64,000 nt of DNA from a virus, in IMG/VR virus record IMGVR_UViG_3300027996_000011, positions 1 to 64,000 of that record; one strand, 5' to 3'. A program made the position numbers and the translations under genes. Of this stretch, positions 1 through 64,000 are shown one piece after another. Each line of letters opens with the position of its first letter. Positions within the stretch are counted from its first letter, which is position 1. The notes under the pieces were generated by a model that was given only the letters and a program-made list of their open reading frames with translations, was not told the origin of the DNA and searched no databases.

Positions 1-1512
1 TTTAGTATCAAAACTTTTCTTTTGTAGGTTCCATCTACCATAAAAAGTTTGACTTGCTTTTCCTGTGATAAACCAAGGTTCTAGTTCTCTATTTTTACCC
101 GTAGAGTCTTGGTTAAGTTTTTCGGTATTCTCAACTTTAATTCCGTCGGGCCCATTTACCTTCATTCCTTTATAGAGTTGTCTTACGTTAAAACCAAATC
201 CATTACTCACTCGTTCACCAAAATAGTCATTTACTTTATATTTGCCATCTTCTACACCATCAACACCAAATGTATTGTTTTCACTTAATTTGCTTAATTC
301 TGGTAAAACTACTTGTGCTAAAGCTTCAAGTGCTTCTATTTCGGCTTGTTGTAACATTTCTGTTCGATTACCATTACCCTCCTTTACCTCTTCATTTATA
401 TTTCCTGTAGCTTTTAATGGGTAGGCTGTTGTCCAAACTTTTTTGGTTACACTATTACCTTCACCATTAACTTCTTTTATTAATATTTCTACATCCTCTC
501 CAAGGTCAGTGGCTAGATACTCACTCATCCAATCCTTTTTAAATTTTTCTTTTAATTTGTCTAGGGTTTCTTCATACCTTAATTTATCCGTAGTTGTTGT
601 TAAGTTTTTTTGCCCATATAATTTTCCTAAATCTTTATCTAATGTTTTTACTTTTTCTATTAATTCTACTATGGTGTATTCTGGAAAATCATTAGGTATT
701 AATTTAGAGTCTTTATATATTTTATAGACATTTCTCATAATCTGTCTTCCTTTTGTTGATGTTACGTTTCCGTCACCATCTACTCTTGTGGGGTACATAT
801 AAGGTGCTGTAACACATTGATGCATGTTTATATCACGTAAAAGGGCAATGTGGTTACCTTTAAAATCACAAGTTATTAAATAGTCACCACTACTAGGGTC
901 GAATCTTGATACAAATTTTTCCAGAGTTAACTGATACTGAACCGCTTTACCATAATACCCTTTAAGTGTTAGAAAAAATGTTGGGTACGGTAGGTGAAAA
1001 AATGCTGTGTATGGTGAGTTAGTTTTTGCTTGTTCAAATAATGTTTTACCCCTAACGTCCGTAAAGTTTATACTTACTTGTGGTATATAGGAAGAATTAA
1101 CCTTAACACTTATAGATGTGATACCAAACCCACCAAAATCTTTATCATTATCAAAAACTCTAGATGGTTTAACACCGTTTTTATCACTTTTTTTACTTTT
1201 ACCAAAATCTGGGTCTGTAAATCCTTCTGTCCAATCTGAATCTAAATTCTTTTTACCACCTGGTTTTAAAAAATTTAATTCACCATCAAATAAATCTACT
1301 TTTATTTCATCACCCGCAGCTGCACCAGCAATAATTTTACTTCTTGGATAAATTTTTGCTGTTAGGTTGGCGTACATTACTAAATCTTCGTGATTGACTA
1401 GTCTATCTACGATTTTACCATTGGAGCCCATAACTTTATTAGGGTCAACAACAACTAAATTGTTACCTACTGGGTTTGTAAAAACATCTCCGGAATTTAA
1501 TTTATCTGCCAT
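1..1512 (-). CDS. Virion (baseplate-type) structural protein, 3' part beyond window
   Basis: An open frame runs leftward from an ATG at 1510-1512 off the left edge, giving at least 503 residues with no stop. The start reads MADKLNSGDVFTNPVG. The protein is rich in beta-prone and charged segments and has no catalytic motif I recognise. It is the last visible gene of the leftward tail block, after the gp53-like protein, and its ATG overlaps the end of that gene by 11 bases, so the two are probably translated together. Position and size suggest a baseplate or tail-end protein. That role is inferred from context only. Confidence 0.6.
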   Translation of the reverse strand, partial: MADKLNSGDVFTNPVGNNLVVVDPNKVMGSNGKIVDRLVNHEDLVMYANLTAKIYPRSKIIAGAAAGDEIKVDLFDGELNFLKPGGKKNLDSDWTEGFTDPDFGKSKKSDKNGVKPSRVFDNDKDFGGFGITSISVKVNSSYIPQVSINFTDVRGKTLFEQAKTNSPYTAFFHLPYPTFFLTLKGYYGKAVQYQLTLEKFVSRFDPSSGDYLITCDFKGNHIALLRDINMHQCVTAPYMYPTRVDGDGNVTSTKGRQIMRNVYKIYKDSKLIPNDFPEYTIVELIEKVKTLDKDLGKLYGQKNLTTTTDKLRYEETLDKLKEKFKKDWMSEYLATDLGEDVEILIKEVNGEGNSVTKKVWTTAYPLKATGNINEEVKEGNGNRTEMLQQAEIEALEALAQVVLPELSKLSENNTFGVDGVEDGKYKVNDYFGERVSNGFGFNVRQLYKGMKVNGPDGIKVENTEKLNQDSTGKNRELEPWFITGKASQTFYGRWNLQKKSFDTK

Positions 1513-1819
1513 AGTAGAGGAAGTGTTGGTCTAATTTTGATTTATAGTCCTCTAGTGATTGCATTAATGGGAATGGTATTGTTATTATTGTACCATCTGG
1601 TATATTCCATTCTTGTCCACCAAATGTTGGGTTAGACTGCATAATTAACCAACCATAGTATGGTGAACCGTAGTATTGTTGTGAAAATTTATCTAATCTA
1701 CTTTTACCAGTTTTATATACCACTTGTCTATCACTAGATTTTGGTGCTAGTTTTATGCCTGGTACCATTATATAATCACCATTAACAATAAACTCATTAT
1801 ATCTATTATAGTAACTCAT
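1502..1819 (-). CDS. gp53-like / LysM-like baseplate wedge protein
   Basis: A 105-residue protein. Its centre (SRLDKFSQQYYGSPYYGWLI, residues about 40-60, then MQSNP) follows the pattern of LysM-like tail proteins and of T4 gp53, in which a basic or polar helix, a YG pair and a W-x-I-M segment precede an Asn-Pro turn. A second short hydrophobic segment, DGTIITIPFP, follows, as in LysM folds. T4 gp53 belongs to the baseplate wedge, and the neighbours here are tail and baseplate genes. At 105 residues it is shorter than T4 gp53 (about 196), so it may be only the LysM core. The family call is from pattern reading. Confidence 0.55.
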   Translation of the reverse strand: MSYYNRYNEFIVNGDYIMVPGIKLAPKSSDRQVVYKTGKSRLDKFSQQYYGSPYYGWLIMQSNPTFGGQEWNIPDGTIITIPFPLMQSLEDYKSKLDQHFLYYGR

Positions 1820-1824
1820 AATTT

Positions 1825-2925
1825 TTAACTAATATGTAATTGTCTTTCCAATTTAAAATTAAATTTATTATCTGGTACACCCCCTTGTCTTTGACGTAAA
1901 TTATCCCTAACTAGGTTTTGTGCTGTTGTTCCAGTTGTTATACCAAACTCAACATTAAAGTCACTAGTATAATTACTTAATTGCCCATCTAGTACTTCAT
2001 AACCAGCAACGATACCATTAGTTATTCTAGAATTAAAAAACCTAAGGTCATAACCAATCCAACCCCTAATTATGTCATTTAACAATGGTTCAAACCCTCT
2101 TTTAGTTTTTACTTTTATACCTTTAAACCCACTTTCGTCTATTTTCAATAAATTATCATAGAGTTGGCTATCTCTAAATCTTATTAATTTTTTTAATTCG
2201 TTCTCATAATTGCCATCAAAAGTAAATAATAAACTCTTATTTGTGTAGATATGATTGGAAAAGAAAATATATTCGTTACCTGATGGGTAATCTCTATTAA
2301 ATGTTGGATTAACATATTCACTAATATAATTACCTATACTTGCACTATCTGCTGTGTATGCTTGTATTAGTGTGGTGGTTGATGATGTTAGTTGTTGTAC
2401 CACAACTATCCCACCAAAAGTGTTTTGAAAATACCCATCGTAATTATTTACTGTTATAAAATTTAGTTTGTCTGCTGTTGTACTTAAATTATTTTGTAAC
2501 TTTCTTAAACTATTAACTACGGATATTAAATTATTGTTTATATATTCAAATTGATTTTCTAATACTTTATTTAACAACTCTTTTATATATAGTTTTTCAT
2601 TATCTGTTGGTGATAAGGTGTTAAAGTTTGTTTGTATTGTTGTTGTTTCACTACTAATAGCTATTTTTAATGTTGTGTAGTAGGTTGATACCCTGTCTAG
2701 TAAGTCTTTTGGTATACCCACTAAGTTTGTTACCCCACCACCAATACTATTGTTACCACCTAACATACCTTCGTGATAATTTCTAGAATACATTAATTCT
2801 TCTACTAAACCCATACTATTGTATAAAAATAAATTTTGTATTCTATTCTTAACATCTAGTCCATAGGCTTTACTACTACCAACAAAGGTATTTAAAGTAG
2901 TTTTATAATTAGTTGTCCCTGTCAT
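1825..2925 (-). CDS. Unknown virion protein in tail/baseplate block
   Basis: A 366-residue protein of unrecognised family, starting MTGTTNYKTTLNTF. It is rich in Asn, Thr, Tyr and Ser with few charged clusters, a composition typical of beta-rich phage structural proteins. The middle (residues about 80-160) looks helical with regular Leu/Asn spacing. It lies 5 bases upstream of the gp53-like gene and 11 bases downstream of the 958-residue tail protein, all in one direction, so it probably belongs to the same late operon. A baseplate wedge role is possible but nothing in the sequence proves it. Confidence 0.5.
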   Translation of the reverse strand: MTGTTNYKTTLNTFVGSSKAYGLDVKNRIQNLFLYNSMGLVEELMYSRNYHEGMLGGNNSIGGGVTNLVGIPKDLLDRVSTYYTTLKIAISSETTTIQTNFNTLSPTDNEKLYIKELLNKVLENQFEYINNNLISVVNSLRKLQNNLSTTADKLNFITVNNYDGYFQNTFGGIVVVQQLTSSTTTLIQAYTADSASIGNYISEYVNPTFNRDYPSGNEYIFFSNHIYTNKSLLFTFDGNYENELKKLIRFRDSQLYDNLLKIDESGFKGIKVKTKRGFEPLLNDIIRGWIGYDLRFFNSRITNGIVAGYEVLDGQLSNYTSDFNVEFGITTGTTAQNLVRDNLRQRQGGVPDNKFNFKLERQLHIS

Positions 2926-2936
2926 TTTTTAATTTT

Positions 2937-5813
2937 TTATGAAAACCAATCATTTATTTTATCAGTCGCTTTATTTGTAATCCAATCATAACTATTAAAC
3001 TCTTCTGGTTCGTCACCAGTATTAACTAAACTATTAGGGTTATACATTTCTGTATTAGCAAAATAATTGTTAGATAAAGCATTTTGTAATTGTGAGATTG
3101 GTGATTTAAGTCCTTGACCTCCGATATATTTAAAGTTGAGTGAGACCGTTGCTATCATAGGTTGTACACCTATCCCTTCTGGATTTAAATCTAATATTAA
3201 TGGGTCATAACTAAAACTAACAGAATCTATAGCTATTTTTGTGTGGTAAAAATCACCTACTCTAAGAACACATATTGGTGGTGCACCAAAAGCCGTATTT
3301 TCAGCGTCTAAGTTTTCTAACCCTCCCTCTGTTTGTGTTGGGATGGTTTTTCCTGGTCTAGTACATTGTAATAGAAAAGATAGTCTATTATTTAAACCTT
3401 CTGGTGTTGTAGAATGGAATGATGGATGAAAGTATTGTAATTTTCTTTTTAAAGAACTATATAAAAATTCATCAGTAGTTTCTAAATGTTTAAAATAATT
3501 TTCTTCACCCAACAACTTACTTAAAATTTTAGTTTTTAATTTAGCCTGATTTTCTTCCTGATTTGTGGTATTGTTTTTAAGTGTGTTTTTAAATTCTTCT
3601 GTTACACCCCCACCACCTTCGGCTACAGTTTCTGTCCAAGTATCCCAGAATGTTTTTGGGTCACTTGAGTTTTCATCTGTAGGTTCCACAGCATTGTCAG
3701 GACCTGGGTCTGTATTTGGTGGTGTTGGGTTGGTTTCATTACTATTTAAAACTTGGTTTATTTCGTCTGGTGTTAAAAATTCATATTTTTCAGCTAATTC
3801 ATAAACATCATAGTTTTTACATCCAGCAAAAAAAGCTTCTAAAGCTGCATCAGCAACACCGTCTGGTGTTTTAGCTAGTTCTTTTTGTACTATAGCGTTT
3901 AATATAGATGGGTGGTCAACTACAATTTTAAAACCTAATGTCCCAATTCTTTCAGTATAGTTATAAGCGTAAACTGGTTCTGGTCTACCTAAAAAGTTAA
4001 TTGAATTCCATTGTGCTGAGTTTGTATCACCAATACTTATGTCGTATGGTGGAAACCACATAATCCTTCCACCATTTGGCCCTTTCTCTGCCTTTGGCAG
4101 GTTTAGTAACTCTTCACTCCCCCTCCAAGCTAAATTTTCAATAGAAAACATATATTTTTTAACATTTTTTTCTTTTGCTTCCGTATCTACATTTATACCC
4201 ATATTAGGAGCTATGTTTAAATTAAATGTATCATTTAACACAGAACTTTCTTTACCTAGTTGGTTACCTTTAAACCTAACCATATTATTAAATTTATAAT
4301 ATGGGTTATCTTTGGTCCAGGTACGACAGAATTCTCTTTCTTGTAATGAACCAAAAATACCTTCGTCTACAAATTTAACCCCAGAACCTTTAGATATATT
4401 TTTGTACCCATCATTAAATATTTTAGATGTTTGGTCTATTGCATGTCCAGCGTGTTTTCTTCTTGCACCACCCATTAATGGTGCGGAATCTATAAGTTTT
4501 TGTGTTTCGTCTAATAAACCACCTTTTCTTTTGGGTTTTTCTGATGATTTTGTAGTTAACATTTGTGGTGGTGCATTTAAAGACGCAAAAGATTTGTTAC
4601 CAAACCAAGTCCACCCAGCTGATAAACCACCACCATCCATATAAGTCTTACCCATAAGACCAAAAGTTTGGAATAACCAAGTAGCTCTTCCATTTACTGT
4701 TTCTAATTCTTTTGCCAGTGTTGATGGTCCATATACCAAAGCTCCAGTACTTCTACCAAATTCGTCTTGTGGTACAGCGTCTAATGGACTTTGTATTTTT
4801 CCTGGTTCTGATTCTTTAGAGCCAACATAATAGAATGGTACTACCTTTTCTATATTACTAGGTAATGGTACTTTACTATAATCTGGTCTGTAAATATTAT
4901 ATTTTAAAGCTTGGAATAGTGATGATTGTTGTTCTTCACCAGCATACTGTAAAAATATATCACTAGGAATTGGCATATTAGTCGGGCTAGTTGGTATGCC
5001 TAGTCCGTTTGAAAATATTGAGTTTTGTATGGCGTTTGCAGTTGCTGTTATGTTTGGAGCCAACCCACCTACATAATTAATCTGATTTAATTGTAAAGCA
5101 TTTATATCTGGTACAAATGTTGTTTGGAAATAGTTTCCTGGAATGCTAGAGTAACCATAATATAGATTGGTTATTCTGGACATGAAGTCCGTACCCTCTA
5201 GTATTTTATCTCCTGGTGTTCTACTAATGTTAGAGTCAGATGACCCATCCACACTAATATCAAAATCGTACTGGGATTGTATACTCCCTAGGTTTCTACG
5301 TAAATGACCAGCTGATACTTCAGTTAACTTACTATCATTTAAAATTTTATTGTTTAATGTATTAACGAGCCCATTAGTTATGTTTACCGTTTCTAGTATT
5401 TCAGCTGGTGTATAGTTAGACGATACAAATGACTGAGGTGTAACAGTATTTGGTGCGACATATCCTTGTCCTGTTCTAGGTAGTACTTTATCAACATCAA
5501 TTAATTGTACATCCCTATAACCACCCATTGGACCATATTTATTATCTAAAAATAAATTGGTTTGTGGTTTTGTCCCACCTTCAGATACTGTATCTTGGTC
5601 TATTACAAATTTATCAGATAAGTAACTATAGTTTGTGGTTCCTGGTTTTTGTATTCCAAAAGATGGTGTCGTTGGGTTTGAGTCCGCCATATAAGAACTT
5701 TGCAAATTTTTTCCCAACAAAAACTTTCTTAAAATTTCTGTACTAGCAATAGATATTTTATAATTGCCTAATCCATAAGGATTTTGTGAACTAGAATTGT
5801 TTGGTGTTGCCAT
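2937..5813 (-). CDS. Large tail/baseplate structural protein with tube-like C-terminal domain
   Basis: A 958-residue protein starting MATPNNSSSQNPYGLG. Residues about 540-640 contain IMWFPPYDISIGDTNSAQWN and then an aromatic strand segment (VYAYNYTERIGTLGF). The region near residues 830-900 has CVLRVGDFYHTKIAIDSVSF and LDLNPEGIGVQPMIATVSLN, a strand pattern resembling the beta-sandwich of tail-tube and tube-initiator proteins. It lies directly downstream of the tape measure gene. In T4-like phages this area encodes hub and tube-junction proteins, so a role at the tube-baseplate junction is plausible. The N-terminal half is unrecognised. A TATTTATT box lies 10 bases upstream of the ATG. Confidence 0.5.
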   Translation of the reverse strand: MATPNNSSSQNPYGLGNYKISIASTEILRKFLLGKNLQSSYMADSNPTTPSFGIQKPGTTNYSYLSDKFVIDQDTVSEGGTKPQTNLFLDNKYGPMGGYRDVQLIDVDKVLPRTGQGYVAPNTVTPQSFVSSNYTPAEILETVNITNGLVNTLNNKILNDSKLTEVSAGHLRRNLGSIQSQYDFDISVDGSSDSNISRTPGDKILEGTDFMSRITNLYYGYSSIPGNYFQTTFVPDINALQLNQINYVGGLAPNITATANAIQNSIFSNGLGIPTSPTNMPIPSDIFLQYAGEEQQSSLFQALKYNIYRPDYSKVPLPSNIEKVVPFYYVGSKESEPGKIQSPLDAVPQDEFGRSTGALVYGPSTLAKELETVNGRATWLFQTFGLMGKTYMDGGGLSAGWTWFGNKSFASLNAPPQMLTTKSSEKPKRKGGLLDETQKLIDSAPLMGGARRKHAGHAIDQTSKIFNDGYKNISKGSGVKFVDEGIFGSLQEREFCRTWTKDNPYYKFNNMVRFKGNQLGKESSVLNDTFNLNIAPNMGINVDTEAKEKNVKKYMFSIENLAWRGSEELLNLPKAEKGPNGGRIMWFPPYDISIGDTNSAQWNSINFLGRPEPVYAYNYTERIGTLGFKIVVDHPSILNAIVQKELAKTPDGVADAALEAFFAGCKNYDVYELAEKYEFLTPDEINQVLNSNETNPTPPNTDPGPDNAVEPTDENSSDPKTFWDTWTETVAEGGGGVTEEFKNTLKNNTTNQEENQAKLKTKILSKLLGEENYFKHLETTDEFLYSSLKRKLQYFHPSFHSTTPEGLNNRLSFLLQCTRPGKTIPTQTEGGLENLDAENTAFGAPPICVLRVGDFYHTKIAIDSVSFSYDPLILDLNPEGIGVQPMIATVSLNFKYIGGQGLKSPISQLQNALSNNYFANTEMYNPNSLVNTGDEPEEFNSYDWITNKATDKINDWFS

Positions 5814-5823
5814 TTTCTTTTTT

Positions 5824-5831
5824 AATAAATA
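5824..5831 (-). promoter_or_regulatory. Late-promoter-like box TATTTATT
   Basis: On the minus strand the box TATTTATT is followed by an A-run and the ATG of the 958-residue tail gene 10 bases later. It matches the box seen upstream of other structural genes in this window. Promoter activity is inferred. Confidence 0.5.
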
Positions 5832-5846
5832 GAATGCTACTTCTTT

Positions 5847-7757
5847 TTATGCTGTTGCGTTGGATAGCATCATGCTTAGGTTTTGTAAGTCACCTGAACT
5901 TAATTGTGAGAGTAATCTTTTAACGTTTACTGTCGCGTTTTCTCCCTCACCTTTAACAGTTAACGTACCTGTAAGTTCTATTGGCCCGGTTTGTCCTTGC
6001 ACTCTAGGGGTGGTACTCATATTATTACTAACATTATTGATTTTATTGGTTATATCACCCCCTTGTCCACCATCTAACTCTGTACCACCTAATATAAGGT
6101 CACCCTCATTAAATTTTACTGGTGCCTGACCTGGTCTTAAAATAAAGTCATCAGCTTCGATTGCTGGATTTTGTGATGGTGTAATTATTCCCATTCTTTG
6201 TAAACCATCTAATATAGCTTTACTTGATTCATCCGTTATACCTGTGGGTGGATTTGCTGAAAAATCTGCTAGGAATTCTTTCATTTTACCCTCCCCTATC
6301 AAATTTAGTTGTTTAGTGGTTAGTAATTCCATACTTTCTCCAAGTTGTTGTGATAAACTGGCCATTACCATCCCTTCAGTATCACCACCACCTTCCCTTA
6401 CTAGTTTTCTTATTCCAGTATCAATTGTAGCTAAATATTGATTTGCTTTTTCTGCGACTGTAAGTTGTTGTGCATAAACTTGACTGTCGGTCATACCTAC
6501 AGTTTTTAACTCACCTATTTCTTCAGCTGTTAGTGAATCTAAATCCACCATTTTGTCTAAACTAGGTATTCTAACTTGCATTTCACCACCCTCACCCATT
6601 TGAGCCATGCCAGCTATAAGTTCTTTATCTTCTTCTGTTACATTGTTTAAAAATTCCATTTCAGAAAAAGCCTCTGCTCTTCTTGCTGATTTAACAGCTG
6701 TATCAGCTAAGTCTTGGTACGACATACCCATAGCTTCCGCCATATCTTTTAACTGTCGTCTTTGTTCAGGTGATATTACAAATTTACCTTTGTCTTCATC
6801 AAAAGTTACTGCAGCTGCAGCAGTATCTATTATGGCTTCCTGTAGACCTTCTAGGTCATTAGTAGCCATATACATTAGTTTAAATGGGTCTTGTAAATCA
6901 CCAACAGCTCCACCTATTACTTGCATTTGTGCTGCAAAATCAATCGCACCTTCTGGGTCAAAGAATTTGTCGGCTAATGAAGTTACCGTACTCATTTCTA
7001 ATCCTAGTGCCTGACCCCTAGCTACCATTCTAGCTAAACCTTCAACACCACGTTCAAATCCATAGGTATTAACTAACTTAAGTTGGGATGTTACGTTTCC
7101 TAGGAATTTTTCCATCACCACACCAAACCCTCTTCCAGTCTCAAGTATTTCACTCATGGCATTATTTGATTCATCCACACCACCAATCGCTTTATCTAAA
7201 CTAAAACCTATATCGTCAAATCCTTTAGCAAAATCTGAAGCGTCAAAACCTTCTAGTGTTTTGGTTAATAATGCTGCTCTTTCTGTTACTTCAGGTGAAA
7301 TTCTTAATTTTCTACCAACCTCTAGTGTTATCTCTTTAAATGTAGTAAATAAATCATTTACTGTTAATGCAAATCTTGAAGCTGATTCACCAGCTTCATT
7401 TAACTCATTAATAGTGTCAAATAACTGTTCGTTAGACATTCCAATACTTTTAGAGATGTCTACCCTTAAAGTATCTTCTAAAGCTAACATATCTAATATA
7501 ACACCCATGTTATCTTGTATAGAGGTGGTATCAGTACCGATAGCTGTAATTGCTGTTTGGAATTTTTCTAGGTCTGAAAAACTGAGTGAGTCTTTTGGTG
7601 TTCTGGTTTGTGCCAGCTGTTCTGGTATTTTACCAAAACCTTCTGCTTGAGGTCCTCTATTATTATCGGGTGGGTACCCTACTGGTTCCCACTTACTATT
7701 CTTAGTGTAAGATAGTCTTACACCATTGTTTACTTTTTCATCACCTATCTTTGGCAT
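5847..7757 (-). CDS. Tape measure protein
   Basis: A 636-residue, mostly helical protein starting MPKIGDEKVNNG. Residues about 60-400 are long amphipathic helices with repeated Ala, Gly, Met and Leu, including AIDFAAQMQVIGGAVGDLQD, which resembles tail tape measure proteins. The C-terminal part has FILRPGQAPVKFNEGDLILG, a beta motif often found at the end of large-phage tape measure proteins. The family sets tail length at about 1.5 angstrom per residue, which would give roughly 95 nm. It lies between the gp26-like chaperone and a baseplate protein, the usual place for this gene. The start is backed by a late-type box 18 bases upstream. Confidence 0.75.
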   Translation of the reverse strand: MPKIGDEKVNNGVRLSYTKNSKWEPVGYPPDNNRGPQAEGFGKIPEQLAQTRTPKDSLSFSDLEKFQTAITAIGTDTTSIQDNMGVILDMLALEDTLRVDISKSIGMSNEQLFDTINELNEAGESASRFALTVNDLFTTFKEITLEVGRKLRISPEVTERAALLTKTLEGFDASDFAKGFDDIGFSLDKAIGGVDESNNAMSEILETGRGFGVVMEKFLGNVTSQLKLVNTYGFERGVEGLARMVARGQALGLEMSTVTSLADKFFDPEGAIDFAAQMQVIGGAVGDLQDPFKLMYMATNDLEGLQEAIIDTAAAAVTFDEDKGKFVISPEQRRQLKDMAEAMGMSYQDLADTAVKSARRAEAFSEMEFLNNVTEEDKELIAGMAQMGEGGEMQVRIPSLDKMVDLDSLTAEEIGELKTVGMTDSQVYAQQLTVAEKANQYLATIDTGIRKLVREGGGDTEGMVMASLSQQLGESMELLTTKQLNLIGEGKMKEFLADFSANPPTGITDESSKAILDGLQRMGIITPSQNPAIEADDFILRPGQAPVKFNEGDLILGGTELDGGQGGDITNKINNVSNNMSTTPRVQGQTGPIELTGTLTVKGEGENATVNVKRLLSQLSSGDLQNLSMMLSNATA

Positions 7758-7775
7758 AATATTAAACTATTTCTA

Positions 7776-7783
7776 TATAAATA
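7776..7783 (-). promoter_or_regulatory. Late-promoter-like box TATTTATA upstream of tape measure gene
   Basis: The minus strand reads TATTTATATAGAAA here, 18 bases before the tape measure ATG. It has the box, orientation and A-rich follow-on seen at the other structural genes. Confidence 0.6.
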
Positions 7784-7788
7784 GTTAA

Positions 7789-7998
7789 TTATATGTTTTT
7801 ACTTTTGTTTTTTGCTTGTTCGATAGCTTGATTTTTCTTTTCAAATTCTTCTACTAGTTTACCAATGTAGAATCTTCTTTCAAATGTAGGCATTTGTAGT
7901 AAGTCAGTATATGGTATATGTAGGTGTCTCATTAAGAAGTAAAACTCTGACAACAGGGCATTCCTATAGCCCGTAGAAAGGACGAAAAAACTCAACAC
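7789..7998 (-). CDS. Tail assembly chaperone, downstream frame (probable +1 frameshift extension)
   Basis: A 69-codon frame that overlaps the end of the gp26-like gene by 35 bases in the +1 frame. Its only upstream start is a GTG at 7996-7998 inside the gp26-like gene, with no A-rich leader before it. The useful part reads LLSEFYFLMRHLHIPYTDLL and then MPTFERRFYIGKLVEEFEKK. This pattern, with an FYxLM segment, a MP..ER pair and a charged helix, is what I would expect as the C-terminal domain of gp26/gp51-type chaperones. Joined by a +1 shift the product would be about 310 residues. Independent translation from GTG, or from an internal ATG near 7932, is the alternative. Confidence 0.55.
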   Translation of the reverse strand: MLSFFVLSTGYRNALLSEFYFLMRHLHIPYTDLLQMPTFERRFYIGKLVEEFEKKNQAIEQAKNKSKNI

Positions 7999-8725
7999 CC
8001 AATGAAACTGATACTTTCATTTCTTCTCCTGATGGTGTGGTTGTCGTAACATTTAAATCCAATGCTGGGGTATTATTTTTGACCATTTTCCTAACGTCTT
8101 GAGCGTCTTTAATAGGCATGGTTTGTATAAACTGTGCAATTGTCATTCGGTCTCTTGTACCATCTACTTCAACTAACATTTTTTCTAGTTGTTTTGTCAT
8201 AAATGGATTTACTGGGTCATTTTTATGAGACTCGTCAATTTTTCTTAGGTCTTCTTGGTCAATAGGTGTTAAAAACTTTAGTTTTGATTTCTTTTTAGAT
8301 TTTTCTAAGTAGAACTCAAATTCGTTTTTATCATCCAATTCTATTGTAACATCTCTTGTTTTTAAAATAGATAAGTCCAAGGTGGTCTCAAATTCAATCC
8401 CTGTTTTTGGGTCTTTTAATTTAACTGAGTAATCAGACCCAAAAGCTGTGTTACGTAAAAAAACCAAAATAGCTTGTTTATCACATTCTGGCATATCACT
8501 AATTTGGATATCCTTATCTAAAACTTTTTTAAGTATTAGTTGATTTACTAAATCTCCACTACCCTGAAGTGATTGTGAAGCTAATAGATTTTCGTCTGAG
8601 GCATTAAGGTAGGTTACTTTTACAGATTTTTTCTTATTTTTATAGAATATACCCTCTGAAGGTAGTGTTACTACGTCATACGGTAAAATTGTTTCTGTAT
8701 CTGGCCTTAAATTATTTTCTAGCAT
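7964..8725 (-). CDS. gp26-like baseplate hub / tail assembly chaperone
   Basis: A 253-residue protein starting MLENNLRPDTETILPYDVVT. Near residue 20 it has LPSEGIFYKNKKKSVKVTYL, then SDENLLASQSLQGSGDLVNQ and KQAILVFLRNTAFGSDYSVK, the order of motifs in T4 gp26-type hub assembly proteins (an LPS-G-FY opening, a DE-LL segment and a central R-x-x-x-FG segment). Those proteins act in the cytoplasm to assemble the baseplate hub and are not always in the virion. The frame ends EFFRPFYGL-stop inside the overlap with the next frame. It sits between the tube and tape measure genes, the usual place for tail chaperones. Confidence 0.65.
   Translation of the reverse strand: MLENNLRPDTETILPYDVVTLPSEGIFYKNKKKSVKVTYLNASDENLLASQSLQGSGDLVNQLILKKVLDKDIQISDMPECDKQAILVFLRNTAFGSDYSVKLKDPKTGIEFETTLDLSILKTRDVTIELDDKNEFEFYLEKSKKKSKLKFLTPIDQEDLRKIDESHKNDPVNPFMTKQLEKMLVEVDGTRDRMTIAQFIQTMPIKDAQDVRKMVKNNTPALDLNVTTTTPSGEEMKVSVSLGVEFFRPFYGL
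7984..7990 (-). other. Candidate +1 frameshift site TTTTTTC
   Basis: On the minus strand the gp26-like frame reads GAG TTT TTT CGT. A phenylalanine tRNA on TTT could slip forward one base to TTC and enter the frame of the 69-codon ORF. The TAG stop of the first frame lies 18 bases further on, and a slip next to that stop (CTA TAG G) is also possible. This is inferred from frame overlap, not shown. Confidence 0.4.
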
Positions 8726-8841
8726 AAATTATATATTTTATATAGCTTAATTATATAGCTTTTATTTTATTAGTAAATATTGCTATATTATTTTATATAT
8801 AAAGCTTGAGTATTTCTAATTATAAAGTCAAGTGTTTAAGC

Positions 8842-8868
8842 AAAAAAAAAGCCCCTTAGGACTTTTTA
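8842..8868 (-). terminator. Rho-independent terminator after tail tube gene
   Basis: On the minus strand a short hairpin (AGTCC, loop TAAG, GGGCT) is followed by a run of nine T. It lies just beyond the stop of the gp19-like tail tube gene, so it should end that transcript. Confidence 0.65.
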
Positions 8869-8886
8869 ATTTTATTTAAATTATTA

Positions 8887-9375
8887 TTAGTAAACTAATA
8901 TACACCTGTCTGGTCTTAAAGTAGCAGATATTGTAGCTAAACCATCATCACTATACCCTAAACTATCGAAGTTTACATCAGTTAAGAAACATCCTTGCAT
9001 TATCCATTTTTCCACAACAACACCTGTTGGGTCTAACATCTCCAAGTCAATATTTTTCTTGTATCCAGCAGCATAACCCATTCTTCCTGTTACCGACTCT
9101 GCATGTAATCTAACCCACTCCATTAATGCTTGTGAAGCAGATGGTCCAATTGGGTCTCTAAATGTTACATTTATTGTATTCCACACAAATCTACCAGCTA
9201 CATAAGTAGATGTGTTAAGAAAAGGTACCTCCACAGAGTTAATTGTTACTTGTGGTCTTGAAGTGCTCTCTACATACCATTCATTGATTCCTAAAGAAGA
9301 ATCGAACCTTAGAATAAATCTATTCTTTTTCTTTGGTTCGTAAGGTATCGGCATTTTCATTAATAAGTCAGCCAT
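8887..9375 (-). CDS. Tail tube protein (gp19-like)
   Basis: A 162-residue protein, almost the length of T4 gp19 (163). It begins MADLLMKMPIPYEPKKKNRF and goes on with INEWYVESTSRPQVTINSVE, the first strands of the tube beta-sandwich, and later INVTFRDPIGPSASQALMEW, a signature of T4-like tube proteins. The C-terminus (GLATISATLRPDRCILVY) is the last strand. Hexamers of this protein stack inside the sheath. It has its own box 36 bases upstream and its own terminator downstream, so it may be transcribed singly at high level. Confidence 0.9.
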   Translation of the reverse strand: MADLLMKMPIPYEPKKKNRFILRFDSSLGINEWYVESTSRPQVTINSVEVPFLNTSTYVAGRFVWNTINVTFRDPIGPSASQALMEWVRLHAESVTGRMGYAAGYKKNIDLEMLDPTGVVVEKWIMQGCFLTDVNFDSLGYSDDGLATISATLRPDRCILVY

Positions 9376-9411
9376 ATCTTTTAATTTTAATTTTTACTTT
9401 TTTATTATACC

Positions 9412-9419
9412 TATAAATA
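9412..9419 (-). promoter_or_regulatory. Late-promoter-like box TATTTATA upstream of tail tube gene
   Basis: The minus strand reads TATTTATAGGTATAATAAAA, 36 bases before the gp19-like ATG. The gene is followed by its own terminator, which fits a separate transcription unit. Confidence 0.6.
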
Positions 9420-9441
9420 TAACGGTAATGAAAAAAATGTT

Positions 9442-10305
9442 CTAATTTACTTGTTTTAGTATTATTTTGTTCATTCCTCCTTCTGAAGTGTCGTATACTA
9501 CAAACTCAACATCAGGAAATTCTATTTGTAATACCTCTTTTATAAAGGGTATTATAGCGTTTATATTACCTAAATCATCATCACTAAATCCAACAGAAAG
9601 TTTATTATATTTTGTACTAACCATTTCAGAAGTTTTGTCTACTATTTTAGTTACATAATCTCTTAATGCTATTTTTTTATTTTCTTCCGGATTAGCCGCT
9701 GAACCCCTCTCAAGACCAAACTTATCAGTAAATTCATTTGAGGTCACTGGGTGGTACTCTTGTGAGTCTAGATAGGTCTTTAGTGTTAGTTCTGGGTTGG
9801 TCCCATCTAATTCTGGTATCTGTTGTTGTATGTTATCTACCATGTCAGATAATTCATTTTCAGTAAAAGTATAAGAAATTACTAAATCCATACCTTTTCT
9901 TAGTGTTTCGGGTTTGTGTCCCCTAGCTGTAATTATTGATATTGGATTACCGTAAATTAAAGCTTCTTTAAACTTATCAAATGAGGGAGCGTAAGAACTA
10001 TCCTTTAAAGCTTTTTCTAAATCAACAATAAAACTGTCGTCATTTATAAAGTTATTAAAAGCACCATCATCTAACTTATACTGATTATTGTCTCGTATAG
10101 TAGCAAACTCATCTGTACCAACATCAAACTTTTCCCAATTACCCCCATTATTTTTTAACATTTTTATTGTGGTGGGCATATTAATTATGTTATCATCCCA
10201 ATCAAAAGAGTATGCCCTTAAGTTAGTTGGGTCTGTTTTTTGTTCAGTTAAAACGTTATTAATCACTAATAACTGTTTTTCCGTTAATATAATATTTTTT
10301 CCCAT
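9442..10305 (-). CDS. HAD-superfamily phosphatase-like protein
   Basis: About 287 residues from the ATG at 10303-10305. HAD motifs are visible: YSFDWDDNI near residue 35 (nucleophile Asp and acid/base Asp), ISIITARGH near residue 125 (motif II Thr) and GFSDDDLGN near residue 245 (acidic motif IV). Such proteins hydrolyse phosphate esters, and the substrate is unknown. The N-terminus (GKNIILTEKQLLVINNVLTE) is a short helix like those on several small acidic proteins here. A longer frame from an upstream TTG exists, but it would start inside the TATTTATA box, so the ATG is preferred. A HAD enzyme inside a tail operon is unusual. Confidence 0.65.
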   Translation of the reverse strand: MGKNIILTEKQLLVINNVLTEQKTDPTNLRAYSFDWDDNIINMPTTIKMLKNNGGNWEKFDVGTDEFATIRDNNQYKLDDGAFNNFINDDSFIVDLEKALKDSSYAPSFDKFKEALIYGNPISIITARGHKPETLRKGMDLVISYTFTENELSDMVDNIQQQIPELDGTNPELTLKTYLDSQEYHPVTSNEFTDKFGLERGSAANPEENKKIALRDYVTKIVDKTSEMVSTKYNKLSVGFSDDDLGNINAIIPFIKEVLQIEFPDVEFVVYDTSEGGMNKIILKQVN

Positions 10306-10309
10306 ATAA

Positions 10310-10317
10310 TATAAATA
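10310..10317 (-). promoter_or_regulatory. Late-promoter-like box TATTTATA upstream of HAD gene
   Basis: On the minus strand TATTTATA is followed by only four bases (TTAT) and then the ATG. If it is a promoter, the transcript would have almost no leader. Confidence 0.5.
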
Positions 10318-10327
10318 CAAATTAATT

Positions 10328-10357
10328 TTGTTTATTCACTAATTTTATTTATCTTTG
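10328..10357 (+). promoter_or_regulatory. Bacteroidota-type promoter TTG-N19-TATCTTTG
   Basis: TTG at 10328-10330 and TATCTTTG at 10350-10357, 19 bases apart, match the Bacteroidota primary-sigma consensus TTG-N19-TAnnTTTG exactly. The ATG of the lipoprotein gene lies four bases after the second box, so transcription would start at or next to the AUG (leaderless mRNA). The match is seen directly and the start site is inferred. Confidence 0.75.
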
Positions 10358-10361
10358 TATT

Positions 10362-10934
10362 ATGAAAAACATTATAAGCCTTTTATTAATTATATCTTTA
10401 GTTTCTTGTGATAAAGAACCTCCCTATATTCCTTGTACTGAAACATACCCAACAACACAAAACCCAGGAAGTTACGTTGGGGAAAACCTTATAGACGGTT
10501 GTTGGTTACTGGAGGATGGGGAAATGTATATGGAAAATTTAGAAACTAATGAATTAATTAAGTTACCCCATTTTAATAATGGTGACACTAGTAGTTTACG
10601 TTATGGGGGTAGTATATATGACTTTGAAAACTTAGTAAAGAACTATACTAGTTGGTGTTTTTACTTACCGAGTAATGTTCCTGGTATGGGTGATTTTGTG
10701 TTAAATAACGACACTTTATCACCATACGGACTTTCAGTAACTAATAATAATTTAACAGTAACAGAACCTTTGGTTGGTTCTTATTTACTACTAGGTGGGT
10801 CAGGAAGACCTATACTATACAATATATTAGACCTGGAAAATAAAATTATTGTTATCCATATACAAGAAACTTACAAAAATATAAATGGGTATAACTACAA
10901 ATACCACTCTAAACTTAAATTTAAAAAATACTAA
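10362..10934 (+). CDS. Phage-encoded lipoprotein
   Basis: A 190-residue protein with a textbook lipoprotein signal: Lys at residue 3, a hydrophobic core (IISLLLIISLV) and lipobox LVSC with Cys16. Acidic and basic residues follow (DKEPPY), which resembles the K-(D/E) surface-export signal of flavobacterial lipoproteins. The mature part (about 175 residues) matches no family I know. The gene runs against the surrounding tail genes and has its own host-type promoter. Such isolated exported genes in phages often alter the host surface, for example to block superinfection. That role is inferred. It is probably co-transcribed with the next gene. Confidence 0.75.
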   Translation: MKNIISLLLIISLVSCDKEPPYIPCTETYPTTQNPGSYVGENLIDGCWLLEDGEMYMENLETNELIKLPHFNNGDTSSLRYGGSIYDFENLVKNYTSWCFYLPSNVPGMGDFVLNNDTLSPYGLSVTNNNLTVTEPLVGSYLLLGGSGRPILYNILDLENKIIVIHIQETYKNINGYNYKYHSKLKFKKY

Positions 10935-10935
10935 A

Positions 10936-11364
10936 ATGAAAAAATTAATACTACTACTAATACTATTACCAACACTAGCTTATTCACAAACTATAAACTT
11001 AAAAGATACAACCATGAATCTACTTGTATCTATTTCTAACTATGATGGTTATTTTATGTCCGAATATAACAAAAATGTAAAATTTAAAAGTTTTTCAAAT
11101 ACTAAAAATAAAGTCTATATAGATACTTTAAATTACAGTATTTCAGTTGAACGTAGTTCTAAAAAAAATGAAGACTATATAAAATGGGAATTATCTATAG
11201 TTAAAATTAAGTCTCTTAAGGGATATGGTTGTACGTATAACTTTATTGACCACTATAGTGGAACTGAAGGATTTTTGTATGTACAAGAATCAGGTATTAT
11301 TATTTTTGTAAATGAAAGTAATTTAGAAGAAGGTAATTACGTTGGGTTTATGGGTTTTTACTAA
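10936..11364 (+). CDS. Exported protein with signal peptide
   Basis: A 142-residue protein starting MKKLILLLILLPTLAYSQTI. This is a typical Bacteroidota signal peptidase I signal with cleavage expected at AYS-Q, leaving about 124 residues in the periplasm or outside. The mature part is lysine- and tyrosine-rich with no recognised domain. The frame can be extended upstream into the lipoprotein gene, but the signal peptide fixes the ATG at 10936, one base after the lipoprotein stop. The two genes form a rightward pair inserted among leftward tail genes. Function unknown; host-surface modification is a guess. Confidence 0.7.
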   Translation: MKKLILLLILLPTLAYSQTINLKDTTMNLLVSISNYDGYFMSEYNKNVKFKSFSNTKNKVYIDTLNYSISVERSSKKNEDYIKWELSIVKIKSLKGYGCTYNFIDHYSGTEGFLYVQESGIIIFVNESNLEEGNYVGFMGFY

Positions 11365-11368
11365 AATA

Positions 11369-11656
11369 CTATTCTTTTGTATCCATATCCTCCTCCAAAT
11401 CTTCTATCGCTGGATGTTCCATCTCATCAACCTCATCAGTTTCCTCAACCTCATCAGTTTCCTCAACCTCATCAGTTTCCAAAAGGTCTTTATATTTTTC
11501 TGTTGGGGTGCCCATTAAACCAAAGTTTTGTCCATTACCATTGCCTATAGCTGAAGAAGCAAAACCTATATTTTCTTTTAAATCTTCTTCTTTAAGTAAA
11601 TTTAACCCCATTATTTCACGGGCTCTATTTAATTCGTTTAATATACTTTTATCCAT
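11369..11656 (-). CDS. Small acidic protein carrying the GNGNGQ module
   Basis: A 95-residue acidic protein. Residues 29-61 (ENIGFASSAIGNGNGQ..., then LMGTPTEKYKDLLE) are nearly identical to a segment of the protein at 59325-59660. The C-terminal part is a low-complexity run with repeats of TDEVEE. The N-terminus (MDKSILNELNRAREIMGLN) is an amphipathic helix like helices on other small phage proteins here. It follows the DxDGDG protein by one base in the same direction. A virion or scaffold-associated role is plausible. Function unknown. Confidence 0.6.
   Translation of the reverse strand: MDKSILNELNRAREIMGLNLLKEEDLKENIGFASSAIGNGNGQNFGLMGTPTEKYKDLLETDEVEETDEVEETDEVDEMEHPAIEDLEEDMDTKE
11431..11480. 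repeat. 18-bp tandem repeat, about 2.8 copies
   Basis: Starts of the unit CCTCATCAGTTTCCTCAA occur at 11431, 11449 and 11467 with the phase kept. They encode the TDEVEE repeats in the small acidic protein. Copy number may vary by slippage. Confidence 0.85.
11477..11575 (-). repeat. 99-bp duplicated module, copy 1 (partner at 59385-59483)
   Basis: Read on the minus strand, these 99 bases match 59385-59483 on the plus strand with only a few substitutions and no gaps. They encode the ENIGFASSAIGNGNGQ block and the residues after it up to DLLE. The two copies are in opposite orientation about 48 kb apart. Confidence 0.85.
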
Positions 11657-11657
11657 A

Positions 11658-12257
11658 TTAAATCTTTTTTATTGGACTAATAATTGCTTTCATTTTTTTA
11701 ATATCTTCTTGGATTAGTCTTTCTTTTTCTTCTTGTGATTCTTCTATGTTTTTTGAATCGTGTATATGGTCATAGTGCATATCATCTTCTAAATCATCTA
11801 TATGGCCTTCACTACCACCATCATGTTTTAAATCATAAAGTTCTTTATCGTCATGGCCTTCATCCTTACCATAATTCATAGCTTCATCATGACCAGAATC
11901 TTCCTTAACTTCTTTAGTTTTAGCCTCTTTAGATGCTTTTTTCATGGATTCTTTTTTATCACCATCACCATCAAGGTCTAAAAAATCAGGTTTTGCCCCT
12001 TCGTCCATTTCTTTTTTATCTTTAGATGCTTTTTTCATAGACTCTTTTTTATCACCGTCACCATCAAGGTCTAAAAAGTCAGGTTTAGCGTCTTCTTCTA
12101 AATTTATTTCTTGCCATTGTTCTTCTACAACACTTAAGACTCTTTCTAGTTGTTCCTCACTAATAATAACGTTTTGTTTTTTACCACTAGTAAAAGTTTT
12201 ACCACCGTTAGAAACCTTATTTAATGTCTCGGCTAATAATTTTTTTGTAAATTTCAT
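11658..12257 (-). CDS. Acidic protein with two DxDGDG repeats
   Basis: A 199-residue, very acidic and lysine-rich protein. Residues about 56-78 and 87-109 repeat the unit AKPDFLDLDGDGDKKESMKK. The D-x-D-x-D-x-x-x-E spacing resembles EF-hand/dockerin calcium loops, and similar segments occur in scaffold or virion proteins of other T4-like phages. The N-terminal part has IISEEQLERVLSVVEEQ, the short helix motif shared with other small proteins here. The C-terminal third is rich in His and Asp. It lies downstream of the sheath gene with a late-type box 13 bases before its ATG. Function unknown; calcium binding is inferred. Confidence 0.65.
   Translation of the reverse strand: MKFTKKLLAETLNKVSNGGKTFTSGKKQNVIISEEQLERVLSVVEEQWQEINLEEDAKPDFLDLDGDGDKKESMKKASKDKKEMDEGAKPDFLDLDGDGDKKESMKKASKEAKTKEVKEDSGHDEAMNYGKDEGHDDKELYDLKHDGGSEGHIDDLEDDMHYDHIHDSKNIEESQEEKERLIQEDIKKMKAIISPIKKI
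11928..11996 (-). repeat. 69-bp direct repeat, copy 1 (DxDGDG unit)
   Basis: This segment and 12021-12089 are 69-base direct repeats at a 93-base offset with a handful of substitutions. They encode the two DxDGDG units of the acidic protein. Confidence 0.85.
12021..12089 (-). repeat. 69-bp direct repeat, copy 2 (DxDGDG unit)
   Basis: Second copy of the 69-base unit at 11928-11996. Most differences are single-base and several are silent, which suggests selection on the peptide. Confidence 0.85.
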
Positions 12258-12270
12258 ATCACTTTTTTAT

Positions 12271-12278
12271 TATAAATA
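12271..12278 (-). promoter_or_regulatory. Late-promoter-like box TATTTATA upstream of DxDGDG gene
   Basis: The minus strand reads TATTTATAATAAAAAAGTG, then the ATG 13 bases after the box. It fills the gap between the sheath gene and the DxDGDG gene. Confidence 0.6.
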
Positions 12279-15200
12279 TTATATATCTTCAAAAGAAGCC
12301 CCTGTAGGAGTTATTAGGAATTCAACAAATATGTATTCTAAAGCTCTTGTAGGCTTAATATAGATTTTACCATTCATTTCATTTCTATCTATTTCTTCTG
12401 GGTCATTAGAAAGAACCACTCTAAAGTCTGTTAAACCTCTATCTCTTCTAATAGAATCTAGAATTGGGTTTACTAAGTCTAAGAATTGTTGTCTAACCAC
12501 ATCGTCATTCTGTTCGAATATTAATCTAACCGCGACAGCTGAAATTAATTTTCTAGTTTGTAATAACAATCTTCTTACATTAATTCTATCTAAAGCAGAT
12601 TCTCTAACTTGTAAAGTTTTATTACCCCAAATAATTGGTCCCGTATCACTAAACGTAGCGATTGGGTTAAGTCTACCCACATATAGAGTATCTCTTTCAT
12701 CCAAAGTAAGTTTCTTTCTTGCTTTCACCGCATTTACTAAACCTCTAGTGTAACCTGCCGATGCAAACCAAGGGAAAGATGTGTTGTCTGTTAAAGCTAT
12801 ATTTCTCATTACCTCTGCTGTTGGTGGTATGTATAGTTGTTTGTTATTTGCTGCGTCTCTTATTTGAACCCAAGGGTAGTATGTTGCTGTATAGTTTGAG
12901 TCTATTAAAGAATCTTCTATATTGTCTACCGCTTCATCGGGTGTTATTTGATTTGCAGAATCTGAAGTTGTTGTTACAAACATGTTGTAATCTGGTGTTG
13001 TAGTTATGTATAATGAATCAGCTCTATCTGTTTCAACCATGTCAATAGCTTCATTAACTAAACCTAAATTATCAACATAATCAATACCAGGTGTCGCAAA
13101 TACATTTATATCTACAGATTCTGGGTTATCAAATTTAGATATCCCTCTTAAGTATGCGAAATAATCGGTATTAGCTTCAGTTGTATTTAATTTTTTAAAT
13201 GACCCATCACCAGTTGCTGTTGGGAATTCTGAACTTGTACACGACCCGTTTAAGAAACCTGTTAGACCCATTCTATAGTCATCTGTATTTGACCTTGTTT
13301 TTCTATAGATGTCCCAACCATCAAACCCTCCGTGTGGTGCTATCGTAAATTTACGTGACCTTAATGATTTGTATGGTTCAGTACTTAAAGTAGGTTCGTG
13401 GTTAAATTGTCCAACACCACAATCAAATATAGATAAACCATTTAATGTTGTAGACGACCAAGTTAGGTAAGTTCCAACACCACCAACCACTACTGTAGCT
13501 CCAGAATCCATATGGAATCCTTGTGTAAGTACCTCCCACTGTGAACCGGCAACTCCAGTACAAATATTTGTTGGTGGGATATATCCTTTAAAATCAAAGA
13601 AGTCTGCGTCGTACCCAGCTCCACTACTATTTGAAACACCTAAGTAAACTTTACTAACTTTATCACCACCACTTCTTATAACGTTATTACCCGTACCAGA
13701 ACCGTAAGGTGGGTCAAAAATAGTTTCACCTGGGTTAAAATATTTTGTTTTATATATAATTTTTGGGTTTACACCACAAGTTCCGTACCTTCTGAATCTA
13801 TACCCCTCAAAACCAGCTGGTAATGAACCTACGTAAGTTCCATCCAATAAAGCTTCTGTAGGGTATAACATAGTATACTTAGACCTTAATTCAAATTCAC
13901 CTGTAGAAGTACCTATTTTTCTACCCACAAAAGATACTTTAGTTGGGTCTAGACTACATCTAGTGAATTTTTCTAACACTACTGGGTTTGCGTCGGTATC
14001 ATAAAAATCTCTAACAATAACATCAAATTCAGCTCTTTCAAATGAAAGGTTTACTATTGATATCTTATATTCTCTATTTGCGTTTGTTCCATCAGATATG
14101 GAAACAAATTTAAATAATCTAAATACATCACTACCTTGTAATTCCGAGACTATATATGGTGTCTCCGGTGTTTGCCACTCATTCATGTACCAAGCAATGG
14201 TGTTTGTATTTATTGTTTCTCTAGCAGCTGGTAAGTATTGTAGACAACATTGTAATCCTCTAACTTTACCTAACTTGTAACCTATATTCAATAGTGTTGG
14301 GTACGCCTCCTCAACAAAAACAGGTACGTCAACTTGTTTTTTATCAAAAGGACTTCTACCAAACACTCTAGGTGCGTAGTTTTGAGCTGTATTAGACATA
14401 GAAGTTTCGAAAGTGTAAATATTACCATCGTCAGTTTTTGCACTAATACCAAAAGTAGCGAATGGGTCTTCTAACACACTTTCATAACTGCCACTACAAT
14501 CGAATTCTACATTTCCACTTGTATTAGCACTTATTGCGTATATTGGACCACCAGTACCTAATGAACTTAAACCTCTAGACCTTAGAGTTAGTACATCCAT
14601 ACCATCCCATTCAGTGTTAGCTGTTACTCCTTGGTAATTTATAATGTCGAATACAGCATATCCAGATAAAACAACAATTGTACCACCAGTACTATCAAAA
14701 GTTGTACCAGTTGCTTGTGTTAAATCTAAAGTGCTATTTTGTGTGTCAGCACTCGCGTATAGTTGGTATGATACTCCACTATATGTGGTACCTGTACAAC
14801 ATGCAGTACTTCCAGTATATTCAAATAATCCATAATACCATGGGTCATTTTCATAAGAAGTTAAATCAGAACAATTTGTTCCTAATATATTACCAACACT
14901 AAATGTTGCTGCTGATACTGACGTAGATGCGTTATAGGAGAATGCCGATAAAGCAGATGTAGTAACACCAGTTGCGGTTTCAGTAAAGTATTGTGGTACA
15001 CAACCATATTGGTATATTGTACCATTTAATGTTACTGGTATACATGGAGATTGGCCGTAAGTACATCCAGCCGTATCACCTGAAGATAATAGTGGGTTAA
15101 ATGAAGTATCACTACTAAGTGTCATGGCAGCTGACGCCCAATCTATAAATGATTGATTAAATGATGAAATTGTTGAGCCGTCATTTAATGTGATTGTTTG

Positions 15201-15773
15201 TCCTGTAGCAGACCAGTCACCAAAATCAATACCGGTTAATTCTGATGGTAAAGTTGTCCAAAATGGTGATGACATTGATGCGTCACTAAACGCGTCAAGA
15301 CCAACCGTGGTACCAGAGTAGTAACTATCACCCGTAAGTGGTATATAGAAAGGTAAAACTGTGTTAGAACCCGCCGTTGTACCAGAAGTTACCGCGGAAT
15401 AAGAATGTTCAAGACCTGATGGTTCTAGTTGCCCTATTGTTTGTACTGACCAAGAAGGTCCAGCATCATAACCACTAAGACCCAATACTCTTGTTACAAA
15501 CAATTGATTAGATTGACTTAGATATGATTTTGCTATATACCCTAATTCATATTGTGGGATTTGTGAGTCCACGTATAATTTTGGTGATGTTCCACCAAAT
15601 CTTGTTACATAATCATCATAAGATGCAATGTATATTGGTTCAAAAGCTGGTCCTTTTAAAGCCTCACCAACTAAACCTAATGTTGTAACACCAACACTTT
15701 GTGCTACAAATGTTAAATCTTTCTCTGATGTGTATACACCAGGAGAAACAAATACTTTATTACCGTCTGCCAT
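12279..15773 (-). CDS. Tail sheath protein (gp18-like), enlarged
   Basis: A 1164-residue protein. The N-terminus (MADGNKVFVSPGVYTSEKDL, then LGLVGEALKGPAFEPIYIAS) and the C-terminus (INVRRLLLQTRKLISAVAVR, then VFVEFLITPT-type strands near residue 1155) are those of T4-like contractile sheaths, which contract to drive the tube through the envelope. T4 gp18 has 659 residues. The extra about 500 lie mainly in the middle and are Thr/Ser/Gly/Tyr-rich with Cys pairs such as ACCTGT. These are probably protruding domains on the tail surface. A TATTTATA box lies 40 bases upstream. Confidence 0.9.
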   Translation of the reverse strand: MADGNKVFVSPGVYTSEKDLTFVAQSVGVTTLGLVGEALKGPAFEPIYIASYDDYVTRFGGTSPKLYVDSQIPQYELGYIAKSYLSQSNQLFVTRVLGLSGYDAGPSWSVQTIGQLEPSGLEHSYSAVTSGTTAGSNTVLPFYIPLTGDSYYSGTTVGLDAFSDASMSSPFWTTLPSELTGIDFGDWSATGQTITLNDGSTISSFNQSFIDWASAAMTLSSDTSFNPLLSSGDTAGCTYGQSPCIPVTLNGTIYQYGCVPQYFTETATGVTTSALSAFSYNASTSVSAATFSVGNILGTNCSDLTSYENDPWYYGLFEYTGSTACCTGTTYSGVSYQLYASADTQNSTLDLTQATGTTFDSTGGTIVVLSGYAVFDIINYQGVTANTEWDGMDVLTLRSRGLSSLGTGGPIYAISANTSGNVEFDCSGSYESVLEDPFATFGISAKTDDGNIYTFETSMSNTAQNYAPRVFGRSPFDKKQVDVPVFVEEAYPTLLNIGYKLGKVRGLQCCLQYLPAARETINTNTIAWYMNEWQTPETPYIVSELQGSDVFRLFKFVSISDGTNANREYKISIVNLSFERAEFDVIVRDFYDTDANPVVLEKFTRCSLDPTKVSFVGRKIGTSTGEFELRSKYTMLYPTEALLDGTYVGSLPAGFEGYRFRRYGTCGVNPKIIYKTKYFNPGETIFDPPYGSGTGNNVIRSGGDKVSKVYLGVSNSSGAGYDADFFDFKGYIPPTNICTGVAGSQWEVLTQGFHMDSGATVVVGGVGTYLTWSSTTLNGLSIFDCGVGQFNHEPTLSTEPYKSLRSRKFTIAPHGGFDGWDIYRKTRSNTDDYRMGLTGFLNGSCTSSEFPTATGDGSFKKLNTTEANTDYFAYLRGISKFDNPESVDINVFATPGIDYVDNLGLVNEAIDMVETDRADSLYITTTPDYNMFVTTTSDSANQITPDEAVDNIEDSLIDSNYTATYYPWVQIRDAANNKQLYIPPTAEVMRNIALTDNTSFPWFASAGYTRGLVNAVKARKKLTLDERDTLYVGRLNPIATFSDTGPIIWGNKTLQVRESALDRINVRRLLLQTRKLISAVAVRLIFEQNDDVVRQQFLDLVNPILDSIRRDRGLTDFRVVLSNDPEEIDRNEMNGKIYIKPTRALEYIFVEFLITPTGASFEDI

Positions 15774-15813
15774 TTTATACTATTTTTTTAAAAAGTTATT
15801 TATTTTCGTTTAC

Positions 15814-15821
15814 TATAAATA
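15814..15821 (-). promoter_or_regulatory. Late-promoter-like box TATTTATA upstream of sheath gene
   Basis: The minus strand reads GTATTTATAGTAAAC, 40 bases before the sheath ATG, leaving room for an A-rich leader. Confidence 0.6.
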
Positions 15822-15907
15822 CAACAGGTAAGATGAAAAGTTACGTAGTAAAAGGTCACATTTGTGTTGTTATATGAAAAATTTCATACTTTTTTCATAC
15901 TATCTAT

Positions 15908-15915
15908 TATTTATT
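15908..15915 (+). promoter_or_regulatory. Late-promoter-like box TATTTATT upstream of small RHH gene
   Basis: TATTTATTGTAAAA precedes the ATG at 15931 by 15 bases. The match in sequence and spacing supports starting the small gene at that ATG rather than upstream. Confidence 0.5.
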
Positions 15916-15930
15916 GTAAAACCCTCACCA

Positions 15931-16098
15931 ATGTACTCACACAGTAAAAAACCAAAAATTAAGAATTTAAAGATTAATATAGAAACCCACACCATACTAA
16001 AAGAATACTGTAAAAAGAATGGTTTAAAGATGTTTGCTTTTGTAGAAAAATTAATAGAAGAAAAATGTAAACCTAAAAAAGGTATCTATATGGAATAG
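15931..16098 (+). CDS. Small ribbon-helix-helix-like protein
   Basis: A 55-residue protein from the ATG at 15931, starting MYSHSKKPKIKNLKINIETH. A short beta strand (LKINI) followed by two helices (THTILKEYCKKNG and MFAFVEKLIEEKC) has the layout of Arc/MetJ ribbon-helix-helix DNA-binding proteins. The frame is open further upstream to 15862, but that extension is hydrophobic and would overlap the late-type box, so the shorter start is preferred. It stands alone on the plus strand between two leftward structural genes. A regulator of late genes is possible. The target is unknown. Confidence 0.5.
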   Translation: MYSHSKKPKIKNLKINIETHTILKEYCKKNGLKMFAFVEKLIEEKCKPKKGIYME

Positions 16099-16099
16099 T

Positions 16100-17170
16100 C
16101 TAAGCGACTAATTTTTCTTGTATAATTAATTTTGATGTCCCAGCATTTGTTTTAACTATGGTGATTGTAAGTTTATCCCCCCCACTCACTAAAACCGGAG
16201 TGTCTAAAATAACCGAACCTATAGAAAAAGTAACACTATCAATATTACTTGTTCTCATTATAGTAATGTTATTATTATAAACATAATCAATAGTCCTTAC
16301 TGTAGTTTTAGCGTCAAACTCTATAACCGTCCTTACCTTGTCTGGGTTTTTTTCACCTATATTTTTTCTTTCTTTCCTCCTATTCTTTTCGTCAAAACCA
16401 TAAAGAACTAAACTTCTATTAATTGCTGGCTTAACTTCAAACTCTTCCTCATCCAACAAAAACCCCTGCAGTTGAAATTGGTAACTTTGTTGGTAGTATC
16501 TCCTTTCTTCCGTATCTATCTTACTTTCGTCCCCTATAGACTGCATTATTATTGGTATGTAATGACCCTTAACAAAGGTATAAGCTTGTCTAGATGTAAA
16601 TTTTTGTAATGTAACTTTATTAAATGTATTTAGCTCTCTCATCCTGTTACATATTATTTTAACATCGTAAGTTATGTCCACTGGTACTGGTTGAGGTATG
16701 GTATATACGTCATACCCTTTTCTATTACCGTCCCATGTAGGTACTTTAGCGTAATGAAATTGTTTTCTATTAGGTATTGTGTATTGTAAAGCTGGGTTTG
16801 TTCCATATTGTACGTCTGGATTTCTAACAACCACTATGAATGGTAAGTCCACATTTTTATCTTCCGTGGAAAATTTCCATGTCTGTGAAAATTCTGCCCA
16901 CCTCTGCAAAGTTAAAATTCTATCTACAACATTTATTTTTTTACCACCAGCTACCGCTTCCAACTGTTTTTGGACGAAGTCTAACATTCCTCTATCTAAA
17001 TCTGCGTGTAACAAGGATTTTGGTAAAAAAGTACCATCGTCACTAATTAAATCAAATAACTCTTTTCTTCTATTTGGCACTTCAATACCATCATACCCAT
17101 CTGGGTAATGTGGTTGTATAGGTTCTGGATTTATATTTAAGTGTTTTTTTATTTTTTTAGGTAATGCCAT
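16100..17170 (-). CDS. gp15-like tail completion / sheath terminator protein
   Basis: A 356-residue protein starting MALPKKIKKHLNINPEPIQP. The middle has YTIPQPVPVDITYDVKIICN (near residue 165), then a region ending HYIPIIMQSIGDESKIDTEE and RRYYQQSYQFQLQGFLLDEE near residue 240. The order P-x-P-x-D-I-x-Y-D-V, a hydrophobic I-P-I segment, then an RR-centred strand resembles T4 gp15, which caps the tail tube and sheath. The position just upstream of the sheath gene supports this. The first 100 residues, with a coiled-coil-like LQRW segment, are longer than in T4. The call is from pattern and context. Confidence 0.5.
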   Translation of the reverse strand: MALPKKIKKHLNINPEPIQPHYPDGYDGIEVPNRRKELFDLISDDGTFLPKSLLHADLDRGMLDFVQKQLEAVAGGKKINVVDRILTLQRWAEFSQTWKFSTEDKNVDLPFIVVVRNPDVQYGTNPALQYTIPNRKQFHYAKVPTWDGNRKGYDVYTIPQPVPVDITYDVKIICNRMRELNTFNKVTLQKFTSRQAYTFVKGHYIPIIMQSIGDESKIDTEERRYYQQSYQFQLQGFLLDEEEFEVKPAINRSLVLYGFDEKNRRKERKNIGEKNPDKVRTVIEFDAKTTVRTIDYVYNNNITIMRTSNIDSVTFSIGSVILDTPVLVSGGDKLTITIVKTNAGTSKLIIQEKLVA

Positions 17171-17685
17171 TATATTCCTTTAAATTCGTTTGGACTTACA
17201 TAAGAACATATAATAGTTCTATAAAAAGCCTTATACCCACCTATAGTGTGTGCATTATCTGATGTTACCCTACCATCGTTAGTTACCGTGTAATATCTCA
17301 TTTTATTTTCTGTTTCAGCGTAACCTATATAGTCTCCGTAATTAATATCTATACCCAACTCAACTAAATGTTTCATATAAACACCTAAAGTCATATTTCC
17401 CGGTTCCAAATCTTTAACTAAACCACCAGCATACGTATCCATTTTAGGTTGGTCTATTTTAACGTACGCTTTAAATTCTACTGGTGGCTTATATCTAATC
17501 TCCTCCTGACCGGCTTCACCATACACATCATCAACGTCCGATAGTTTTTGGTCCACCCTAAATAACACCAAATTAAAGTGTAAATCTCCATGTAACCATT
17601 CCATACCAATGTTCTGTTCTAACTGAAAATCTTCAGAACCAAAAAATTTAGATATCCTTGTAATAGGTATTTTTTTACTTGCCAT
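17170..17685 (-). CDS. Neck/tail-completion-type virion protein (gp14-like?)
   Basis: A 171-residue protein starting MASKKIPITRISKFFGSEDF. The stop codon overlaps the next ATG by one base, so the two are coupled. The C-terminal half (YGDYIGYAETENKMRYYTVT and YRTIICSYVSPNEF) has a compact beta pattern with a D-x-I-x-Y segment, as in head-completion and neck proteins such as T4 gp14. It is the first gene of the leftward tail block, which fits a neck protein. Homology to gp14 cannot be shown by eye. Confidence 0.4.
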   Translation of the reverse strand: MASKKIPITRISKFFGSEDFQLEQNIGMEWLHGDLHFNLVLFRVDQKLSDVDDVYGEAGQEEIRYKPPVEFKAYVKIDQPKMDTYAGGLVKDLEPGNMTLGVYMKHLVELGIDINYGDYIGYAETENKMRYYTVTNDGRVTSDNAHTIGGYKAFYRTIICSYVSPNEFKGI

Positions 17686-17703
17686 ATTATTATACTCTTT
17701 TAT

Positions 17704-17711
17704 TATAAATA
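17704..17711 (-). promoter_or_regulatory. Late-promoter-like box TATTTATA at head of leftward tail block
   Basis: The minus strand reads TATTTATAATAAAAGAG, with the ATG 18 bases after the box. It lies back to back with a host-type promoter facing right, making a divergent promoter region between the tail block and the helicase gene. Confidence 0.6.
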
Positions 17712-17715
17712 CAAT

Positions 17716-17746
17716 TTGTCTTTCTTTTCTCTTTTTATTATATTTT
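17716..17746 (+). promoter_or_regulatory. Host-type promoter TTG-N20-TATATTTT before helicase gene
   Basis: TTG at 17716-17718 and TATATTTT at 17739-17746, 20 bases apart, match TTG-TAnnTTTG except for the last base. The ATG follows after four bases, the same spacing as at the lipoprotein and the 30327 gene, so the mRNA may be leaderless. Confidence 0.5.
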
Positions 17747-17750
17747 TAAT

Positions 17751-19484
17751 ATGGATAATTTTGCACCTGAGATTAAAGCTAAGAATTTATTAGCTGATTA
17801 TAGTGGGGCCAATAACTATATTATTGGCCTTAAAAATAATATGCTAAACAGTAAAAGTTTTACCCTAACAAAATCCCAAATAGATTATATAAATAAAAAT
17901 AACGTAGAAAAACCTAAAATTGTTAGACTATGGATGGAAATAGACGACTATCTTTCTAAAGAACTTATGTCCACCAAATTTTTACAAAAAAAACCCACCA
18001 CCATCTGGATTGAAAAACTTCTAAGTGAAACCGATAAAGCTTATCATGTTTGGGGTAAGATTTTAGAATCTGAATCTTTGTCATCCTTTTGGGTCCCTAA
18101 GAACCAAATAATACCTAGAGCTAATCCGGATGTTAGTGTTGATTTTGGTGAGTTTTCCCACAGACCACCTTTTGAGCATCAGGAAATAGCGGTTATAAAA
18201 CTAGTATCCAATAAAAAATATATATTAGCTGACGATATGGGGTTAGGTAAAACTAGTTCTGCTATTATGGCAACTATTAGTCTTAAATTAAAAAAAGTAT
18301 TAATAATATGTCCAGCTTCATTAAAGGTTAACTGGAAAAGGGAAATAGAAAATTATAGTAGTAGTAAGGTTGGTATTGTGGAAGGTAAGAAGTGGGAAGA
18401 TGGAAAATACGTTATTATAAATTATGATATATTAAAAAATTTTCATTCATTACCTAAGGATTCTAATAAAAAGACTACAATATTAGACTCGAAGTTTGAT
18501 TTGGTCATAATAGATGAAGCACACTATGTATCCAATGGTAAAGCTCAAAGAACTAAATTAGTTAATAACCTTACTAGTAAGATTGGTAGGTTATGGTTAT
18601 TATCCGGAACTCCAATGACTTCTAGACCTATGAATTATTACAATTTATTAAAGTTGGTTGGTTCTAGAGTAGCTAATAACTGGATTAGTTATGTTAGAAG
18701 GTATTGTGATGGTAAACAAATTTTTAGGGGTTATAGAAAAATATGGTTAACTTTTGGGGCTACGAATTTGGAGGAGCTTAGGGATAAAACTAATGATAGG
18801 GTGTTACGTCGATTAAAAGAGGATGTATTAGATTTACCAGATAAAATAATTACCCCAATTCACATGGAACTTAAATCAAAGACATATGAAGATGAAATGG
18901 GTGAGTATTTAGACTGGCGTAGACAAAATAAAAATAGGGGTCTTTCCATACAACTGTCTAAGTTGATGAAGGTGAGACAAATAATAGCTATAGAAAAGGT
19001 TAAGGAAACCATACAACTAATAGAACAATGTTTACAACAAGATAAAAAAGTTATTGTGTTTACTAATTTTACGGAACCCTTAATGACCCTACACGAAAAA
19101 TATAAAAAAGAATCAGTAATTCTTAATGGGACAATGAAAAAAGAAGACCGACAAAAAAGTGTGGATAGATTTCAGAATGACGACAATGTTAAGGTTTTTA
19201 TTGGTAATGTTAAGGCCGCTGGTGTAGGAATTACCTTAACTGCGGCAGAGGTTGTAATATTCAACGACCTGTCTTTTGTTCCATCCGATATGTCTCAATG
19301 TGAAGACAGAGCATTTAGAATTGGACAAGATAAAAAAGTTTCTTGTATGTATCCAATTTATGATAATACTATAGAAAGAACTATATACGAATTGGTTAAT
19401 AAAAAGAAATCAGTAATAGATACAGTAATGGGTGATAATATTAATGAGGAAGATATTCTAGGAGAAATTTTATTAGGTTTGTAA
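17751..19484 (+). CDS. SNF2-family DNA helicase/translocase
   Basis: A 577-residue superfamily 2 ATPase. Walker A is in ILADDMGLGKTSSAIM (near residue 160), motif Ia in LIICPASLKVNWKREI, DEAH in VIIDEAHYVSNGKAQR (near 250), motif III in LWLLSGTPMTSRP, and motifs V and VI in NVKAAGVGITLTAAEVVIFN and CEDRAFRIGQDKKV near residue 500. The Q-x-x-x-R-x-x-R-x-G-Q form is that of SNF2/SMARCAL1-type enzymes, which remodel or anneal forked DNA. T4 uses UvsW for comparable work. The first 130 residues form a separate N-terminal region. It is transcribed rightward from a host-type promoter, suggesting early expression. Confidence 0.85.
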   Translation: MDNFAPEIKAKNLLADYSGANNYIIGLKNNMLNSKSFTLTKSQIDYINKNNVEKPKIVRLWMEIDDYLSKELMSTKFLQKKPTTIWIEKLLSETDKAYHVWGKILESESLSSFWVPKNQIIPRANPDVSVDFGEFSHRPPFEHQEIAVIKLVSNKKYILADDMGLGKTSSAIMATISLKLKKVLIICPASLKVNWKREIENYSSSKVGIVEGKKWEDGKYVIINYDILKNFHSLPKDSNKKTTILDSKFDLVIIDEAHYVSNGKAQRTKLVNNLTSKIGRLWLLSGTPMTSRPMNYYNLLKLVGSRVANNWISYVRRYCDGKQIFRGYRKIWLTFGATNLEELRDKTNDRVLRRLKEDVLDLPDKIITPIHMELKSKTYEDEMGEYLDWRRQNKNRGLSIQLSKLMKVRQIIAIEKVKETIQLIEQCLQQDKKVIVFTNFTEPLMTLHEKYKKESVILNGTMKKEDRQKSVDRFQNDDNVKVFIGNVKAAGVGITLTAAEVVIFNDLSFVPSDMSQCEDRAFRIGQDKKVSCMYPIYDNTIERTIYELVNKKKSVIDTVMGDNINEEDILGEILLGL

Positions 19485-19501
19485 AAAGCCACTTTTACTT
19501 A

Positions 19502-19509
19502 TATTTATA
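19502..19509 (+). promoter_or_regulatory. Late-promoter-like box TATTTATA
   Basis: TATTTATATAGAAAC lies 14 bases before the ATG at 19524 and 18 bases after the helicase stop. It would give the small protein its own late transcript. Confidence 0.55.
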
Positions 19510-19523
19510 TAGAAACAATTGTT

Positions 19524-19934
19524 ATGAATAAAAAAGAATATAGTAAAAAACAACTTAAAAAAAAACTAGGTATGTTAACAGAATCTAAATCAGATATTAA
19601 ATCAGAACTAAAAAAAGCGTATAAAGCGTTAAAGTCTTTAAAATCTTTACTAGTGGGACATAGAAGTGGTGAAGACACTTTAAGTTTTAGTGATTTAAAA
19701 AAAATTAAAACCGCAGCTAGACATATAGAAGATATATATGAAGATATGGTGGATAGTGAAATGACTGAAAAAGATAAAGAACAGGAAAGGGAGGTTGAGA
19801 AGAAAAACGAACAATCCGAAGGTCATGGAAATATGTACAACGCTTTGTCTGGTATTAAAGAAGGTAAAGTAATTAAGATTAATGAAAATACATTAAAAAA
19901 AATTGTAAATAGGGTAATTAAGGAACAAAAATAA
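19524..19934 (+). CDS. Small coiled-coil protein with C-terminal IxExxL helix
   Basis: A 136-residue, lysine-rich, highly helical protein. The first 90 residues are charged coiled-coil. The last 20 (KINENTLKKIVNRVIKEQK at the end) repeat the I-x-E-x-x-L-x-x-I-x-x-x-I-x-E-Q pattern found in several other small proteins of this phage. It has its own late-type box upstream and a terminator downstream, so it is a single-gene unit. The pattern is reminiscent of targeting peptides of T4 internal head proteins, but function is unknown. Confidence 0.6.
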   Translation: MNKKEYSKKQLKKKLGMLTESKSDIKSELKKAYKALKSLKSLLVGHRSGEDTLSFSDLKKIKTAARHIEDIYEDMVDSEMTEKDKEQEREVEKKNEQSEGHGNMYNALSGIKEGKVIKINENTLKKIVNRVIKEQK

Positions 19935-19956
19935 TTATTTACACCTATATTTTACT

Positions 19957-19980
19957 AAAGGCCCTAACAGGGCCTTTTTT
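19957..19980 (+). terminator. Rho-independent terminator
   Basis: AAAGGCCCTAACAGGGCCTT forms a hairpin with an eight-pair stem and a four-base loop, followed by a T-run. It ends the transcript of the small coiled-coil gene. Confidence 0.9.
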
Positions 19981-19996
19981 AATGCCAACTTCCAAG

Positions 19997-20004
19997 TATT
20001 TATA
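19997..20004 (+). promoter_or_regulatory. Late-promoter-like box TATTTATA before neck gene
   Basis: TATTTATATAAAAAGG begins 23 bases before the ATG of the gp13-like gene, directly after the terminator of the preceding unit. Confidence 0.65.
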
Positions 20005-20019
20005 TAAAAAGGATATATT

Positions 20020-21144
20020 ATGCCAGCAACAATAGACCCAGCAAAAAGAGATAAATTATTTACACAAGTAAAACACTTGTTAGGAGCTCCACTTAGAGGT
20101 GTGGAGTTAGAGGATGAAATGTTGGATACTGCGTTGGAAATTGCTATACTAGACTATGGTCAGTATGTTCAGGATTGGTTAATTGAGAATCAATGGTCTT
20201 CTATATACGGACAAGACATGGATGTTATATCTTTAACCAATGCATTTTTAACTAGGGATTTAGACTTTGAAACTTCTTTTACCTATGCCTACTCTAAAAT
20301 TGTTGGGTTGCAAGCTGGTGGACCATACCAACTTAAACAAGACTACGTTTCCCTAAGTGCTGGAACCCAAATATATGAAATACCAGCTGGTAGAGAAATT
20401 AATGAAATTATGTGGTTTTCTAGAGCTGAACTTAACGAAGCTTTTATTGACCCATTTTTAGGTGCTTTCGGTGGTGGAGGTATGGGTATGGGTGGTGGTA
20501 TGGCCCAAATGGGGATACAGGGTTCTTATTTTATGATGCCTGCTTTTGATGTTATGTTAAGAATGCAAGATAGAAATTTAAAGAATAGACTGATTGGTGG
20601 TGACTTAAGTTATCGAATTACCGCTGGTGCTGGTGGTGTTCATGGACCAAAGTATTTACACCTTTATAATGTTCCAGGTGGTAGATTTGATTTTGGTGAT
20701 ATTATGTATAATCAAGAAAGAGTATGGTACTGGTACTACGACTCTGGACCAGCTAATAGGGATGATTGTTTAGATGCTAATAAAGATATTATTTTATTGC
20801 CTAGTGATGTTGATTTGGAGGAAATGACGTACACTCGTCTTAACCCCCCAGCACAAGCTTGGGTTAGAAGATACTTTTTTGCTAAAGCTAAGGAAATGTT
20901 AGGTAGAGTTAGGGGTAAATTTAGTGGTAACCTTAAAACACCTGACTCTGAATTAACTATGGAATATAGTGATTTATTAAGTGAGTCTAAGGATGAAGTG
21001 TCTAAATTAATAGAAGAGTTAATGACGAGATTAGAAAGACTAAGAAATGATAAAATGTTAGAAAGAAAAGCTTTAGAAGCTGAAAACCTAAATAAATCAT
21101 TGGGGTACCGACCTGTTAACCCTGGTTCTATATTCGTTATATAA
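20020..21144 (+). CDS. Neck protein (gp13-like head completion)
   Basis: A 374-residue protein (T4 gp13 has 309). It opens MPATIDPAKRDKLFTQVKHL, followed by LGAPLRGVELEDEMLDTALE, ILDYGQYVQDWLIENQW and YEIPAGREINEIMWFSRAEL near residue 125. These match the gp13-type neck proteins of T4-like phages, which close the filled head before tail joining. Residues about 155-170 form a Gly/Met-rich loop (GGGGMGMGGGMAQMG) that looks disordered. The C-terminus is a helical segment. It is coupled to the fibre gene, which starts one base after its stop. Confidence 0.7.
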   Translation: MPATIDPAKRDKLFTQVKHLLGAPLRGVELEDEMLDTALEIAILDYGQYVQDWLIENQWSSIYGQDMDVISLTNAFLTRDLDFETSFTYAYSKIVGLQAGGPYQLKQDYVSLSAGTQIYEIPAGREINEIMWFSRAELNEAFIDPFLGAFGGGGMGMGGGMAQMGIQGSYFMMPAFDVMLRMQDRNLKNRLIGGDLSYRITAGAGGVHGPKYLHLYNVPGGRFDFGDIMYNQERVWYWYYDSGPANRDDCLDANKDIILLPSDVDLEEMTYTRLNPPAQAWVRRYFFAKAKEMLGRVRGKFSGNLKTPDSELTMEYSDLLSESKDEVSKLIEELMTRLERLRNDKMLERKALEAENLNKSLGYRPVNPGSIFVI

Positions 21145-21145
21145 T

Positions 21146-22177
21146 ATGGCTTTTTTCACTAAAGTAGATTACTCAAGACAACTAATACAAAAATCAGATA
21201 CTATTGCTAGATTTTCTGGGTCTACCTTAGTTGAGCAGGACTTTAATGTTTATTCTGGGATTACTGGTGACGGGTCTTTTATGGTTTATAAACCAGCTGA
21301 TTGGTATGAGCAAGGTGGTGCCTCTTGTGGGTGTAGTGCTTGTACCACAGGTTATACTTTTGTTGTTGGTCATTATTCAGCTACTTCAGCGTCTTGTAAT
21401 GTTACTGTTACCGCTTTTTCAGCTGTTACTGGTATGTCATCCGTAATAGCACTAAACCAAGTTCCTATGCAAATACTAAGTGGAGAAACTAGTAATCCGG
21501 GTATTAGTGCTAGTACTTTACAAATAAATAAATTAGGGTTAGTTGACGCAAATCTAATGAGTGGTGTCGTCGATTTACAACTAGATGAAGATGGTAATGT
21601 TGTAAAAGGGGCTTCGTCATCTATGAGGTATAAACAAGAATTAAGAAAAATACCAGAAACACACTACAAAAAACTATTAGATTTAGATAGTTACTTTTTT
21701 AGGTACGTACAAAATGGGGTCGATAGTTTTGGTTTAATGGCTGAAGATTTACATGAATTAGGGTATAAAGAACTGGTAATATATGATGGTCAAGGAAGGC
21801 CTGACAATATACAATATAAACTTTTATCCGTTTCTTTGTTAAGTTTAATACAAAATTTACATAAAAAAAGTTTAAATGTTTATGATTACAATAAAGAAAC
21901 CGACACCATAACTAAAGTTATAACTGAGGACTACACAACCAACGGAGAACACTTAATAGTTATTAATAGTAAATGTACACTAACACTAAACTCAAATAAG
22001 GACACTAAAATAAAAGTAAAATCACTGTCTGAAGTAACAATTGTTTCTGATGTAGGGAAAATAGATAATAAATGGGACTCTATTAACTTAGATGGTGATA
22101 GTTGTGTTGAGTTGGTTTTTGTTAAAGAGTTGTCTTATTGGGTCATCACTAGTTCAGATGGTTTCAAGAATTCCTAA
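21146..22177 (+). CDS. Fibre/adhesin with S74 intramolecular chaperone
   Basis: A 343-residue protein. Residues about 50-130 are Thr/Ser/Cys-rich (CGCSACTTGYTFVVG). Residues about 157-241 have the peptidase S74 endosialidase-chaperone pattern: a Ser followed by RYKQELRKIP, then SFGLMAEDLHELGY and YKLLSVSLLSLIQNLHKK. S74 domains trimerise a fibre and then cut themselves off before a Ser. About 100 more residues follow S74, which is unusual. Its stop lies 24 bases inside the convergent DNA polymerase gene. It follows the neck gene directly, so it could be a collar/whisker-type or tail fibre. Confidence 0.7.
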   Translation: MAFFTKVDYSRQLIQKSDTIARFSGSTLVEQDFNVYSGITGDGSFMVYKPADWYEQGGASCGCSACTTGYTFVVGHYSATSASCNVTVTAFSAVTGMSSVIALNQVPMQILSGETSNPGISASTLQINKLGLVDANLMSGVVDLQLDEDGNVVKGASSSMRYKQELRKIPETHYKKLLDLDSYFFRYVQNGVDSFGLMAEDLHELGYKELVIYDGQGRPDNIQYKLLSVSLLSLIQNLHKKSLNVYDYNKETDTITKVITEDYTTNGEHLIVINSKCTLTLNSNKDTKIKVKSLSEVTIVSDVGKIDNKWDSINLDGDSCVELVFVKELSYWVITSSDGFKNS

Positions 22178-24898
22178 ATCCTCCATAAAAGAATTTTCAC
22201 TTAACTCCATTTTTTTCCAGTAAATTTTTTCTTCTGGTGATAATGTAAGTATTTCTTCTAAAGAATCTTGGTCACCATCTTTTCTAGGTATTCCGTGTAT
22301 TAATTCACATTGGGAATTAGTATAATATTCTCTATCTTCTGGTTTCTTTTTTATTAAACTATTTCTAACTTCTGGTTTAAAACAAACTAGTAAAGGCTCA
22401 ACTCTTTTATTAAACGTATTTATATATCTTGGTACGTTATACTCACCTTTCATACCATTTTCTAAATCATTTTCTGATATTAGATAAGAGTTTAGTACTA
22501 TTTCTTCAGTACCGTCTTTTTTCTTTTTTCTCTGAACATCACCGTGAGACATAGCTTTACCATTATTAACGTAATAAATTGTATCCCCTAAAGAAACTTG
22601 TACATTATTAGCTATAACCAACTCCATGTGTGCTTGCCTAGCCATCAAACTACCAGACTTAGTTCTTTGTTTACATCTTTTTTTATAAGACTCTATAGTT
22701 TGTTTAATTCTGGACTTATTAGCTATTTTTGCTAATAGTATGTCCCTCTGATATATTTTATCTAAATACTCATAGTAATACTCAACAAAATCACCGCCCT
22801 TACCCTCTAGTAACATTCGTAAACCTTTATCAATAAAAGTCTCTAAATAACCTTGAATTTTTTTAGATTTAATTGAGTTACCTGTTAGTTTTACAGTACC
22901 GTCTACCATTAGTAAAGCGTAGTTTTTTCTTGCGACATTAATACATGAAGGCCATTGTCCGTCAGTATCTAAACCCATTTCACCCCTCATAAATAAATCA
23001 TTATATTCGGCAACATCAGCTTCACTCCCTAAATACTTTTTATCTTTAGTAACTAACTCATTTTTACCCAATCCTACATACGACCTATCCTCAACATCTA
23101 AAGGACAAGAAAAGTTAACTCCGTCAGTGTCCATAACTAAAGGGTCATAACCTTTGTTCATAAAAAATCTTACCATTTGTCTTAGGTATTGTCTAGCTGT
23201 ACAAGTTATCTTTTCCCCCATATTCATATCACCCCAAGGAAATACTTGTGGAGCTGATAAAGAACCAAACATAGAATTAATAAATATTTTTATGGGTAAT
23301 TGTTTCCTACCAAAAGACTCCGACTTCTTTTTATCACTACCGTAATATTCGGAAGCTAAATTTTTATATCTAATTCTAGTATCTCTAAAATATTTTAACA
23401 TCCCTTTCATAGCGTCAGTAATGTCGCACTCTGGGAAAACATTATGTACAAGTTGTATCGATGGGTAAAGTGAACTAAAGTCTAACTTTAATACATTTGT
23501 TGAGTATCCGGTTTTAACTAATCTAGATAACCCACCAACAAAAGGTCTTTTAGAGTCTTTTGCTGGGACAGATAGCCTTTTATGGTATGACCAAGCTAAC
23601 ATTAACATTTTCCAAAGTGTAGCTGTCCCCATTGTGGATACTCTTTCATAAGAGGTTGGTACCATACTTGCCAATAAGAATGAACCTTGGTTAAATTGTT
23701 CGTCCACTTCCATAGTCTCCCATAAGTCATCCATTAGATATTGCTCAACTATTTTAGCTCCACCAACTTTTTTATAAACATCAGGGAACTTTTTATCTAT
23801 ATCAAATAAACCTTCAGAGCCAACCGGTTTATATTTTCCATTATCTATATTTAAATAAAACTCTTTATTCTCCCTATGTGTTGAGGCTATCTTATCCCCC
23901 TCCACATACACTCGGTTAGGTTTTTCTGACTTGGCAAACTTGGTTATATACTTTAGTCCCCAACTTTTTATTTCTGAATTAATTGTTTGTGCACGTCTTA
24001 CCGAATGTGCAATATCTAACGAATTACATCCCCATATCTTTATTTGTTGGTAGTCTTCGATTTCAGCTCCCAATTTTAAAACACTATCCTTAAATTTATA
24101 CCCTTCATTTGGGTTTAGGGTTTTGAACTTAGTAGTGTCCATTTGTAATATTTCTGCACGTTTAAATAGCCAATTCCAATCAAAATTAGATGAATTGTAC
24201 CCACCTATTATGCTGGGTTGTATTTCTTGTATAGTTTCAAAAAATTTATATATTGCCTCAGATTCTTCTAAGTCATTTTCCCCAATTTCTATTACTTTCT
24301 CAAAACCTCTATTGTCCTTCATACCAATCATGAAAATTCTTCCATCTTCTGGATTTAAGGATGTAGTTTCTAAATCAAAAACAAATCTGTGTATGTCATC
24401 GTAAGCTTCAAAACCTTTAAATAATCTTTTTTCTTTTTGTACTAGATATTGTTCTATAGGTGGTAAAATCATTATAGCGTCTCTATTATCTTCACCCCAA
24501 GGATTTAGACCACCTTGTTTAAAAAAGCTTACTAAATCTCTATAAGTTTTTGTTGTTTTTATTAAATAAGTTAAACCGTTATTTAATCTTACATCGTCAC
24601 CAGAATGTAACTTTTCTATTAGTATTCCGTACTTACTTATAGCTTCTTTTTGTGATTGCTTACTTCCACGATAAAAATTCTTTTTACTCAAGTCCCCAAC
24701 CCAACAGAAAGGTATGAATGTATCTGTTTCTATAACCTTACCTTTATCCGGGTATTCTTTTATCTTATAGATTTTACTACTTCTCCAACCATATTCTAAG
24801 GCTACAATGTATTTTTCTGGGTCATTACCCAATAAAAATTGTTCTATCTCCTCAGGAGTAGCTTTTTCCACCATATTATTTTTGTTTAATTCTTGCAT
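22154..24898 (-). CDS. Family B DNA polymerase
   Basis: About 914 residues. Exonuclease motifs: FVFDLETTSLNPEDG (Exo I, near residue 175), IIGGYNSSNFDWNWLFKR (Exo II, near 235) and YLMDDLWETM (Exo III region, near 390). Polymerase motifs: LKLDFSSLYPSIQ (A, near 475), RKQLPIKIFINSMFGSLSAP (B, near 540) and MDTDGVNF (C, near 590). This is the replicative polymerase with proofreading. T4 gp43 has 898 residues. The ATG at 24896-24898 is chosen because a host-type promoter ends 11 bases upstream. A second ATG at 24872-24874 with an A-rich leader is also possible. Replication partners are outside the window. Confidence 0.95.
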   Translation of the reverse strand: MQELNKNNMVEKATPEEIEQFLLGNDPEKYIVALEYGWRSSKIYKIKEYPDKGKVIETDTFIPFCWVGDLSKKNFYRGSKQSQKEAISKYGILIEKLHSGDDVRLNNGLTYLIKTTKTYRDLVSFFKQGGLNPWGEDNRDAIMILPPIEQYLVQKEKRLFKGFEAYDDIHRFVFDLETTSLNPEDGRIFMIGMKDNRGFEKVIEIGENDLEESEAIYKFFETIQEIQPSIIGGYNSSNFDWNWLFKRAEILQMDTTKFKTLNPNEGYKFKDSVLKLGAEIEDYQQIKIWGCNSLDIAHSVRRAQTINSEIKSWGLKYITKFAKSEKPNRVYVEGDKIASTHRENKEFYLNIDNGKYKPVGSEGLFDIDKKFPDVYKKVGGAKIVEQYLMDDLWETMEVDEQFNQGSFLLASMVPTSYERVSTMGTATLWKMLMLAWSYHKRLSVPAKDSKRPFVGGLSRLVKTGYSTNVLKLDFSSLYPSIQLVHNVFPECDITDAMKGMLKYFRDTRIRYKNLASEYYGSDKKKSESFGRKQLPIKIFINSMFGSLSAPQVFPWGDMNMGEKITCTARQYLRQMVRFFMNKGYDPLVMDTDGVNFSCPLDVEDRSYVGLGKNELVTKDKKYLGSEADVAEYNDLFMRGEMGLDTDGQWPSCINVARKNYALLMVDGTVKLTGNSIKSKKIQGYLETFIDKGLRMLLEGKGGDFVEYYYEYLDKIYQRDILLAKIANKSRIKQTIESYKKRCKQRTKSGSLMARQAHMELVIANNVQVSLGDTIYYVNNGKAMSHGDVQRKKKKDGTEEIVLNSYLISENDLENGMKGEYNVPRYINTFNKRVEPLLVCFKPEVRNSLIKKKPEDREYYTNSQCELIHGIPRKDGDQDSLEEILTLSPEEKIYWKKMELSENSFMEDLGILETI

Positions 24899-24909
24899 GT
24901 GATTACACA

Positions 24910-24940
24910 CAAAGATAAGTAAAAAACTTTAACTAATCAA
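24910..24940 (-). promoter_or_regulatory. Bacteroidota-type promoter TTG-N20-TATCTTTG before DNA polymerase
   Basis: On the minus strand TTG (24940-24938) and TATCTTTG (24917-24910) are 20 bases apart, a full match to the TAnnTTTG box. The first in-frame ATG is 11 bases after the box. This puts DNA polymerase under host RNA polymerase, as expected for an early or middle gene. Confidence 0.75.
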
Positions 24941-24945
24941 TAAAA

Positions 24946-25326
24946 TTAACAAGGTGATTTAACAAATGAATCACTAATGTTAATATATAAATTTTCTCTA
25001 ATAGGAGCTATTAGTTCTGTATTGTCATCATGAAAATATATTATAAATTGACCTTCGAATCTACCCGTTTTTTTAACATCTTTTTTTGTCCATTTATAAT
25101 AGATGTAATATTCAATAGGTGAATTTAGTGATGTTGGTTCTTTCGTGACTATACCACCCGCTCTATTTAGTACCCTAGGTATTCCAGTTTCTTCGTCCTT
25201 CATGGAAAAATAGATACTAGAATTACTTAATTTGTCATGAAAATGCCTAAAGTCATTTCTTCCATCTTGCACTAATTGCATTTTAAGTATTGGTTCTATT
25301 GAGTCTTTTCTGATAAAAAATTCCAT
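24946..25326 (-). CDS. Small beta-rich virion protein upstream of polymerase
   Basis: A 126-residue protein starting MEFFIRKDSIEPILKMQLVQ. Strands such as SSIYFSMKDEETGIPRVLNR and GRFEGQFIIYFHDDNTELIA resemble small baseplate or fibre-base proteins of the BppU N-terminal type, which link adhesins to the tail. It follows the 728-residue adhesin-like gene and has its own late-type box 12 bases upstream. A role in attaching the adhesin is inferred from composition and neighbours. Confidence 0.5.
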   Translation of the reverse strand: MEFFIRKDSIEPILKMQLVQDGRNDFRHFHDKLSNSSIYFSMKDEETGIPRVLNRAGGIVTKEPTSLNSPIEYYIYYKWTKKDVKKTGRFEGQFIIYFHDDNTELIAPIRENLYINISDSFVKSPC

Positions 25327-25338
25327 TATTCTTTTTTA

Positions 25339-25346
25339 TATAAATA
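25339..25346 (-). promoter_or_regulatory. Late-promoter-like box TATTTATA
   Basis: The minus strand reads TATTTATATAAAAAAGAATA and then the ATG of the 126-residue virion protein, 12 bases after the box. Confidence 0.6.
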
Positions 25347-25357
25347 TAATTAATATG

Positions 25358-27544
25358 TTAACAAGGTGGTGGTAGTGCACCATTTTCTAAATTACAGTCT
25401 ACACACCCATCATAACAATTTTTACACTCTTCACAGTCTATAAGCTTGTATCTACTTTTGTTTATTAAAAAATTGTGATATATTTCATCTGGTGTTAACG
25501 GTTTTATGTAGTACATCATTTGTGAAATACCACCTATAAATGAACCAGCAAAATTTTCCATAATTAGTCTCTGGTCTGTTTCTCCAGACCAATGAATTAG
25601 GGAACTACTACTACCCGTAGTAGCAGAACAACAATCACTAGTACAACCACTCATATCAGTAATTAAACTTTCTCTTAGTCCCATAGCTCCACCACCCCAT
25701 GACATATTATAAGCTACACCTACCTGAGTTTGTTTATTAGTGTTTAGTTGCCTAGGGATTATTTCCTCATAATCTTTTACCTTATGAACCCTTCTACCAT
25801 TAACATAAAAAGTTAATGTACCCATCCTATATTCTTGTTCGTCAAACCAACTTTGTACATTTGCACCGTGACATGTAAAATCAAAGTAAGCCTCATCTAT
25901 AAAAGAAGGGTACTCGTCTTTACAGGTTGGTTTTGGTTCTGAAGGTGTTTCGGGGTGACAACCAAAAGGGCCGGTACTGGTCTCTATGTGTCTTCCATAT
26001 CTTTGGAATTTATCTGTCCTAACCTTAACCAAGTCATTTATACCACCATTATTATATATTTCACAATCTTCTAGACACAAATTCCTTTCAAATACCACAT
26101 CAACCTGTATCCAGTTTGATGTACAATCCCCACTTCGTGTCATAAAAGCACATATAGGTTCAGAATAACTTTCTTCTATAGTATATCCACAATCAAAACT
26201 ACTACCAGTATAGCAGTCAGAGACTACTTCCTGACCTTCAATAGACGTGGTTCTTCCAGTTGTTTGACACCCACCTGTATACCTAATAGTTCTGTAACCA
26301 ATTCTCATATCATCAGTAATCCTAAATCCAATAGCATTACTATATACATCATACTGTGCTGTTGGTGATTTATTTTCACCTGTTAGTTTAACCGGGTCTT
26401 CTAGACTAGCTGTGAACCCTGTTTGTCCCTCACAAATATCACTAACCACCCCTGTTTCAACACAGTCATAACAACAACCAGTATCACCAGTTAAAGTTGT
26501 ACACTCAGAAAAAGCAGAATAAGACATGTCTTCGTGAAACCATTTGTCCTCAGCTCTAATTCCTTTGTAAAAAAAGAAACCATACTTATCTGTCCTACCT
26601 ATGGTCATCCCGGACCCATTCCATGCACTGTAATTAAAAGTGTATTGTGGACCAATTGAATTATATGAATAAGCTGTGGGGTTTGCACTACATAATGGTG
26701 TTATGACACCAGTAGCTCCCATAGTATTCTTATACCAACCACTAGTATTGTAACAATTACCGTAAATACCATATTTTTTTAGCCCATCTTCAATTAATGG
26801 TGAGTCTGGTCCATTAATATCAGTACAAATAGTATTTAATTTAAGGTAAGTTTCGAATGACCACCCACATTTAGGTCTTGTGGGTAATACTTCATAAGGA
26901 TAACCATATAATTTGTAGAATCCTTGGTAGAAACCACCTTTTAATTCTTGGTAGTAACCAGAGTAGTCTGTTTTATCCAATATTGTTGTATCGGTATAAA
27001 AAGTATTACTCCACCAAGGGAACCCGTAGGCTTTTACTTGATGCATTTTAAATCTCTTATCATATGAAAATTTATCGTGTGTTAAAGATGTTGGTAAACT
27101 ATCATATAAATCTATAGAATAAGTTCCTTTACTAACTTCATTCGGGTTAACCAGCCCATTATCGGTACCTGTCCAAATAATATCTCGTATACTATATCCC
27201 GACCCTGTATAAGGGCAATCGCAATTAGATTTAGCGTGTGGCCAAGTATTTTTACTTATAATAACAAAAGGTTTAAAACCACTATCAACATAATAACTAA
27301 CTGTTAGTCCTGTAGGATATTGGTAATTACAATCTGTTATAGGTTGTGTAGAAGCAGTTGTATTTAAATCTATCCATACTGGCAATTTTTCACCATCACC
27401 ATGGTCGATTATTTTTGTTGACCATACGACATCTGTTTTAAAATCTTTTTCATCAGACGCTAAAAAAATATCATAGTAAGAGCTGTAATTCAGTTTACTA
27501 TCTATTTTATTGAAATAAAAATTACTTAAATTTTGTGTTCCCAT
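25358..27544 (-). CDS. Cys-rich adhesin / fibre with LamG-like C-terminal region
   Basis: A 728-residue protein starting MGTQNLSNFYFNKIDSKLNY. It is rich in Tyr, Gly, Thr and Cys, with Cys pairs such as TGCCYDCVETG, SDCCSATTG and a C-terminal CEECKNCYDGCVDC. Residues about 560-700 (GTLTFYVNGRRVHKVKDYEE, MENFAGSFIGGISQMMYYI, then PLTPDEIYHN) fit the concanavalin/LamG jelly-roll, often used for sugar binding. A receptor-binding or tail-surface role is likely. The gene has a late-type box five bases before its ATG. The family call is moderate because the N-terminal half is unrecognised. Confidence 0.55.
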   Translation of the reverse strand: MGTQNLSNFYFNKIDSKLNYSSYYDIFLASDEKDFKTDVVWSTKIIDHGDGEKLPVWIDLNTTASTQPITDCNYQYPTGLTVSYYVDSGFKPFVIISKNTWPHAKSNCDCPYTGSGYSIRDIIWTGTDNGLVNPNEVSKGTYSIDLYDSLPTSLTHDKFSYDKRFKMHQVKAYGFPWWSNTFYTDTTILDKTDYSGYYQELKGGFYQGFYKLYGYPYEVLPTRPKCGWSFETYLKLNTICTDINGPDSPLIEDGLKKYGIYGNCYNTSGWYKNTMGATGVITPLCSANPTAYSYNSIGPQYTFNYSAWNGSGMTIGRTDKYGFFFYKGIRAEDKWFHEDMSYSAFSECTTLTGDTGCCYDCVETGVVSDICEGQTGFTASLEDPVKLTGENKSPTAQYDVYSNAIGFRITDDMRIGYRTIRYTGGCQTTGRTTSIEGQEVVSDCYTGSSFDCGYTIEESYSEPICAFMTRSGDCTSNWIQVDVVFERNLCLEDCEIYNNGGINDLVKVRTDKFQRYGRHIETSTGPFGCHPETPSEPKPTCKDEYPSFIDEAYFDFTCHGANVQSWFDEQEYRMGTLTFYVNGRRVHKVKDYEEIIPRQLNTNKQTQVGVAYNMSWGGGAMGLRESLITDMSGCTSDCCSATTGSSSSLIHWSGETDQRLIMENFAGSFIGGISQMMYYIKPLTPDEIYHNFLINKSRYKLIDCEECKNCYDGCVDCNLENGALPPPC

Positions 27545-27549
27545 ATAAT

Positions 27550-27557
27550 AATAAATA
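27550..27557 (-). promoter_or_regulatory. Late-promoter-like box TATTTATT before adhesin gene
   Basis: The minus strand reads AGTATTTATTATTAT and then the ATG five bases after the box. It is back to back with a rightward box at 27576-27583. Confidence 0.5.
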
Positions 27558-27575
27558 CTATTTGATTGGTTTAGA

Positions 27576-27583
27576 TATTTATA
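27576..27583 (+). promoter_or_regulatory. Late-promoter-like box TATTTATA heading the 27.6-30.3 kb unit
   Basis: TATTTATATATAAACG ends 14 bases before the ATG at 27598. With the leftward box at 27550 it forms a divergent pair within 35 bases. Confidence 0.6.
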
Positions 27584-27597
27584 TATAAACGTAAATA

Positions 27598-28446
27598 ATG
27601 GAAAGAACAGCAGCTATAGAGAAAGTAGTACAAAAACTTAGTACCATAAAAGAGGGTTTATCGACTGGAAAAGATGTTTCTCCTTTAGATTTTTTAATTT
27701 TATCGGAAATTTTTAAATTTAAAATAGAACCTAAATCCGACAGATTTACAGCTATATGTTTGGATGAGGCTTCTAAAACTAGTGATAGAAAAAGACACAT
27801 TAAGATTGTTGATGATATATTAGAACCTGAATTAGAGGAGGAGTCTGGTGAGGAAGAGGTTAATGAGTTAATTGATTTTGACGGGTCTATGCAAAGTAGT
27901 AAAATTCCACCAGGCACCGAAAACGTAAAAACAATGGGTTCTAAAAAAACTACTGATGATGTGGTAAAATCTACTAGGCAAGCTGGTACTTGGAGTGGTG
28001 CGGGACATTATTTTAAAAGATATTATGGAGAATCTATAGAGGAAAATGATTTAAGTGCTACATTAGGTTATGACGAAACACAAGATATGGACGCTGAAGA
28101 AACTATAGAGTACTTTGAGAAAGAACATGAGATGGATAGTATAGAAGCCAAAGAAAGAGCCGAAAGTATGGGTAAGACAGAAAAACTAGATAAGAAAGGT
28201 GAAAACTACCAAAGACTAACAGAAAAAGAAAAACTTAAAAAAATATCAGAAGATAAAGTAAAAAAAATGTTAGAGGTTATTTTAAAAACTAAGTCTGATG
28301 ATGGAGAAATAAGAGAACAATTACCTACAGTGTCATCTACAATAATTGTTAGCTTAATTAAAAAATTAGTTAAATTATTAAAAACTGAGGGTATTAATGA
28401 TGTGGATTCTATGTGTAAAAAAATAAAAGAGTATTGGGATGAATAG
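27598..28446 (+). CDS. Unknown helical virion-type protein
   Basis: A 282-residue, strongly charged protein. An N-terminal helical region (MERTAAIEKVVQKLSTIKEG) is followed by an acidic stretch (residues about 80-95), a short conserved-looking patch TWSGAGHYFKRYYGESIEEN near residue 140, and a long coiled-coil (residues 170-240). No known domain. It heads five small rightward genes that abut or overlap, all under a late-type box. It overlaps the next gene by 8 bases. A head-interior or assembly protein is possible. Function unknown. Confidence 0.5.
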   Translation: MERTAAIEKVVQKLSTIKEGLSTGKDVSPLDFLILSEIFKFKIEPKSDRFTAICLDEASKTSDRKRHIKIVDDILEPELEEESGEEEVNELIDFDGSMQSSKIPPGTENVKTMGSKKTTDDVVKSTRQAGTWSGAGHYFKRYYGESIEENDLSATLGYDETQDMDAEETIEYFEKEHEMDSIEAKERAESMGKTEKLDKKGENYQRLTEKEKLKKISEDKVKKMLEVILKTKSDDGEIREQLPTVSSTIIVSLIKKLVKLLKTEGINDVDSMCKKIKEYWDE

Positions 28447-28894
28447 TGATTTAAAAAACGACAAATATTCGTTACCTGAAGCCTTACTTAATTTGTTAAA
28501 AAATAAATTATCTTCACTAACTAAAGAAGATAAAGGTTACGACAGATGTAATACTATGGTTAATGATGGGTATGTTACTTACCCACAAGCTAAAAAATTA
28601 AAACATGAGTTGGAGAATGACTTAGAGGATATTGAGTATGAGACTGTGGGTGGTGAAGATATGTTAAATTTTATAAACAGTTCTTTAGAGTCTAGAAGAA
28701 ATGGGGTTCACAGGTCTAAAAAAATTAGACAAAATTCTGGAGAAGAAAACGTATTTAAAAAAACACACACAAAAGACAAAACTAAAAACCCAACTAAAAT
28801 AAGAAAAATAAAAGTCGCTACAAAAAGTGACGACATAAACAATAATCGAGCTATTTATGAAGAAATAAATAGAATAAAACAACTTTTAAAATAA
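28439..28894 (+). CDS. Unknown basic/charged protein with C-terminal helix
   Basis: A 151-residue protein starting MNSDLKNDKYSLPEALLNLL. The first half is helical and the middle is a basic, Lys/Thr-rich linker (KKTHTKDKTKNPTKIRK). The last 15 residues (RAIYEEINRIKQLLK) form an amphipathic helix similar to the N-terminal helix of the small acidic protein at 11369-11656. It overlaps the preceding gene by 8 bases, so the two are coupled. Function unknown. Confidence 0.5.
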   Translation: MNSDLKNDKYSLPEALLNLLKNKLSSLTKEDKGYDRCNTMVNDGYVTYPQAKKLKHELENDLEDIEYETVGGEDMLNFINSSLESRRNGVHRSKKIRQNSGEENVFKKTHTKDKTKNPTKIRKIKVATKSDDINNNRAIYEEINRIKQLLK

Positions 28895-28900
28895 AAAATT

Positions 28901-29257
28901 ATGGCAGATTTTAATCAAACTAAACCAGGAGCAAAATTAACAGACTTAGCTGCACAATATAGAAACCAAAACCTAGTTAAAAATGTATACCCTGTATCCG
29001 ATAGTGATGGATATAGTGCCAATCACCCTAATGCACTTGCTAATGGGGATGATAAAGGTAGGGGTAACGCAAATTATTTAGATGTTTTTGGTGAAGATAT
29101 TGGTACTCGTACTGACATTCACGGTAATGGAGAATCTAAAACCGGTAGAATCAATAACCTAAATACCAATCTTTATAGTAAGAAAAATGAATATAGTTCT
29201 GGAAATTTAGATTCTGGTCCTGGATTTGAAACAACTACAAATACACCACCGGCTTAA
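28901..29257 (+). CDS. Unknown small, low-complexity virion-type protein
   Basis: A 118-residue protein starting MADFNQTKPGAKLTDLAAQY. It is rich in Asn, Gly, Asp and Ser and almost without hydrophobic core segments, so it is probably extended or disordered. No domain recognised. It lies in the same rightward unit with 6-base spacing from the preceding gene and one base before the next ATG. Confidence 0.45.
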   Translation: MADFNQTKPGAKLTDLAAQYRNQNLVKNVYPVSDSDGYSANHPNALANGDDKGRGNANYLDVFGEDIGTRTDIHGNGESKTGRINNLNTNLYSKKNEYSSGNLDSGPGFETTTNTPPA

Positions 29258-29258
29258 A

Positions 29259-29660
29259 ATGAACTTATTTAATTCTCTTATTGAATTACTTAGTGAACAG
29301 GTATCCAATAGTGTAATAAAAGACGCTATAACAAATAAACATACTTGTGAATTACGGTATATGGATGACGAAAAATTACCTCAAGGTAGTCAGGTAAGAG
29401 TCATAGAGCCCGTCGCGTATGGATACTCTAAAAAAAATAATCCAGTTATAAGAGCATACCAAACTTCAGGACCCTCTTTAAAAGTTAATGAAAAAGGTAT
29501 ACCTTTACCTGACTGGAGATTATTTAGAGTTGATAGGATAAAAAGTATGAAACCTAAAAAAGGTGATGGTAGTTTATTCTTGACTTTTGGTGAACCTCCC
29601 TTATATAATCCTGTAGGGGATAACTCTATGGACAGAATGATGTACAACTCAAAATTTTAA
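29259..29660 (+). CDS. WYL-domain-like protein
   Basis: About 133 residues from the ATG at 29259 (MNLFNSLIELLSEQVSNSVI). The order VIKDAITNKHTCELRYMDDE, RVIEPVAYGYSKKNNPVIRA, then LPDWRLFRVDRIKSMKP follows WYL-type domains: a Y-x-D strand, an IEP-x-x-x-GY segment, an R-A-Y/Q segment and a W-R-L-F-x-x-D-R-I end. WYL domains bind nucleic acids or ligands and act in regulators, often in phage defence. Here it stands alone with no DNA-binding or nuclease part. The role is unknown. It is embedded among virion-type genes. Confidence 0.5.
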   Translation: MNLFNSLIELLSEQVSNSVIKDAITNKHTCELRYMDDEKLPQGSQVRVIEPVAYGYSKKNNPVIRAYQTSGPSLKVNEKGIPLPDWRLFRVDRIKSMKPKKGDGSLFLTFGEPPLYNPVGDNSMDRMMYNSKF

Positions 29661-29664
29661 ACTT

Positions 29665-30276
29665 ATGGATATGACAACGCTTCAACAAAATTTAGTTAAC
29701 GCTAAAAAAGTTATGAATAAAGTAGACGGTGGTAGTTTTACTAGTGGTAACGTTAATCTTTCACAAACAAATATGACTGACTCTACGGGATTATTATCAT
29801 CACCCACACCACTACCACAATCAGTTCCAACCCCTAACATAACAGAGTCAAGACAAGACCTATCACCAAAATCTAATATAACAGAAGATAGAATAAATAA
29901 ATCAAGATTGCCAGACGCTATTAAACAAGCCATGATAAATAATCCTATACCAGATATTCCTTTTAATGGTGGTGGCGTGGGACTTACTGATGAATTTTTA
30001 TCTGGTGTACAAGAACAAATGAATAAACAGGGTATGGGAACATCCGAACCACAAACTAATAACACAACACCACAAATTAATAATGTGGTACCACCAATTG
30101 GAAAAACCACAAAAAAAATATCATCTAAAAATTTAAAGTCCATAATTAAAGAATCTGTAAAAGAACTATTAGATGAAACTATTGGTTTAAAAACAGATAA
30201 TGACGAAAATTTCCAGTTCCGAGTTGGTGATAGAATTTTTTACGGAAAAATTACATCCAGTAAAACTGTTAAATAA
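29665..30276 (+). CDS. Unknown Pro/Asn/Thr-rich protein with C-terminal IxxxxL helix
   Basis: A 203-residue protein starting MDMTTLQQNLVNAKKVMNKV. The middle is Pro/Thr/Asn-rich and likely unfolded, with one conserved-looking segment SRLPDAIKQAMINNPIPDIP near residue 80. Near residue 155 it has KKISSKNLKSIIKESVKELL, the short helix pattern shared with other small proteins here, followed by a small beta segment. It is the last gene of the 27.6-30.3 kb unit. Function unknown; a head-associated role is a guess. Confidence 0.5.
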   Translation: MDMTTLQQNLVNAKKVMNKVDGGSFTSGNVNLSQTNMTDSTGLLSSPTPLPQSVPTPNITESRQDLSPKSNITEDRINKSRLPDAIKQAMINNPIPDIPFNGGGVGLTDEFLSGVQEQMNKQGMGTSEPQTNNTTPQINNVVPPIGKTTKKISSKNLKSIIKESVKELLDETIGLKTDNDENFQFRVGDRIFYGKITSSKTVK

Positions 30277-30291
30277 TTACCTAAAACACCT

Positions 30292-30322
30292 TTGACATAT
30301 TCAATATATTGTTTTATTATTG
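30292..30322 (+). promoter_or_regulatory. Host-type promoter TTG-N20-TATTATTG
   Basis: TTG at 30292-30294 and TATTATTG at 30315-30322, 20 bases apart, match TAnnTTTG at all but one fixed position. The ATG follows after four bases, so the transcript may be leaderless, as proposed for the lipoprotein and helicase genes. Confidence 0.5.
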
Positions 30323-30326
30323 AGGT

Positions 30327-31562
30327 ATGAATAAAGCAAAATACAAAATCCTTGTACTACCAAGTGATAGAACGGGGGTGTCTAAATTTAGGTCTGTTGA
30401 CCCACACACTTACTTACAAGATATGTATCCAGAAGATTTTTGGGTGGATATTGTTTATGAACCACCTTATCATGATAATAATTGGTGGAAACAATATGAT
30501 TTAATCCATTATCATAGAAGTATTGGTCCTGACTACGACGCATCAAAAGCTGTAGCTAAAAGACTTACTGGTTGGGGAATACCTCACATTATGGATATTG
30601 ATGATTATTGGTCACCTACACCAGACCATCCAGCTCACCACTTAATTAAGAAAAACGGTATAGATAAAAAAATACAAGAAAATATAAGACTAGCTGGTTA
30701 TGTAACTACAACCACTAAAGTTTTTGCCGCAGAAATAGCTAAACAAAATAAGAATGTTGAAATTTTCCCGAATGCTATAGACCACGAGGAAAAACAATAC
30801 GTACCACAACCAACAAAATCAGACAAGGTTAGAATTGGCTGGTTGGGTGGTTCTTCACACATAGAAGATTTAAATATTTTACAAGGTATGGCCGGTAAAA
30901 TACAAAGTGCCAAAAAAGACGAATTCCAATTTGTTTTATGTGGTTATGACTTACGAGGTAGTATGACTATGATTGATGAAAAAACCGGTAAACAGACTCA
31001 ACGTCCTATTAAACCAGAAGAATCTGTATGGTACAAATATGAACAATTATTCACTGACAATTATAAAATAGTAAGTGGTGATTATAAAAAAGAATTATTA
31101 GGATTTCAGAAAAAAAATATTAGTGGTGATTTAAATTCGGTTTATAGAAGAGTTTGGACCAAACCAATTACAACCTACGCGTCTAATTATAACTATTTTG
31201 ACGTTAGTATTGCACCTCTTAAAGAACATATTTTTAATCAAGTAAAATCACAATTAAAAGTTATAGAAGCTGGATTCCATAAAAAAGCTTTAATAGCTCA
31301 AGATTATGGACCTTACACAGTAGATTGTATAAGTGCTTTAGATAAGGGCGGTATTATAAACTCAACTGGTAATGCTCTTTTGGTTGATTCACATAAAAAC
31401 CACAAACAGTGGTTTCAACACGTAAAAAGACTAATCGACAACCCTAATTTAGTTGAGGATTTGGGTGAAAGACTTCATGAAACAATAGCACCACACTATA
31501 ATTTAAAAACAGTGACTGAAAAAAGAGCTGAGTGGTATAAAGAATTAATAAGAAAATCATAA
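30327..31562 (+). CDS. GT-B glycosyltransferase (GT4-like)
   Basis: A 411-residue protein starting MNKAKYKILVLPSDRTGVSK. It has the two Rossmann-like halves of GT-B enzymes: YDLIHYHRSIGPDYDASKAV and HIMDIDDYW in the first, and VRIGWLGGSSHIEDLNILQG with QFVLCGYDLRG in the second. The sugar-nucleotide region is around residues 285-350 (FDVSIAPLKEHIFNQVKSQL, KVIEAGFHKKALIAQDYGPY). It probably adds a sugar to a phage or host glycan. It stands about 1.9 kb upstream of the main sugar cluster with its own host-type promoter. Confidence 0.75.
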   Translation: MNKAKYKILVLPSDRTGVSKFRSVDPHTYLQDMYPEDFWVDIVYEPPYHDNNWWKQYDLIHYHRSIGPDYDASKAVAKRLTGWGIPHIMDIDDYWSPTPDHPAHHLIKKNGIDKKIQENIRLAGYVTTTTKVFAAEIAKQNKNVEIFPNAIDHEEKQYVPQPTKSDKVRIGWLGGSSHIEDLNILQGMAGKIQSAKKDEFQFVLCGYDLRGSMTMIDEKTGKQTQRPIKPEESVWYKYEQLFTDNYKIVSGDYKKELLGFQKKNISGDLNSVYRRVWTKPITTYASNYNYFDVSIAPLKEHIFNQVKSQLKVIEAGFHKKALIAQDYGPYTVDCISALDKGGIINSTGNALLVDSHKNHKQWFQHVKRLIDNPNLVEDLGERLHETIAPHYNLKTVTEKRAEWYKELIRKS

Positions 31563-31573
31563 AAAATTAAAAA

Positions 31574-32005
31574 ATGGCAGAAGTAGTAATTAATGACAAA
31601 ATAAAGACCCACGAAGAGGGCAAACACACTTATATTGGAAAATATAAGGGAAAAGATTTTAAGGCAAGTATGCAAGACATGAATGATGATAGAGAACTTG
31701 TTTATATGGAAGGTGAGGAAAATTTCACTGATGAAGATAAGGACGTTATTTTTGAACAATTGGACGACATGAGTTATGTGGACTCTATAGAAGAGGCTGG
31801 TAATGATAAAGTATATATAGAAAATAACTATGAAACTTGGTTTGCTTTTAAGTTTGAGGCTTATGGTTCTTATGGTGAGCATAAGTTTATAGTTGAGGAG
31901 TATAGTGATGAACACGGTGGTGATGCCACTTTTGTAGAAGGTGAGGATAAATTTAGTGAAGAAGAACAAGAACTAATTTACGAAGCCGTAAACGAATATA
32001 TGTAA
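31574..32005 (+). CDS. Acidic protein with internal duplication
   Basis: A 143-residue, very acidic protein. Residues about 40-75 (DRELVYMEGEENFTDEDKDV, then IFEQLDDM) and about 110-143 (GDATFVEGEDKFSEEEQELI, then YEAVNEYM) are an internal repeat. Each half reads as a strand, an EGE turn and an acidic helix. No known family. The leader and first codons (ATAAAAAATTAAAAAATGGC) are identical to those of the CDGSH gene downstream. Function unknown. Confidence 0.55.
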   Translation: MAEVVINDKIKTHEEGKHTYIGKYKGKDFKASMQDMNDDRELVYMEGEENFTDEDKDVIFEQLDDMSYVDSIEEAGNDKVYIENNYETWFAFKFEAYGSYGEHKFIVEEYSDEHGGDATFVEGEDKFSEEEQELIYEAVNEYM

Positions 32006-32006
32006 T

Positions 32007-32159
32007 ATGGAAGTGTTAATGTGTTTGTTTGTTGTTTTATTTATAATTTTTTTATGTAGATATGTTATGTCAGAGGGGTATAAACGGGAAAACGAAAAAC
32101 AATTTCTTCATAACTTAGAAAACTTTGATAAAAAAGAAAAAGAAAATGAAACAAAGTAA
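32007..32159 (+). CDS. Small single-pass membrane protein
   Basis: A 50-codon gene starting MEVLMCLFVVLFIIFLCRYV. One N-terminal transmembrane helix is followed by a charged cytoplasmic tail of about 30 residues. It begins two bases after the preceding stop and overlaps the next gene by 14 bases, which supports it as a real coupled gene. Possible roles include a holin helper or inhibitor, or a host-membrane effector. Nothing in the sequence decides. Confidence 0.45.
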   Translation: MEVLMCLFVVLFIIFLCRYVMSEGYKRENEKQFLHNLENFDKKEKENETK

Positions 32160-32400
32160 ATTACCAGTTTGGTTTGATGGGGAAACTTATAATGAAGGTG
32201 GTAAAGTAAGAAATAGGTTTTCAGGGGAAGAATATGAATTAACACCAGAAGAATTGTCTATGTATGACTTTATAATGGGTAGCCAAATAGTTTTAGAAAT
32301 GGGAATGATAGACAACCCTAAAATGGTTGAAGACCTAAGAAAAGGACTAGAGTGGTTTAGGATAAATAATAGTAAGGCTTATATGGTCTTATTAGATTAA
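32146..32400 (+). CDS. Unknown small protein, phage/Bacteroidota type
   Basis: An 84-residue protein from the ATG at 32146 (MKQSKLPVWFDGETYNEGGK). The opening LP-x-W-FDG-x-x-Y-x-x-G-x-x-V is followed by RFSGEEYELTPEELSMYDFI, an order I associate with small uncharacterised proteins of Bacteroidota phages. It is mostly acidic with a helical C-terminus. It overlaps the small membrane protein gene upstream by 14 bases. Function unknown. Confidence 0.5.
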   Translation: MKQSKLPVWFDGETYNEGGKVRNRFSGEEYELTPEELSMYDFIMGSQIVLEMGMIDNPKMVEDLRKGLEWFRINNSKAYMVLLD

Positions 32401-32425
32401 TTAATAAAAAATAAAAAATTAAAAA

Positions 32426-32605
32426 ATGGCAGTAGAGATTAATATTATGGAAAATGGACCTATCTTGGTCAAAGGAGAAACCACAGTAACAAAAGGTGGG
32501 GAAAAAGTAGTGGTAAGTGAAAATTACGCATTGTGTAGATGTGGGAAAAGTAAGTCCCAACCAATGTGTGATGGAACACATAAATTAGAAAATTTTAAAG
32601 GATAA
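32426..32605 (+). CDS. CDGSH-type iron-sulfur protein
   Basis: A 59-residue protein. Residues about 35-54 read NYALCRCGKSKSQPMCDGTH, which fits C-x-C-x2-S-x3-P-x-C-D-G-(S/T)-H, the 2Fe-2S ligand set (three Cys, one His) of CDGSH/mitoNEET-type proteins. The N-terminal 35 residues (MAVEINIMENGPILVKGETT) form the usual beta strands. Bacterial versions are small redox or cluster-transfer proteins. It follows an A-rich leader identical to that of the 31574 gene. A function in the phage is unknown. All ligand residues are present, so an active cluster is likely. Confidence 0.8.
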   Translation: MAVEINIMENGPILVKGETTVTKGGEKVVVSENYALCRCGKSKSQPMCDGTHKLENFKG

Positions 32606-32609
32606 AAAT

Positions 32610-32840
32610 ATGTATTATCAAGCAATCGTGGCATTCGAAACTGGAGTTATGGATAACGAAGGAAATGCTAAAGTTAAAAAATTTAAATATGTTGTGGAAG
32701 CTGAGTCTCTTTTTGAGGTTAATAAAAGGTTAGCATCTTACTTATCTGAAGACACTAGAGATTCAGAAATAGTATCAATTGCTAAGGCTCCTTTTGAGGA
32801 TTTTTTACACCCGGAATTGACCCCTAAGTATTATGGATAA
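32610..32840 (+). CDS. DUF4494-like small protein
   Basis: A 76-residue protein starting MYYQAIVAFETGVMDNEGNA, then VKKFKYVVEAESLFEVNKRL. The pattern (Y-x-x-x-V-x-F/Y at the start, a V-V-x-A-x-S-x-x-E-V-N segment and an acidic helix) resembles DUF4494, a small family of Bacteroidota and their phages with no known function. It overlaps the dUTPase gene by 8 bases, so the two are coupled. This is a family call by eye. Confidence 0.45.
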   Translation: MYYQAIVAFETGVMDNEGNAKVKKFKYVVEAESLFEVNKRLASYLSEDTRDSEIVSIAKAPFEDFLHPELTPKYYG

Positions 32841-33438
32841 AGAAAGTAACACTTGGAAAGAGATAATGTCAATGGCTAAAAATAATCCAAAACAAATGGA
32901 CGACACTTCACTATTAAAAAATTTGGGTTTGGATGGGGATACTTTAAAAAAAATCGAGGAGGACACTATTGAGTCCGCCAAAGAAGAGATTAAAGTTAAG
33001 GTTAGCTTTATGAATACCTCCACCAACGAAGACCCAAAACACAAATATATAGATGACAGTGGGATGGATTTACGTGCTAATTTAGAAAATCAGGTACATC
33101 TTAAACCAAGCGAAATAAAATTAATCCCAACAGGACTACACTTTGAATTACCTGAAAGTATGGAAATACAAGTAAGACCTAGAAGTGGTTTGGCAGCAAA
33201 AAATGGTATTACTGTTTTAAATACACCAGGAACTGTAGATAGGGGTTATAGTGGAGAAATAAAAGTTATTTTAATTAATTTGGGTAAGGACACTTTTATA
33301 GTAAATCATGGTGATAGAATTGCACAAGCTGTAATTTCACCAGTAATATCTGGTAGGTGGTGTACACTAACTAAAAAAAATAAACTAGCAAATACCAAAA
33401 GAAGTGATGGGGGATTTGGTTCAACAGGTATAAATTAA
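32833..33438 (+). CDS. dut: dUTPase with N-terminal extension
   Basis: A 201-residue protein. The trimeric dUTPase motifs are complete: DDSGMDLRA (1), PRSGLAAKNG (2), NTPGTVDRGYSGEIKVILIN (3, with catalytic Asp and Tyr), GDRIAQAVISP (4) and KRSDGGFGSTG (5, C-terminal lid). It hydrolyses dUTP to dUMP, keeping uracil out of phage DNA and feeding dTMP synthesis. The first about 50 residues are an extra charged helical region not present in typical dUTPases (about 150 residues). Confidence 0.95.
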   Translation: MDKESNTWKEIMSMAKNNPKQMDDTSLLKNLGLDGDTLKKIEEDTIESAKEEIKVKVSFMNTSTNEDPKHKYIDDSGMDLRANLENQVHLKPSEIKLIPTGLHFELPESMEIQVRPRSGLAAKNGITVLNTPGTVDRGYSGEIKVILINLGKDTFIVNHGDRIAQAVISPVISGRWCTLTKKNKLANTKRSDGGFGSTGIN

Positions 33439-33447
33439 AAATATATT

Positions 33448-34890
33448 ATGTCATTATCAGTAGTATTCAGTTCAAAAGAAATAAATAAAGATTTTATAGA
33501 GTTAATAAAAAAAACCTCTGGGGTACATAAAATAGAAATTTTACCATATGAAAATCCAGGAAAATATTCTTTAACTGATGTCTACAATATGGGTTTGAAG
33601 GACTCAAAAAATGACATAGTTTTATTTTGTCATGACGATATTAAGTTTGATACTAAAAATTGGGGTAGAAAGTTACTTAAACATTTTGAAAAAAGTGATT
33701 ATGGTATATTAGGTGTTGCTGGATGTAGGTATTTACCTGAATCTGGAAAATGGTGGGAAATACCATCAGAAATGATGGGTCAGGTTTACCACGAAAATGA
33801 TGGTAAAAGATGGTTATCAACATATAACCCTAAATTTGGTAATAATATATTACCCTCTGTTTTAGTTGATGGGTTATTTTTTGCTGTTAATAAGAATAAC
33901 TTATCTAGGGATTTTGACGAGTCCGTTAGGGGGTTCCATTTTTATGATTTAAACTTCTGTGTACAAAACTTCTTGTCTGGTGTTAAAATTGGTGTTATCT
34001 CTAATATTGACATTACCCACTTATCTATTGGTCAAACTAATCAAGAATGGGAAAGGAATAGGATTTTATTTAGTGAAAAGTATAGTGATAGTTTACCATT
34101 AATGGTTAGCTTAGTTATGCCCGAATTAAAACCTAAAAAAAGTAGTCCTTTAGTTTCTATTATAATTCCTGTTTATAATTATGGAAAAACTTTAGATAGG
34201 GCAATAACTTCAGTATTTTCCCAAACCTATAAAAATTTAGAAATTATTATAATAGATGATGGGTCTACAGATAATTTTACAAAGTTAAAACTTAAAAATT
34301 TAAAATTACCAAATACTAAAATCATATTTCAAGAAAATGGAGGCCCTTCTAAAGCTAGGAATGAAGGTATAAAAATTTCTAGTGGTGAATATATTTTACC
34401 TTTGGATTCTGATGATTTGATGCACCCTACTTACGTAGAACAGTGTATAAAAATTATAACTACAGATAAAAAATATAGCCCTATATATTGTGATACAGTA
34501 CATGAGGGACAAATGAGGGGTATAGAAAAAAGGCCTGAGTGGAGTAAAGAAAGATTAATTAATGGCCCTTTTATCGTTAATTGTTCTATGTTTAGTAGAG
34601 AAGCTTTTGATTCTATAAATGGTTATGACGAAGAACTAAAAGGTTGGGAGGATTACGACATGTGGTTACGAATGATGCAAGAAGGTTATGTGGGTAAAAG
34701 AATCCCAAACCCTTTATTTATTTATTTCCACCATGAAAGTGAAGGGACGGTATCCACTATAGCAAATCAAGATACTAAATCACTACACGAAAAAATATTA
34801 ATAAAAAACAAGTTAATAACTGACCCAGCTAAAACATCTATTTACACTCCTTTAACGAATAATAACACATCATTTAATTCATTTGTATAA
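33448..34890 (+). CDS. Two-domain glycosyltransferase (GT2 at C-terminus)
   Basis: A 480-residue protein with two glycosyltransferase-like halves. Residues 1-220 have SKNDIVLFCHDDIKFDTKNW and a later LPSVLVDGLFFAVNKNNL, a GT-A-like fold with HDD in place of DXD. Residues 235-470 are a standard GT2 domain: VSIIIPVYNYGKTLDRAITS, LEIIIIDDGSTDN, GGPSKARNEGIKISSGEYIL and PLDSDDL (DXD). Two sugars may be added in sequence. It is the first gene of the dense sugar cluster, 9 bases after the dUTPase stop. Confidence 0.8.
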   Translation: MSLSVVFSSKEINKDFIELIKKTSGVHKIEILPYENPGKYSLTDVYNMGLKDSKNDIVLFCHDDIKFDTKNWGRKLLKHFEKSDYGILGVAGCRYLPESGKWWEIPSEMMGQVYHENDGKRWLSTYNPKFGNNILPSVLVDGLFFAVNKNNLSRDFDESVRGFHFYDLNFCVQNFLSGVKIGVISNIDITHLSIGQTNQEWERNRILFSEKYSDSLPLMVSLVMPELKPKKSSPLVSIIIPVYNYGKTLDRAITSVFSQTYKNLEIIIIDDGSTDNFTKLKLKNLKLPNTKIIFQENGGPSKARNEGIKISSGEYILPLDSDDLMHPTYVEQCIKIITTDKKYSPIYCDTVHEGQMRGIEKRPEWSKERLINGPFIVNCSMFSREAFDSINGYDEELKGWEDYDMWLRMMQEGYVGKRIPNPLFIYFHHESEGTVSTIANQDTKSLHEKILIKNKLITDPAKTSIYTPLTNNNTSFNSFV

Positions 34891-34893
34891 AAT

Positions 34894-35589
34894 ATGGAAA
34901 CACTAACAGTATTATGTTCAAACTACAATTCAGATAGGTGGATTGATAACTACTTATTGTCACTTAACAACCAACTTCTTAAGGAGTTTACTATTATATT
35001 TGTTGACGCAAATTCTACTGACCACTCACTTAAAACAATTAAAAATTATAAATTTAGAGAAGGTATCACCAAAAAAATTATAGAAAACGATAAAAGAATT
35101 ACGATTTACGAAGCTTGGAATATGGCTATAGAGGCTAGTAAAAGTGAGTTTGTAATTAATTTTAATACTGATGATAGATTGTTTCCCGGTGCCTTACTAA
35201 CCCTATACCATTATATGGTACAAAATCCAAATGTTGACATTGCTTATGGTACTAGTTTAATTGTTGGTGATGAGGACCATAATAATATTAGAGGAATACA
35301 GAATTGGCCGGAACATAGCCACGAAATATTATTACAAAATTGTATTTGTGGACCATTTCCAATAGTAAAAAAATCAGTACTTGTAAATAATGGATTATTT
35401 AACCCAAAATATACTATATCAGGTGATTATGAAATGTGGTTAAGACTATCTAAAAGAAATTACAAATTTAAAAAAATAATTGACTTTTTAGGTTCATACT
35501 ACGACAACCCTAAAGGGGTTAGTTCCGATAAATCCACACTACAAGAACACATAAAACAAGATACTGAAATAAGAAATTTACATAGATGA
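34894..35589 (+). CDS. GT2-family glycosyltransferase
   Basis: A 231-residue GT-A enzyme: LTVLCSNYNSDRWIDNYLLS at the N-terminus, FTIIFVDANSTDHSLK, then YEAWNMAIEASKSEFVINFN followed by TDD as the DXD-like metal site. The C-terminus (GDYEMWLRLSKRNYKF) is the usual GT2 end motif. Donor and acceptor unknown. It overlaps the next gene by 4 bases (ATGA). Confidence 0.8.
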   Translation: METLTVLCSNYNSDRWIDNYLLSLNNQLLKEFTIIFVDANSTDHSLKTIKNYKFREGITKKIIENDKRITIYEAWNMAIEASKSEFVINFNTDDRLFPGALLTLYHYMVQNPNVDIAYGTSLIVGDEDHNNIRGIQNWPEHSHEILLQNCICGPFPIVKKSVLVNNGLFNPKYTISGDYEMWLRLSKRNYKFKKIIDFLGSYYDNPKGVSSDKSTLQEHIKQDTEIRNLHR

Positions 35590-36272
35590 AAAAATTAATC
35601 TGTTATAGTTTGTGGGGTGATAACCCTAGATATACTGAAGGAGCTATTAGAAATGCTGAATTAGCTAAAGTAGTATATCCTGATTGGATTTGTAGGTTTT
35701 ATGTTGGTAATTGTGTTCCGATTGATATAATGAATAGATTAACTTCTTTTGATAATGTTGAAATAGTTGAGATGGGTGTTGTTGGTGATTGGACTGGTAT
35801 GTTTTGGCGTTTTACCGCTGCTAGTGATAAAGATGTTAGTATTATGTTATCTAGAGATACTGATAGTAGATTAACTTTACGGGAAAAGTATTCTGTGGAT
35901 GAGTGGTTAAATAGTAAGTTTAGTTTTCATATTATGAGAGACCACCCTTATCATTCTACCGAAATTTTAGGTGGTATGTGGGGTGTTAAAGGTGACATAT
36001 TAGACGGTATAAGTAATTTAATAACTGATTATGTAAAAGGTGATTTTTGGCAAGTAGACCAGAATTTTTTAAGAGAAAAAATTTGGCCTTTAGTTAAAGA
36101 AAATTCTTTTACTCACGATGAATTCTTTAGTCATGTTTTTGGTCCTGCTAACCCATATAAATTTAAAAGAGACCCCAAACACTTTATTGGTCAAGCTTAC
36201 GATGGTGATGATAAAATATTAGACGATAATGTATATTTTAATGATTACTTAGATAAGTCTAAAAAAATATAA
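35586..36272 (+). CDS. Putative glycosyltransferase with RDTDSR motif
   Basis: A 228-residue protein starting MKKLICYSLWGDNPRYTEGA. The region WRFTAASDKDVSIMLSRDTD with following SR has a DXD-type acidic pair near residue 95, and the later HIMRDHPYHSTEILGGMWGV fits an acceptor-binding loop of small GT-A-type enzymes. It lies inside the sugar cluster and is coupled to both neighbours. The exact family is not clear. Confidence 0.6.
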   Translation: MKKLICYSLWGDNPRYTEGAIRNAELAKVVYPDWICRFYVGNCVPIDIMNRLTSFDNVEIVEMGVVGDWTGMFWRFTAASDKDVSIMLSRDTDSRLTLREKYSVDEWLNSKFSFHIMRDHPYHSTEILGGMWGVKGDILDGISNLITDYVKGDFWQVDQNFLREKIWPLVKENSFTHDEFFSHVFGPANPYKFKRDPKHFIGQAYDGDDKILDDNVYFNDYLDKSKKI

Positions 36273-36276
36273 CAAT

Positions 36277-37104
36277 ATGAGAGTTTACGCAAATATAATG
36301 ACAAAAAATGAGGAGCTACTACTAAACGAACTACTCCCAATATGGAATAACTACCCAGTAGAAAAATTTATCTTTTATAACGATAATTCTACAGACGGTA
36401 GCGTTAACCTTATAAAATCCTACTTAGGTGATAGAGCTGTTATTCTTAATGATAATTTAGAAGAATTTAATGAATCACACAATAGGTCTAGAATGTTAGA
36501 ATATAGTAGAGAAGATGGGGCTACTCATGTTATAGCTTTTGATTGTGACGAATTACTCTCAAATAATACTATAACTAATTTTAATGAGGTTATTAATATG
36601 TATGAAACTAAAGACGTTTATCTTTACTGGTATAATGTTGTAAATAACACTTTAAGTGAGACTAGGAATGACCCTTCTTACATACATAACTATCGTAGTT
36701 TTATATTACCACTTAAAAATACTGGTAAATTTAACTTAGCTTTATGGAAATACCACACACCTAGAACACCACAAATCAACCTACCTAAAAGCACAACTAA
36801 AGATTATGGTGTTATACACCTACAATCAATTAATACAAAATTTTACGCCTTAAAACAATTATGGTATAAACACTATGAGTATGTTAAATATAACCACCCG
36901 GTAACATTTATTAATCAAAGATATGACCCAGTAATTAATAATTTAAATTTTATGTCTGTACAAACACCAGAAGAAATTCTTGGTGATATAAAATTTGACC
37001 ACACGGTATATGATAAGATGTGTGAACATAAAGGATATTTAAAATTTATAAAAGAAAATTATAATAGTGAGTTAGTTACTTTTGGTTCTGAGTTTTTAGA
37101 TTAA
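36277..37104 (+). CDS. Glycosyltransferase family 2-like (GT92-type) protein
   Basis: A 275-residue protein starting MRVYANIMTKNEELLLNELL. The opening (N-x-M-x-x-K-N-E-E, then EKFIFYNDNSTDGSVNLIKS) and THVIAFDCDELLSNN near residue 88 (DCDE as the metal-binding site) place it with the GT2-like transferases that use a DXDE motif. It has a His-rich middle (YKHYEYVKYNHP). Acceptor unknown. A gap of 38 bases to the next gene holds a weak host-type promoter match. Confidence 0.65.
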   Translation: MRVYANIMTKNEELLLNELLPIWNNYPVEKFIFYNDNSTDGSVNLIKSYLGDRAVILNDNLEEFNESHNRSRMLEYSREDGATHVIAFDCDELLSNNTITNFNEVINMYETKDVYLYWYNVVNNTLSETRNDPSYIHNYRSFILPLKNTGKFNLALWKYHTPRTPQINLPKSTTKDYGVIHLQSINTKFYALKQLWYKHYEYVKYNHPVTFINQRYDPVINNLNFMSVQTPEEILGDIKFDHTVYDKMCEHKGYLKFIKENYNSELVTFGSEFLD

Positions 37105-37108
37105 AATA

Positions 37109-37139
37109 TTTACGAATATAAAAATAATATGTATATTTT
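37109..37139 (+). promoter_or_regulatory. Weak host-type promoter match before FkbM gene
   Basis: TTT at 37109-37111 and TATATTTT at 37132-37139, 20 bases apart, with the ATG three bases later. The second box is the same as before the helicase gene, but the first lacks the G of TTG. It may restart transcription inside the sugar cluster. Confidence 0.3.
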
Positions 37140-37142
37140 AGT

Positions 37143-37769
37143 ATGGACCATCACGATAAACTAAACTTCGAAGAAATCACTAAATTTATTAAAGATGATA
37201 GTGTTGTTGTAGATGTTGGGGCACATATAGGTGGTTATTGTGATTTTTTTTTAGAGAAGTTGGGTAAGTCAGGTAAAATATACGCTTTAGAAATACACCC
37301 AAAGAACTACGCTAGACTGTATAATAAATATAAATTATTAAATAATTTAGTTTTGATTCATAAAGCTGCTTCTAATAATGACGGGGTTGAGGATGTGTAT
37401 CATAACGGTAGTCCCGGACATACCCAAACTACTAATATATTAGGTAAAGACACTAATGAAGTAAGTGTGCCTAGAATTGGTTCGATACAGAGTATTAAAT
37501 TGGACACACTATTACATAATGAAAATAGTATAGATTTAGTAAAGATTGATGTTGAGGGTGCTGAGATAAAAGTTTTAGAAGGATTATCTAAAATACATAA
37601 TAGAATTAATCATTTACTTATTGAATGTCATTTTGATAAGGATTGGGGCAGGATAAAAGACCTTTTACTTAATGAGTATAATTTTTTGTGTTACGATTTA
37701 AGTGATAAAAACAATATAGATATTACCACTGACAAACGAGCTTATCAGTGTTTATGTAAAAAAAAATAA
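37143..37769 (+). CDS. FkbM-family methyltransferase
   Basis: A 208-residue SAM-dependent methyltransferase. SVVVDVGAHIGGYCDFFLEK is the SAM-binding loop, IYALEIHPKNYARLYNK has the acidic residue after strand 2, and IDLVKIDVEGAEIKVLEGL is the typical FkbM segment. FkbM enzymes O-methylate sugars and other small molecules. It probably caps or modifies a glycan made by the cluster. A second FkbM gene lies at 40650. Confidence 0.85.
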   Translation: MDHHDKLNFEEITKFIKDDSVVVDVGAHIGGYCDFFLEKLGKSGKIYALEIHPKNYARLYNKYKLLNNLVLIHKAASNNDGVEDVYHNGSPGHTQTTNILGKDTNEVSVPRIGSIQSIKLDTLLHNENSIDLVKIDVEGAEIKVLEGLSKIHNRINHLLIECHFDKDWGRIKDLLLNEYNFLCYDLSDKNNIDITTDKRAYQCLCKKK

Positions 37770-37775
37770 TTTAAT

Positions 37776-38690
37776 ATGAAAAAAGTAATAGTTACAGGAG
37801 GGGCTGGATTTATAGGTTCACATTTAGTGGATAAATTAATATCTAAAGGTGTGACAGTTATTGTATTAGATAACCTATCATCAGGTAAAGAAAAAAATAT
37901 AAATCCCAAGGCTACACACATAAATGTGGATTTAAGTACTATGGATACCAAAAAATTTCATTGGGAGTTATATCCTATGAAGTTTTTTAAAAATGTCGAC
38001 ACCGTTTTTCATTTGGCAGCTACACCACAAGTACAATATTCCATAGAGAACCCAACAGATAACAATAATTTAGACTCTTTAATTAATATTTTAGATTTAA
38101 GTAGGGTTATAGAAGCAAAAAGATTTGTATTCAGCAGTAGTTCTGCTGTTTATGGTAACCCAACTTACACACCAATAGATGAAAATCACCCACTAAACCC
38201 ATTAAGTCCTTATGCTCTACACAAATTAATTGGTGAACAGTATTGTAAACTGTACTCGAACTTGTATAATTTAGATACAGCGTGTTTAAGGTATTTTAAT
38301 GCATATGGTAATAGAATGCCTAACAAAGGAGCTTACAGAAGTGTAATATCTATTTTTATGGAACAAACTGAAAAAAAACAACTACTTAATATTGTAAATG
38401 ACGGTGAACAAAAAAGAGATTTTGTACATGTAGAAGACATTGTCCAAGCAAACATTCTATGTGCTGAATCAAAAAATAATCTTAATGGTGAAATATTTAA
38501 TGTGGGTACCGGTAAAGCTTTTACTGTTAATGAAATAGCTAATATGTTTGGTGGTGAAAAAAAATATGGTGAGCTTAGGATTGAACCCAAGGATTCGGTA
38601 GCTGAAAACGCAAAAATAATTTTAGACTTGGGTTGGTCACCTACGGGAAACTTAAATAATTGGATAAATAAAATATTAAATAATGAATAG
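37776..38690 (+). CDS. NAD-dependent sugar epimerase (GalE/WbpP-like)
   Basis: A 304-residue extended SDR protein. VIVTGGAGFIGSHLVDKLIS is the NAD-binding motif, followed by VFHLAATPQVQYSIENPTDN. FVFSSSSAVYGNP holds the catalytic Ser, and SPYALHKLIGEQYCKLYSN the YxxxK pair. RYFNAYGNRMPNKGAYRSVI is the substrate loop of UDP-hexose 4-epimerases. It likely interconverts UDP-sugars such as UDP-GlcNAc and UDP-GalNAc. Exact substrate unknown. The stop overlaps the next start by 8 bases. Confidence 0.8.
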   Translation: MKKVIVTGGAGFIGSHLVDKLISKGVTVIVLDNLSSGKEKNINPKATHINVDLSTMDTKKFHWELYPMKFFKNVDTVFHLAATPQVQYSIENPTDNNNLDSLINILDLSRVIEAKRFVFSSSSAVYGNPTYTPIDENHPLNPLSPYALHKLIGEQYCKLYSNLYNLDTACLRYFNAYGNRMPNKGAYRSVISIFMEQTEKKQLLNIVNDGEQKRDFVHVEDIVQANILCAESKNNLNGEIFNVGTGKAFTVNEIANMFGGEKKYGELRIEPKDSVAENAKIILDLGWSPTGNLNNWINKILNNE

Positions 38691-39333
38691 TAAGACCATA
38701 TCTTTATGTATTACGTGTTATGATGGTGATTATCATTTACTTAATACATTATTAAATGAGTGTAAAAAACAAACTGTACCACCTAATGAGATTATAATAT
38801 CTTCTAGTGGTTTGGGTAGTGAATCTTTGTTAGGTATTGGTATGATAAAAATAAAAGGAGTGGAGGTGCCGATTATTAGTGTGAATTTTTTAGATAGACA
38901 TTCTGAAGGTAGAGCAAGAAATGAAGGCGGTTTAAAATCAAATATGGACATTATACAGTTTTTTGATGTAGATGATACCCCACACCCCCAAAGAATAGAA
39001 ATAACCAAAAAAATATTCGAGACTACTAATTGTGACGCTTTAGTCCACAGTTACCAAACTAATAATAAAGGGTTTGAGTCTTTAACTTTTACACCTTCTA
39101 AAGTTTTTGATTGTAGGTGGAACCCTGATAATGGTTTGGGTGGTGGCCAACTTATAGCTAACAAAGAATGTAATATAGCTCATGGCCCTATAACAATAAA
39201 AAAAGAGATTTCAGAAAGTATAAAATACACTTTTGATAGTAGAGCTGCGGATTGTAAATTTGCTGGCAAATTAATGGAAAATAACTATAAAGTATTTTAT
39301 TATGATGATATATTAATGAATTATAATTTATAA
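38683..39333 (+). CDS. Glycosyltransferase-like protein (GT2-like)
   Basis: A 216-residue protein starting MNSKTISLCITCYDGDYHLL. NEIIISSSGLGSESLL, then EGRARNEGGLKSNMDIIQFF and DVDDTPHPQRIEI provide a GT-A-like core with DVDD as the metal site. The C-terminal end (SRAADCKFAGKLMENNYKVF) fits GT2 ends. It is short for the family. It is flanked by the epimerase and a GT32-like gene, with one base to the next ATG. Confidence 0.65.
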   Translation: MNSKTISLCITCYDGDYHLLNTLLNECKKQTVPPNEIIISSSGLGSESLLGIGMIKIKGVEVPIISVNFLDRHSEGRARNEGGLKSNMDIIQFFDVDDTPHPQRIEITKKIFETTNCDALVHSYQTNNKGFESLTFTPSKVFDCRWNPDNGLGGGQLIANKECNIAHGPITIKKEISESIKYTFDSRAADCKFAGKLMENNYKVFYYDDILMNYNL

Positions 39334-39334
39334 C

Positions 39335-40090
39335 ATGGAAAACTACACTACATACTGTTGGTGGACAGGTGATAACGAACTATCAGAAAATAGAAAAAAG
39401 TCCTTAGAGACCATGAAAATAGCACCTGGGGGTAATATTGTCTTCATAGATAAGGACAATTTAAAAGATTATATATTACCGGAATCCCCATTACATGAAG
39501 GGTACCATTACCTTTCACCAATCCAAAAAGGTGATTATTTAAAATGTTATTTTATGCATCATTATGGTGGTGGTTATAGTGATATAAAACAAACTTCTAA
39601 ACCGTGGACTGAATACTTTGATAGGTTAAATGAAAATAAAGATTTGTACGCTATAGGGTATGGTGAAAGGGAACCAAATCATGTAGCTTGTCTAGAAGAT
39701 TGTAGGTTAGACCCTCAAGAATCAATTAAATGTAGAACCAACACACTTAGTGAAGATGGTAAATCGTGGACATCCCAACACCTAAGAAATAACTGGACTA
39801 AGTTAATTGGTTGTGGGTTAATGATTTGTAGAAAAAATACACCTTTTACTCGTGACTGGTGGGAAGCTTTAAATGAAAAAATGGATGGATACCTAGAAGA
39901 ATTAAAAAAGTACCCCTCTCAATGGCCTCGAGATTCTCATAACCATGTAAACCCTAATACTGGTGAAAAATCTAAATATCCAATTGCGTGGGCGGTATTA
40001 CACGGACATGTATATCATCCACTAACTTTAAAACACCATAAAAATATAGACCAGGATTTAACCTACCCTGTAATGAGTAATTACCAATAA
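39335..40090 (+). CDS. GT32-like / capsular-polysaccharide-type transferase
   Basis: A 251-residue protein starting MENYTTYCWWTGDNELSENR. The stretch GDYLKCYFMHHYGGGYSDIK near residue 70 is the characteristic D-x-x-R/K-x-x-x-x-x-x-G-G-x-Y-x-D motif of GT32/capsule-synthesis transferases, with SDIK as the DXD-like site. The rest is aromatic-rich. It probably transfers a sugar to a polysaccharide. It follows the preceding gene by one base and precedes a methyltransferase-like gene by two. Confidence 0.7.
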   Translation: MENYTTYCWWTGDNELSENRKKSLETMKIAPGGNIVFIDKDNLKDYILPESPLHEGYHYLSPIQKGDYLKCYFMHHYGGGYSDIKQTSKPWTEYFDRLNENKDLYAIGYGEREPNHVACLEDCRLDPQESIKCRTNTLSEDGKSWTSQHLRNNWTKLIGCGLMICRKNTPFTRDWWEALNEKMDGYLEELKKYPSQWPRDSHNHVNPNTGEKSKYPIAWAVLHGHVYHPLTLKHHKNIDQDLTYPVMSNYQ

Positions 40091-40092
40091 CT

Positions 40093-40653
40093 ATGAGTTC
40101 ACATTCACACTGGTCTACGGCCACCGATAAAATTTTTATTAAAAAAATATATGATAATATAGGGGCATACATCAATCAAGGAACTATCCTAGATTTAGGT
40201 GTTGAGGATTATAATTTTGATTGTAATGGGTTTATTGATAACCAGTCTGTAAAATATTGGCAATTGGAACCTAATCGAGTTTGTGGAAATAATGATGGTT
40301 TTTTTAATTGTACCGTACAGGAATGTTTGGACAAGTATCCTGGTAATGAAAATAAATTTGATTCTATATTAGATTTTGGGGTTTTGGGTTGGAATGGAAT
40401 TAGGTTTTCCCAAGAAGAACAAGAAAAATATATTAGTGTTATCCTTAAACTCTTAAAACCTGGTGGTTTATATATTTTACATGGTGATAGAGTTGAGGAG
40501 GATGAAGAGTATAAAATTAATATAGATAAATTTATATCTCCTAACTTTGAGTTGGTTTCGGTTATGGGGTTTAAGTCTCATGAGATTATAGAGTGCCCTA
40601 GATGGGGTACCGTATGGGATATAAGATTTTTTAAGAAAAATATAAAAATATGA
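40093..40653 (+). CDS. SAM-dependent methyltransferase-like protein
   Basis: A 186-residue class I methyltransferase-like protein. GTILDLGVEDYNFDCNGFID resembles the SAM loop, KYWQLEPNRVCGN has the acidic residue after strand 2, and LLKPGGLYILHGDRVEEDEE is a typical post-loop strand. The glycine loop is degenerate (LGVED rather than G-x-G-x-G), so activity is uncertain. It overlaps the FkbM-like gene downstream by 4 bases. Confidence 0.55.
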   Translation: MSSHSHWSTATDKIFIKKIYDNIGAYINQGTILDLGVEDYNFDCNGFIDNQSVKYWQLEPNRVCGNNDGFFNCTVQECLDKYPGNENKFDSILDFGVLGWNGIRFSQEEQEKYISVILKLLKPGGLYILHGDRVEEDEEYKINIDKFISPNFELVSVMGFKSHEIIECPRWGTVWDIRFFKKNIKI

Positions 40654-41231
40654 AAAAAGTATTACTAGACTGTGGTGCAAATCATTTTCAAGGACTTAAA
40701 AAATTAATAACTGACTTAGATGTTGATTCAGGGTGGGTTGTGCATTCTTTTGAACCTAACCCTAACATTAGTGTTCCTGCACCCCCCAACGTCACACTTC
40801 ATCGTAAAGCGATATGGATAGAAGATGGTATACAACCATTTGCTGTAGAATCTTCAAGAGCGGAGACGGGGTGTGATATTAATACTGGTGGTGGTTCCAC
40901 ACTAAACCAGAATGAGTTAATTCAAAACCTTTCCTCACCAGTAAGTTTTACTAAAATAGATGTACCAACCATAGACTTCTCCGAATTTATAAAAAATAAT
41001 TTTTCAAAAGAGGATTACATAGTGGTTAAAATGGACATTGAGGGGGCTGAGTTTGAGGTCATATCTAAATTAATAGATACCGGGGTGGTACATTATATTA
41101 ATTACTTACTTATCGAATATCACGATAAAACTTTTAAAACAGCACCTATAACACCTAGACCATTTTCACGAATTAAGTGTGAACAAATAAAATTTTTTAA
41201 CGATAATAATATTAAATTTGAATTATACTAA
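40650..41231 (+). CDS. FkbM-family methyltransferase (second copy)
   Basis: A 193-residue protein with FkbM features: MKKVLLDCGANHFQGLKKLI (SAM loop with D-C-G-A-N), VVHSFEPNPNISVPAPPNVT (acidic residue after strand 2) and IVVKMDIEGAEFEVISKLID. It is related in fold to the gene at 37143 but not a close copy, so it probably methylates a different sugar position. The stop overlaps the next start by one base (TAATG). Confidence 0.8.
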   Translation: MKKVLLDCGANHFQGLKKLITDLDVDSGWVVHSFEPNPNISVPAPPNVTLHRKAIWIEDGIQPFAVESSRAETGCDINTGGGSTLNQNELIQNLSSPVSFTKIDVPTIDFSEFIKNNFSKEDYIVVKMDIEGAEFEVISKLIDTGVVHYINYLLIEYHDKTFKTAPITPRPFSRIKCEQIKFFNDNNIKFELY

Positions 41232-41833
41232 TGAAATACAAAAACACAAATAAATTAATGATTGTGGCTCATGCAGATGATGAGTTAATTTGGGCTGGTG
41301 AAACACTACTAAAAGAGAAAGGACAGTGGGATATACTTTGTGTTGTTACACCAGACCACCAAAGTAAATTTAGGATACCAATGTTTTTAGAGAGTGTAAG
41401 TAACTACCTAGAATGCAACACTACAATGTTAGACTTTATAGATACTGGATGGAGGAGTAACACTCAAGCAAACCCAATCCGTGGTGATATAAACATACCT
41501 ATTTTAGAAAAGATTAAAAGTAAAGAATGGTCTATGATTTTAACTCACGGTGAATCCGGTGAATATGGTCATTACCACCACACTCAAGTACACCAATCAG
41601 TAAAAAGTATATTAACTGAAATTAATAAACTAGAAAAGCTTTTTGTGTTCGACCCAATTAAACACCCACATCCTTTAGTTTTATCTAAAGAAAAATTATC
41701 TTTGTTCGAAACCACATACGATATTGAAAGTAACTTACCACCAAGTCACCCTAGACAATGGATACATGGATGGAACACTAGTATGGGTTGGGAGGAGAGA
41801 ATAGTAAATTACAAAACTAAAAAAATATTATGA
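41231..41833 (+). CDS. PIG-L/LmbE-family N-deacetylase
   Basis: A 200-residue protein starting MKYKNTNKLMIVAHADDELI. AHADDE is the zinc-binding A-H-x-D-D motif of GlcNAc-PI/LmbE deacetylases, and ILTHGESGEYGHYHHTQVHQ (near residue 105) supplies the third His of the metal site. The enzyme removes an acetyl group from an N-acetylated sugar. A substrate in the phage glycan is likely. It overlaps the next gene by 4 bases. Confidence 0.85.
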   Translation: MKYKNTNKLMIVAHADDELIWAGETLLKEKGQWDILCVVTPDHQSKFRIPMFLESVSNYLECNTTMLDFIDTGWRSNTQANPIRGDINIPILEKIKSKEWSMILTHGESGEYGHYHHTQVHQSVKSILTEINKLEKLFVFDPIKHPHPLVLSKEKLSLFETTYDIESNLPPSHPRQWIHGWNTSMGWEERIVNYKTKKIL

Positions 41834-42537
41834 AAAATGAATTATGTATACACCACCACTTAGGTTTAGGTGACCATTTTGATATGAACGGTATGGTTAG
41901 AAATTACCTTAAGGAATATGACAAAGTACATATTTTTTCTAAACCAAATTACTACAAAATGATTGATTACATGTATAGGGATGAAGATAATATTTTAGTA
42001 GTTGAGATTCCTGGTGGTCCACAGGAGGTAATGCAGGCTGAGGAATATTATAGAAATAGTAATTGTGGTGAATTTTTGAGAATTGGTTTTGAGCATTATC
42101 CCTTTGGGCAAGAAGAATTATATGATAAGAATTGTTGGGAGTTTTTTTATGAACAGGTTGACGTTCCTTATGAAGTTAGAACTGATATGTTTCACGTGAA
42201 ACGTGACAAAGAAGGTGAAAATACACTACTTACTAAACTAAATCCAAACAAAGAAAAATTTATCTTTGTACATGATGATAAATCTAGGGGGTTCGAAGTT
42301 AGACGTAATTATTTTTTAGATAAAAATTTATTAGTTTTAGAAAATGATGTTAGTGAAAATATTTTTCACTTTATAAAATTAATAGAAGAAGCTGAAGAAA
42401 TACATTGTATGGAAAGTTCTATGAAGTCATTGATTGACCTTTATGCTAAAACTGATAATATTTTTTACCACGATTTTAGAAATCAGCCTATTGGTAACTT
42501 AACTCACAAAAAATGGAATGTCATAAAGTATGACTGA
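41830..42537 (+). CDS. GT-B-like protein, possibly a glycosyltransferase
   Basis: A 235-residue protein starting MKNELCIHHHLGLGDHFDMN. The GLGDH opening is like the G-x-G-D start of heptosyltransferase/GT9-type enzymes, and residues about 180-205 (AEEIHCMESSMKSLIDLY) fit the second-domain nucleotide-binding segment. It is about two-thirds of the usual GT9 length, so it could be a shortened form. It sits between the PIG-L gene and another transferase, overlapping the latter by 8 bases. Family uncertain. Confidence 0.5.
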   Translation: MKNELCIHHHLGLGDHFDMNGMVRNYLKEYDKVHIFSKPNYYKMIDYMYRDEDNILVVEIPGGPQEVMQAEEYYRNSNCGEFLRIGFEHYPFGQEELYDKNCWEFFYEQVDVPYEVRTDMFHVKRDKEGENTLLTKLNPNKEKFIFVHDDKSRGFEVRRNYFLDKNLLVLENDVSENIFHFIKLIEEAEEIHCMESSMKSLIDLYAKTDNIFYHDFRNQPIGNLTHKKWNVIKYD

Positions 42538-43366
42538 GTTAATAAATTATAACTTTATGACTAGACCCGCATCTCATTGTGTGGATTCTTCTGAAGAATT
42601 TTACAATTCTTGTGGTGTAAGTAGGGGGAACAAAAATGGGTTTTCCATAGAAACATTAAAAGATGGTGATGTTATTTTTGTAAAAACAGACTTTATACAT
42701 AACGGTACGTTCCAAAAACAAATACTACCACAAATAAAAACAAAATTTATTTTAGTTACTGGGGTATCTTCTTTTTCTGTTGACGAGGGGGATAGTTCGT
42801 ACTTGGATATTTTAAATCACCCTAACTTAGTTAAATGGTTTTGTACTAACCCACCCATTAAACCCAACGAAAAAATAGTTTGGTTACCTATTGGGTTTGA
42901 GGAACGTGAACGTGATGGGGGTAATGTTAAAATTTTAAATAATTTTTACAAAAGCCACACGCCTTGGGATAAAAAAGAAAATAAAATTTACATACCTCAC
43001 CATTCTAATACGTTTAAAGATAGAAATTCTATAATAGAAAAATTATCTTTAGAGTCTTATGTAGTAACCGAACCAACTAGACTTTCTTTTGAGGAGTATC
43101 TAAAAAATATGGACAAGTATAAGTTTGTTTTGTCTTTGCGGGGTGCTGGGTGGGATTGTCATAGACACTATGAATGTTTACTAGTTGGTTCCGTGCCAAT
43201 TATGGAAAAAGGCCCAATTCAAAAGTCTTTCGAAAGTAATGGTTTACCTAATTTAGAAATAGGTGAAATTTCACAGAATATATTTGATGACCATTATAAT
43301 TTTTTATCAAGTAAGAATTTCTTGACAATGGACCATCATTTTAATAAAATTAACAATATAAAATAA
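42530..43366 (+). CDS. Exostosin-like glycosyltransferase
   Basis: A 278-residue protein. Near residue 190 it has YKFVLSLRGAGWDCHRHYEC with following LLVGSVPIM, the GT47/exostosin-type donor-binding end (S-x-R-G-x-G-x-D, then a G-x-x-P-I/V segment). The front part is a different Rossmann-like domain (VIFVKTDFIHNGTFQKQILP). It is likely a GT-B sugar transferase. It overlaps the preceding gene by 8 bases and the next follows after 7 bases. Confidence 0.65.
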   Translation: MTELINYNFMTRPASHCVDSSEEFYNSCGVSRGNKNGFSIETLKDGDVIFVKTDFIHNGTFQKQILPQIKTKFILVTGVSSFSVDEGDSSYLDILNHPNLVKWFCTNPPIKPNEKIVWLPIGFEERERDGGNVKILNNFYKSHTPWDKKENKIYIPHHSNTFKDRNSIIEKLSLESYVVTEPTRLSFEEYLKNMDKYKFVLSLRGAGWDCHRHYECLLVGSVPIMEKGPIQKSFESNGLPNLEIGEISQNIFDDHYNFLSSKNFLTMDHHFNKINNIK

Positions 43367-43373
43367 TAATACT

Positions 43374-44282
43374 ATGATAGACATATCTTTTGATAAAAAC
43401 CCAATCCTTTATAGAGATTATGAAGCGTGTCAAAACATGCTATCTACTATAAAAAATGAAGACTATAATTACCCAGAAAACGTAACTTTATTTCACATAT
43501 ACACCGAATTTAGAACAGATAAAGAGGTAGAATGTTTAAAGTCTTTTTTGGCTACACAAAACCTAGATAAATGTAAGCTTATAATTTGGTCGGATTACGA
43601 TATAAACGATAATCCACTAATCCAAAAATATAAAAAATATTTAGATTTACGTTTATGGGACGCTAAAAAAGAAGCTGAGGGTACTGTTTTAGAAGGTATA
43701 CCACATTTAGATGCTATAGATGATAAACACTACCTACAAAGTGATTTATTAAGAATATTAGTTCTTTATAAGTATGGGGGTGTGTGGGTTGATATGGATA
43801 TTATATTTTTAAGGGACTTTAGACCTATCTTAGACCAAGAATATATGTACCAATGGGGTGGTGATACCGATTTTTCAAACCAGGGAGCTTGTGCTACGGT
43901 ACTTTCCGGTTTTAAAGAAAGTGAGTTTATGTTTAAACTATTACAAGGAATAGTAGAGTCTAGAATTATTCCAGCTACTACAATATGGGGTAAAGATTTG
44001 TTCGCTACGTTATGGAAAAAATGGCCTAATTTTACTATTTTTCCATCACCATTTTTTAATACGGAATGGTTAATTAGTAAAAAAGATGTTAAATTAAGTG
44101 AAGATATAGAAAGTGGTTGGTTTATTAATAATGGTGTTGGGGACAAACATTTATTTTTAGATTCATTTGCTTGGCACTGGCATAACTCAAGTAAAAAACA
44201 TTTACCAATACAAGAGGGGTCTAAATTTTATGCTTTACAAAAATTAACAAATAAAAGATTAAAAGAAAAAGGAATATTATGA
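43374..44282 (+). CDS. GT32-family glycosyltransferase
   Basis: A 302-residue protein. NVTLFHIYTEFRTDKEVECL is the first strand, and SDLLRILVLYKYGGVWVDMD near residue 130 is the clear DXD segment of GT32/Gly_transf_sug enzymes (D-L-x-R-x-x-x-L-x-x-x-G-G-x-x-x-D-x-D). QWGGDTDFSNQGACATVL and the final HWHNSSKKH match the family ends. It adds a hexose to an acceptor. It overlaps the DUF6165-like gene by 4 bases. Confidence 0.8.
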   Translation: MIDISFDKNPILYRDYEACQNMLSTIKNEDYNYPENVTLFHIYTEFRTDKEVECLKSFLATQNLDKCKLIIWSDYDINDNPLIQKYKKYLDLRLWDAKKEAEGTVLEGIPHLDAIDDKHYLQSDLLRILVLYKYGGVWVDMDIIFLRDFRPILDQEYMYQWGGDTDFSNQGACATVLSGFKESEFMFKLLQGIVESRIIPATTIWGKDLFATLWKKWPNFTIFPSPFFNTEWLISKKDVKLSEDIESGWFINNGVGDKHLFLDSFAWHWHNSSKKHLPIQEGSKFYALQKLTNKRLKEKGIL

Positions 44283-44665
44283 AAATAGAGGTTTCAATAG
44301 GAGAAGTGGTTGATAAGATTACCATACTACAGATTAAAGAAGAAAAAATTATAGATTTATTAAAACTAGAACATATAAAGCATGAATTATTGGTTTTAGA
44401 AAATACGCTTACAGAATCAAAAATAGTGGTACCTATAAATCTAATAGAAAAACTTAAAGAAGTTAATTTAAAATTGTGGGATGCTGAAGATATTATACGT
44501 GATAGGGAAAATAGGAATTTATTTGACGATGAATTTGTTAAATGTGCAAGACTAGACGCTAAGTTAAACGACGAAAGATTTTTAATTAAGAATGAAATAA
44601 ATAATGCTTGTGAATCTAACATTAAAGAACAAAAATCATATGAGGGACTTTATTCCGCAAATTGA
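44279..44665 (+). CDS. DUF6165-like protein
   Basis: A 128-residue helical protein starting MKIEVSIGEVVDKITILQIK. I-G-E-V-V-D-K-I-T-I-L-x-I-K, then KLWDAEDIIRDRENRNLFDD and the C-terminal IKEQKSYEG are the pattern of DUF6165, which is usually found beside polysaccharide genes and has no assigned activity. The 3' end overlaps the DegT gene by 26 bases. It probably helps the adjacent glycosyltransferases or sugar enzymes. Confidence 0.7.
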   Translation: MKIEVSIGEVVDKITILQIKEEKIIDLLKLEHIKHELLVLENTLTESKIVVPINLIEKLKEVNLKLWDAEDIIRDRENRNLFDDEFVKCARLDAKLNDERFLIKNEINNACESNIKEQKSYEGLYSAN

Positions 44666-45740
44666 GCCTTGGATAGACGATAATGAATTAAAACACTTAA
44701 AGAGAGTGGTGGATTCTACCTATGTTGTGGAACACGAACTAACTAAGGAATTTGAGTCTGTAATTAAGGAGTATACTGGTAGTAAACACGCTGTAGCCAT
44801 GACTAATGGTACTATGGCTTTATATTCTTGCCTATTAGCTTTAGGACTTAAACCTGGTGACGAAGTAATTGTACCTAATCTGACTTTTATAGCTAGTTCA
44901 AACGCTGTTTTAATGGCTAATGGGGTACCTGTATTATGTGAGGTAACTAAAGACACTTTGTGTTTGGACCCTGTTGAATTAGAGAAATGCATAACTAAGA
45001 AAACTAAGATAATAATGCCAGTACACCTATATGGTCAAAGTGCTGATATGAAATCAATTACAGAAATAGCTAAAAAATATAATTTAAAAATATTAGAGGA
45101 TGCGGCACAGGGTGTTGGTGTTTTTTCTGGTGGTAAACATGTTGGTACTTTTGGGGATTGCGGGATACTTTCTTTTTATGGTAATAAAACAATTACTTGT
45201 GGTGAAGGGGGTGTTATTTTAACAGACGATGATGAAATAGCTAAAGAATGTTATAGGTTAAAAAATCACGGTAGGGATAGAAAGGGTATTTTTGAACACG
45301 AGCATATAGGTTTTAATTTTTGTTTTACTGAAATGCAAGCCGCTATTGGGATATCTCAAATGGAAAAATTAGATAGAATAATAGATAGAAAAAATACTTG
45401 TCACGAAAAATACAAAAGTGGTTTAGTGGGTATTGGGGACCTATCTTTCTTTGAGTTTACTGAGTCTACCCGACCTGTTCACTGGTTTACATCGATATTA
45501 ACTAGTTACAAAATAGAACTTTCTGATTATCTTTTAGAAAAAGGGATACAAAGTAGGTTTTTCTTTTATCCCCTTAATTTACAACCTTGTTATAAAAACG
45601 TTTTAGATACTAGTGGGGACTTTAATATTAGTAGTGAAATGTATGATAAAGGTTTGTCGTTACCATCCAGTTATAACTTAACAGATGAGGAACAAAATTA
45701 TGTTATTAAAACAATTAAAGAATTTTTTAAAAAGAAATGA
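44640..45740 (+). CDS. DegT/DnrJ aminotransferase, GDP-perosamine synthase-like
   Basis: A 366-residue PLP enzyme from the ATG at 44640. VIVPNLTFIASSNAVLMANG, MPVHLYGQSADMKSI, ILEDAAQGVG (PLP Asp164) and LSFYGNKTITCGEGG (PLP Lys183) follow sugar aminotransferases of the GDP-perosamine synthase type. It would convert GDP-4-keto-6-deoxy-mannose and glutamate to GDP-perosamine. The keto sugar could come from the Gmd encoded downstream. A longer frame to 44604 exists but its extra 12 residues do not fit the family. It overlaps the next gene by 4 bases. Confidence 0.75.
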   Translation: MRDFIPQIEPWIDDNELKHLKRVVDSTYVVEHELTKEFESVIKEYTGSKHAVAMTNGTMALYSCLLALGLKPGDEVIVPNLTFIASSNAVLMANGVPVLCEVTKDTLCLDPVELEKCITKKTKIIMPVHLYGQSADMKSITEIAKKYNLKILEDAAQGVGVFSGGKHVGTFGDCGILSFYGNKTITCGEGGVILTDDDEIAKECYRLKNHGRDRKGIFEHEHIGFNFCFTEMQAAIGISQMEKLDRIIDRKNTCHEKYKSGLVGIGDLSFFEFTESTRPVHWFTSILTSYKIELSDYLLEKGIQSRFFFYPLNLQPCYKNVLDTSGDFNISSEMYDKGLSLPSSYNLTDEEQNYVIKTIKEFFKKK

Positions 45741-46891
45741 ATATACCATTAGTCAAAAATACAATAAATAAAGAAGATATAGATAAATTAATAGAGTGGT
45801 TAAAAACGTACCCTAGATTAACTAAAGGCGATTTAACAATAGAGTTTGAACAGTTATGGTCTAAATTTATGGGTGTAAAGCATTCTATTTTTGTTAATTC
45901 TGGTTCTTCTGCTAATCTAGTTATGGTTTATGCGTTAATAGAATCAGGTATTTTAAAAATAGGTGATGATATTATAATACCTTCACTATCCTGGTCTACA
46001 AGTTTAGCACCAGCTATACAGTTTGGACTTAACCCAGTTTTATGTGATTGTAATAAGGAAGATTTATCGGTAGATTTAGAGCATCTGGTGTCTTTAATTA
46101 AAGATAGACAACCTAAATGTATGATGATTGTACCTATATTAGGTCTAGTACCACAAATGGATAAAATAATGGATATCTGTGAAAAATATAACGTTGTTTT
46201 AATTGAGGATGCTTGTGAGTCTTTAGGTTCTAAATTTAATGATAAAAAATTAGGTTCTTTTGGGTTAATGTCGACTTTTTCAACTTATTTTGGTCATCAC
46301 ATATCTACTATCGAAGGTGGTATGGTTTGTACTAATGATGATGATTTTGCTAACTTATTAAAATCACTTAGAAGTCATGGTTGGGCTAGAGACATGGATA
46401 CAAATGCTCAAGAAAAATTACGTAAAGAATATAATGTGGATGATTTTAATACACAATATACTTTTTACCACACTGGATTTAATTTACGGTCCACCGACCT
46501 TCAGGCTTTTCTTGGTATAGGTCAATTAGAAAAATTACCTATGGTGGTAAAAAATAGGTGTGATAATTTTAAACTATATTATGAATTATTGGATGACTCT
46601 TTTTGGAAACCAAAGCTAAGAGACACTGATTACATTTCAAATTTCGCTTTTCCAATAATACACGAAAAAAGAAATGAGTTAGTAAAACTATTAAATGATA
46701 ATAATATAGAAAACAGACCATTACTAGCTGGTTCTTTAGGTAAACAACCCTATTGGTATAAAAAATATGGTATAAATAAGTTACCTAATGTAGATGATAT
46801 AGATACCTTTGGATTATATCTACCTAATAATCACGAAATGTCAGAAGAAGAAATAAAAAAAGTTTGTAACGTCTTAAACTCCATAGTATAA
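45737..46891 (+). CDS. DegT-family enzyme with active-site His (ColD-like 3-dehydratase candidate)
   Basis: A 384-residue DegT-family protein. GDDIIIPSLSWSTSLAPAIQ and VLIEDACESLGSKF (Asp158) match the family, but the segment that normally holds the PLP lysine reads TYFGHHISTIEGGMV, with His187-His188 instead of N-K. Loss of Lys with His in its place is the mark of PLP-dependent 3-dehydratases such as ColD (GDP-4-keto-6-deoxymannose 3-dehydratase) and RfbH. With the Gmd and Fcl downstream this would lead to 3,6-dideoxy sugars. Substrate is inferred. Its TAATG overlap couples it to the Nudix gene. Confidence 0.65.
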   Translation: MNIPLVKNTINKEDIDKLIEWLKTYPRLTKGDLTIEFEQLWSKFMGVKHSIFVNSGSSANLVMVYALIESGILKIGDDIIIPSLSWSTSLAPAIQFGLNPVLCDCNKEDLSVDLEHLVSLIKDRQPKCMMIVPILGLVPQMDKIMDICEKYNVVLIEDACESLGSKFNDKKLGSFGLMSTFSTYFGHHISTIEGGMVCTNDDDFANLLKSLRSHGWARDMDTNAQEKLRKEYNVDDFNTQYTFYHTGFNLRSTDLQAFLGIGQLEKLPMVVKNRCDNFKLYYELLDDSFWKPKLRDTDYISNFAFPIIHEKRNELVKLLNDNNIENRPLLAGSLGKQPYWYKKYGINKLPNVDDIDTFGLYLPNNHEMSEEEIKKVCNVLNSIV

Positions 46892-47334
46892 TGAGTGAGG
46901 CAAAACCAATACCCCAAGACTTATATAATGAAATTTTGAGTACCATGCCTATAATTTGTGTAGATGGGATTATACAAAAAGGGGATGAGACACTTTTATT
47001 ATTAAGGGATAATGAACCTGAAAAAGGTAAATGGTGGTTTCCTGGTGGTCGTGTTTTAAAAGGTGAAAGATTGGAAGATGCTATTATTAGAAAGATAAAA
47101 GAGGAGACTGGTTTACTTTGTGAAGTTTTAGAAATGTTAGACATCACCCAAACATCATTTACAACAGGACCTAATGATATACCAGTACACACAATTAATG
47201 TCTGCTTTACTTTAAAAATAAAAAGTGGTGTCGTATCTCTAGATAGTGAACATAATGAGTATGGTTGGTTTACAGAAGCTCCAGAGACCGCACATTCAGT
47301 AATAAAATATATTTTTAAAAAATTAAAAAAATGA
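46891..47334 (+). CDS. Nudix hydrolase, GDP-mannose hydrolase-like
   Basis: A 147-residue Nudix protein. The start (MPIICVDGIIQKGDETLLLL, RDNEPEKGKWWFPGG) resembles GDP-mannose mannosyl hydrolases, and the Nudix box GGRVLKGERLEDAIIRKIKE with ETGL follows the G-x5-E-x7-R-E-U-x-E-E-x-G-U pattern, except Lys for the first Glu of REU. Gmm-type enzymes cleave GDP-mannose or GDP-glucose and control the GDP-sugar pool. Position just before gmd fits that role. It overlaps gmd by 4 bases. Confidence 0.7.
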   Translation: MSEAKPIPQDLYNEILSTMPIICVDGIIQKGDETLLLLRDNEPEKGKWWFPGGRVLKGERLEDAIIRKIKEETGLLCEVLEMLDITQTSFTTGPNDIPVHTINVCFTLKIKSGVVSLDSEHNEYGWFTEAPETAHSVIKYIFKKLKK

Positions 47335-48305
47335 AAACAGCACTAATAACAGGTATTAACGGTCAGGATGGTTCTTATCTTGCTGAATTTTTATTGGATA
47401 AGGGTTATGAGGTTTGGGGTATACTAAAACGTAATTCTGTGGCCGAAAATCAAACAGCTAGAATACCAGATAATATTTTTAAAGAGTTGAATTTAGTTTA
47501 TGGTGATTTAACTGACCTTTCGTCTATAATAAGTGTAATTCAAAAATGTGTACCTGATGAAATTTATAATCTAGCTGCACAATCTCATGTTAGGATTAGT
47601 TTTGACCAACCAATATATACTTCTAATGTAACTGGTCTAGGTGTTTTAAATTTACTAGAAGCTGTTAGATTAACTGACCCTAAAATTAAAGTATACCAAG
47701 CCAGTTCTTCAGAAATGTTTGGTAATAGTATTGATGAGGATGGGTACCAACGAGAGACCACACCACTTAACCCTGTTTCACCATATGGTTGTGCTAAGGT
47801 TTTTGGTTACAACATATGTAGAAATTATAGAAACTCGTATAATATGTTCATTTCTAATGGTATTTTATTTAACCACGAATCACCTAGAAGAGGAATTAAT
47901 TTTGTAACAAATAAAGTCGCGAAAGAGGCTGTAAAAATAAAATTGGGGTTGTCTGATGAATTAAAATTAGGTAATTTAGATGCTAGTCGGGATTGGGGTC
48001 ACGCTAAAGATTACGTTGAAGCGATGTGGTTAATGTTACAACAGGATAAACCTGGTGATTATGTTTGTTCGACTGGTGTTTCTCATAGTGTAAAAGACTT
48101 GGTAGAGTACGTGTTCAACTCATTAGGGTTGGATTGGTCCAAATATGTATCTGTGGATGAAAAATATCTTAGACCCGAAGAACTAAAACACTTAAAAGGT
48201 GATTGTTCTAAAATTAAAAAGGATTTGGGTTGGTCACCTAATTATAACTTCGAGTCTATGATGGACGAGATGATTGAGTATTGGGTAGAATATTATGAAA
48301 AATAA
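47331..48305 (+). CDS. gmd: GDP-mannose 4,6-dehydratase
   Basis: A 324-residue SDR enzyme. ALITGINGQDGSYLAEFLLD is the NADP-binding start typical of Gmd, then YNLAAQSHVRISFDQPIYTS, YQASSSEMFGN (catalytic Ser/Glu region), NPVSPYGCAKVFGYNICRNY (YxxxK) and LFNHESPRRGINFVTNKVAK. It makes GDP-4-keto-6-deoxy-D-mannose from GDP-mannose, the branch point for fucose, perosamine, rhamnose and colitose. It overlaps the fcl gene by 11 bases. Confidence 0.92.
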   Translation: MKTALITGINGQDGSYLAEFLLDKGYEVWGILKRNSVAENQTARIPDNIFKELNLVYGDLTDLSSIISVIQKCVPDEIYNLAAQSHVRISFDQPIYTSNVTGLGVLNLLEAVRLTDPKIKVYQASSSEMFGNSIDEDGYQRETTPLNPVSPYGCAKVFGYNICRNYRNSYNMFISNGILFNHESPRRGINFVTNKVAKEAVKIKLGLSDELKLGNLDASRDWGHAKDYVEAMWLMLQQDKPGDYVCSTGVSHSVKDLVEYVFNSLGLDWSKYVSVDEKYLRPEELKHLKGDCSKIKKDLGWSPNYNFESMMDEMIEYWVEYYEK

Positions 48306-49209
48306 TTTAGTTACTTTAGTTACTGGTGGTAGTGGGTTAGTTGGTTCTTCAATAACCGGTAACACCCTTAAGGTTGGTAGTAGTTTTGATTTACGAGATA
48401 CATCTGTAACCAATAAACTATTTTCGGACCTACAACCAGATAATGTTATACATTGTGCTGGTAGGGTAGGTGGTTTAGGTGGTAATATGAATATGAAGGG
48501 AGAATTTTTCTACGATAACATAATGATTAATACTAATGTTATAGAATCATGTAGGAAATACGGTGTAAAAAAATTAGTTTGTTTTTTATCTACTTGTGTG
48601 TTCCCTAATGATGTTGAGTATCCACTGACTGAAAAGAAAATTCATTTGGGTCCACCACACACCTCAAACGATGCTTACTCATATGCAAAACGTATGGCTG
48701 ATATACAAATTCGTGCATACAGAGAACAATACGGTCTTAATTACGTATCAGTTATACCAACTAACATATATGGACCTAACGATAATTTTGATTTGGTTAA
48801 TGGGCATGTTGTGCCTTCATTAATTCATAAATGTTATTTGGCTAAAAAAAATAACACACCTTTTAAAATATGGGGTAGTGGTAAACCTTTAAGAGAATTT
48901 ATTTTTTCTAAAGATGTAGGAAAATTAACAGAATGGGTTTTAAAAAACTATGAAGAGGAAGAACCTATTATATTTTCTACCTCACAAGAAGTTTCAATAA
49001 GAGATGTGGTTGGTTTGATTGTTAAACACATGTCTTTTACTGGTGACGTAGTTTGGGAGGATGATAAACCTGATGGACAATTTAGAAAACCTAGTGATAA
49101 TAGTAAATTATTATCTTACTTACCGGATTTTAAATTTACTAGTTTAGATAAAGGTTTAAAAGAAACTATAGATTGGTTTATAGATAATTATGAAAATTGT
49201 AGAAAATAA
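48295..49209 (+). CDS. fcl: GDP-L-fucose synthase
   Basis: A 304-residue SDR enzyme. LVTLVTGGSGLVGSSITGNT (NADP site), NVIHCAGRVGGLGGNMNMKG, FLSTCVFPNDVEYPLTEKKI (catalytic Ser and Cys), NDAYSYAKRMADIQIRAYRE (YxxxK) and VIPTNIYGPNDNFDLVNGHV are the fucose synthase signatures. It epimerises and reduces GDP-4-keto-6-deoxymannose to GDP-L-fucose. It is the last sugar gene of the cluster and is followed by PhoH after 18 bases. Confidence 0.92.
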   Translation: MKNNLVTLVTGGSGLVGSSITGNTLKVGSSFDLRDTSVTNKLFSDLQPDNVIHCAGRVGGLGGNMNMKGEFFYDNIMINTNVIESCRKYGVKKLVCFLSTCVFPNDVEYPLTEKKIHLGPPHTSNDAYSYAKRMADIQIRAYREQYGLNYVSVIPTNIYGPNDNFDLVNGHVVPSLIHKCYLAKKNNTPFKIWGSGKPLREFIFSKDVGKLTEWVLKNYEEEEPIIFSTSQEVSIRDVVGLIVKHMSFTGDVVWEDDKPDGQFRKPSDNSKLLSYLPDFKFTSLDKGLKETIDWFIDNYENCRK

Positions 49210-49227
49210 AAATTTAAATAAATAATA

Positions 49228-49965
49228 ATGGGAAGAAGAAGTAAAAAATTAAGTAGAGATGAACAACAAGAAGTAGAAGAGTGGATTTACCAAAATAACA
49301 CTGAAGAAATTAGAATGACTGACACTATGACCATAAATGTTAAGTGTAAAACAGAAAATCAAAAATCCTTAGTAAATTCTATAAAAGAAAAAGAAGTAAC
49401 TATATGTTCTGGTCCAGCTGGAACGGGTAAAACATTTTTAGCTTGTGCCGAGGCTTTAAAATTAATTAAAAGATATGCAAAATATAAAAAGATTGTAATT
49501 GTAAAGTCAGTTACCACCCTAAAGAATGAAGAAATTGGTTTTTTAAAAGGTAATTTAAGGGAGAAGATGGAACCGTTTATGTTTTCTTTTGTTCATAATT
49601 TTGAGAAGATTGTGGGACAAGCTATAACATCAAGACTTAGGGAGTTAAAAACTATAGAAGAAATGCCTATCGCGTATATGAGGGGTATTAATCTAGATAA
49701 GTCAATTATAATTATAGATGAGGCTCAAAATATATCTCAAGAAAATATGAGGACAATACTAACTAGGTTAGGTAAGGATTCTAAAATGATATTCTTAGGT
49801 GATGAAAGACAACAAGATTCTAAAGGTGGTAATGGATTAACTTTTTTAATGGACCATTTTTCACACATTGATGAAATTGGGTGTGTCCAATTTAACAAAT
49901 CTGATGTGGTTAGAAATCCATTAATAGCAAAAATAGAAAGAGTTTTTGATTCTTTACAAAAATAA
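49228..49965 (+). CDS. phoH: PhoH-like ATPase
   Basis: A 245-residue P-loop protein. VTICSGPAGTGKTFLACAEA is Walker A, KKIVIVKSVTTLKNEEIGFL and LKGNLREKMEPFMFSF are typical PhoH segments, and SIIIIDEAQNISQENMRTIL is Walker B with the Q-N sensor. PhoH proteins are ATPases with suspected RNA-related roles and are very common in T4-like phages, where function is not settled. It lies between the sugar cluster and a HAD-like gene with a late-gene-like intergenic gap. Confidence 0.9.
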   Translation: MGRRSKKLSRDEQQEVEEWIYQNNTEEIRMTDTMTINVKCKTENQKSLVNSIKEKEVTICSGPAGTGKTFLACAEALKLIKRYAKYKKIVIVKSVTTLKNEEIGFLKGNLREKMEPFMFSFVHNFEKIVGQAITSRLRELKTIEEMPIAYMRGINLDKSIIIIDEAQNISQENMRTILTRLGKDSKMIFLGDERQQDSKGGNGLTFLMDHFSHIDEIGCVQFNKSDVVRNPLIAKIERVFDSLQK

Positions 49966-49986
49966 GATTTATAATTAGGTTTAAAT

Positions 49987-50565
49987 ATGAAAATTAGTGT
50001 AAATATAAATGGTGTACTTAGAAACGTACTTTTAAAATTTCAACAGGTTTATGAGAAATACGAAGATAGGGATGTTAAGTCCGATGTCATCACACCAAAC
50101 CTTATGGAATACACTCATTTTGACGATGAAGAAAAACTATACAATTTTTTATATCAGGAAGCACCCATGGAGATATTTGGACAAGCTAAAGAAACATTCA
50201 TTAATGTTATTTCTCACTTAGTAGAACTTTACAAAAATATGCCATCTGATTATAAATTAAGGGTTGTAAGTGATGATTTAGGTAAAGCTAAACCCGCTAC
50301 ATTATGGTTTTTAGCAAAATATGGTTTAGTTTGTGATGAAATAGTATTTTACAACACAAAGACCTTAGAAAACATTTGGGACAATACTGATGTTTTTATA
50401 ACAAGTGATGTTGATGTTATTGAGTCTAAGCCAAAAAATAAAAAATTAATAGTTGTTGACCAATCGTATAATAATTCATATGATTGTGACTTACGAATAA
50501 CTAATTTAAAAGAATTAGATACATTAAATATAGAAGATATATGGCGATTAAAAGAGATACATTAA
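49987..50565 (+). CDS. HAD-like protein lacking the nucleophile
   Basis: A 192-residue protein with the outline of phage HAD nucleotidases, starting MKISVNINGVLRNVLLKFQQ. The usual D-x-D-G-T/V start is changed to N-I-N-G-V, losing both catalytic Asp. Motif II (RVVSDDLGK) and the acidic motif IV region (DVFITSDVDVIESKPKNKKL) are still recognisable. It is probably not a phosphatase and may bind a partner or a nucleotide. It overlaps the next gene by 25 bases. Confidence 0.55.
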   Translation: MKISVNINGVLRNVLLKFQQVYEKYEDRDVKSDVITPNLMEYTHFDDEEKLYNFLYQEAPMEIFGQAKETFINVISHLVELYKNMPSDYKLRVVSDDLGKAKPATLWFLAKYGLVCDEIVFYNTKTLENIWDNTDVFITSDVDVIESKPKNKKLIVVDQSYNNSYDCDLRITNLKELDTLNIEDIWRLKEIH

Positions 50566-50843
50566 CTAATTTAAAGTTAAATGTTGGTAATGAACGTCTT
50601 TACTTAGACGTTGATGAGATGCTGGGTAATGTGGAAATATTTACCCGTGACAAAGAAGGTAGAGATATCATTGAATTGAACTTACCAAAATTTGAATTTT
50701 TTAAAATGATGTTAGATACGGTTTGTAATACTGTAGAAGATGTAGATGATAATTTGGGTGTGGTGTCCTTAAATAAATTACCTGTTTCGTCTAAATTGGC
50801 GATTAACACCTTAATAAAATATAAAATAATAAAAAAATTATAA
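50541..50843 (+). CDS. Unknown 100-residue protein
   Basis: A 100-residue protein starting MAIKRDTLTNLKLNVGNERL. It shows alternating strands at the front (LYLDVDEMLGNVEIFTRD) and an amphipathic helix at the end (SSKLAINTLIKYKIIKKL). No known domain. It overlaps the degenerate HAD gene by 25 bases and is followed after 6 bases by a glycosyltransferase, so it is in the same operon. Confidence 0.45.
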   Translation: MAIKRDTLTNLKLNVGNERLYLDVDEMLGNVEIFTRDKEGRDIIELNLPKFEFFKMMLDTVCNTVEDVDDNLGVVSLNKLPVSSKLAINTLIKYKIIKKL

Positions 50844-50849
50844 TTAAAT

Positions 50850-51911
50850 ATGGAACAACAATTAACTCAATTAGAGAACGGTTTAAAAAAAATTAAAAAC
50901 AAAGAGAGTATGATTTATTTCTTAACTCAAGACACTAATGGGACTGCATCTGCTTCTGTTGCAAATACCTATCAGTATGTAAAATACCTAAGAGAAGCTG
51001 GTTACAAAGCAGAAATCTTGTATGAAAAGAAAGACTATAAAGGTGTGGGTGAATGGTTAGGTTCAGAATACACTGAATTACCACATTGTACTATAGAGGA
51101 TGGTGAATTAAAAGTTGGTCCAGCAGATGTTGTTGTGGTACCAGAATTGTACGGCCATGTATTAGAACAAATAACAAATATGCCTTGTACCAAAATAATG
51201 TTTAGTCAAGCTTATGATTACATTTTAGAAACTTTAAATCCTGGTTTTGGTTGGTCTAATTACGGTGTTACTAAATGTATAACAACATCTGATGCCCAAA
51301 AAGAAGAAATTAAAAAATTATTTCCAACTGTAGAATCAACAGTAATCACACCCTCAATCCCAAGTTATTTTAAACCAAGTGAAAAACCTAAAAAGCCAAT
51401 GATTGCTGTACATACTAGAGACCAAAGGGATACTATGAAGATTATTAAATCTTTTTACCTACAAAACCCACAATTTAAATGGATTACATTTAGAGATATG
51501 AGAGGTTTATCTAGAGAAGAATTTGCTAAAAATTTAGGTGAAGCATGTGCATCAATATGGGTGGATAGAATATCTAGTTTTGGTACTTTCCCATTGGAGT
51601 CTATGATGTGTAATACACCTTGTATCGGAACGCTTCCTATTATGAAACCTGAATGGTTAACTGAAGAGAATGGTATATGGGTTTTTGACGAATCTAAGGT
51701 TGTTGAGGTTATAGCTGGATTCTTAAAGAATTGGTTGGAGGATTCCGTACCAGTAAATTTATATGAAAAAATGAAAAAAACTACCGAAATGATATCGGAA
51801 GATAAAGAATCTAAGGAAGTGGTGAAATTCTTTGACACTTTATTTGGTGAAAAATCTGTGGAGTTTGATTCCGCAATAAATAAACTTACACCTGTAAGTG
51901 AAAACTCTTAA
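50850..51911 (+). CDS. GT-B glycosyltransferase
   Basis: A 353-residue protein with two Rossmann-like halves. MIYFLTQDTNGTASASVANT and KYLREAGYKAEILYEKKDYK open the first. ITTSDAQKEEIKKLFPTVES, KKPMIAVHTRDQRDTMKIIK and GTFPLESMMCNTPCIGTLPI (E-x-x-x-C/A segment near residue 250) belong to the donor domain of GT4-like enzymes. It is outside the main cluster but on the same strand. Acceptor unknown. Confidence 0.75.
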   Translation: MEQQLTQLENGLKKIKNKESMIYFLTQDTNGTASASVANTYQYVKYLREAGYKAEILYEKKDYKGVGEWLGSEYTELPHCTIEDGELKVGPADVVVVPELYGHVLEQITNMPCTKIMFSQAYDYILETLNPGFGWSNYGVTKCITTSDAQKEEIKKLFPTVESTVITPSIPSYFKPSEKPKKPMIAVHTRDQRDTMKIIKSFYLQNPQFKWITFRDMRGLSREEFAKNLGEACASIWVDRISSFGTFPLESMMCNTPCIGTLPIMKPEWLTEENGIWVFDESKVVEVIAGFLKNWLEDSVPVNLYEKMKKTTEMISEDKESKEVVKFFDTLFGEKSVEFDSAINKLTPVSENS

Positions 51912-51923
51912 AAAAATATTAAA

Positions 51924-52721
51924 ATGAATAGTAAAGACATTACAATTATACTTCCGGTACACGATGTATCTGACGATTTTAACAACTGGTTTCCTAAATC
52001 TCTTAAAAGTTTAGAACAATCACAAGCAAAACCAGGTAAACTATTAATAGTTTGTGCTGAAAATAACTCCATAAAAGAATACATGAGCTCTTTAGAAAAT
52101 ACTACTGGTATCGATACTGAAATTGTGTACAATGATGGTGACACAACATATTGTGGACAAATTAATTTAGGTGTGTCCAAATGTAAGACTGAATACATTT
52201 CAGTATTAGAGTACGATGATGAATATTCTAATATTTGGTTTAAACAGTTTGATTTGTATGTGCCACATTATAAAGACGTAGATATATTTTTACCTTTGGT
52301 AGTAGATACTGACCAAGTAGGTCAATTTTTAGGTTTTACTAATGAAGCTTTATGGGCTATGGGATTCTCAGAAGAAATTGGATTTCTAGATAATAATACC
52401 TTATTAAAATATCAAAATTTCCAAGTTAGTGGTATGATTATGAGAAAGGATAAATTTGAGGAGATTGGTGGTTTAAAAGCTTCTATGAAACTTACTTTTA
52501 ATTACGAATTTTTATTACGTGCTACTTACAATGACACTACTATTATGACAATACCTAAAATAGGTTATAAGCATGTAAACCAAAGAGACAAGTCCTTATT
52601 TTGGAATTATAAATTTAAAGACGATTTAAAAATTGGCCAGGACGAAGCTAAGTTCTGGGTGGAAACAGCTAAAAAAGAATATTTTTTCACTAAAGATAGA
52701 CAGGTTGAATTTGAGGGGTAA
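51924..52721 (+). CDS. GT2-like glycosyltransferase
   Basis: A 265-residue protein: ITIILPVHDVSDDFNNWFPK, LLIVCAENNSIKEYMSSL, CGQINLGVSKCKTEYISVLE followed by YDDEYS (acidic metal site), and MRKDKFEEIGGLKASMKLTF with NYEFLLRATYN at the end. These are the GT-A segments of family 2. The last base of its stop is the first base of the sigma gene (TAATG overlap), so the two may be translated together. Confidence 0.7.
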   Translation: MNSKDITIILPVHDVSDDFNNWFPKSLKSLEQSQAKPGKLLIVCAENNSIKEYMSSLENTTGIDTEIVYNDGDTTYCGQINLGVSKCKTEYISVLEYDDEYSNIWFKQFDLYVPHYKDVDIFLPLVVDTDQVGQFLGFTNEALWAMGFSEEIGFLDNNTLLKYQNFQVSGMIMRKDKFEEIGGLKASMKLTFNYEFLLRATYNDTTIMTIPKIGYKHVNQRDKSLFWNYKFKDDLKIGQDEAKFWVETAKKEYFFTKDRQVEFEG

Positions 52722-53425
52722 TGGGAAGAAAGCCACTTACTAAACAATATTTTGGTCCTGACCAAGAGTTTGCTGTTAGAGTTTTTTTAACAGCTACTAC
52801 TTGGGATGAAAAAAATAAAGTTTATAACACCTCTCTTCGTGACCCTCTTATAAAAATGATAGAAAGTATTATAAGAAGATATAGGTTATATAGACCAGGT
52901 ATGGAGTTTACTGATATTCACACCGATACTCTTTCATTTTTAGTTACAAAAATGGAAAAATTTAAACCAGCTAAAGGTAAAAAAGCTTATTCCTATTTTG
53001 GTACTATTTGTAAAAATTATTTAATGGGTCAAATAATGAAGGATAATAGAGATAGGAATAGAAAAATTTCATACGAGGATATATCTGGTAGTATGGAACA
53101 AAATGAAAAATATTCATATAGTATGTTTGATGATGATTACCTACCTATTGAGAAGATTATAAAACGTTTAATTTTAGAAATTAAAGAATTTGTTTCTAAT
53201 AATCGATTAAGTATTAATGAAGAAAAGATTGGTTACTGTTTAATAGATGTTTTTGAAAATTACCAAACTATATTTATCGCGGGTAAAGGTAATAAATTTA
53301 ACAAAAATATTATACTTTACCAATTACGTGAAATGAGTGGGTTGACCACTAAAGAAATTAGGTCTGCTTTAAAACCATATAAAAACATATATAAAGATAT
53401 ACTGGGAACGATACTAAATCAGTAA
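52721..53425 (+). CDS. Late sigma factor (gp55-like)
   Basis: A 234-residue protein. Residues about 35-110 resemble sigma region 2 of T4 gp55: PLIKMIESIIRRYRLYRPGM, EFTDIHTDTLSFLVTKMEKF, KPAKGKKAYSYFGTICKNYL and MGQIMKDNRDRNRK. The F-x-P-x-K-x-x-x-A-Y-x-Y-F core matches gp55-type factors. These direct host RNA polymerase to late promoters. The likely target here is the TATTTATA box upstream of structural genes. A second helical domain (residues 140-234) could hold a clamp- or core-binding region. It overlaps the preceding gene by one base. Confidence 0.7.
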   Translation: MGRKPLTKQYFGPDQEFAVRVFLTATTWDEKNKVYNTSLRDPLIKMIESIIRRYRLYRPGMEFTDIHTDTLSFLVTKMEKFKPAKGKKAYSYFGTICKNYLMGQIMKDNRDRNRKISYEDISGSMEQNEKYSYSMFDDDYLPIEKIIKRLILEIKEFVSNNRLSINEEKIGYCLIDVFENYQTIFIAGKGNKFNKNIILYQLREMSGLTTKEIRSALKPYKNIYKDILGTILNQ

Positions 53426-53430
53426 TTAGA

Positions 53431-53438
53431 TATTTATA
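53431..53438 (+). promoter_or_regulatory. Late-promoter-like box TATTTATA
   Basis: TATTTATAGGT and then ATG three bases after the box. It sits just after the sigma gene stop. If functional the transcript would be nearly leaderless. Confidence 0.5.
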
Positions 53439-53441
53439 GGT

Positions 53442-53816
53442 ATGCCTAGACCAAAAAGAAAGGAAATAAAATTAACCCACGATAGTGCGGTATCCTTAAT
53501 GCAGGAAATATACAATGAATGTGTGGAACAAAGAACCACAGCTATACGTATACAAAATAAGATGATTGGGTTTATGAAAGAAGCTGCTGACATGGCTTTA
53601 ATCGGTCCGGTACTTAAAGAACAACAAAAAATTATAGATTCTTCTATAGATAAAAAATTACAACTATCTAAACTATTAGCTACTATAGCTTCTAAAAATA
53701 TGGAGGTTTCCGGCACTGGATTTACTATCGACGGTGACATGAAAGAAGCTATTAATGAATTAGTAACAAAAACACAACAATCTCAAGAAGGTGATAATTT
53801 AAATTATAAAATTTAA
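53442..53816 (+). CDS. Small helical protein (terminase-small-subunit-like?)
   Basis: A 124-residue, almost fully helical protein starting MPRPKRKEIKLTHDSAVSLM. A basic N-terminus is followed by two helices (EIYNECVEQRTTAIRIQNKM, KEQQKIIDSSIDKKLQLSKL), consistent with a helix-turn-helix plus oligomerising helix, as in small terminase subunits such as T4 gp16. No large terminase gene follows, so the match is not supported by context. Function not settled. It heads the rightward baseplate block. Confidence 0.4.
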   Translation: MPRPKRKEIKLTHDSAVSLMQEIYNECVEQRTTAIRIQNKMIGFMKEAADMALIGPVLKEQQKIIDSSIDKKLQLSKLLATIASKNMEVSGTGFTIDGDMKEAINELVTKTQQSQEGDNLNYKI

Positions 53817-53818
53817 TT

Positions 53819-55891
53819 ATGGCTGACCCAATACAACAACAAAAAGACATATTTAGTAAAGTCCAAGGATTAATGGCATTTTTAGATGCTACCGATGAAC
53901 AGCGTAATAGGGAAAATTTAGACCAGTGGAAACAAACTTTCGCCGCACTAAAAGACATAACTAACAACCCACTACCTTTTTTATTAGATTTATTAAAAAG
54001 TCTTAAATCACATAAAGGAAATAGAATAAAATTTAAACGTAAAGGGTATACCATGTCTTCTGAGTTAGAAAAAGACAAAAAAGGAGTTAAAGGGGATGGT
54101 TTATACAAAAAAACTAAAAAAGCATTCAGTACTAGATTTGGTTTATCCACTAGTACCGACCCTTGGTTAAGACAATTAGACCAGATTATTAGAACTTCTA
54201 TGTTAGAAGTTTTACCTAGGGTAGACGATATTCTTTTTGAGGAATTGTTAAAGGCATTTAATTGTGATATGTCTATGTTAGTTCCTACCGTTGGTGATGG
54301 TTTAACTACAGCGTTACAAATAGATATTGCTGAGGTAGACCTTTTAAAACAACTAAAGAATGACCCGTCTAGTAGTGTTGGTAAATATATGTATGAGCAA
54401 AGTCCTTGGGCTACTGGTTATCCTCCTGGGAGTACGCCATTCTCAATGAATAAATTTCTTCGTGATTTGTATTTTACAACACCTGGTGTAGCACAAACAG
54501 TATACGGTGCAAGTGGTAGGCCTTTATTTGATATTACCGCTGCTGCTGGTGTGTATACAATATCACCATATTATAAAGAACAAACTGGTAACCCAGGAAT
54601 TCAATCAGCACCTAACGCAGCTGACCCTCTTGCTACAAAATTTACTTTCGTTGAATTTCTTAAGGATTACTTTGATAGTATACGTGTGATAGAAATACAG
54701 AACATTTTAGGTGCTTTGATGGAGGTACTTACTGGTTTTATGAGTGTTAGAAATAAATCTTTTAGTGTCGAAGATGCTTTGGGGTTAGAAAAATTTATGT
54801 CTGCTGTAGAAAATATGTTGGAGTCGTGTGATGGTGCGGACTTGTCAGGCCCTAACAGTGAATCGGTAAACTATTTATCTGAACTTTCTGATGACGATAG
54901 TTTTTTTGAATTTAATGTGGAGGAAGAAAGAAATATAATTCTTGAAGCGGAAAGAAAATCTAAAAATGTTTTGTCTTTGGTGAGTTGTGGTCAAGTTGAT
55001 ATTCCAGTAGATAACGGTGTAATTGATGATGGGTGTGATGAAATACTAGCCACCCAAGTCTTAGATGAACAATTAAAAGCTTTTGACCTTGTATTACAAA
55101 AAGCGGCTTCATCCTCAGCTTCTAAAGCTGGGTATGATATAAGTTTAGGGTCTATAAGTTTACCAGTAGAAATAGATTTTAAAGAAAATTTAATTAAAAA
55201 ATTACCACAAATATTAACTTATTGTGTACTTAGTACTAAAGCTATTCTTCCTGTAGTACTTACTAGTAGACTATTAAATCAGAATGGTGCTTTAGCTACA
55301 AATATTGAGTTATTTGGTAAGTTATTTAAACGTGTTATTATAAGACTTGTTAAAGAGTTTTTAGCTAGAGTAGCTAGACATATATTAGTGTTAGTAAAAA
55401 ACATATTACTTCGTTTAATTAGAGATTTAATAAAACGTAAGTTAGATGCTATGAATAAAAAGAAAATTCGATTACTTAGAAGATTGTTGGATATTTTACT
55501 ACCTCTTATTATCGCCTTACAAAACGCTACAAGTTGTAAAGAAATATTTAACATTATTTTAGGTATTTTGGCTGCAAATATGCCAGATATACCTTTTGGT
55601 GTACCACCATTTTTACTAGCAGCTTCAAAATTAAAACCTGGGTCTAGTAATTTAGGTACTTTTGAAAAGTTTATAGGTAAAATGGAAGCTGCGGGTCTTC
55701 CTGTGGGTGATATGCCGGATGGGAGTACCAACCAATTTACAAAAGCTTTATTTATGTATGGAGCTGCTCATGAAGAAGAAAGAGTAGATAATGAAAAGGT
55801 GAAAATAAGTATAATGTATGGACAGACCTTACATTGGTCTGGTCCTGGATTATTAAAACCTGGAACTACCGGAGACGGTACATCATTTTAA
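53819..55891 (+). CDS. Large unknown virion protein (baseplate block)
   Basis: A 690-residue protein starting MADPIQQQKDIFSKVQGLMA. The N-terminal third is helical, the middle is Gly/Ser/Asp-rich, and residues about 500-590 are strongly basic and hydrophobic (IIRLVKEFLARVARHILVLV, KNILLRLIRDLIKRKLDAMN, LLRRLLDILLPLIIALQNA), like an amphipathic or membrane-active helix bundle. It lies before the OB-fold spike gene, so it may belong to the baseplate or be ejected with it. No family recognised. Confidence 0.5.
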   Translation: MADPIQQQKDIFSKVQGLMAFLDATDEQRNRENLDQWKQTFAALKDITNNPLPFLLDLLKSLKSHKGNRIKFKRKGYTMSSELEKDKKGVKGDGLYKKTKKAFSTRFGLSTSTDPWLRQLDQIIRTSMLEVLPRVDDILFEELLKAFNCDMSMLVPTVGDGLTTALQIDIAEVDLLKQLKNDPSSSVGKYMYEQSPWATGYPPGSTPFSMNKFLRDLYFTTPGVAQTVYGASGRPLFDITAAAGVYTISPYYKEQTGNPGIQSAPNAADPLATKFTFVEFLKDYFDSIRVIEIQNILGALMEVLTGFMSVRNKSFSVEDALGLEKFMSAVENMLESCDGADLSGPNSESVNYLSELSDDDSFFEFNVEEERNIILEAERKSKNVLSLVSCGQVDIPVDNGVIDDGCDEILATQVLDEQLKAFDLVLQKAASSSASKAGYDISLGSISLPVEIDFKENLIKKLPQILTYCVLSTKAILPVVLTSRLLNQNGALATNIELFGKLFKRVIIRLVKEFLARVARHILVLVKNILLRLIRDLIKRKLDAMNKKKIRLLRRLLDILLPLIIALQNATSCKEIFNIILGILAANMPDIPFGVPPFLLAASKLKPGSSNLGTFEKFIGKMEAAGLPVGDMPDGSTNQFTKALFMYGAAHEEERVDNEKVKISIMYGQTLHWSGPGLLKPGTTGDGTSF

Positions 55892-55894
55892 GAT

Positions 55895-56083
55895 ATGGAA
55901 GAATTTTTTAAAGAATATAAAAACAAACCAAATAAAGAACTATTAGATATGCTGATGGTTTTAAAAGAGGAGTTTGATAAGACCAAGTCGGTACTTATTA
56001 ATTTAACTTTACATATAGAAGATATAGAAAAAAAATTTAATTTAATAAATAAAGAACTAGATAATCGTAAACCTAATAAATAA
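55895..56083 (+). CDS. Small coiled-coil protein
   Basis: A 62-residue protein starting MEEFFKEYKNKPNKELLDML, helical throughout with regular Leu/Ile spacing (VLINLTLHIEDIEKKFNLIN). The TAATG overlap with the following gene suggests coupling. Probably a small structural or assembly helper. Confidence 0.5.
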   Translation: MEEFFKEYKNKPNKELLDMLMVLKEEFDKTKSVLINLTLHIEDIEKKFNLINKELDNRKPNK

Positions 56084-57798
56084 TGGCTGGAACACAACCT
56101 TTTGACCATAGAAAAAATTCTGGAGTTGGTATTAAAATAAGTCAAATAATTAAATTTGCTGTATGTGTTGATAATAAGGACCCTCAAAGAGCCGGTCGTA
56201 TTAGGGCAGTAATAACCAAAGGTGAGGGGTTAACAAAAAGTAAGATTGTTGACCCATTAAATGCTATTATAGGATTTGACGCTCAAGGAGTTAAAGATAA
56301 AACTTATTTACCTTGGGGGGCTGACGACCCATATACATTTGCTCCTTTTTTACCATTACATTTAAATATACAACCTATTCCTGGTGAAGCAGTTAAAATA
56401 GTTGGGTTTGGACAAAGGGAAGGTAATTTTAATGAAGAGTACGTTGGTCCTATGATTTCACAACCAGGTGAAATACGTACGGATAATTATTCTAGTGGAC
56501 AACAGAATACAAGTTTTGGTACACAAAATAAACCTTTACCTGATTTTGCTCCGGGTGGAATACCGTTACCTCAAGGTAAGGGATGTTTTCCTAATCCTGA
56601 TGATATAGCTTTAATAGGTAGGGAAAATTGTGATATTATTCTTGGTATGCGAGAAAAGGCCATAGTAGATGAGACTGATGAAAAATTAAAAGATTGGTAC
56701 CCACAGATATTAATTAGGTCTGGGCAATTAATAAAAAACGATAAATTTAGTTCAAGACCTAGATTTAACCCAAAACAAACCTTTATACAACTAAATACTT
56801 TCCCAACTACATTAACTTCTACAGTAATAGAATTAGAAAAGACAGTACTAGAAGACGTACCCTTAACTACTTTACTTGAGTATCATTTAGATGATGCTCC
56901 CCTACAAGCTGGAATACTTACTGGTTTTATAAGAATATTAAAGATACCATTTGACAATAACTCAAAAATATATATGTCTGGTGACTTTAATAAAGAAATA
57001 CAACTCCCTCCTAACACTATAGAAGCCTGTAGACTTAGTTTTACCAACGCTCCGTCAGTTACTGAGTTAGGTGGTATTATAACTCAGTACATTGCAGAAT
57101 ATGACGGTGGAGAATGGAGTAAGTTTGTAAAACCACCACCTTCTTGGGCTACAAAAACATACCACCCACAAGTAGATTTAAACAATAATAATAATGTTGG
57201 GTCTTTTATGGGTAAAACCCACCCATTATATTTTAGACCAGATAGTGTAACTTTAAGATATATGGATAAAGCTATACCTGTTGGTGCACCATTGGTGTGG
57301 CCTAATATGCAAACTATAGTTAATAATTTAAAAGATTTAATTGTGTTAGATGGGGTAAAAACTGATGGTTGGGGTCTAGCGTTTACTAGTGATGTGGGAG
57401 AAAGAAAGGTTAAGGAAAACAAAGTTAAAGAAAGTAAAAACGAAATAACTAGTGAAGATATGCAACAAGGTATTATTACCGCTGGTTCAGAAAAAATATA
57501 TTTATTATCCCATAACTCAGCTGAACTTAATGGGAGAATAACATTAAGCACTAATTACGGTATCGACCAAGAAAAATTTGTAGTAGATATAGATGGTAAA
57601 ACTAATTCACTAGTAAGGGGAGAAAAACTAATGGAGTTATTGACAAAAATAGTAAGTTTTGTTTCTAGTCATACACACGCTTTTCCAGGACTAGCTCCAG
57701 TACCTCAAGGTCACGACGGTACTAGAGTAGAAGATATCAGTAGATTACTCGCGGATGCACCTAATACAATATTAAATCAAAATATTAGGATTAACTAG
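56083..57798 (+). CDS. Baseplate spike/hub protein with gp5-type OB-fold
   Basis: A 571-residue protein. Residues about 25-120 form an OB-fold like the N-terminal domain of T4 gp5: VCVDNKDPQRAGRIRAVITK, LPWGADDPYTFAPFLPLHLN and IPGEAVKIVGFGQREG. The same pattern opens many tail spike proteins. The rest has beta segments, and the C-terminus (SSHTHAFPGLAPVPQGHDGT) holds a His/Gly-rich turn that could bind a metal ion. No lysozyme domain is visible. It would form the central spike or hub that punctures the envelope. Confidence 0.6.
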   Translation: MAGTQPFDHRKNSGVGIKISQIIKFAVCVDNKDPQRAGRIRAVITKGEGLTKSKIVDPLNAIIGFDAQGVKDKTYLPWGADDPYTFAPFLPLHLNIQPIPGEAVKIVGFGQREGNFNEEYVGPMISQPGEIRTDNYSSGQQNTSFGTQNKPLPDFAPGGIPLPQGKGCFPNPDDIALIGRENCDIILGMREKAIVDETDEKLKDWYPQILIRSGQLIKNDKFSSRPRFNPKQTFIQLNTFPTTLTSTVIELEKTVLEDVPLTTLLEYHLDDAPLQAGILTGFIRILKIPFDNNSKIYMSGDFNKEIQLPPNTIEACRLSFTNAPSVTELGGIITQYIAEYDGGEWSKFVKPPPSWATKTYHPQVDLNNNNNVGSFMGKTHPLYFRPDSVTLRYMDKAIPVGAPLVWPNMQTIVNNLKDLIVLDGVKTDGWGLAFTSDVGERKVKENKVKESKNEITSEDMQQGIITAGSEKIYLLSHNSAELNGRITLSTNYGIDQEKFVVDIDGKTNSLVRGEKLMELLTKIVSFVSSHTHAFPGLAPVPQGHDGTRVEDISRLLADAPNTILNQNIRIN

Positions 57799-57799
57799 A

Positions 57800-57807
57800 T
57801 ATTTATT
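57800..57807 (+). promoter_or_regulatory. Late-promoter-like box TATTTATT
   Basis: TATTTATTATATAAAG lies 15 bases before the ATG at 57823 and directly after the stop of the OB-fold gene. Confidence 0.55.
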
Positions 57808-57822
57808 ATATAAAGATATTTC

Positions 57823-59328
57823 ATGTCAACACATAGGTCCTACTTTAGTAAAAATAACACAATAATAGCTAATAGTTATGTAAATACAGCAAAAAATCCT
57901 GTCACACAACTATTTTATGGTAAAAGTCCATTCCCTACATGCGTTTTTACTGGATTATCAGGTGATAGTTGTAATAATCAGAGTGGTTTTACTAGTACAG
58001 TAACAGAAGGTTTTAGTAGATTTATATTTGACCTTGATTTGCGTGATTTGTCGGAAAAAGTAAATAATTGTTGTGTCGAGTTGAGTGATGTAGGAACTAC
58101 TCACACTCTAAAAATGACAAATACATCTAGTTTTGATGATAAGTTATTAAATGATAAAGTTTTGGTTAATGACACTAGAAGGGCTACTTCTTTTGATTTA
58201 ATTTTATTTAAATCGGTTAGTGGTCATAGTTGGGATGAGGGGGTTGGTTATGACTACCTAGTACCTAACGGTATATTTGAACCAGAATTTGATATGACGT
58301 ACTCTACACGACCTAGTCATTGGTTTTCTTGTACAACTCTTTCACATTGGACTTATCCTGGTACATACCTTAACACACTAAGTACTAGTTACGATATCTT
58401 AGATACTCAACATTTTGATAATGGTAATGAGGATATCAACTTCTCTTCTCAGGCTTTAAAAGATGAGATTAATTTTTTATTAACGGCAAGTACTAGTCTT
58501 ACTTCCGGTACAACTTATGGTATAGCTTTTAGTGGGGCGTATGAAAATATAACAGGTATAACAGAATCTTACTCTGTTGGGTTTTTTACAAAGTACACAC
58601 AGACATTTTTTGAACCTTTTTTAGAGACTTTGTGGGATGATGATATTATTGATAATAGAAATAATTTTAATTTATTTAAACTAAATAGGCTTTTTCTTTA
58701 TGTTTCAGACCACAATGGTCAACCAATATGTTTAGATAAACTTCCTAAATGCCAAATATTTGACTGTAATGGTAATCCAGTTGCTAATTTAATTGTTAAG
58801 AAACTAACTTGTGGTGTTTATTATGTGGAACTAACACTCTCATCCCTACCACCGGGTCAATCAACACCAGTTTTATATGAAGATGTGTGGTCAAGTATTG
58901 ATATTGGTGGTGTGACACAACCTAATGTCGAGAATGAGTTTATAATCTATGATAACGCTTTTTCTATAGGACCATCTGCAGCACAACCTAAAGTATATGG
59001 GTATTCTGTTTCTGGTATTAAAGAAGATGAAAAAATAAGTAGTGGTGAAACAAGGAAAGTCTTTATTTCTACAAGAGTACCTTATACAACAGAAAAACAG
59101 GTCTTAGTGGATAATTTACAATACAGGGTTTATGTTACACAAGGAACAACACAAGTAGAGGTAATTCCATGGTCACAAGTAAACATGGGTAACGAACATA
59201 ATTACTTACTTATAGACACTGGGTGGATGATTCCTAACGAATATTACCTAGACATTAAAGCGACTTCTAATCAACAAGTAGATACTTATAGAAAAGCAAT
59301 AAAATTCCAAATAATTAATCAATTATGA
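57823..59328 (+). CDS. Large virion surface protein
   Basis: A 501-residue protein starting MSTHRSYFSKNNTIIANSYV. The opening (HRSYFSKNN, then NPVTQLFYGKSPFP) is similar in style to structural proteins of large Bacteroidota phages. It is beta-rich with Cys pairs near residue 75 (NNCCVEL) and a C-terminal jelly-roll-like region (FQIINQL at the end). It lies after the spike gene and before the GNGNGQ-module protein. A tail or baseplate surface role is inferred. Confidence 0.5.
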   Translation: MSTHRSYFSKNNTIIANSYVNTAKNPVTQLFYGKSPFPTCVFTGLSGDSCNNQSGFTSTVTEGFSRFIFDLDLRDLSEKVNNCCVELSDVGTTHTLKMTNTSSFDDKLLNDKVLVNDTRRATSFDLILFKSVSGHSWDEGVGYDYLVPNGIFEPEFDMTYSTRPSHWFSCTTLSHWTYPGTYLNTLSTSYDILDTQHFDNGNEDINFSSQALKDEINFLLTASTSLTSGTTYGIAFSGAYENITGITESYSVGFFTKYTQTFFEPFLETLWDDDIIDNRNNFNLFKLNRLFLYVSDHNGQPICLDKLPKCQIFDCNGNPVANLIVKKLTCGVYYVELTLSSLPPGQSTPVLYEDVWSSIDIGGVTQPNVENEFIIYDNAFSIGPSAAQPKVYGYSVSGIKEDEKISSGETRKVFISTRVPYTTEKQVLVDNLQYRVYVTQGTTQVEVIPWSQVNMGNEHNYLLIDTGWMIPNEYYLDIKATSNQQVDTYRKAIKFQIINQL

Positions 59329-59660
59329 AAAAAATAAAAATTAAAGAAAATGAACTAGTAGAATTAATAGAAAAACTAGTAAAAGAAAATATAGGTTTTG
59401 CTTCTTCAGCTATAGGTAATGGTAATGGGCAAAACTTTGGTTTAATGGGTACCCCAACGGCAAAATACAAAGACCTTTTAGAAAAAGAAGATATTGAGGA
59501 AGATGATATGGACGACAATGAAAATGAAGTTAGTGAAGAAACACTAAATCTTAATGTGGATGACGAAACTCAAGATGGGTTAAATCAAGAAGATTATATG
59601 GAAAGTGTAAAAGAATCACGATTAATCTCTAGAATTAGAAAAAATTTAAATAAAAAATAA
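59325..59660 (+). CDS. Small acidic protein carrying the GNGNGQ module, paralogue
   Basis: A 111-residue protein starting MKKIKIKENELVELIEKLVK. Residues about 21-53 repeat the ENIGFASSAIGNGNGQ block of the protein at 11369-11656. Here the module is preceded by the I-x-E-x-x-L-x-x-L-I-x-x-L-V-x-E helix motif. The C-terminal half is acidic and ends in a basic helix (RLISRIRKNLNKK). It overlaps the preceding gene by 4 bases. Function unknown; a virion- or scaffold-associated role is suggested by the shared motif. Confidence 0.6.
   Translation: MKKIKIKENELVELIEKLVKENIGFASSAIGNGNGQNFGLMGTPTAKYKDLLEKEDIEEDDMDDNENEVSEETLNLNVDDETQDGLNQEDYMESVKESRLISRIRKNLNKK
59385..59483 (+). repeat. 99-bp duplicated module, copy 2 (partner at 11477-11575)
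   Basis: Plus-strand partner of the minus-strand copy at 11477-11575. The two align without gaps over 99 bases with only a few changes, mostly at third codon positions. Confidence 0.85.
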
Positions 59661-59672
59661 AAAATAAAAACT

Positions 59673-59735
59673 ATGTGTGATTGTCAAATATGTAAATGTG
59701 GTACAAAGTGTGATTGTAGTTGTTGCGATTGTTAA
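59673..59735 (+). CDS. 20-residue metallothionein-like peptide
   Basis: An open frame of 20 codons, MCDCQICKCGTKCDCSCCDC, with nine cysteines in C-x-C and C-x-x-C spacing and no hydrophobic residue beyond one Ile. That is the composition of a metal-binding (metallothionein-type) peptide. It has an A-rich leader (TAAAAAATAAAAAATAAAAA) like other genes here and a terminator 21 bases downstream, and it fills the gap between a real gene and that terminator. Function is inferred. No homologue can be named from the sequence alone. Confidence 0.6.
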   Translation: MCDCQICKCGTKCDCSCCDC

Positions 59736-59756
59736 AACACTAAAATATAGATATAA

Positions 59757-59786
59757 AAAAAACCACCTAATAAGTGGTTTTTTTTT
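59757..59786. terminator. Bidirectional Rho-independent terminator
   Basis: AAAACCACCTAATAAGTGGTTTT forms a seven-pair stem with A-run before and T-run after, so it can end transcripts from either side: the rightward baseplate block and the leftward holin-like gene. Confidence 0.85.
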
Positions 59787-59788
59787 GT

Positions 59789-60097
59789 TTAAATATCTTC
59801 GTCACTTTCGTCAACGTAATCATTGTCATAATCATATTCGTGAGTTACAACAGTTCTACTAGGTGGCTCTGGTTCCTCAACAACCTCACCTTTCGGTGAG
59901 AAATTTTCTGAAGCTGTAAAACCAAGTCCAGCCATTACAATCCATTGTAAAGACTCAAATATATTATCGTCAATTGTGAAATCCCAAAAAAGATTTGCTG
60001 TATAACCAATTAACATAAATAGAAGACATACAAAGGTAACAAATCTTTTACTAGATACTTTACCTTCACTACTTAACATGTTTTTAAAAAAGTTCAT
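59789..60097 (-). CDS. Holin-like membrane protein
   Basis: About 102 residues from the ATG at 60095-60097 (MNFFKNMLSSEGKVSSKRFV). Two transmembrane helices are visible: FVTFVCLLFMLIGYTANLF (residues about 20-38) and FESLQWIVMAGLGFTASENF, with a short polar loop between, and a long acidic tail (YDYDNDYVDESDEDI). The SS-K-R-F start is like Bacteroidota phage holins. Holins open the inner membrane for lysis. The chosen start sits 13 bases after a TATTTATA box. It lies downstream of the capsid gene rather than beside a lysin. Confidence 0.6.
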   Translation of the reverse strand: MNFFKNMLSSEGKVSSKRFVTFVCLLFMLIGYTANLFWDFTIDDNIFESLQWIVMAGLGFTASENFSPKGEVVEEPEPPSRTVVTHEYDYDNDYVDESDEDI

Positions 60098-60109
60098 AAT
60101 TGTTTTTAT

Positions 60110-60117
60110 TATAAATA
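60110..60117 (-). promoter_or_regulatory. Late-promoter-like box TATTTATA before holin-like gene
   Basis: The minus strand reads GATATTTATAATAAAAACAA and then the ATG, 12 bases after the box. It comes right after the terminator of the capsid gene. Confidence 0.6.
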
Positions 60118-60126
60118 TCAGTACAT

Positions 60127-60157
60127 AAAAAAAAGCCCTCATAAAGAGGGCTTTTTT
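60127..60157 (-). terminator. Terminator of the major capsid gene
   Basis: AAAGCCCTC, loop ATAAA, GAGGGCTTT with A- and T-runs on both sides. Read on the minus strand it ends the capsid transcript 23 bases after the stop. It could also work in the other direction. Confidence 0.85.
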
Positions 60158-60179
60158 AAATATATAACTTATTCAGTTA

Positions 60180-61976
60180 CTAGAATCTTTTCAATTCTCT
60201 AATATCAAATGTTCTAACTCCATCAACAGTGATTCTTCCGTAGAATCTATTGTTCACCATTTTCTTAGCGTATCTAGTCATGATACCTTTGATTGGTGTA
60301 AAGTTGAATGGGTTATACATTGTTGGAGTTAACTGTAATGGTACATACGGTGCGTAAACGTACCCAGTATCCAATAAAGATGTTCCTTTATGTCCAATTA
60401 ACACTTGGTTAGCTGGGAAGTAAGGGTCTCTATATACAGTAAATCTTCCTGATAATGTTCCAATTTTCTCAATACCCATGTTATATGAATCTTGTTCTGG
60501 TGACGCATTTGATACGTGGAAGTATTCCAAGTCATCAAAAATTGCAGAAACCTCTGAAGAACATACAATCCAGTTAGCCCCACCTCTTAAAGTAGACTTG
60601 TGAATTTGAGCAGAAATTTGGTTTATAGTTGTAATCAATGTTTGATTCCAATCTTTTTGAGTATATGGAGCTTGACCAGCTGAGAATCTCTTCCAACCGT
60701 TGTAGTCCCATCTTAAGTCCCATGCTGCACCTTTTCTAAGGTCTCTCAAGATTTCTCTATCGATTTCAGCTGCAACTTCTTCAGATAATAAAGCTGTTAA
60801 TTCAGCTTCAGCATCAATATTATGGAATGCAGAAACATCTTGTGCAAGTTCTGGTGACCATTGAGCTCTTAACTTTCTTTCAGTAACAGAAACTGTAACC
60901 GCTTGTAAGTCAAAAGAAACTTCTCCCATTTGGTCTTCGAATTCAAGACTGTTATACTGTCTCCATTTAGCCGTCATAACATAAGCTGTATCACCTGATG
61001 AACCAACATAACCGTCAACTGATGTACAAGATACACAAGCTGGACAAGATAAGTCTAATTCAAGGAATACTGTTCCTGTAGAGTCACAAACATCAGTTCT
61101 ATCAACAATACCAAATCCGTATTTTTGTGTAACTACACGGAATAAGATTGCTGATTCAGCAGCGTAAGTAACACCAGTAGTTACTGAACCACCTGCAGTT
61201 CCGTCAGTATCACAACAGTTAATTATTGTTGAGTTAGATACAACTAATGAAGATAAAAAGTCTTCATTATCCATCTCGTTACCTTTAGCGTCAGTTAATT
61301 TACCAGCTCCAGTAGTACTAAATCCAGTTAAAGAAACAACAATTGTTCTTCTACAAGCAACGTGATAAGTTGCCCAATTTGCAGCGTCAGTAACTAATTG
61401 GTTTCCTGACCATGCGTAAGGATATAATACTTGTTGTGCTACAGTAAAACTTCCTTTTGAGTAGTCATATAAACCATCATTTGCTTCTTGTGGTGCATTT
61501 CCAGCGTAAAAATCATCATATAAAGATGATGATGCTGCTGAGAATGAAGCTCCTGGAGTTTGTTGATACCCATCAGCTACCGTAGTACCTTCATTTTGAG
61601 GTGCTCCGTAAGGTGAGAATTGTACTCCTGTTGCAGCGTAAGCTGCGATTTTAGGTACAAAGTAAAATAACTTACCAATTGGTAAATTCATAGCTTGTAC
61701 AGAAACGATGTCGTTTGCTAATAATTTAGAGAATACTCTCCTAATTATTGGAAAAACGACTGTTTCGAATGAACCTGAATCAGCAGCTGTAGTAGCTTCG
61801 TTGATTAGGTGTGTTGCTTGGTTTTCATATAGCTGAGCTATATTTTCTTTAACGTGTCCTTTAAGACCGTCTAGGAATCCAAGTTTGTTCCATTTGTTTA
61901 AGGTATCTTCTTTAATAACTTTAAGGTGTTTTAACCCAATGTTACCGACCATACCTGATTCTAATAGTGCTCCCAT
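60180..61976 (-). CDS. Major capsid protein (gp23-like)
   Basis: A 598-residue protein. VTERKLRAQWSPELAQDVSA, then AFHNIDAEAELTALLSEEVA and AEIDREILRDLRKGA match the gp23 core (T4: V-x-x-x-x-x-R-x-L-K-A-x-Y-x-x-E-L-A-Q-D). SGRFTVYRDPYFPANQVLIG, DTGYVYAPYVPL and the last strands also fit. Residue 60 ends HLINE-ATTAAD, a (L/I)-x-E site for prohead protease, so the first 60 residues are probably removed. The extra about 75 residues (T4 has 521) include a surface insertion with Cys pairs (INCCDTDGTAGG and CPACVSC). It follows the scaffold gene and ends at a terminator. Confidence 0.93.
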   Translation of the reverse strand: MGALLESGMVGNIGLKHLKVIKEDTLNKWNKLGFLDGLKGHVKENIAQLYENQATHLINEATTAADSGSFETVVFPIIRRVFSKLLANDIVSVQAMNLPIGKLFYFVPKIAAYAATGVQFSPYGAPQNEGTTVADGYQQTPGASFSAASSSLYDDFYAGNAPQEANDGLYDYSKGSFTVAQQVLYPYAWSGNQLVTDAANWATYHVACRRTIVVSLTGFSTTGAGKLTDAKGNEMDNEDFLSSLVVSNSTIINCCDTDGTAGGSVTTGVTYAAESAILFRVVTQKYGFGIVDRTDVCDSTGTVFLELDLSCPACVSCTSVDGYVGSSGDTAYVMTAKWRQYNSLEFEDQMGEVSFDLQAVTVSVTERKLRAQWSPELAQDVSAFHNIDAEAELTALLSEEVAAEIDREILRDLRKGAAWDLRWDYNGWKRFSAGQAPYTQKDWNQTLITTINQISAQIHKSTLRGGANWIVCSSEVSAIFDDLEYFHVSNASPEQDSYNMGIEKIGTLSGRFTVYRDPYFPANQVLIGHKGTSLLDTGYVYAPYVPLQLTPTMYNPFNFTPIKGIMTRYAKKMVNNRFYGRITVDGVRTFDIRELKRF

Positions 61977-62002
61977 AGTTTTTTTTTTAGTTTAAAAAGC
62001 GT

Positions 62003-63478
62003 TTATTTAATTTTAGACATTAAGTCTTTCATCCTACTAAATTGTGGATTTTCGTAAACTTTTGATTCTAACAGTTTACCTCCACTAGTAGGAGTCTTAG
62101 TAATTTTCTTTTCCACTGACTCAGCAATTGTTTTTGTAGGTTTAACTACTTCCTGAGTTAGTTCTTCTTTGATTACCTTGTACAAATCTTTAGAACCTTT
62201 TAATGAATTAACTCCATCAAAACGTCTTAAAACTTTGATTTTTTCCTGCTTGGTAGTTGAATGTTCTGTAAATAGACGTGTTACGTAAGCTAAATTTGAA
62301 TTAAACACACCTACTTCATTCAGTTTATCTTTAAAAGTTGTTAATGCTTTCTTATAATCAGAATTTTTAACTTTTAAAGTTTCTACCTCTTCTTTAAGAA
62401 GATTGTAGGACTTTCTAATACGACTTTCACCTAGGTTACGATTTGGTGTAATAGCTTTTCTAATACCAGAAGGTTTATGTTTACCACCAGACTCTCTTCC
62501 CAACCCTAAAGTTCTTGAAGCTTCTGTTGTATCATACTTTCTAGTACCTCTTGCCATTCTTGCTCTGGTTTTTAAAGACATTTTATCGTCTTCATGACCA
62601 TGTTCTCCACCTAACATATCAGCCTCTCTATCCAAGTAACCTTGGTTAGAGTGTCCTTTATGGTTTTTGAGTCCATAGTCACCTTCTTCCATTTCGTGTT
62701 CACCTTCTCCCATTTCATCTTCAGGACCTAAATCCATATCAGACTCTTCCCCCATTCTTTGTTTATTAATATCCGAATCTACACCGACTACTTCTGAATC
62801 ACTACCGTCAAAGTCATCTCTGTCTTCGTGGTCTTCTTCTTCATAGTCTTCAGACAATTCAATTTCATAAACAACATCATCCATTTCGTCCATTTCTTTG
62901 TAACCTTCGTCCATGTTATCCATTTCCTCCATGTCCATTTCGTCCATTTTGTCCATTTCTTCCATGTCCATTTCGTCCATGTCCATTTCCTTAATTGATT
63001 TTTTCATTGTTTTTGATTTTTTTTCTTCGTCTAGTTTAATGATGTATTCAGTGTCTGTAGTAGTATCAGTCAACTCAATTTCTTCATCATCTTTTTGGAT
63101 AATGATTCCATCTTCGTCTCCCATTGCTTTAAATACTTTTAACACTTCTTCATCGGATGCTAATGTTAAGTCTAGAGGTGGCAGTTCAGGTAACTCTACG
63201 TCGTCTGTCTCGTCCTCAATATCAAGTTCCATACTATCTAACACATCTAAATCCATTTCAGGTTCATCACCTTCCATTTCATCATCAACATCGATAATAT
63301 CAACTTCTTCTTCTTCTTCTTGCTCCTTAAGGTAATCGTCTTCGTTTAACGATTCTTTTACTAATTCTTGAATTTCTTCCTTCATAGTTGAAGAAAGTAT
63401 TTCTTTTGCATTAGACTTCATAGTTTCTTCCAACTGTTCCGCCTCGAGCAACGCTTTTTCTAAAATTGATTCACTCAC
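62003..63478 (-). CDS. Prohead scaffolding protein (gp22-like)
   Basis: About 491 residues from the GTG at 63476-63478 with an A-rich leader (an in-frame TTG at 63521-63523 gives 15 more residues but no ribosome-binding site). It is strongly acidic, with long Glu/Asp stretches and a Met-Asp-Glu repeat near residues 175-210. The C-terminal third holds YKKALTTFKDKLNEVGVFNS and NLAYVTRLFTEHSTTKQEKI, resembling gp22 scaffold cores. It lies between prohead protease and capsid genes, as in T4. Scaffold cores are degraded by the protease during head maturation. Confidence 0.75.
   Translation of the reverse strand: MSESILEKALLEAEQLEETMKSNAKEILSSTMKEEIQELVKESLNEDDYLKEQEEEEEVDIIDVDDEMEGDEPEMDLDVLDSMELDIEDETDDVELPELPPLDLTLASDEEVLKVFKAMGDEDGIIIQKDDEEIELTDTTTDTEYIIKLDEEKKSKTMKKSIKEMDMDEMDMEEMDKMDEMDMEEMDNMDEGYKEMDEMDDVVYEIELSEDYEEEDHEDRDDFDGSDSEVVGVDSDINKQRMGEESDMDLGPEDEMGEGEHEMEEGDYGLKNHKGHSNQGYLDREADMLGGEHGHEDDKMSLKTRARMARGTRKYDTTEASRTLGLGRESGGKHKPSGIRKAITPNRNLGESRIRKSYNLLKEEVETLKVKNSDYKKALTTFKDKLNEVGVFNSNLAYVTRLFTEHSTTKQEKIKVLRRFDGVNSLKGSKDLYKVIKEELTQEVVKPTKTIAESVEKKITKTPTSGGKLLESKVYENPQFSRMKDLMSKIK
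62913..62990. repeat. Low-complexity MDE repeat DNA
   Basis: Repeats of CCATTTCGTCCAT and CCATGTCCATTT encode the MDEMDMEEMD stretch of the scaffold protein. The pattern is imperfect and probably arose by slippage. Confidence 0.75.
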
Positions 63479-63541
63479 GTTTTTTTTATTTTTTTTAAAA
63501 AGTTTATTATCAAAAAGCCACAAGCATAAATGCGGTTTTAT

Positions 63542-63549
63542 TATAAATA
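63542..63549 (-). promoter_or_regulatory. Late-promoter-like box TATTTATA before scaffold gene
   Basis: The minus strand reads TATTTATAATAAAACC. The GTG start lies 63 bases further on, giving a leader that holds a five-codon open frame (ATGCTTGTGGCTTTTTGA). Confidence 0.55.
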
Positions 63550-63596
63550 TAATAGTATTGTAAAAAAACCCAATTTAAATGGCTTTAGTGATAGAT

Positions 63597-64000
63597 TTAT
63601 CTATTTAAGAAATTGTCCAACTTAGACATCATAGATAAAGATTTATTTAATTTTTGTTCTGGAGCTTTAGAAGATTCCAAAACTTCACCAGTTTCATCTA
63701 CGCTATCTGGTGATTCTGTCTCTTGGAATAGGTAAGAGCCTGGTGTTGAGGGGGATGATACTAAGTCAAAACAAATTAACTCAAAGTCTTCTTGGACTTG
63801 GTTGTAGTCTCCGTTTTTTGTTAGTGAACCAACACCTCTAGAAGATATACCTAGAGTAACACCCTGCCTTAATAAATTAGCTGCTTGGTCACCAACACAT
63901 GAAATAACCCCTTCTTTAATATATCCTGGTGATGTAAGTAGCTTAAGTTTACCAATTAATCTATTTCCATCCCACCAAGTTTCTGTGATTATATGAGAAG
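63597..64000 (-). CDS. Prohead protease (gp21-like), 5' part beyond window
   Basis: The leftward frame ends at a TAA at 63597-63599 and stays open to the right edge, about 134 codons. It contains WDGNRLIGKLKLLTSPGYIK, then QAANLLRQGVTLGISSRGVG with following SL, and FELICFDLVSSPSTPGSYLF. LGISSRGVGSL and the D-F-E-L-I-x-F-D-L-V-S-x-P-S-x segment are hallmarks of T4-like gp21 head proteases, with a catalytic Ser in SSRG. It is followed by a polar tail (ETESPDSVDETGEVLESS). Order gp21-gp22-gp23 as in T4. The start is outside the window. Confidence 0.85.
   Translation of the reverse strand, partial: SHIITETWWDGNRLIGKLKLLTSPGYIKEGVISCVGDQAANLLRQGVTLGISSRGVGSLTKNGDYNQVQEDFELICFDLVSSPSTPGSYLFQETESPDSVDETGEVLESSKAPEQKLNKSLSMMSKLDNFLNR

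Follow-up and report, generated by a model that had tools for sequence, protein, structure and literature searches.

Reading frame, leader, and terminator

Does a frame of 20 codons, nine of them for Cys, at the end of a phage operon encode a functional protein, and if so, of what kind? The frame lies in what we call the window, the whole stretch of 64,000 nt that was analyzed, taken from a 95.7-kb virus record of a T4-like phage. It runs on the plus strand from the ATG at 59673 to the TAA ending at 59735 (stop included) and encodes MCDCQICKCGTKCDCSCCDC, a peptide of 20 aa that contains nine Cys (45%) and no aromatic or His residues. The Cys are laid out as C-x-C-x2-C-x-C-x3-C-x-C-x-C-C-x-C; even when three mismatches are allowed, the window has a single match to this pattern, and none of 100 dinucleotide shuffles has any. 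An earlier note on this DNA had described an intact nine-Cys frame with an A-rich leader and a terminator beyond it, and all three are present, with the coordinates, ATG, and TAA exactly as it had them.

The leader ATAAAAAATAAAAAATAAAAACT (59650..59672, plus strand) is directly 5′ of the ATG and has no Shine-Dalgarno motif, and nearly all homologs of the gene are preceded by a similar A-rich leader. Leaders of this kind, A-rich and without Shine-Dalgarno sequences, are typical of flavobacterial and Bacteroidota translation starts. Beginning 19 nt past the stop codon, the hairpin and U run of an intrinsic terminator (59755–59785, able to serve either strand; a 12-bp hairpin with A and U flanks) separate the convergent operons. 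The 68 nt at this site fold with −14.1 kcal/mol, compared with −4.8 for shuffled sequences (z = −4.4; 0 of 200 shuffles equal it). A consensus terminator scan of the window did not list the hairpin at 59755–59785; related contigs have a hairpin-T terminator at the same spot, with different stem and loop letters.

The 5′ neighbor is a 111-aa ORF (59325..59660, plus strand) at the 3′ end of the plus-strand operon. It follows a 501-aa ORF of unknown family (57823..59328, plus strand), a probable member of the structural operon and the anchor of neighborhoods of the window type. Convergent with these, on the minus strand, are a 117-aa membrane-like ORF (59789..60142), which is a conserved neighbor in relatives (cluster 24), and the gene for the major capsid protein gp23 (60180..61976; Pfam Gp23, 1.8e-73; phrog_138, 2.3e-66). 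Homologs of the 111-aa protein in two contigs (L003 and L004) have ~50 extra C-terminal residues with four Cys (GKGCAESEGGSGCIKKRG...C...C); the window's protein stops ahead of this four-Cys domain.

Distribution among viruses

Relatives of the 111-aa ORF, located downstream from the same 501-aa gene, were found in seven contigs, and in three of these a peptide occupies the same slot as in the window (MKCDCKVCECGTKCDCTCCDC, MCDCEICKCGTKCDCTCCDC, and MKCDCQVCKCGTTCECTCCEC). A first scan of IMG/VR used a DNA pattern that demanded neither a start nor a stop; it matched 34 contigs, and in all 34 there is an ATG zero to three codons before the first Cys and a stop directly after the last. With a wider pattern, built to leave out poly-Cys repeats, we found at least 119 contigs, and the matches listed include ~90 distinct peptides, nearly all of 20–23 aa. 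The homologous peptides share an odd Cys count, the absence of a signal peptide, and a near absence of aromatic or His residues: His or Tyr is rare, and there is one His among the peptides defined by their neighbors. These sequence comparisons lead us to regard the nine-Cys ORF as a genuine protein-coding gene. The earlier note had named a broken or unconserved frame as what would speak against it; the frame is intact and is conserved in many relatives. Its remark that such a frame is too short for usual gene finders is also supported, since this is evidently a real short gene conserved in related phages, and abundant functional genes of ~20 codons would by the same token escape gene finders.

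Two variants stand apart. A longer form of 36 aa on a 158-kb contig (L109) has the motif's N-terminal part duplicated (MRNRQNCNCENCKCQKACNCMKCNCSKSCDCACCDC). The variant MCECKECKCGSTCECKCCEC (L017, L036, and L043) has a Shine-Dalgarno-like GGAG and neighbors with signal peptides, which suggests hosts of another group or contigs that are not from phages.

No isolate phage with a nine-Cys gene was found in our blast and pattern searches. Against isolate phages, tblastn of the peptide gave no match, which says little because of low-complexity filtering, and the matches from blastn at E 10, in phages and plasmids, were all short and at the level of chance. The exact pattern is absent from Flavobacterium phage immuto, Microcystis phage Mel-JY01, and one 484-kb uncultured phage.

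Chromosomal copies in marine flavobacteria

In a scan of genome contigs, the matches listed are mostly poly-Cys readings of trinucleotide repeats, together with one real match (L275). A Flavobacteriaceae sample gave one match in 399 genomes, and a phylum-wide sample gave none in 395. Within the genus of the Flavobacteriaceae match, 17 out of 25 genomes match exactly and 18 match under a relaxed pattern; a three-mismatch search of the same 25 added low-complexity noise only, and no partly decayed copies. The genus consists of streamlined marine Flavobacteriaceae with genomes of ~0.8–1.3 Mb and a GC content of ~28%–29% (two loci measured).

All copies in the 18 genomes have nine Cys, and all are at one syntenic place, beside a gene of the Na/Ca exchanger family and near glutamine synthetase, pirin, and MsrA genes. 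This place is without phage genes and outside prophage, and the same locus is present in the MAG Cryomorphaceae bacterium SI034_bin14, the source of the one real match above. The peptide genes stand alone here: the next gene is ~360–510 nt away and often on the opposite strand. The synteny of these copies therefore marks the gene as resident both in phages and in a genus of marine flavobacteria. In every genome of the genus that carries the gene (L692 and L694–L711), AAAGTTATTAACAATTT or a near match occurs ~40–60 nt downstream; this conserved element is possibly a regulator, promoter, or DnaA-type site.

Selection on the cysteine positions

Because pattern searches favor Cys, we also collected loci by their neighboring genes alone. 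Relatives chosen by a 163-aa neighbor (see below) comprise 35 loci with a peptide, in a slot 75–83 nt upstream, and 34 of the 35 peptides have nine Cys. Relatives chosen by an FAD oxidoreductase neighbor have nine Cys in 16 of 16 peptides, so that the two neighbor-chosen sets together have nine Cys in 50 of 51. The sole Cys loss among these loci is a change to His (CAC; MKCDCKECNCGTTCEHTCCNC). CAC is at least two base changes away from any Cys codon, and His is a metal ligand.

The codons tell a similar story. For the loci chosen by the 163-aa neighbor, Cys codons have a pN/pS of 0.026 and the remaining codons one of 0.91; for the chromosomal copies, whose Cys codons differ by silent changes only, the corresponding values are 0.00 and 0.73; and the window clade has 0.13 overall, all of these being pooled, non-independent pairwise counts over 19–20 codons, to be read as strong contrasts and not as calibrated tests. 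Selection preserves the number and spacing of the Cys while the other residues drift, as would be expected of a metal-thiolate cluster. The earlier reading of the Cys pattern as of metallothionein type gains from this comparison.

Placement in phage genomes

We surveyed the neighborhoods of 106 non-redundant loci and found the peptide gene in at least four unrelated phage neighborhoods. The first, as in the window, is between a tail/structural operon and gp23. The second, comprising ~44 of the 106 loci, is ahead of genes for an FAD-dependent oxidoreductase, a kinase-like AAA protein, and the large terminase. In the third the peptide gene precedes a DNA primase, with 65% identity to the primase of Flavobacterium phage immuto, and an exonuclease. 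In the fourth it lies between gp23/scaffold-like genes and the genes for a Cys-containing 163-aa protein and a clamp-loader-like protein. Further placements are scattered, one of them beside a tail sheath gene.

Inside each of these neighborhood blocks there are many relatives cleanly without the peptide gene. The gene is missing from many close relatives and is therefore accessory; judging from its placements, it is also mobile between phage neighborhoods. The capsid protein and the primase have relatives in Flavobacterium phages, which, with the A-rich starts, may point indirectly to a flavobacterial host for these phages.

An RNA element is found ~40–130 nt 5′ of the FAD oxidoreductase start (L532–L611): a hairpin with an invariant or nearly invariant loop, GATTCATAGC, whose stem covaries, with two-sided changes in four of five pairs (18 sequences). 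A terminator hairpin opening with CTGTGGCC comes after it. Pairing of CATAG in the GATTCATAGC loop with CUGUG could compete with this terminator in the style of a riboswitch-type attenuator; the element has no match in Rfam.

Association with a small cupin

In 35 of the 106 loci, a small cupin gene is found ≤1.5 kb upstream of the peptide gene. In 23 loci the cupin and peptide genes are directly adjacent or share a few bases, and in two of the non-redundant loci (L039/L040 and L095) they are fused in one reading frame. Invariant His and acidic residues mark the cupins, which contain the motif WHxDxEDR, itself invariant, and a second HR motif; their match to Cupin_2 is weak (4e-5, under the curated cut-off). 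When 80 loci are defined by the cupin, a nine-Cys peptide adjoins it in 11, and shorter or differently spaced Cys peptides fill the same slot in six. No cupin gene is detectable in the window phage's own genome, so the coupling is not general. For the phages that carry the cupin, a functional link with the peptide is plausible, and adjacency and fusion hint weakly that in some of them the peptide may load or protect the cupin's metal site.

Other short Cys peptides are found both in the FAD oxidoreductase slot (L564, L536, L539, and L545) and in the cupin slot (L637, L644, L658, L673, L677, and L686); examples are MKRFICDLVYALSFRNICFGWCGSKIKCDCNCNC, MNCNCKTCNCDPCDCSCSCC, and MKTRDDECECGNCGCGNG. 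These suggest that phages have a broader set of small metal or thiol peptides. In L095 and L315, a large ORF 1.4–1.6 kb upstream of the peptide opens with MCNCGCNTCDTKKS or MCNCGCNTCDTNKS, a Cys-rich tag that looks like half a nine-Cys peptide fused to the N terminus of a large phage protein.

Function of the peptide

The locus is probably a minimal metallothionein gene, of 20 residues and nine Cys, common to T4-like phages and marine flavobacteria. From the nine thiolates, the odd Cys count, the absence of a signal peptide, and the one replacement of Cys by His, we infer a cytosolic metal cluster in preference to disulfides. By analogy with nine-Cys metallothionein domains, we expect with good confidence that the thiolates would fold around three to four Zn/Cd ions, or a larger number of Cu(I) ions. 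With moderate confidence, the peptide would be produced together with the phage operon that holds its gene and, again with moderate confidence, would buffer or sequester a thiophilic metal (Zn and/or Cu) inside the infected cell. Such buffering might either supply phage zinc proteins, for example the primase, or shield the cell from metal freed during host takeover, perhaps limiting toxicity as host proteins are degraded. The phage copy would then count among auxiliary genes of host type.

Among other accounts, the one that fares best has the peptide serving in redox or thiol chemistry, as a reductant, a buffer of disulfides, or a scavenger of ROS, instead of storing metal. Nine thiols would suit such a role, and an FAD oxidoreductase is near the peptide in ~44 of 106 loci; however, the oxidoreductase belongs to a conserved synteny block and is missing from the other contexts. 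Redox buffering needs neither an odd Cys count nor strict C-x-C spacing, and the single Cys loss observed goes to His, which makes this account improbable.

We consider it very improbable that the ORF is a leader peptide whose Cys codons sense the supply of Cys-tRNA in cis and attenuate a downstream gene, the peptide itself being functionless. Very Cys-rich short ORFs can serve as Cys-responsive leader peptides in bacteria, and in one context the peptide does lie upstream of an FAD oxidoreductase gene preceded by structured RNA, but the same RNA element also occurs where the peptide gene is missing. In the window, the ORF is followed by a terminator and convergent genes, and attenuation fails as an explanation there because no gene to be regulated lies downstream on the peptide's strand. 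The isolated chromosomal copies, with their distant and often oppositely oriented next genes, speak against it as well, and a mere counter of codons would need neither the exact nine-Cys spacing nor the conserved C-terminal Cys.

The chance that the peptide is a metal-binding virion or assembly factor produced with the capsid operon, a role that the earlier note had named as one possibility, is slighter still. Its gene is beside capsid genes in the window and in the other contexts near gp23, but the same peptide adjoins primase/exonuclease, FAD oxidoreductase/terminase, clamp-loader, and cupin genes and stands alone on bacterial chromosomes without phage genes. Proximity to a capsid operon is therefore one placement among several, and the virion role fails because capsid operons are absent from most contexts. 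A chance ORF or assembly artifact, for which a length of just 20 codons might speak, has next to no likelihood and is refuted by the conservation data: no shuffle reproduces the pattern, which 18 genomes and a large number of independent contigs keep, with silent changes.

Returning to a metallothionein, we lean toward a wider proposal, with somewhat more in its favor than against it: that the peptides form an undescribed, ultra-short metallothionein family whose gene belongs to the chromosomal core in a streamlined genus of marine flavobacteria, and that this gene has repeatedly spread into phages, has there been coupled with, or fused to, that of a small cupin that binds metal, and supplies a phage-borne buffer managing host Zn or Cu during infection. 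If true, this metallothionein family would be, as far as the sources searched document, the first that phages encode, and its members would be among the smallest gene-encoded metallothioneins (20–21 aa, 45% Cys; that of Neurospora crassa has 26 aa). It would mean that phages manage intracellular thiophilic metals, would open the control of trace metals in infected marine bacteria to testing, and would provide a natural minimal nine-Cys scaffold.

Comparison with known families

The peptide has the general attributes of metallothioneins: low mass, very high Cys content, C-x-C, C-x-x-C, and C-C motifs, few or no aromatic or His residues, and a constant Cys layout among otherwise variable residues. 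Searches of Pfam, NCBIfam, and PHROGs gave no family match, and 10 diverse members gave none in Pfam/NCBIfam at E up to 10, where HMMER filters lower the sensitivity for 20-aa sequences. With the family profile, the sole match in the PDB is wheat Ec metallothionein (2kak), at a non-significant E of 2.9. The nine-Cys peptides share the stretch CGCGEHCGCNPCAC with wheat Ec-1, which is a plant protein of different architecture.

Like BmtA/SmtA and Pseudomonas PflQ2MT (Pfam Metallothio_Pro), the nine-Cys peptide is bacterial and Cys-rich. Its C-x-C-x2-C-x-C start presumably resembles that of SmtA, which we take as a lead only. It is, however, far shorter than these proteins and has no His; known bacterial metallothioneins have His ligands and a zinc-finger-like fold (PMC10612145). 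We therefore do not place it in the BmtA/SmtA family, given that it matches no curated profile, lacks His, and is too short for a zinc-finger-like fold.

The fungal Cu metallothioneins (Binz-Kagi family 8; N. crassa and Agaricus bisporus; 26 aa, seven Cys) are alike in shortness, and they too are of single-cluster size and rich in C-x-C. That of N. crassa, formerly held to be the shortest, includes the stretch CNCGSGCSCSNC (PMC4755600), which is near CNCGTSCDCTCCNC of the nine-Cys peptides. In contrast, the nine-Cys peptides have 20–23 aa, a CC pair, and a C-terminal Cys, are of phage or bacterial origin, and have nine Cys in a spacing unlike that of the seven in ~26 aa of N. crassa, which places them outside family 8. 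With homology not shown, the resemblance is likely convergent.

Full-text literature searches, which did not extend to the small-phage-gene catalog of Fremin et al. (2022), found no phage or viral metallothionein, and in this the gene differs from the known phage auxiliary genes, among which the literature searched describes no metallothionein. In other respects it resembles the auxiliary metabolic genes that phages share with their hosts: it is of cellular type, being present outside prophage on bacterial chromosomes, it occurs in many phages, and it is accessory and moves between neighborhoods.
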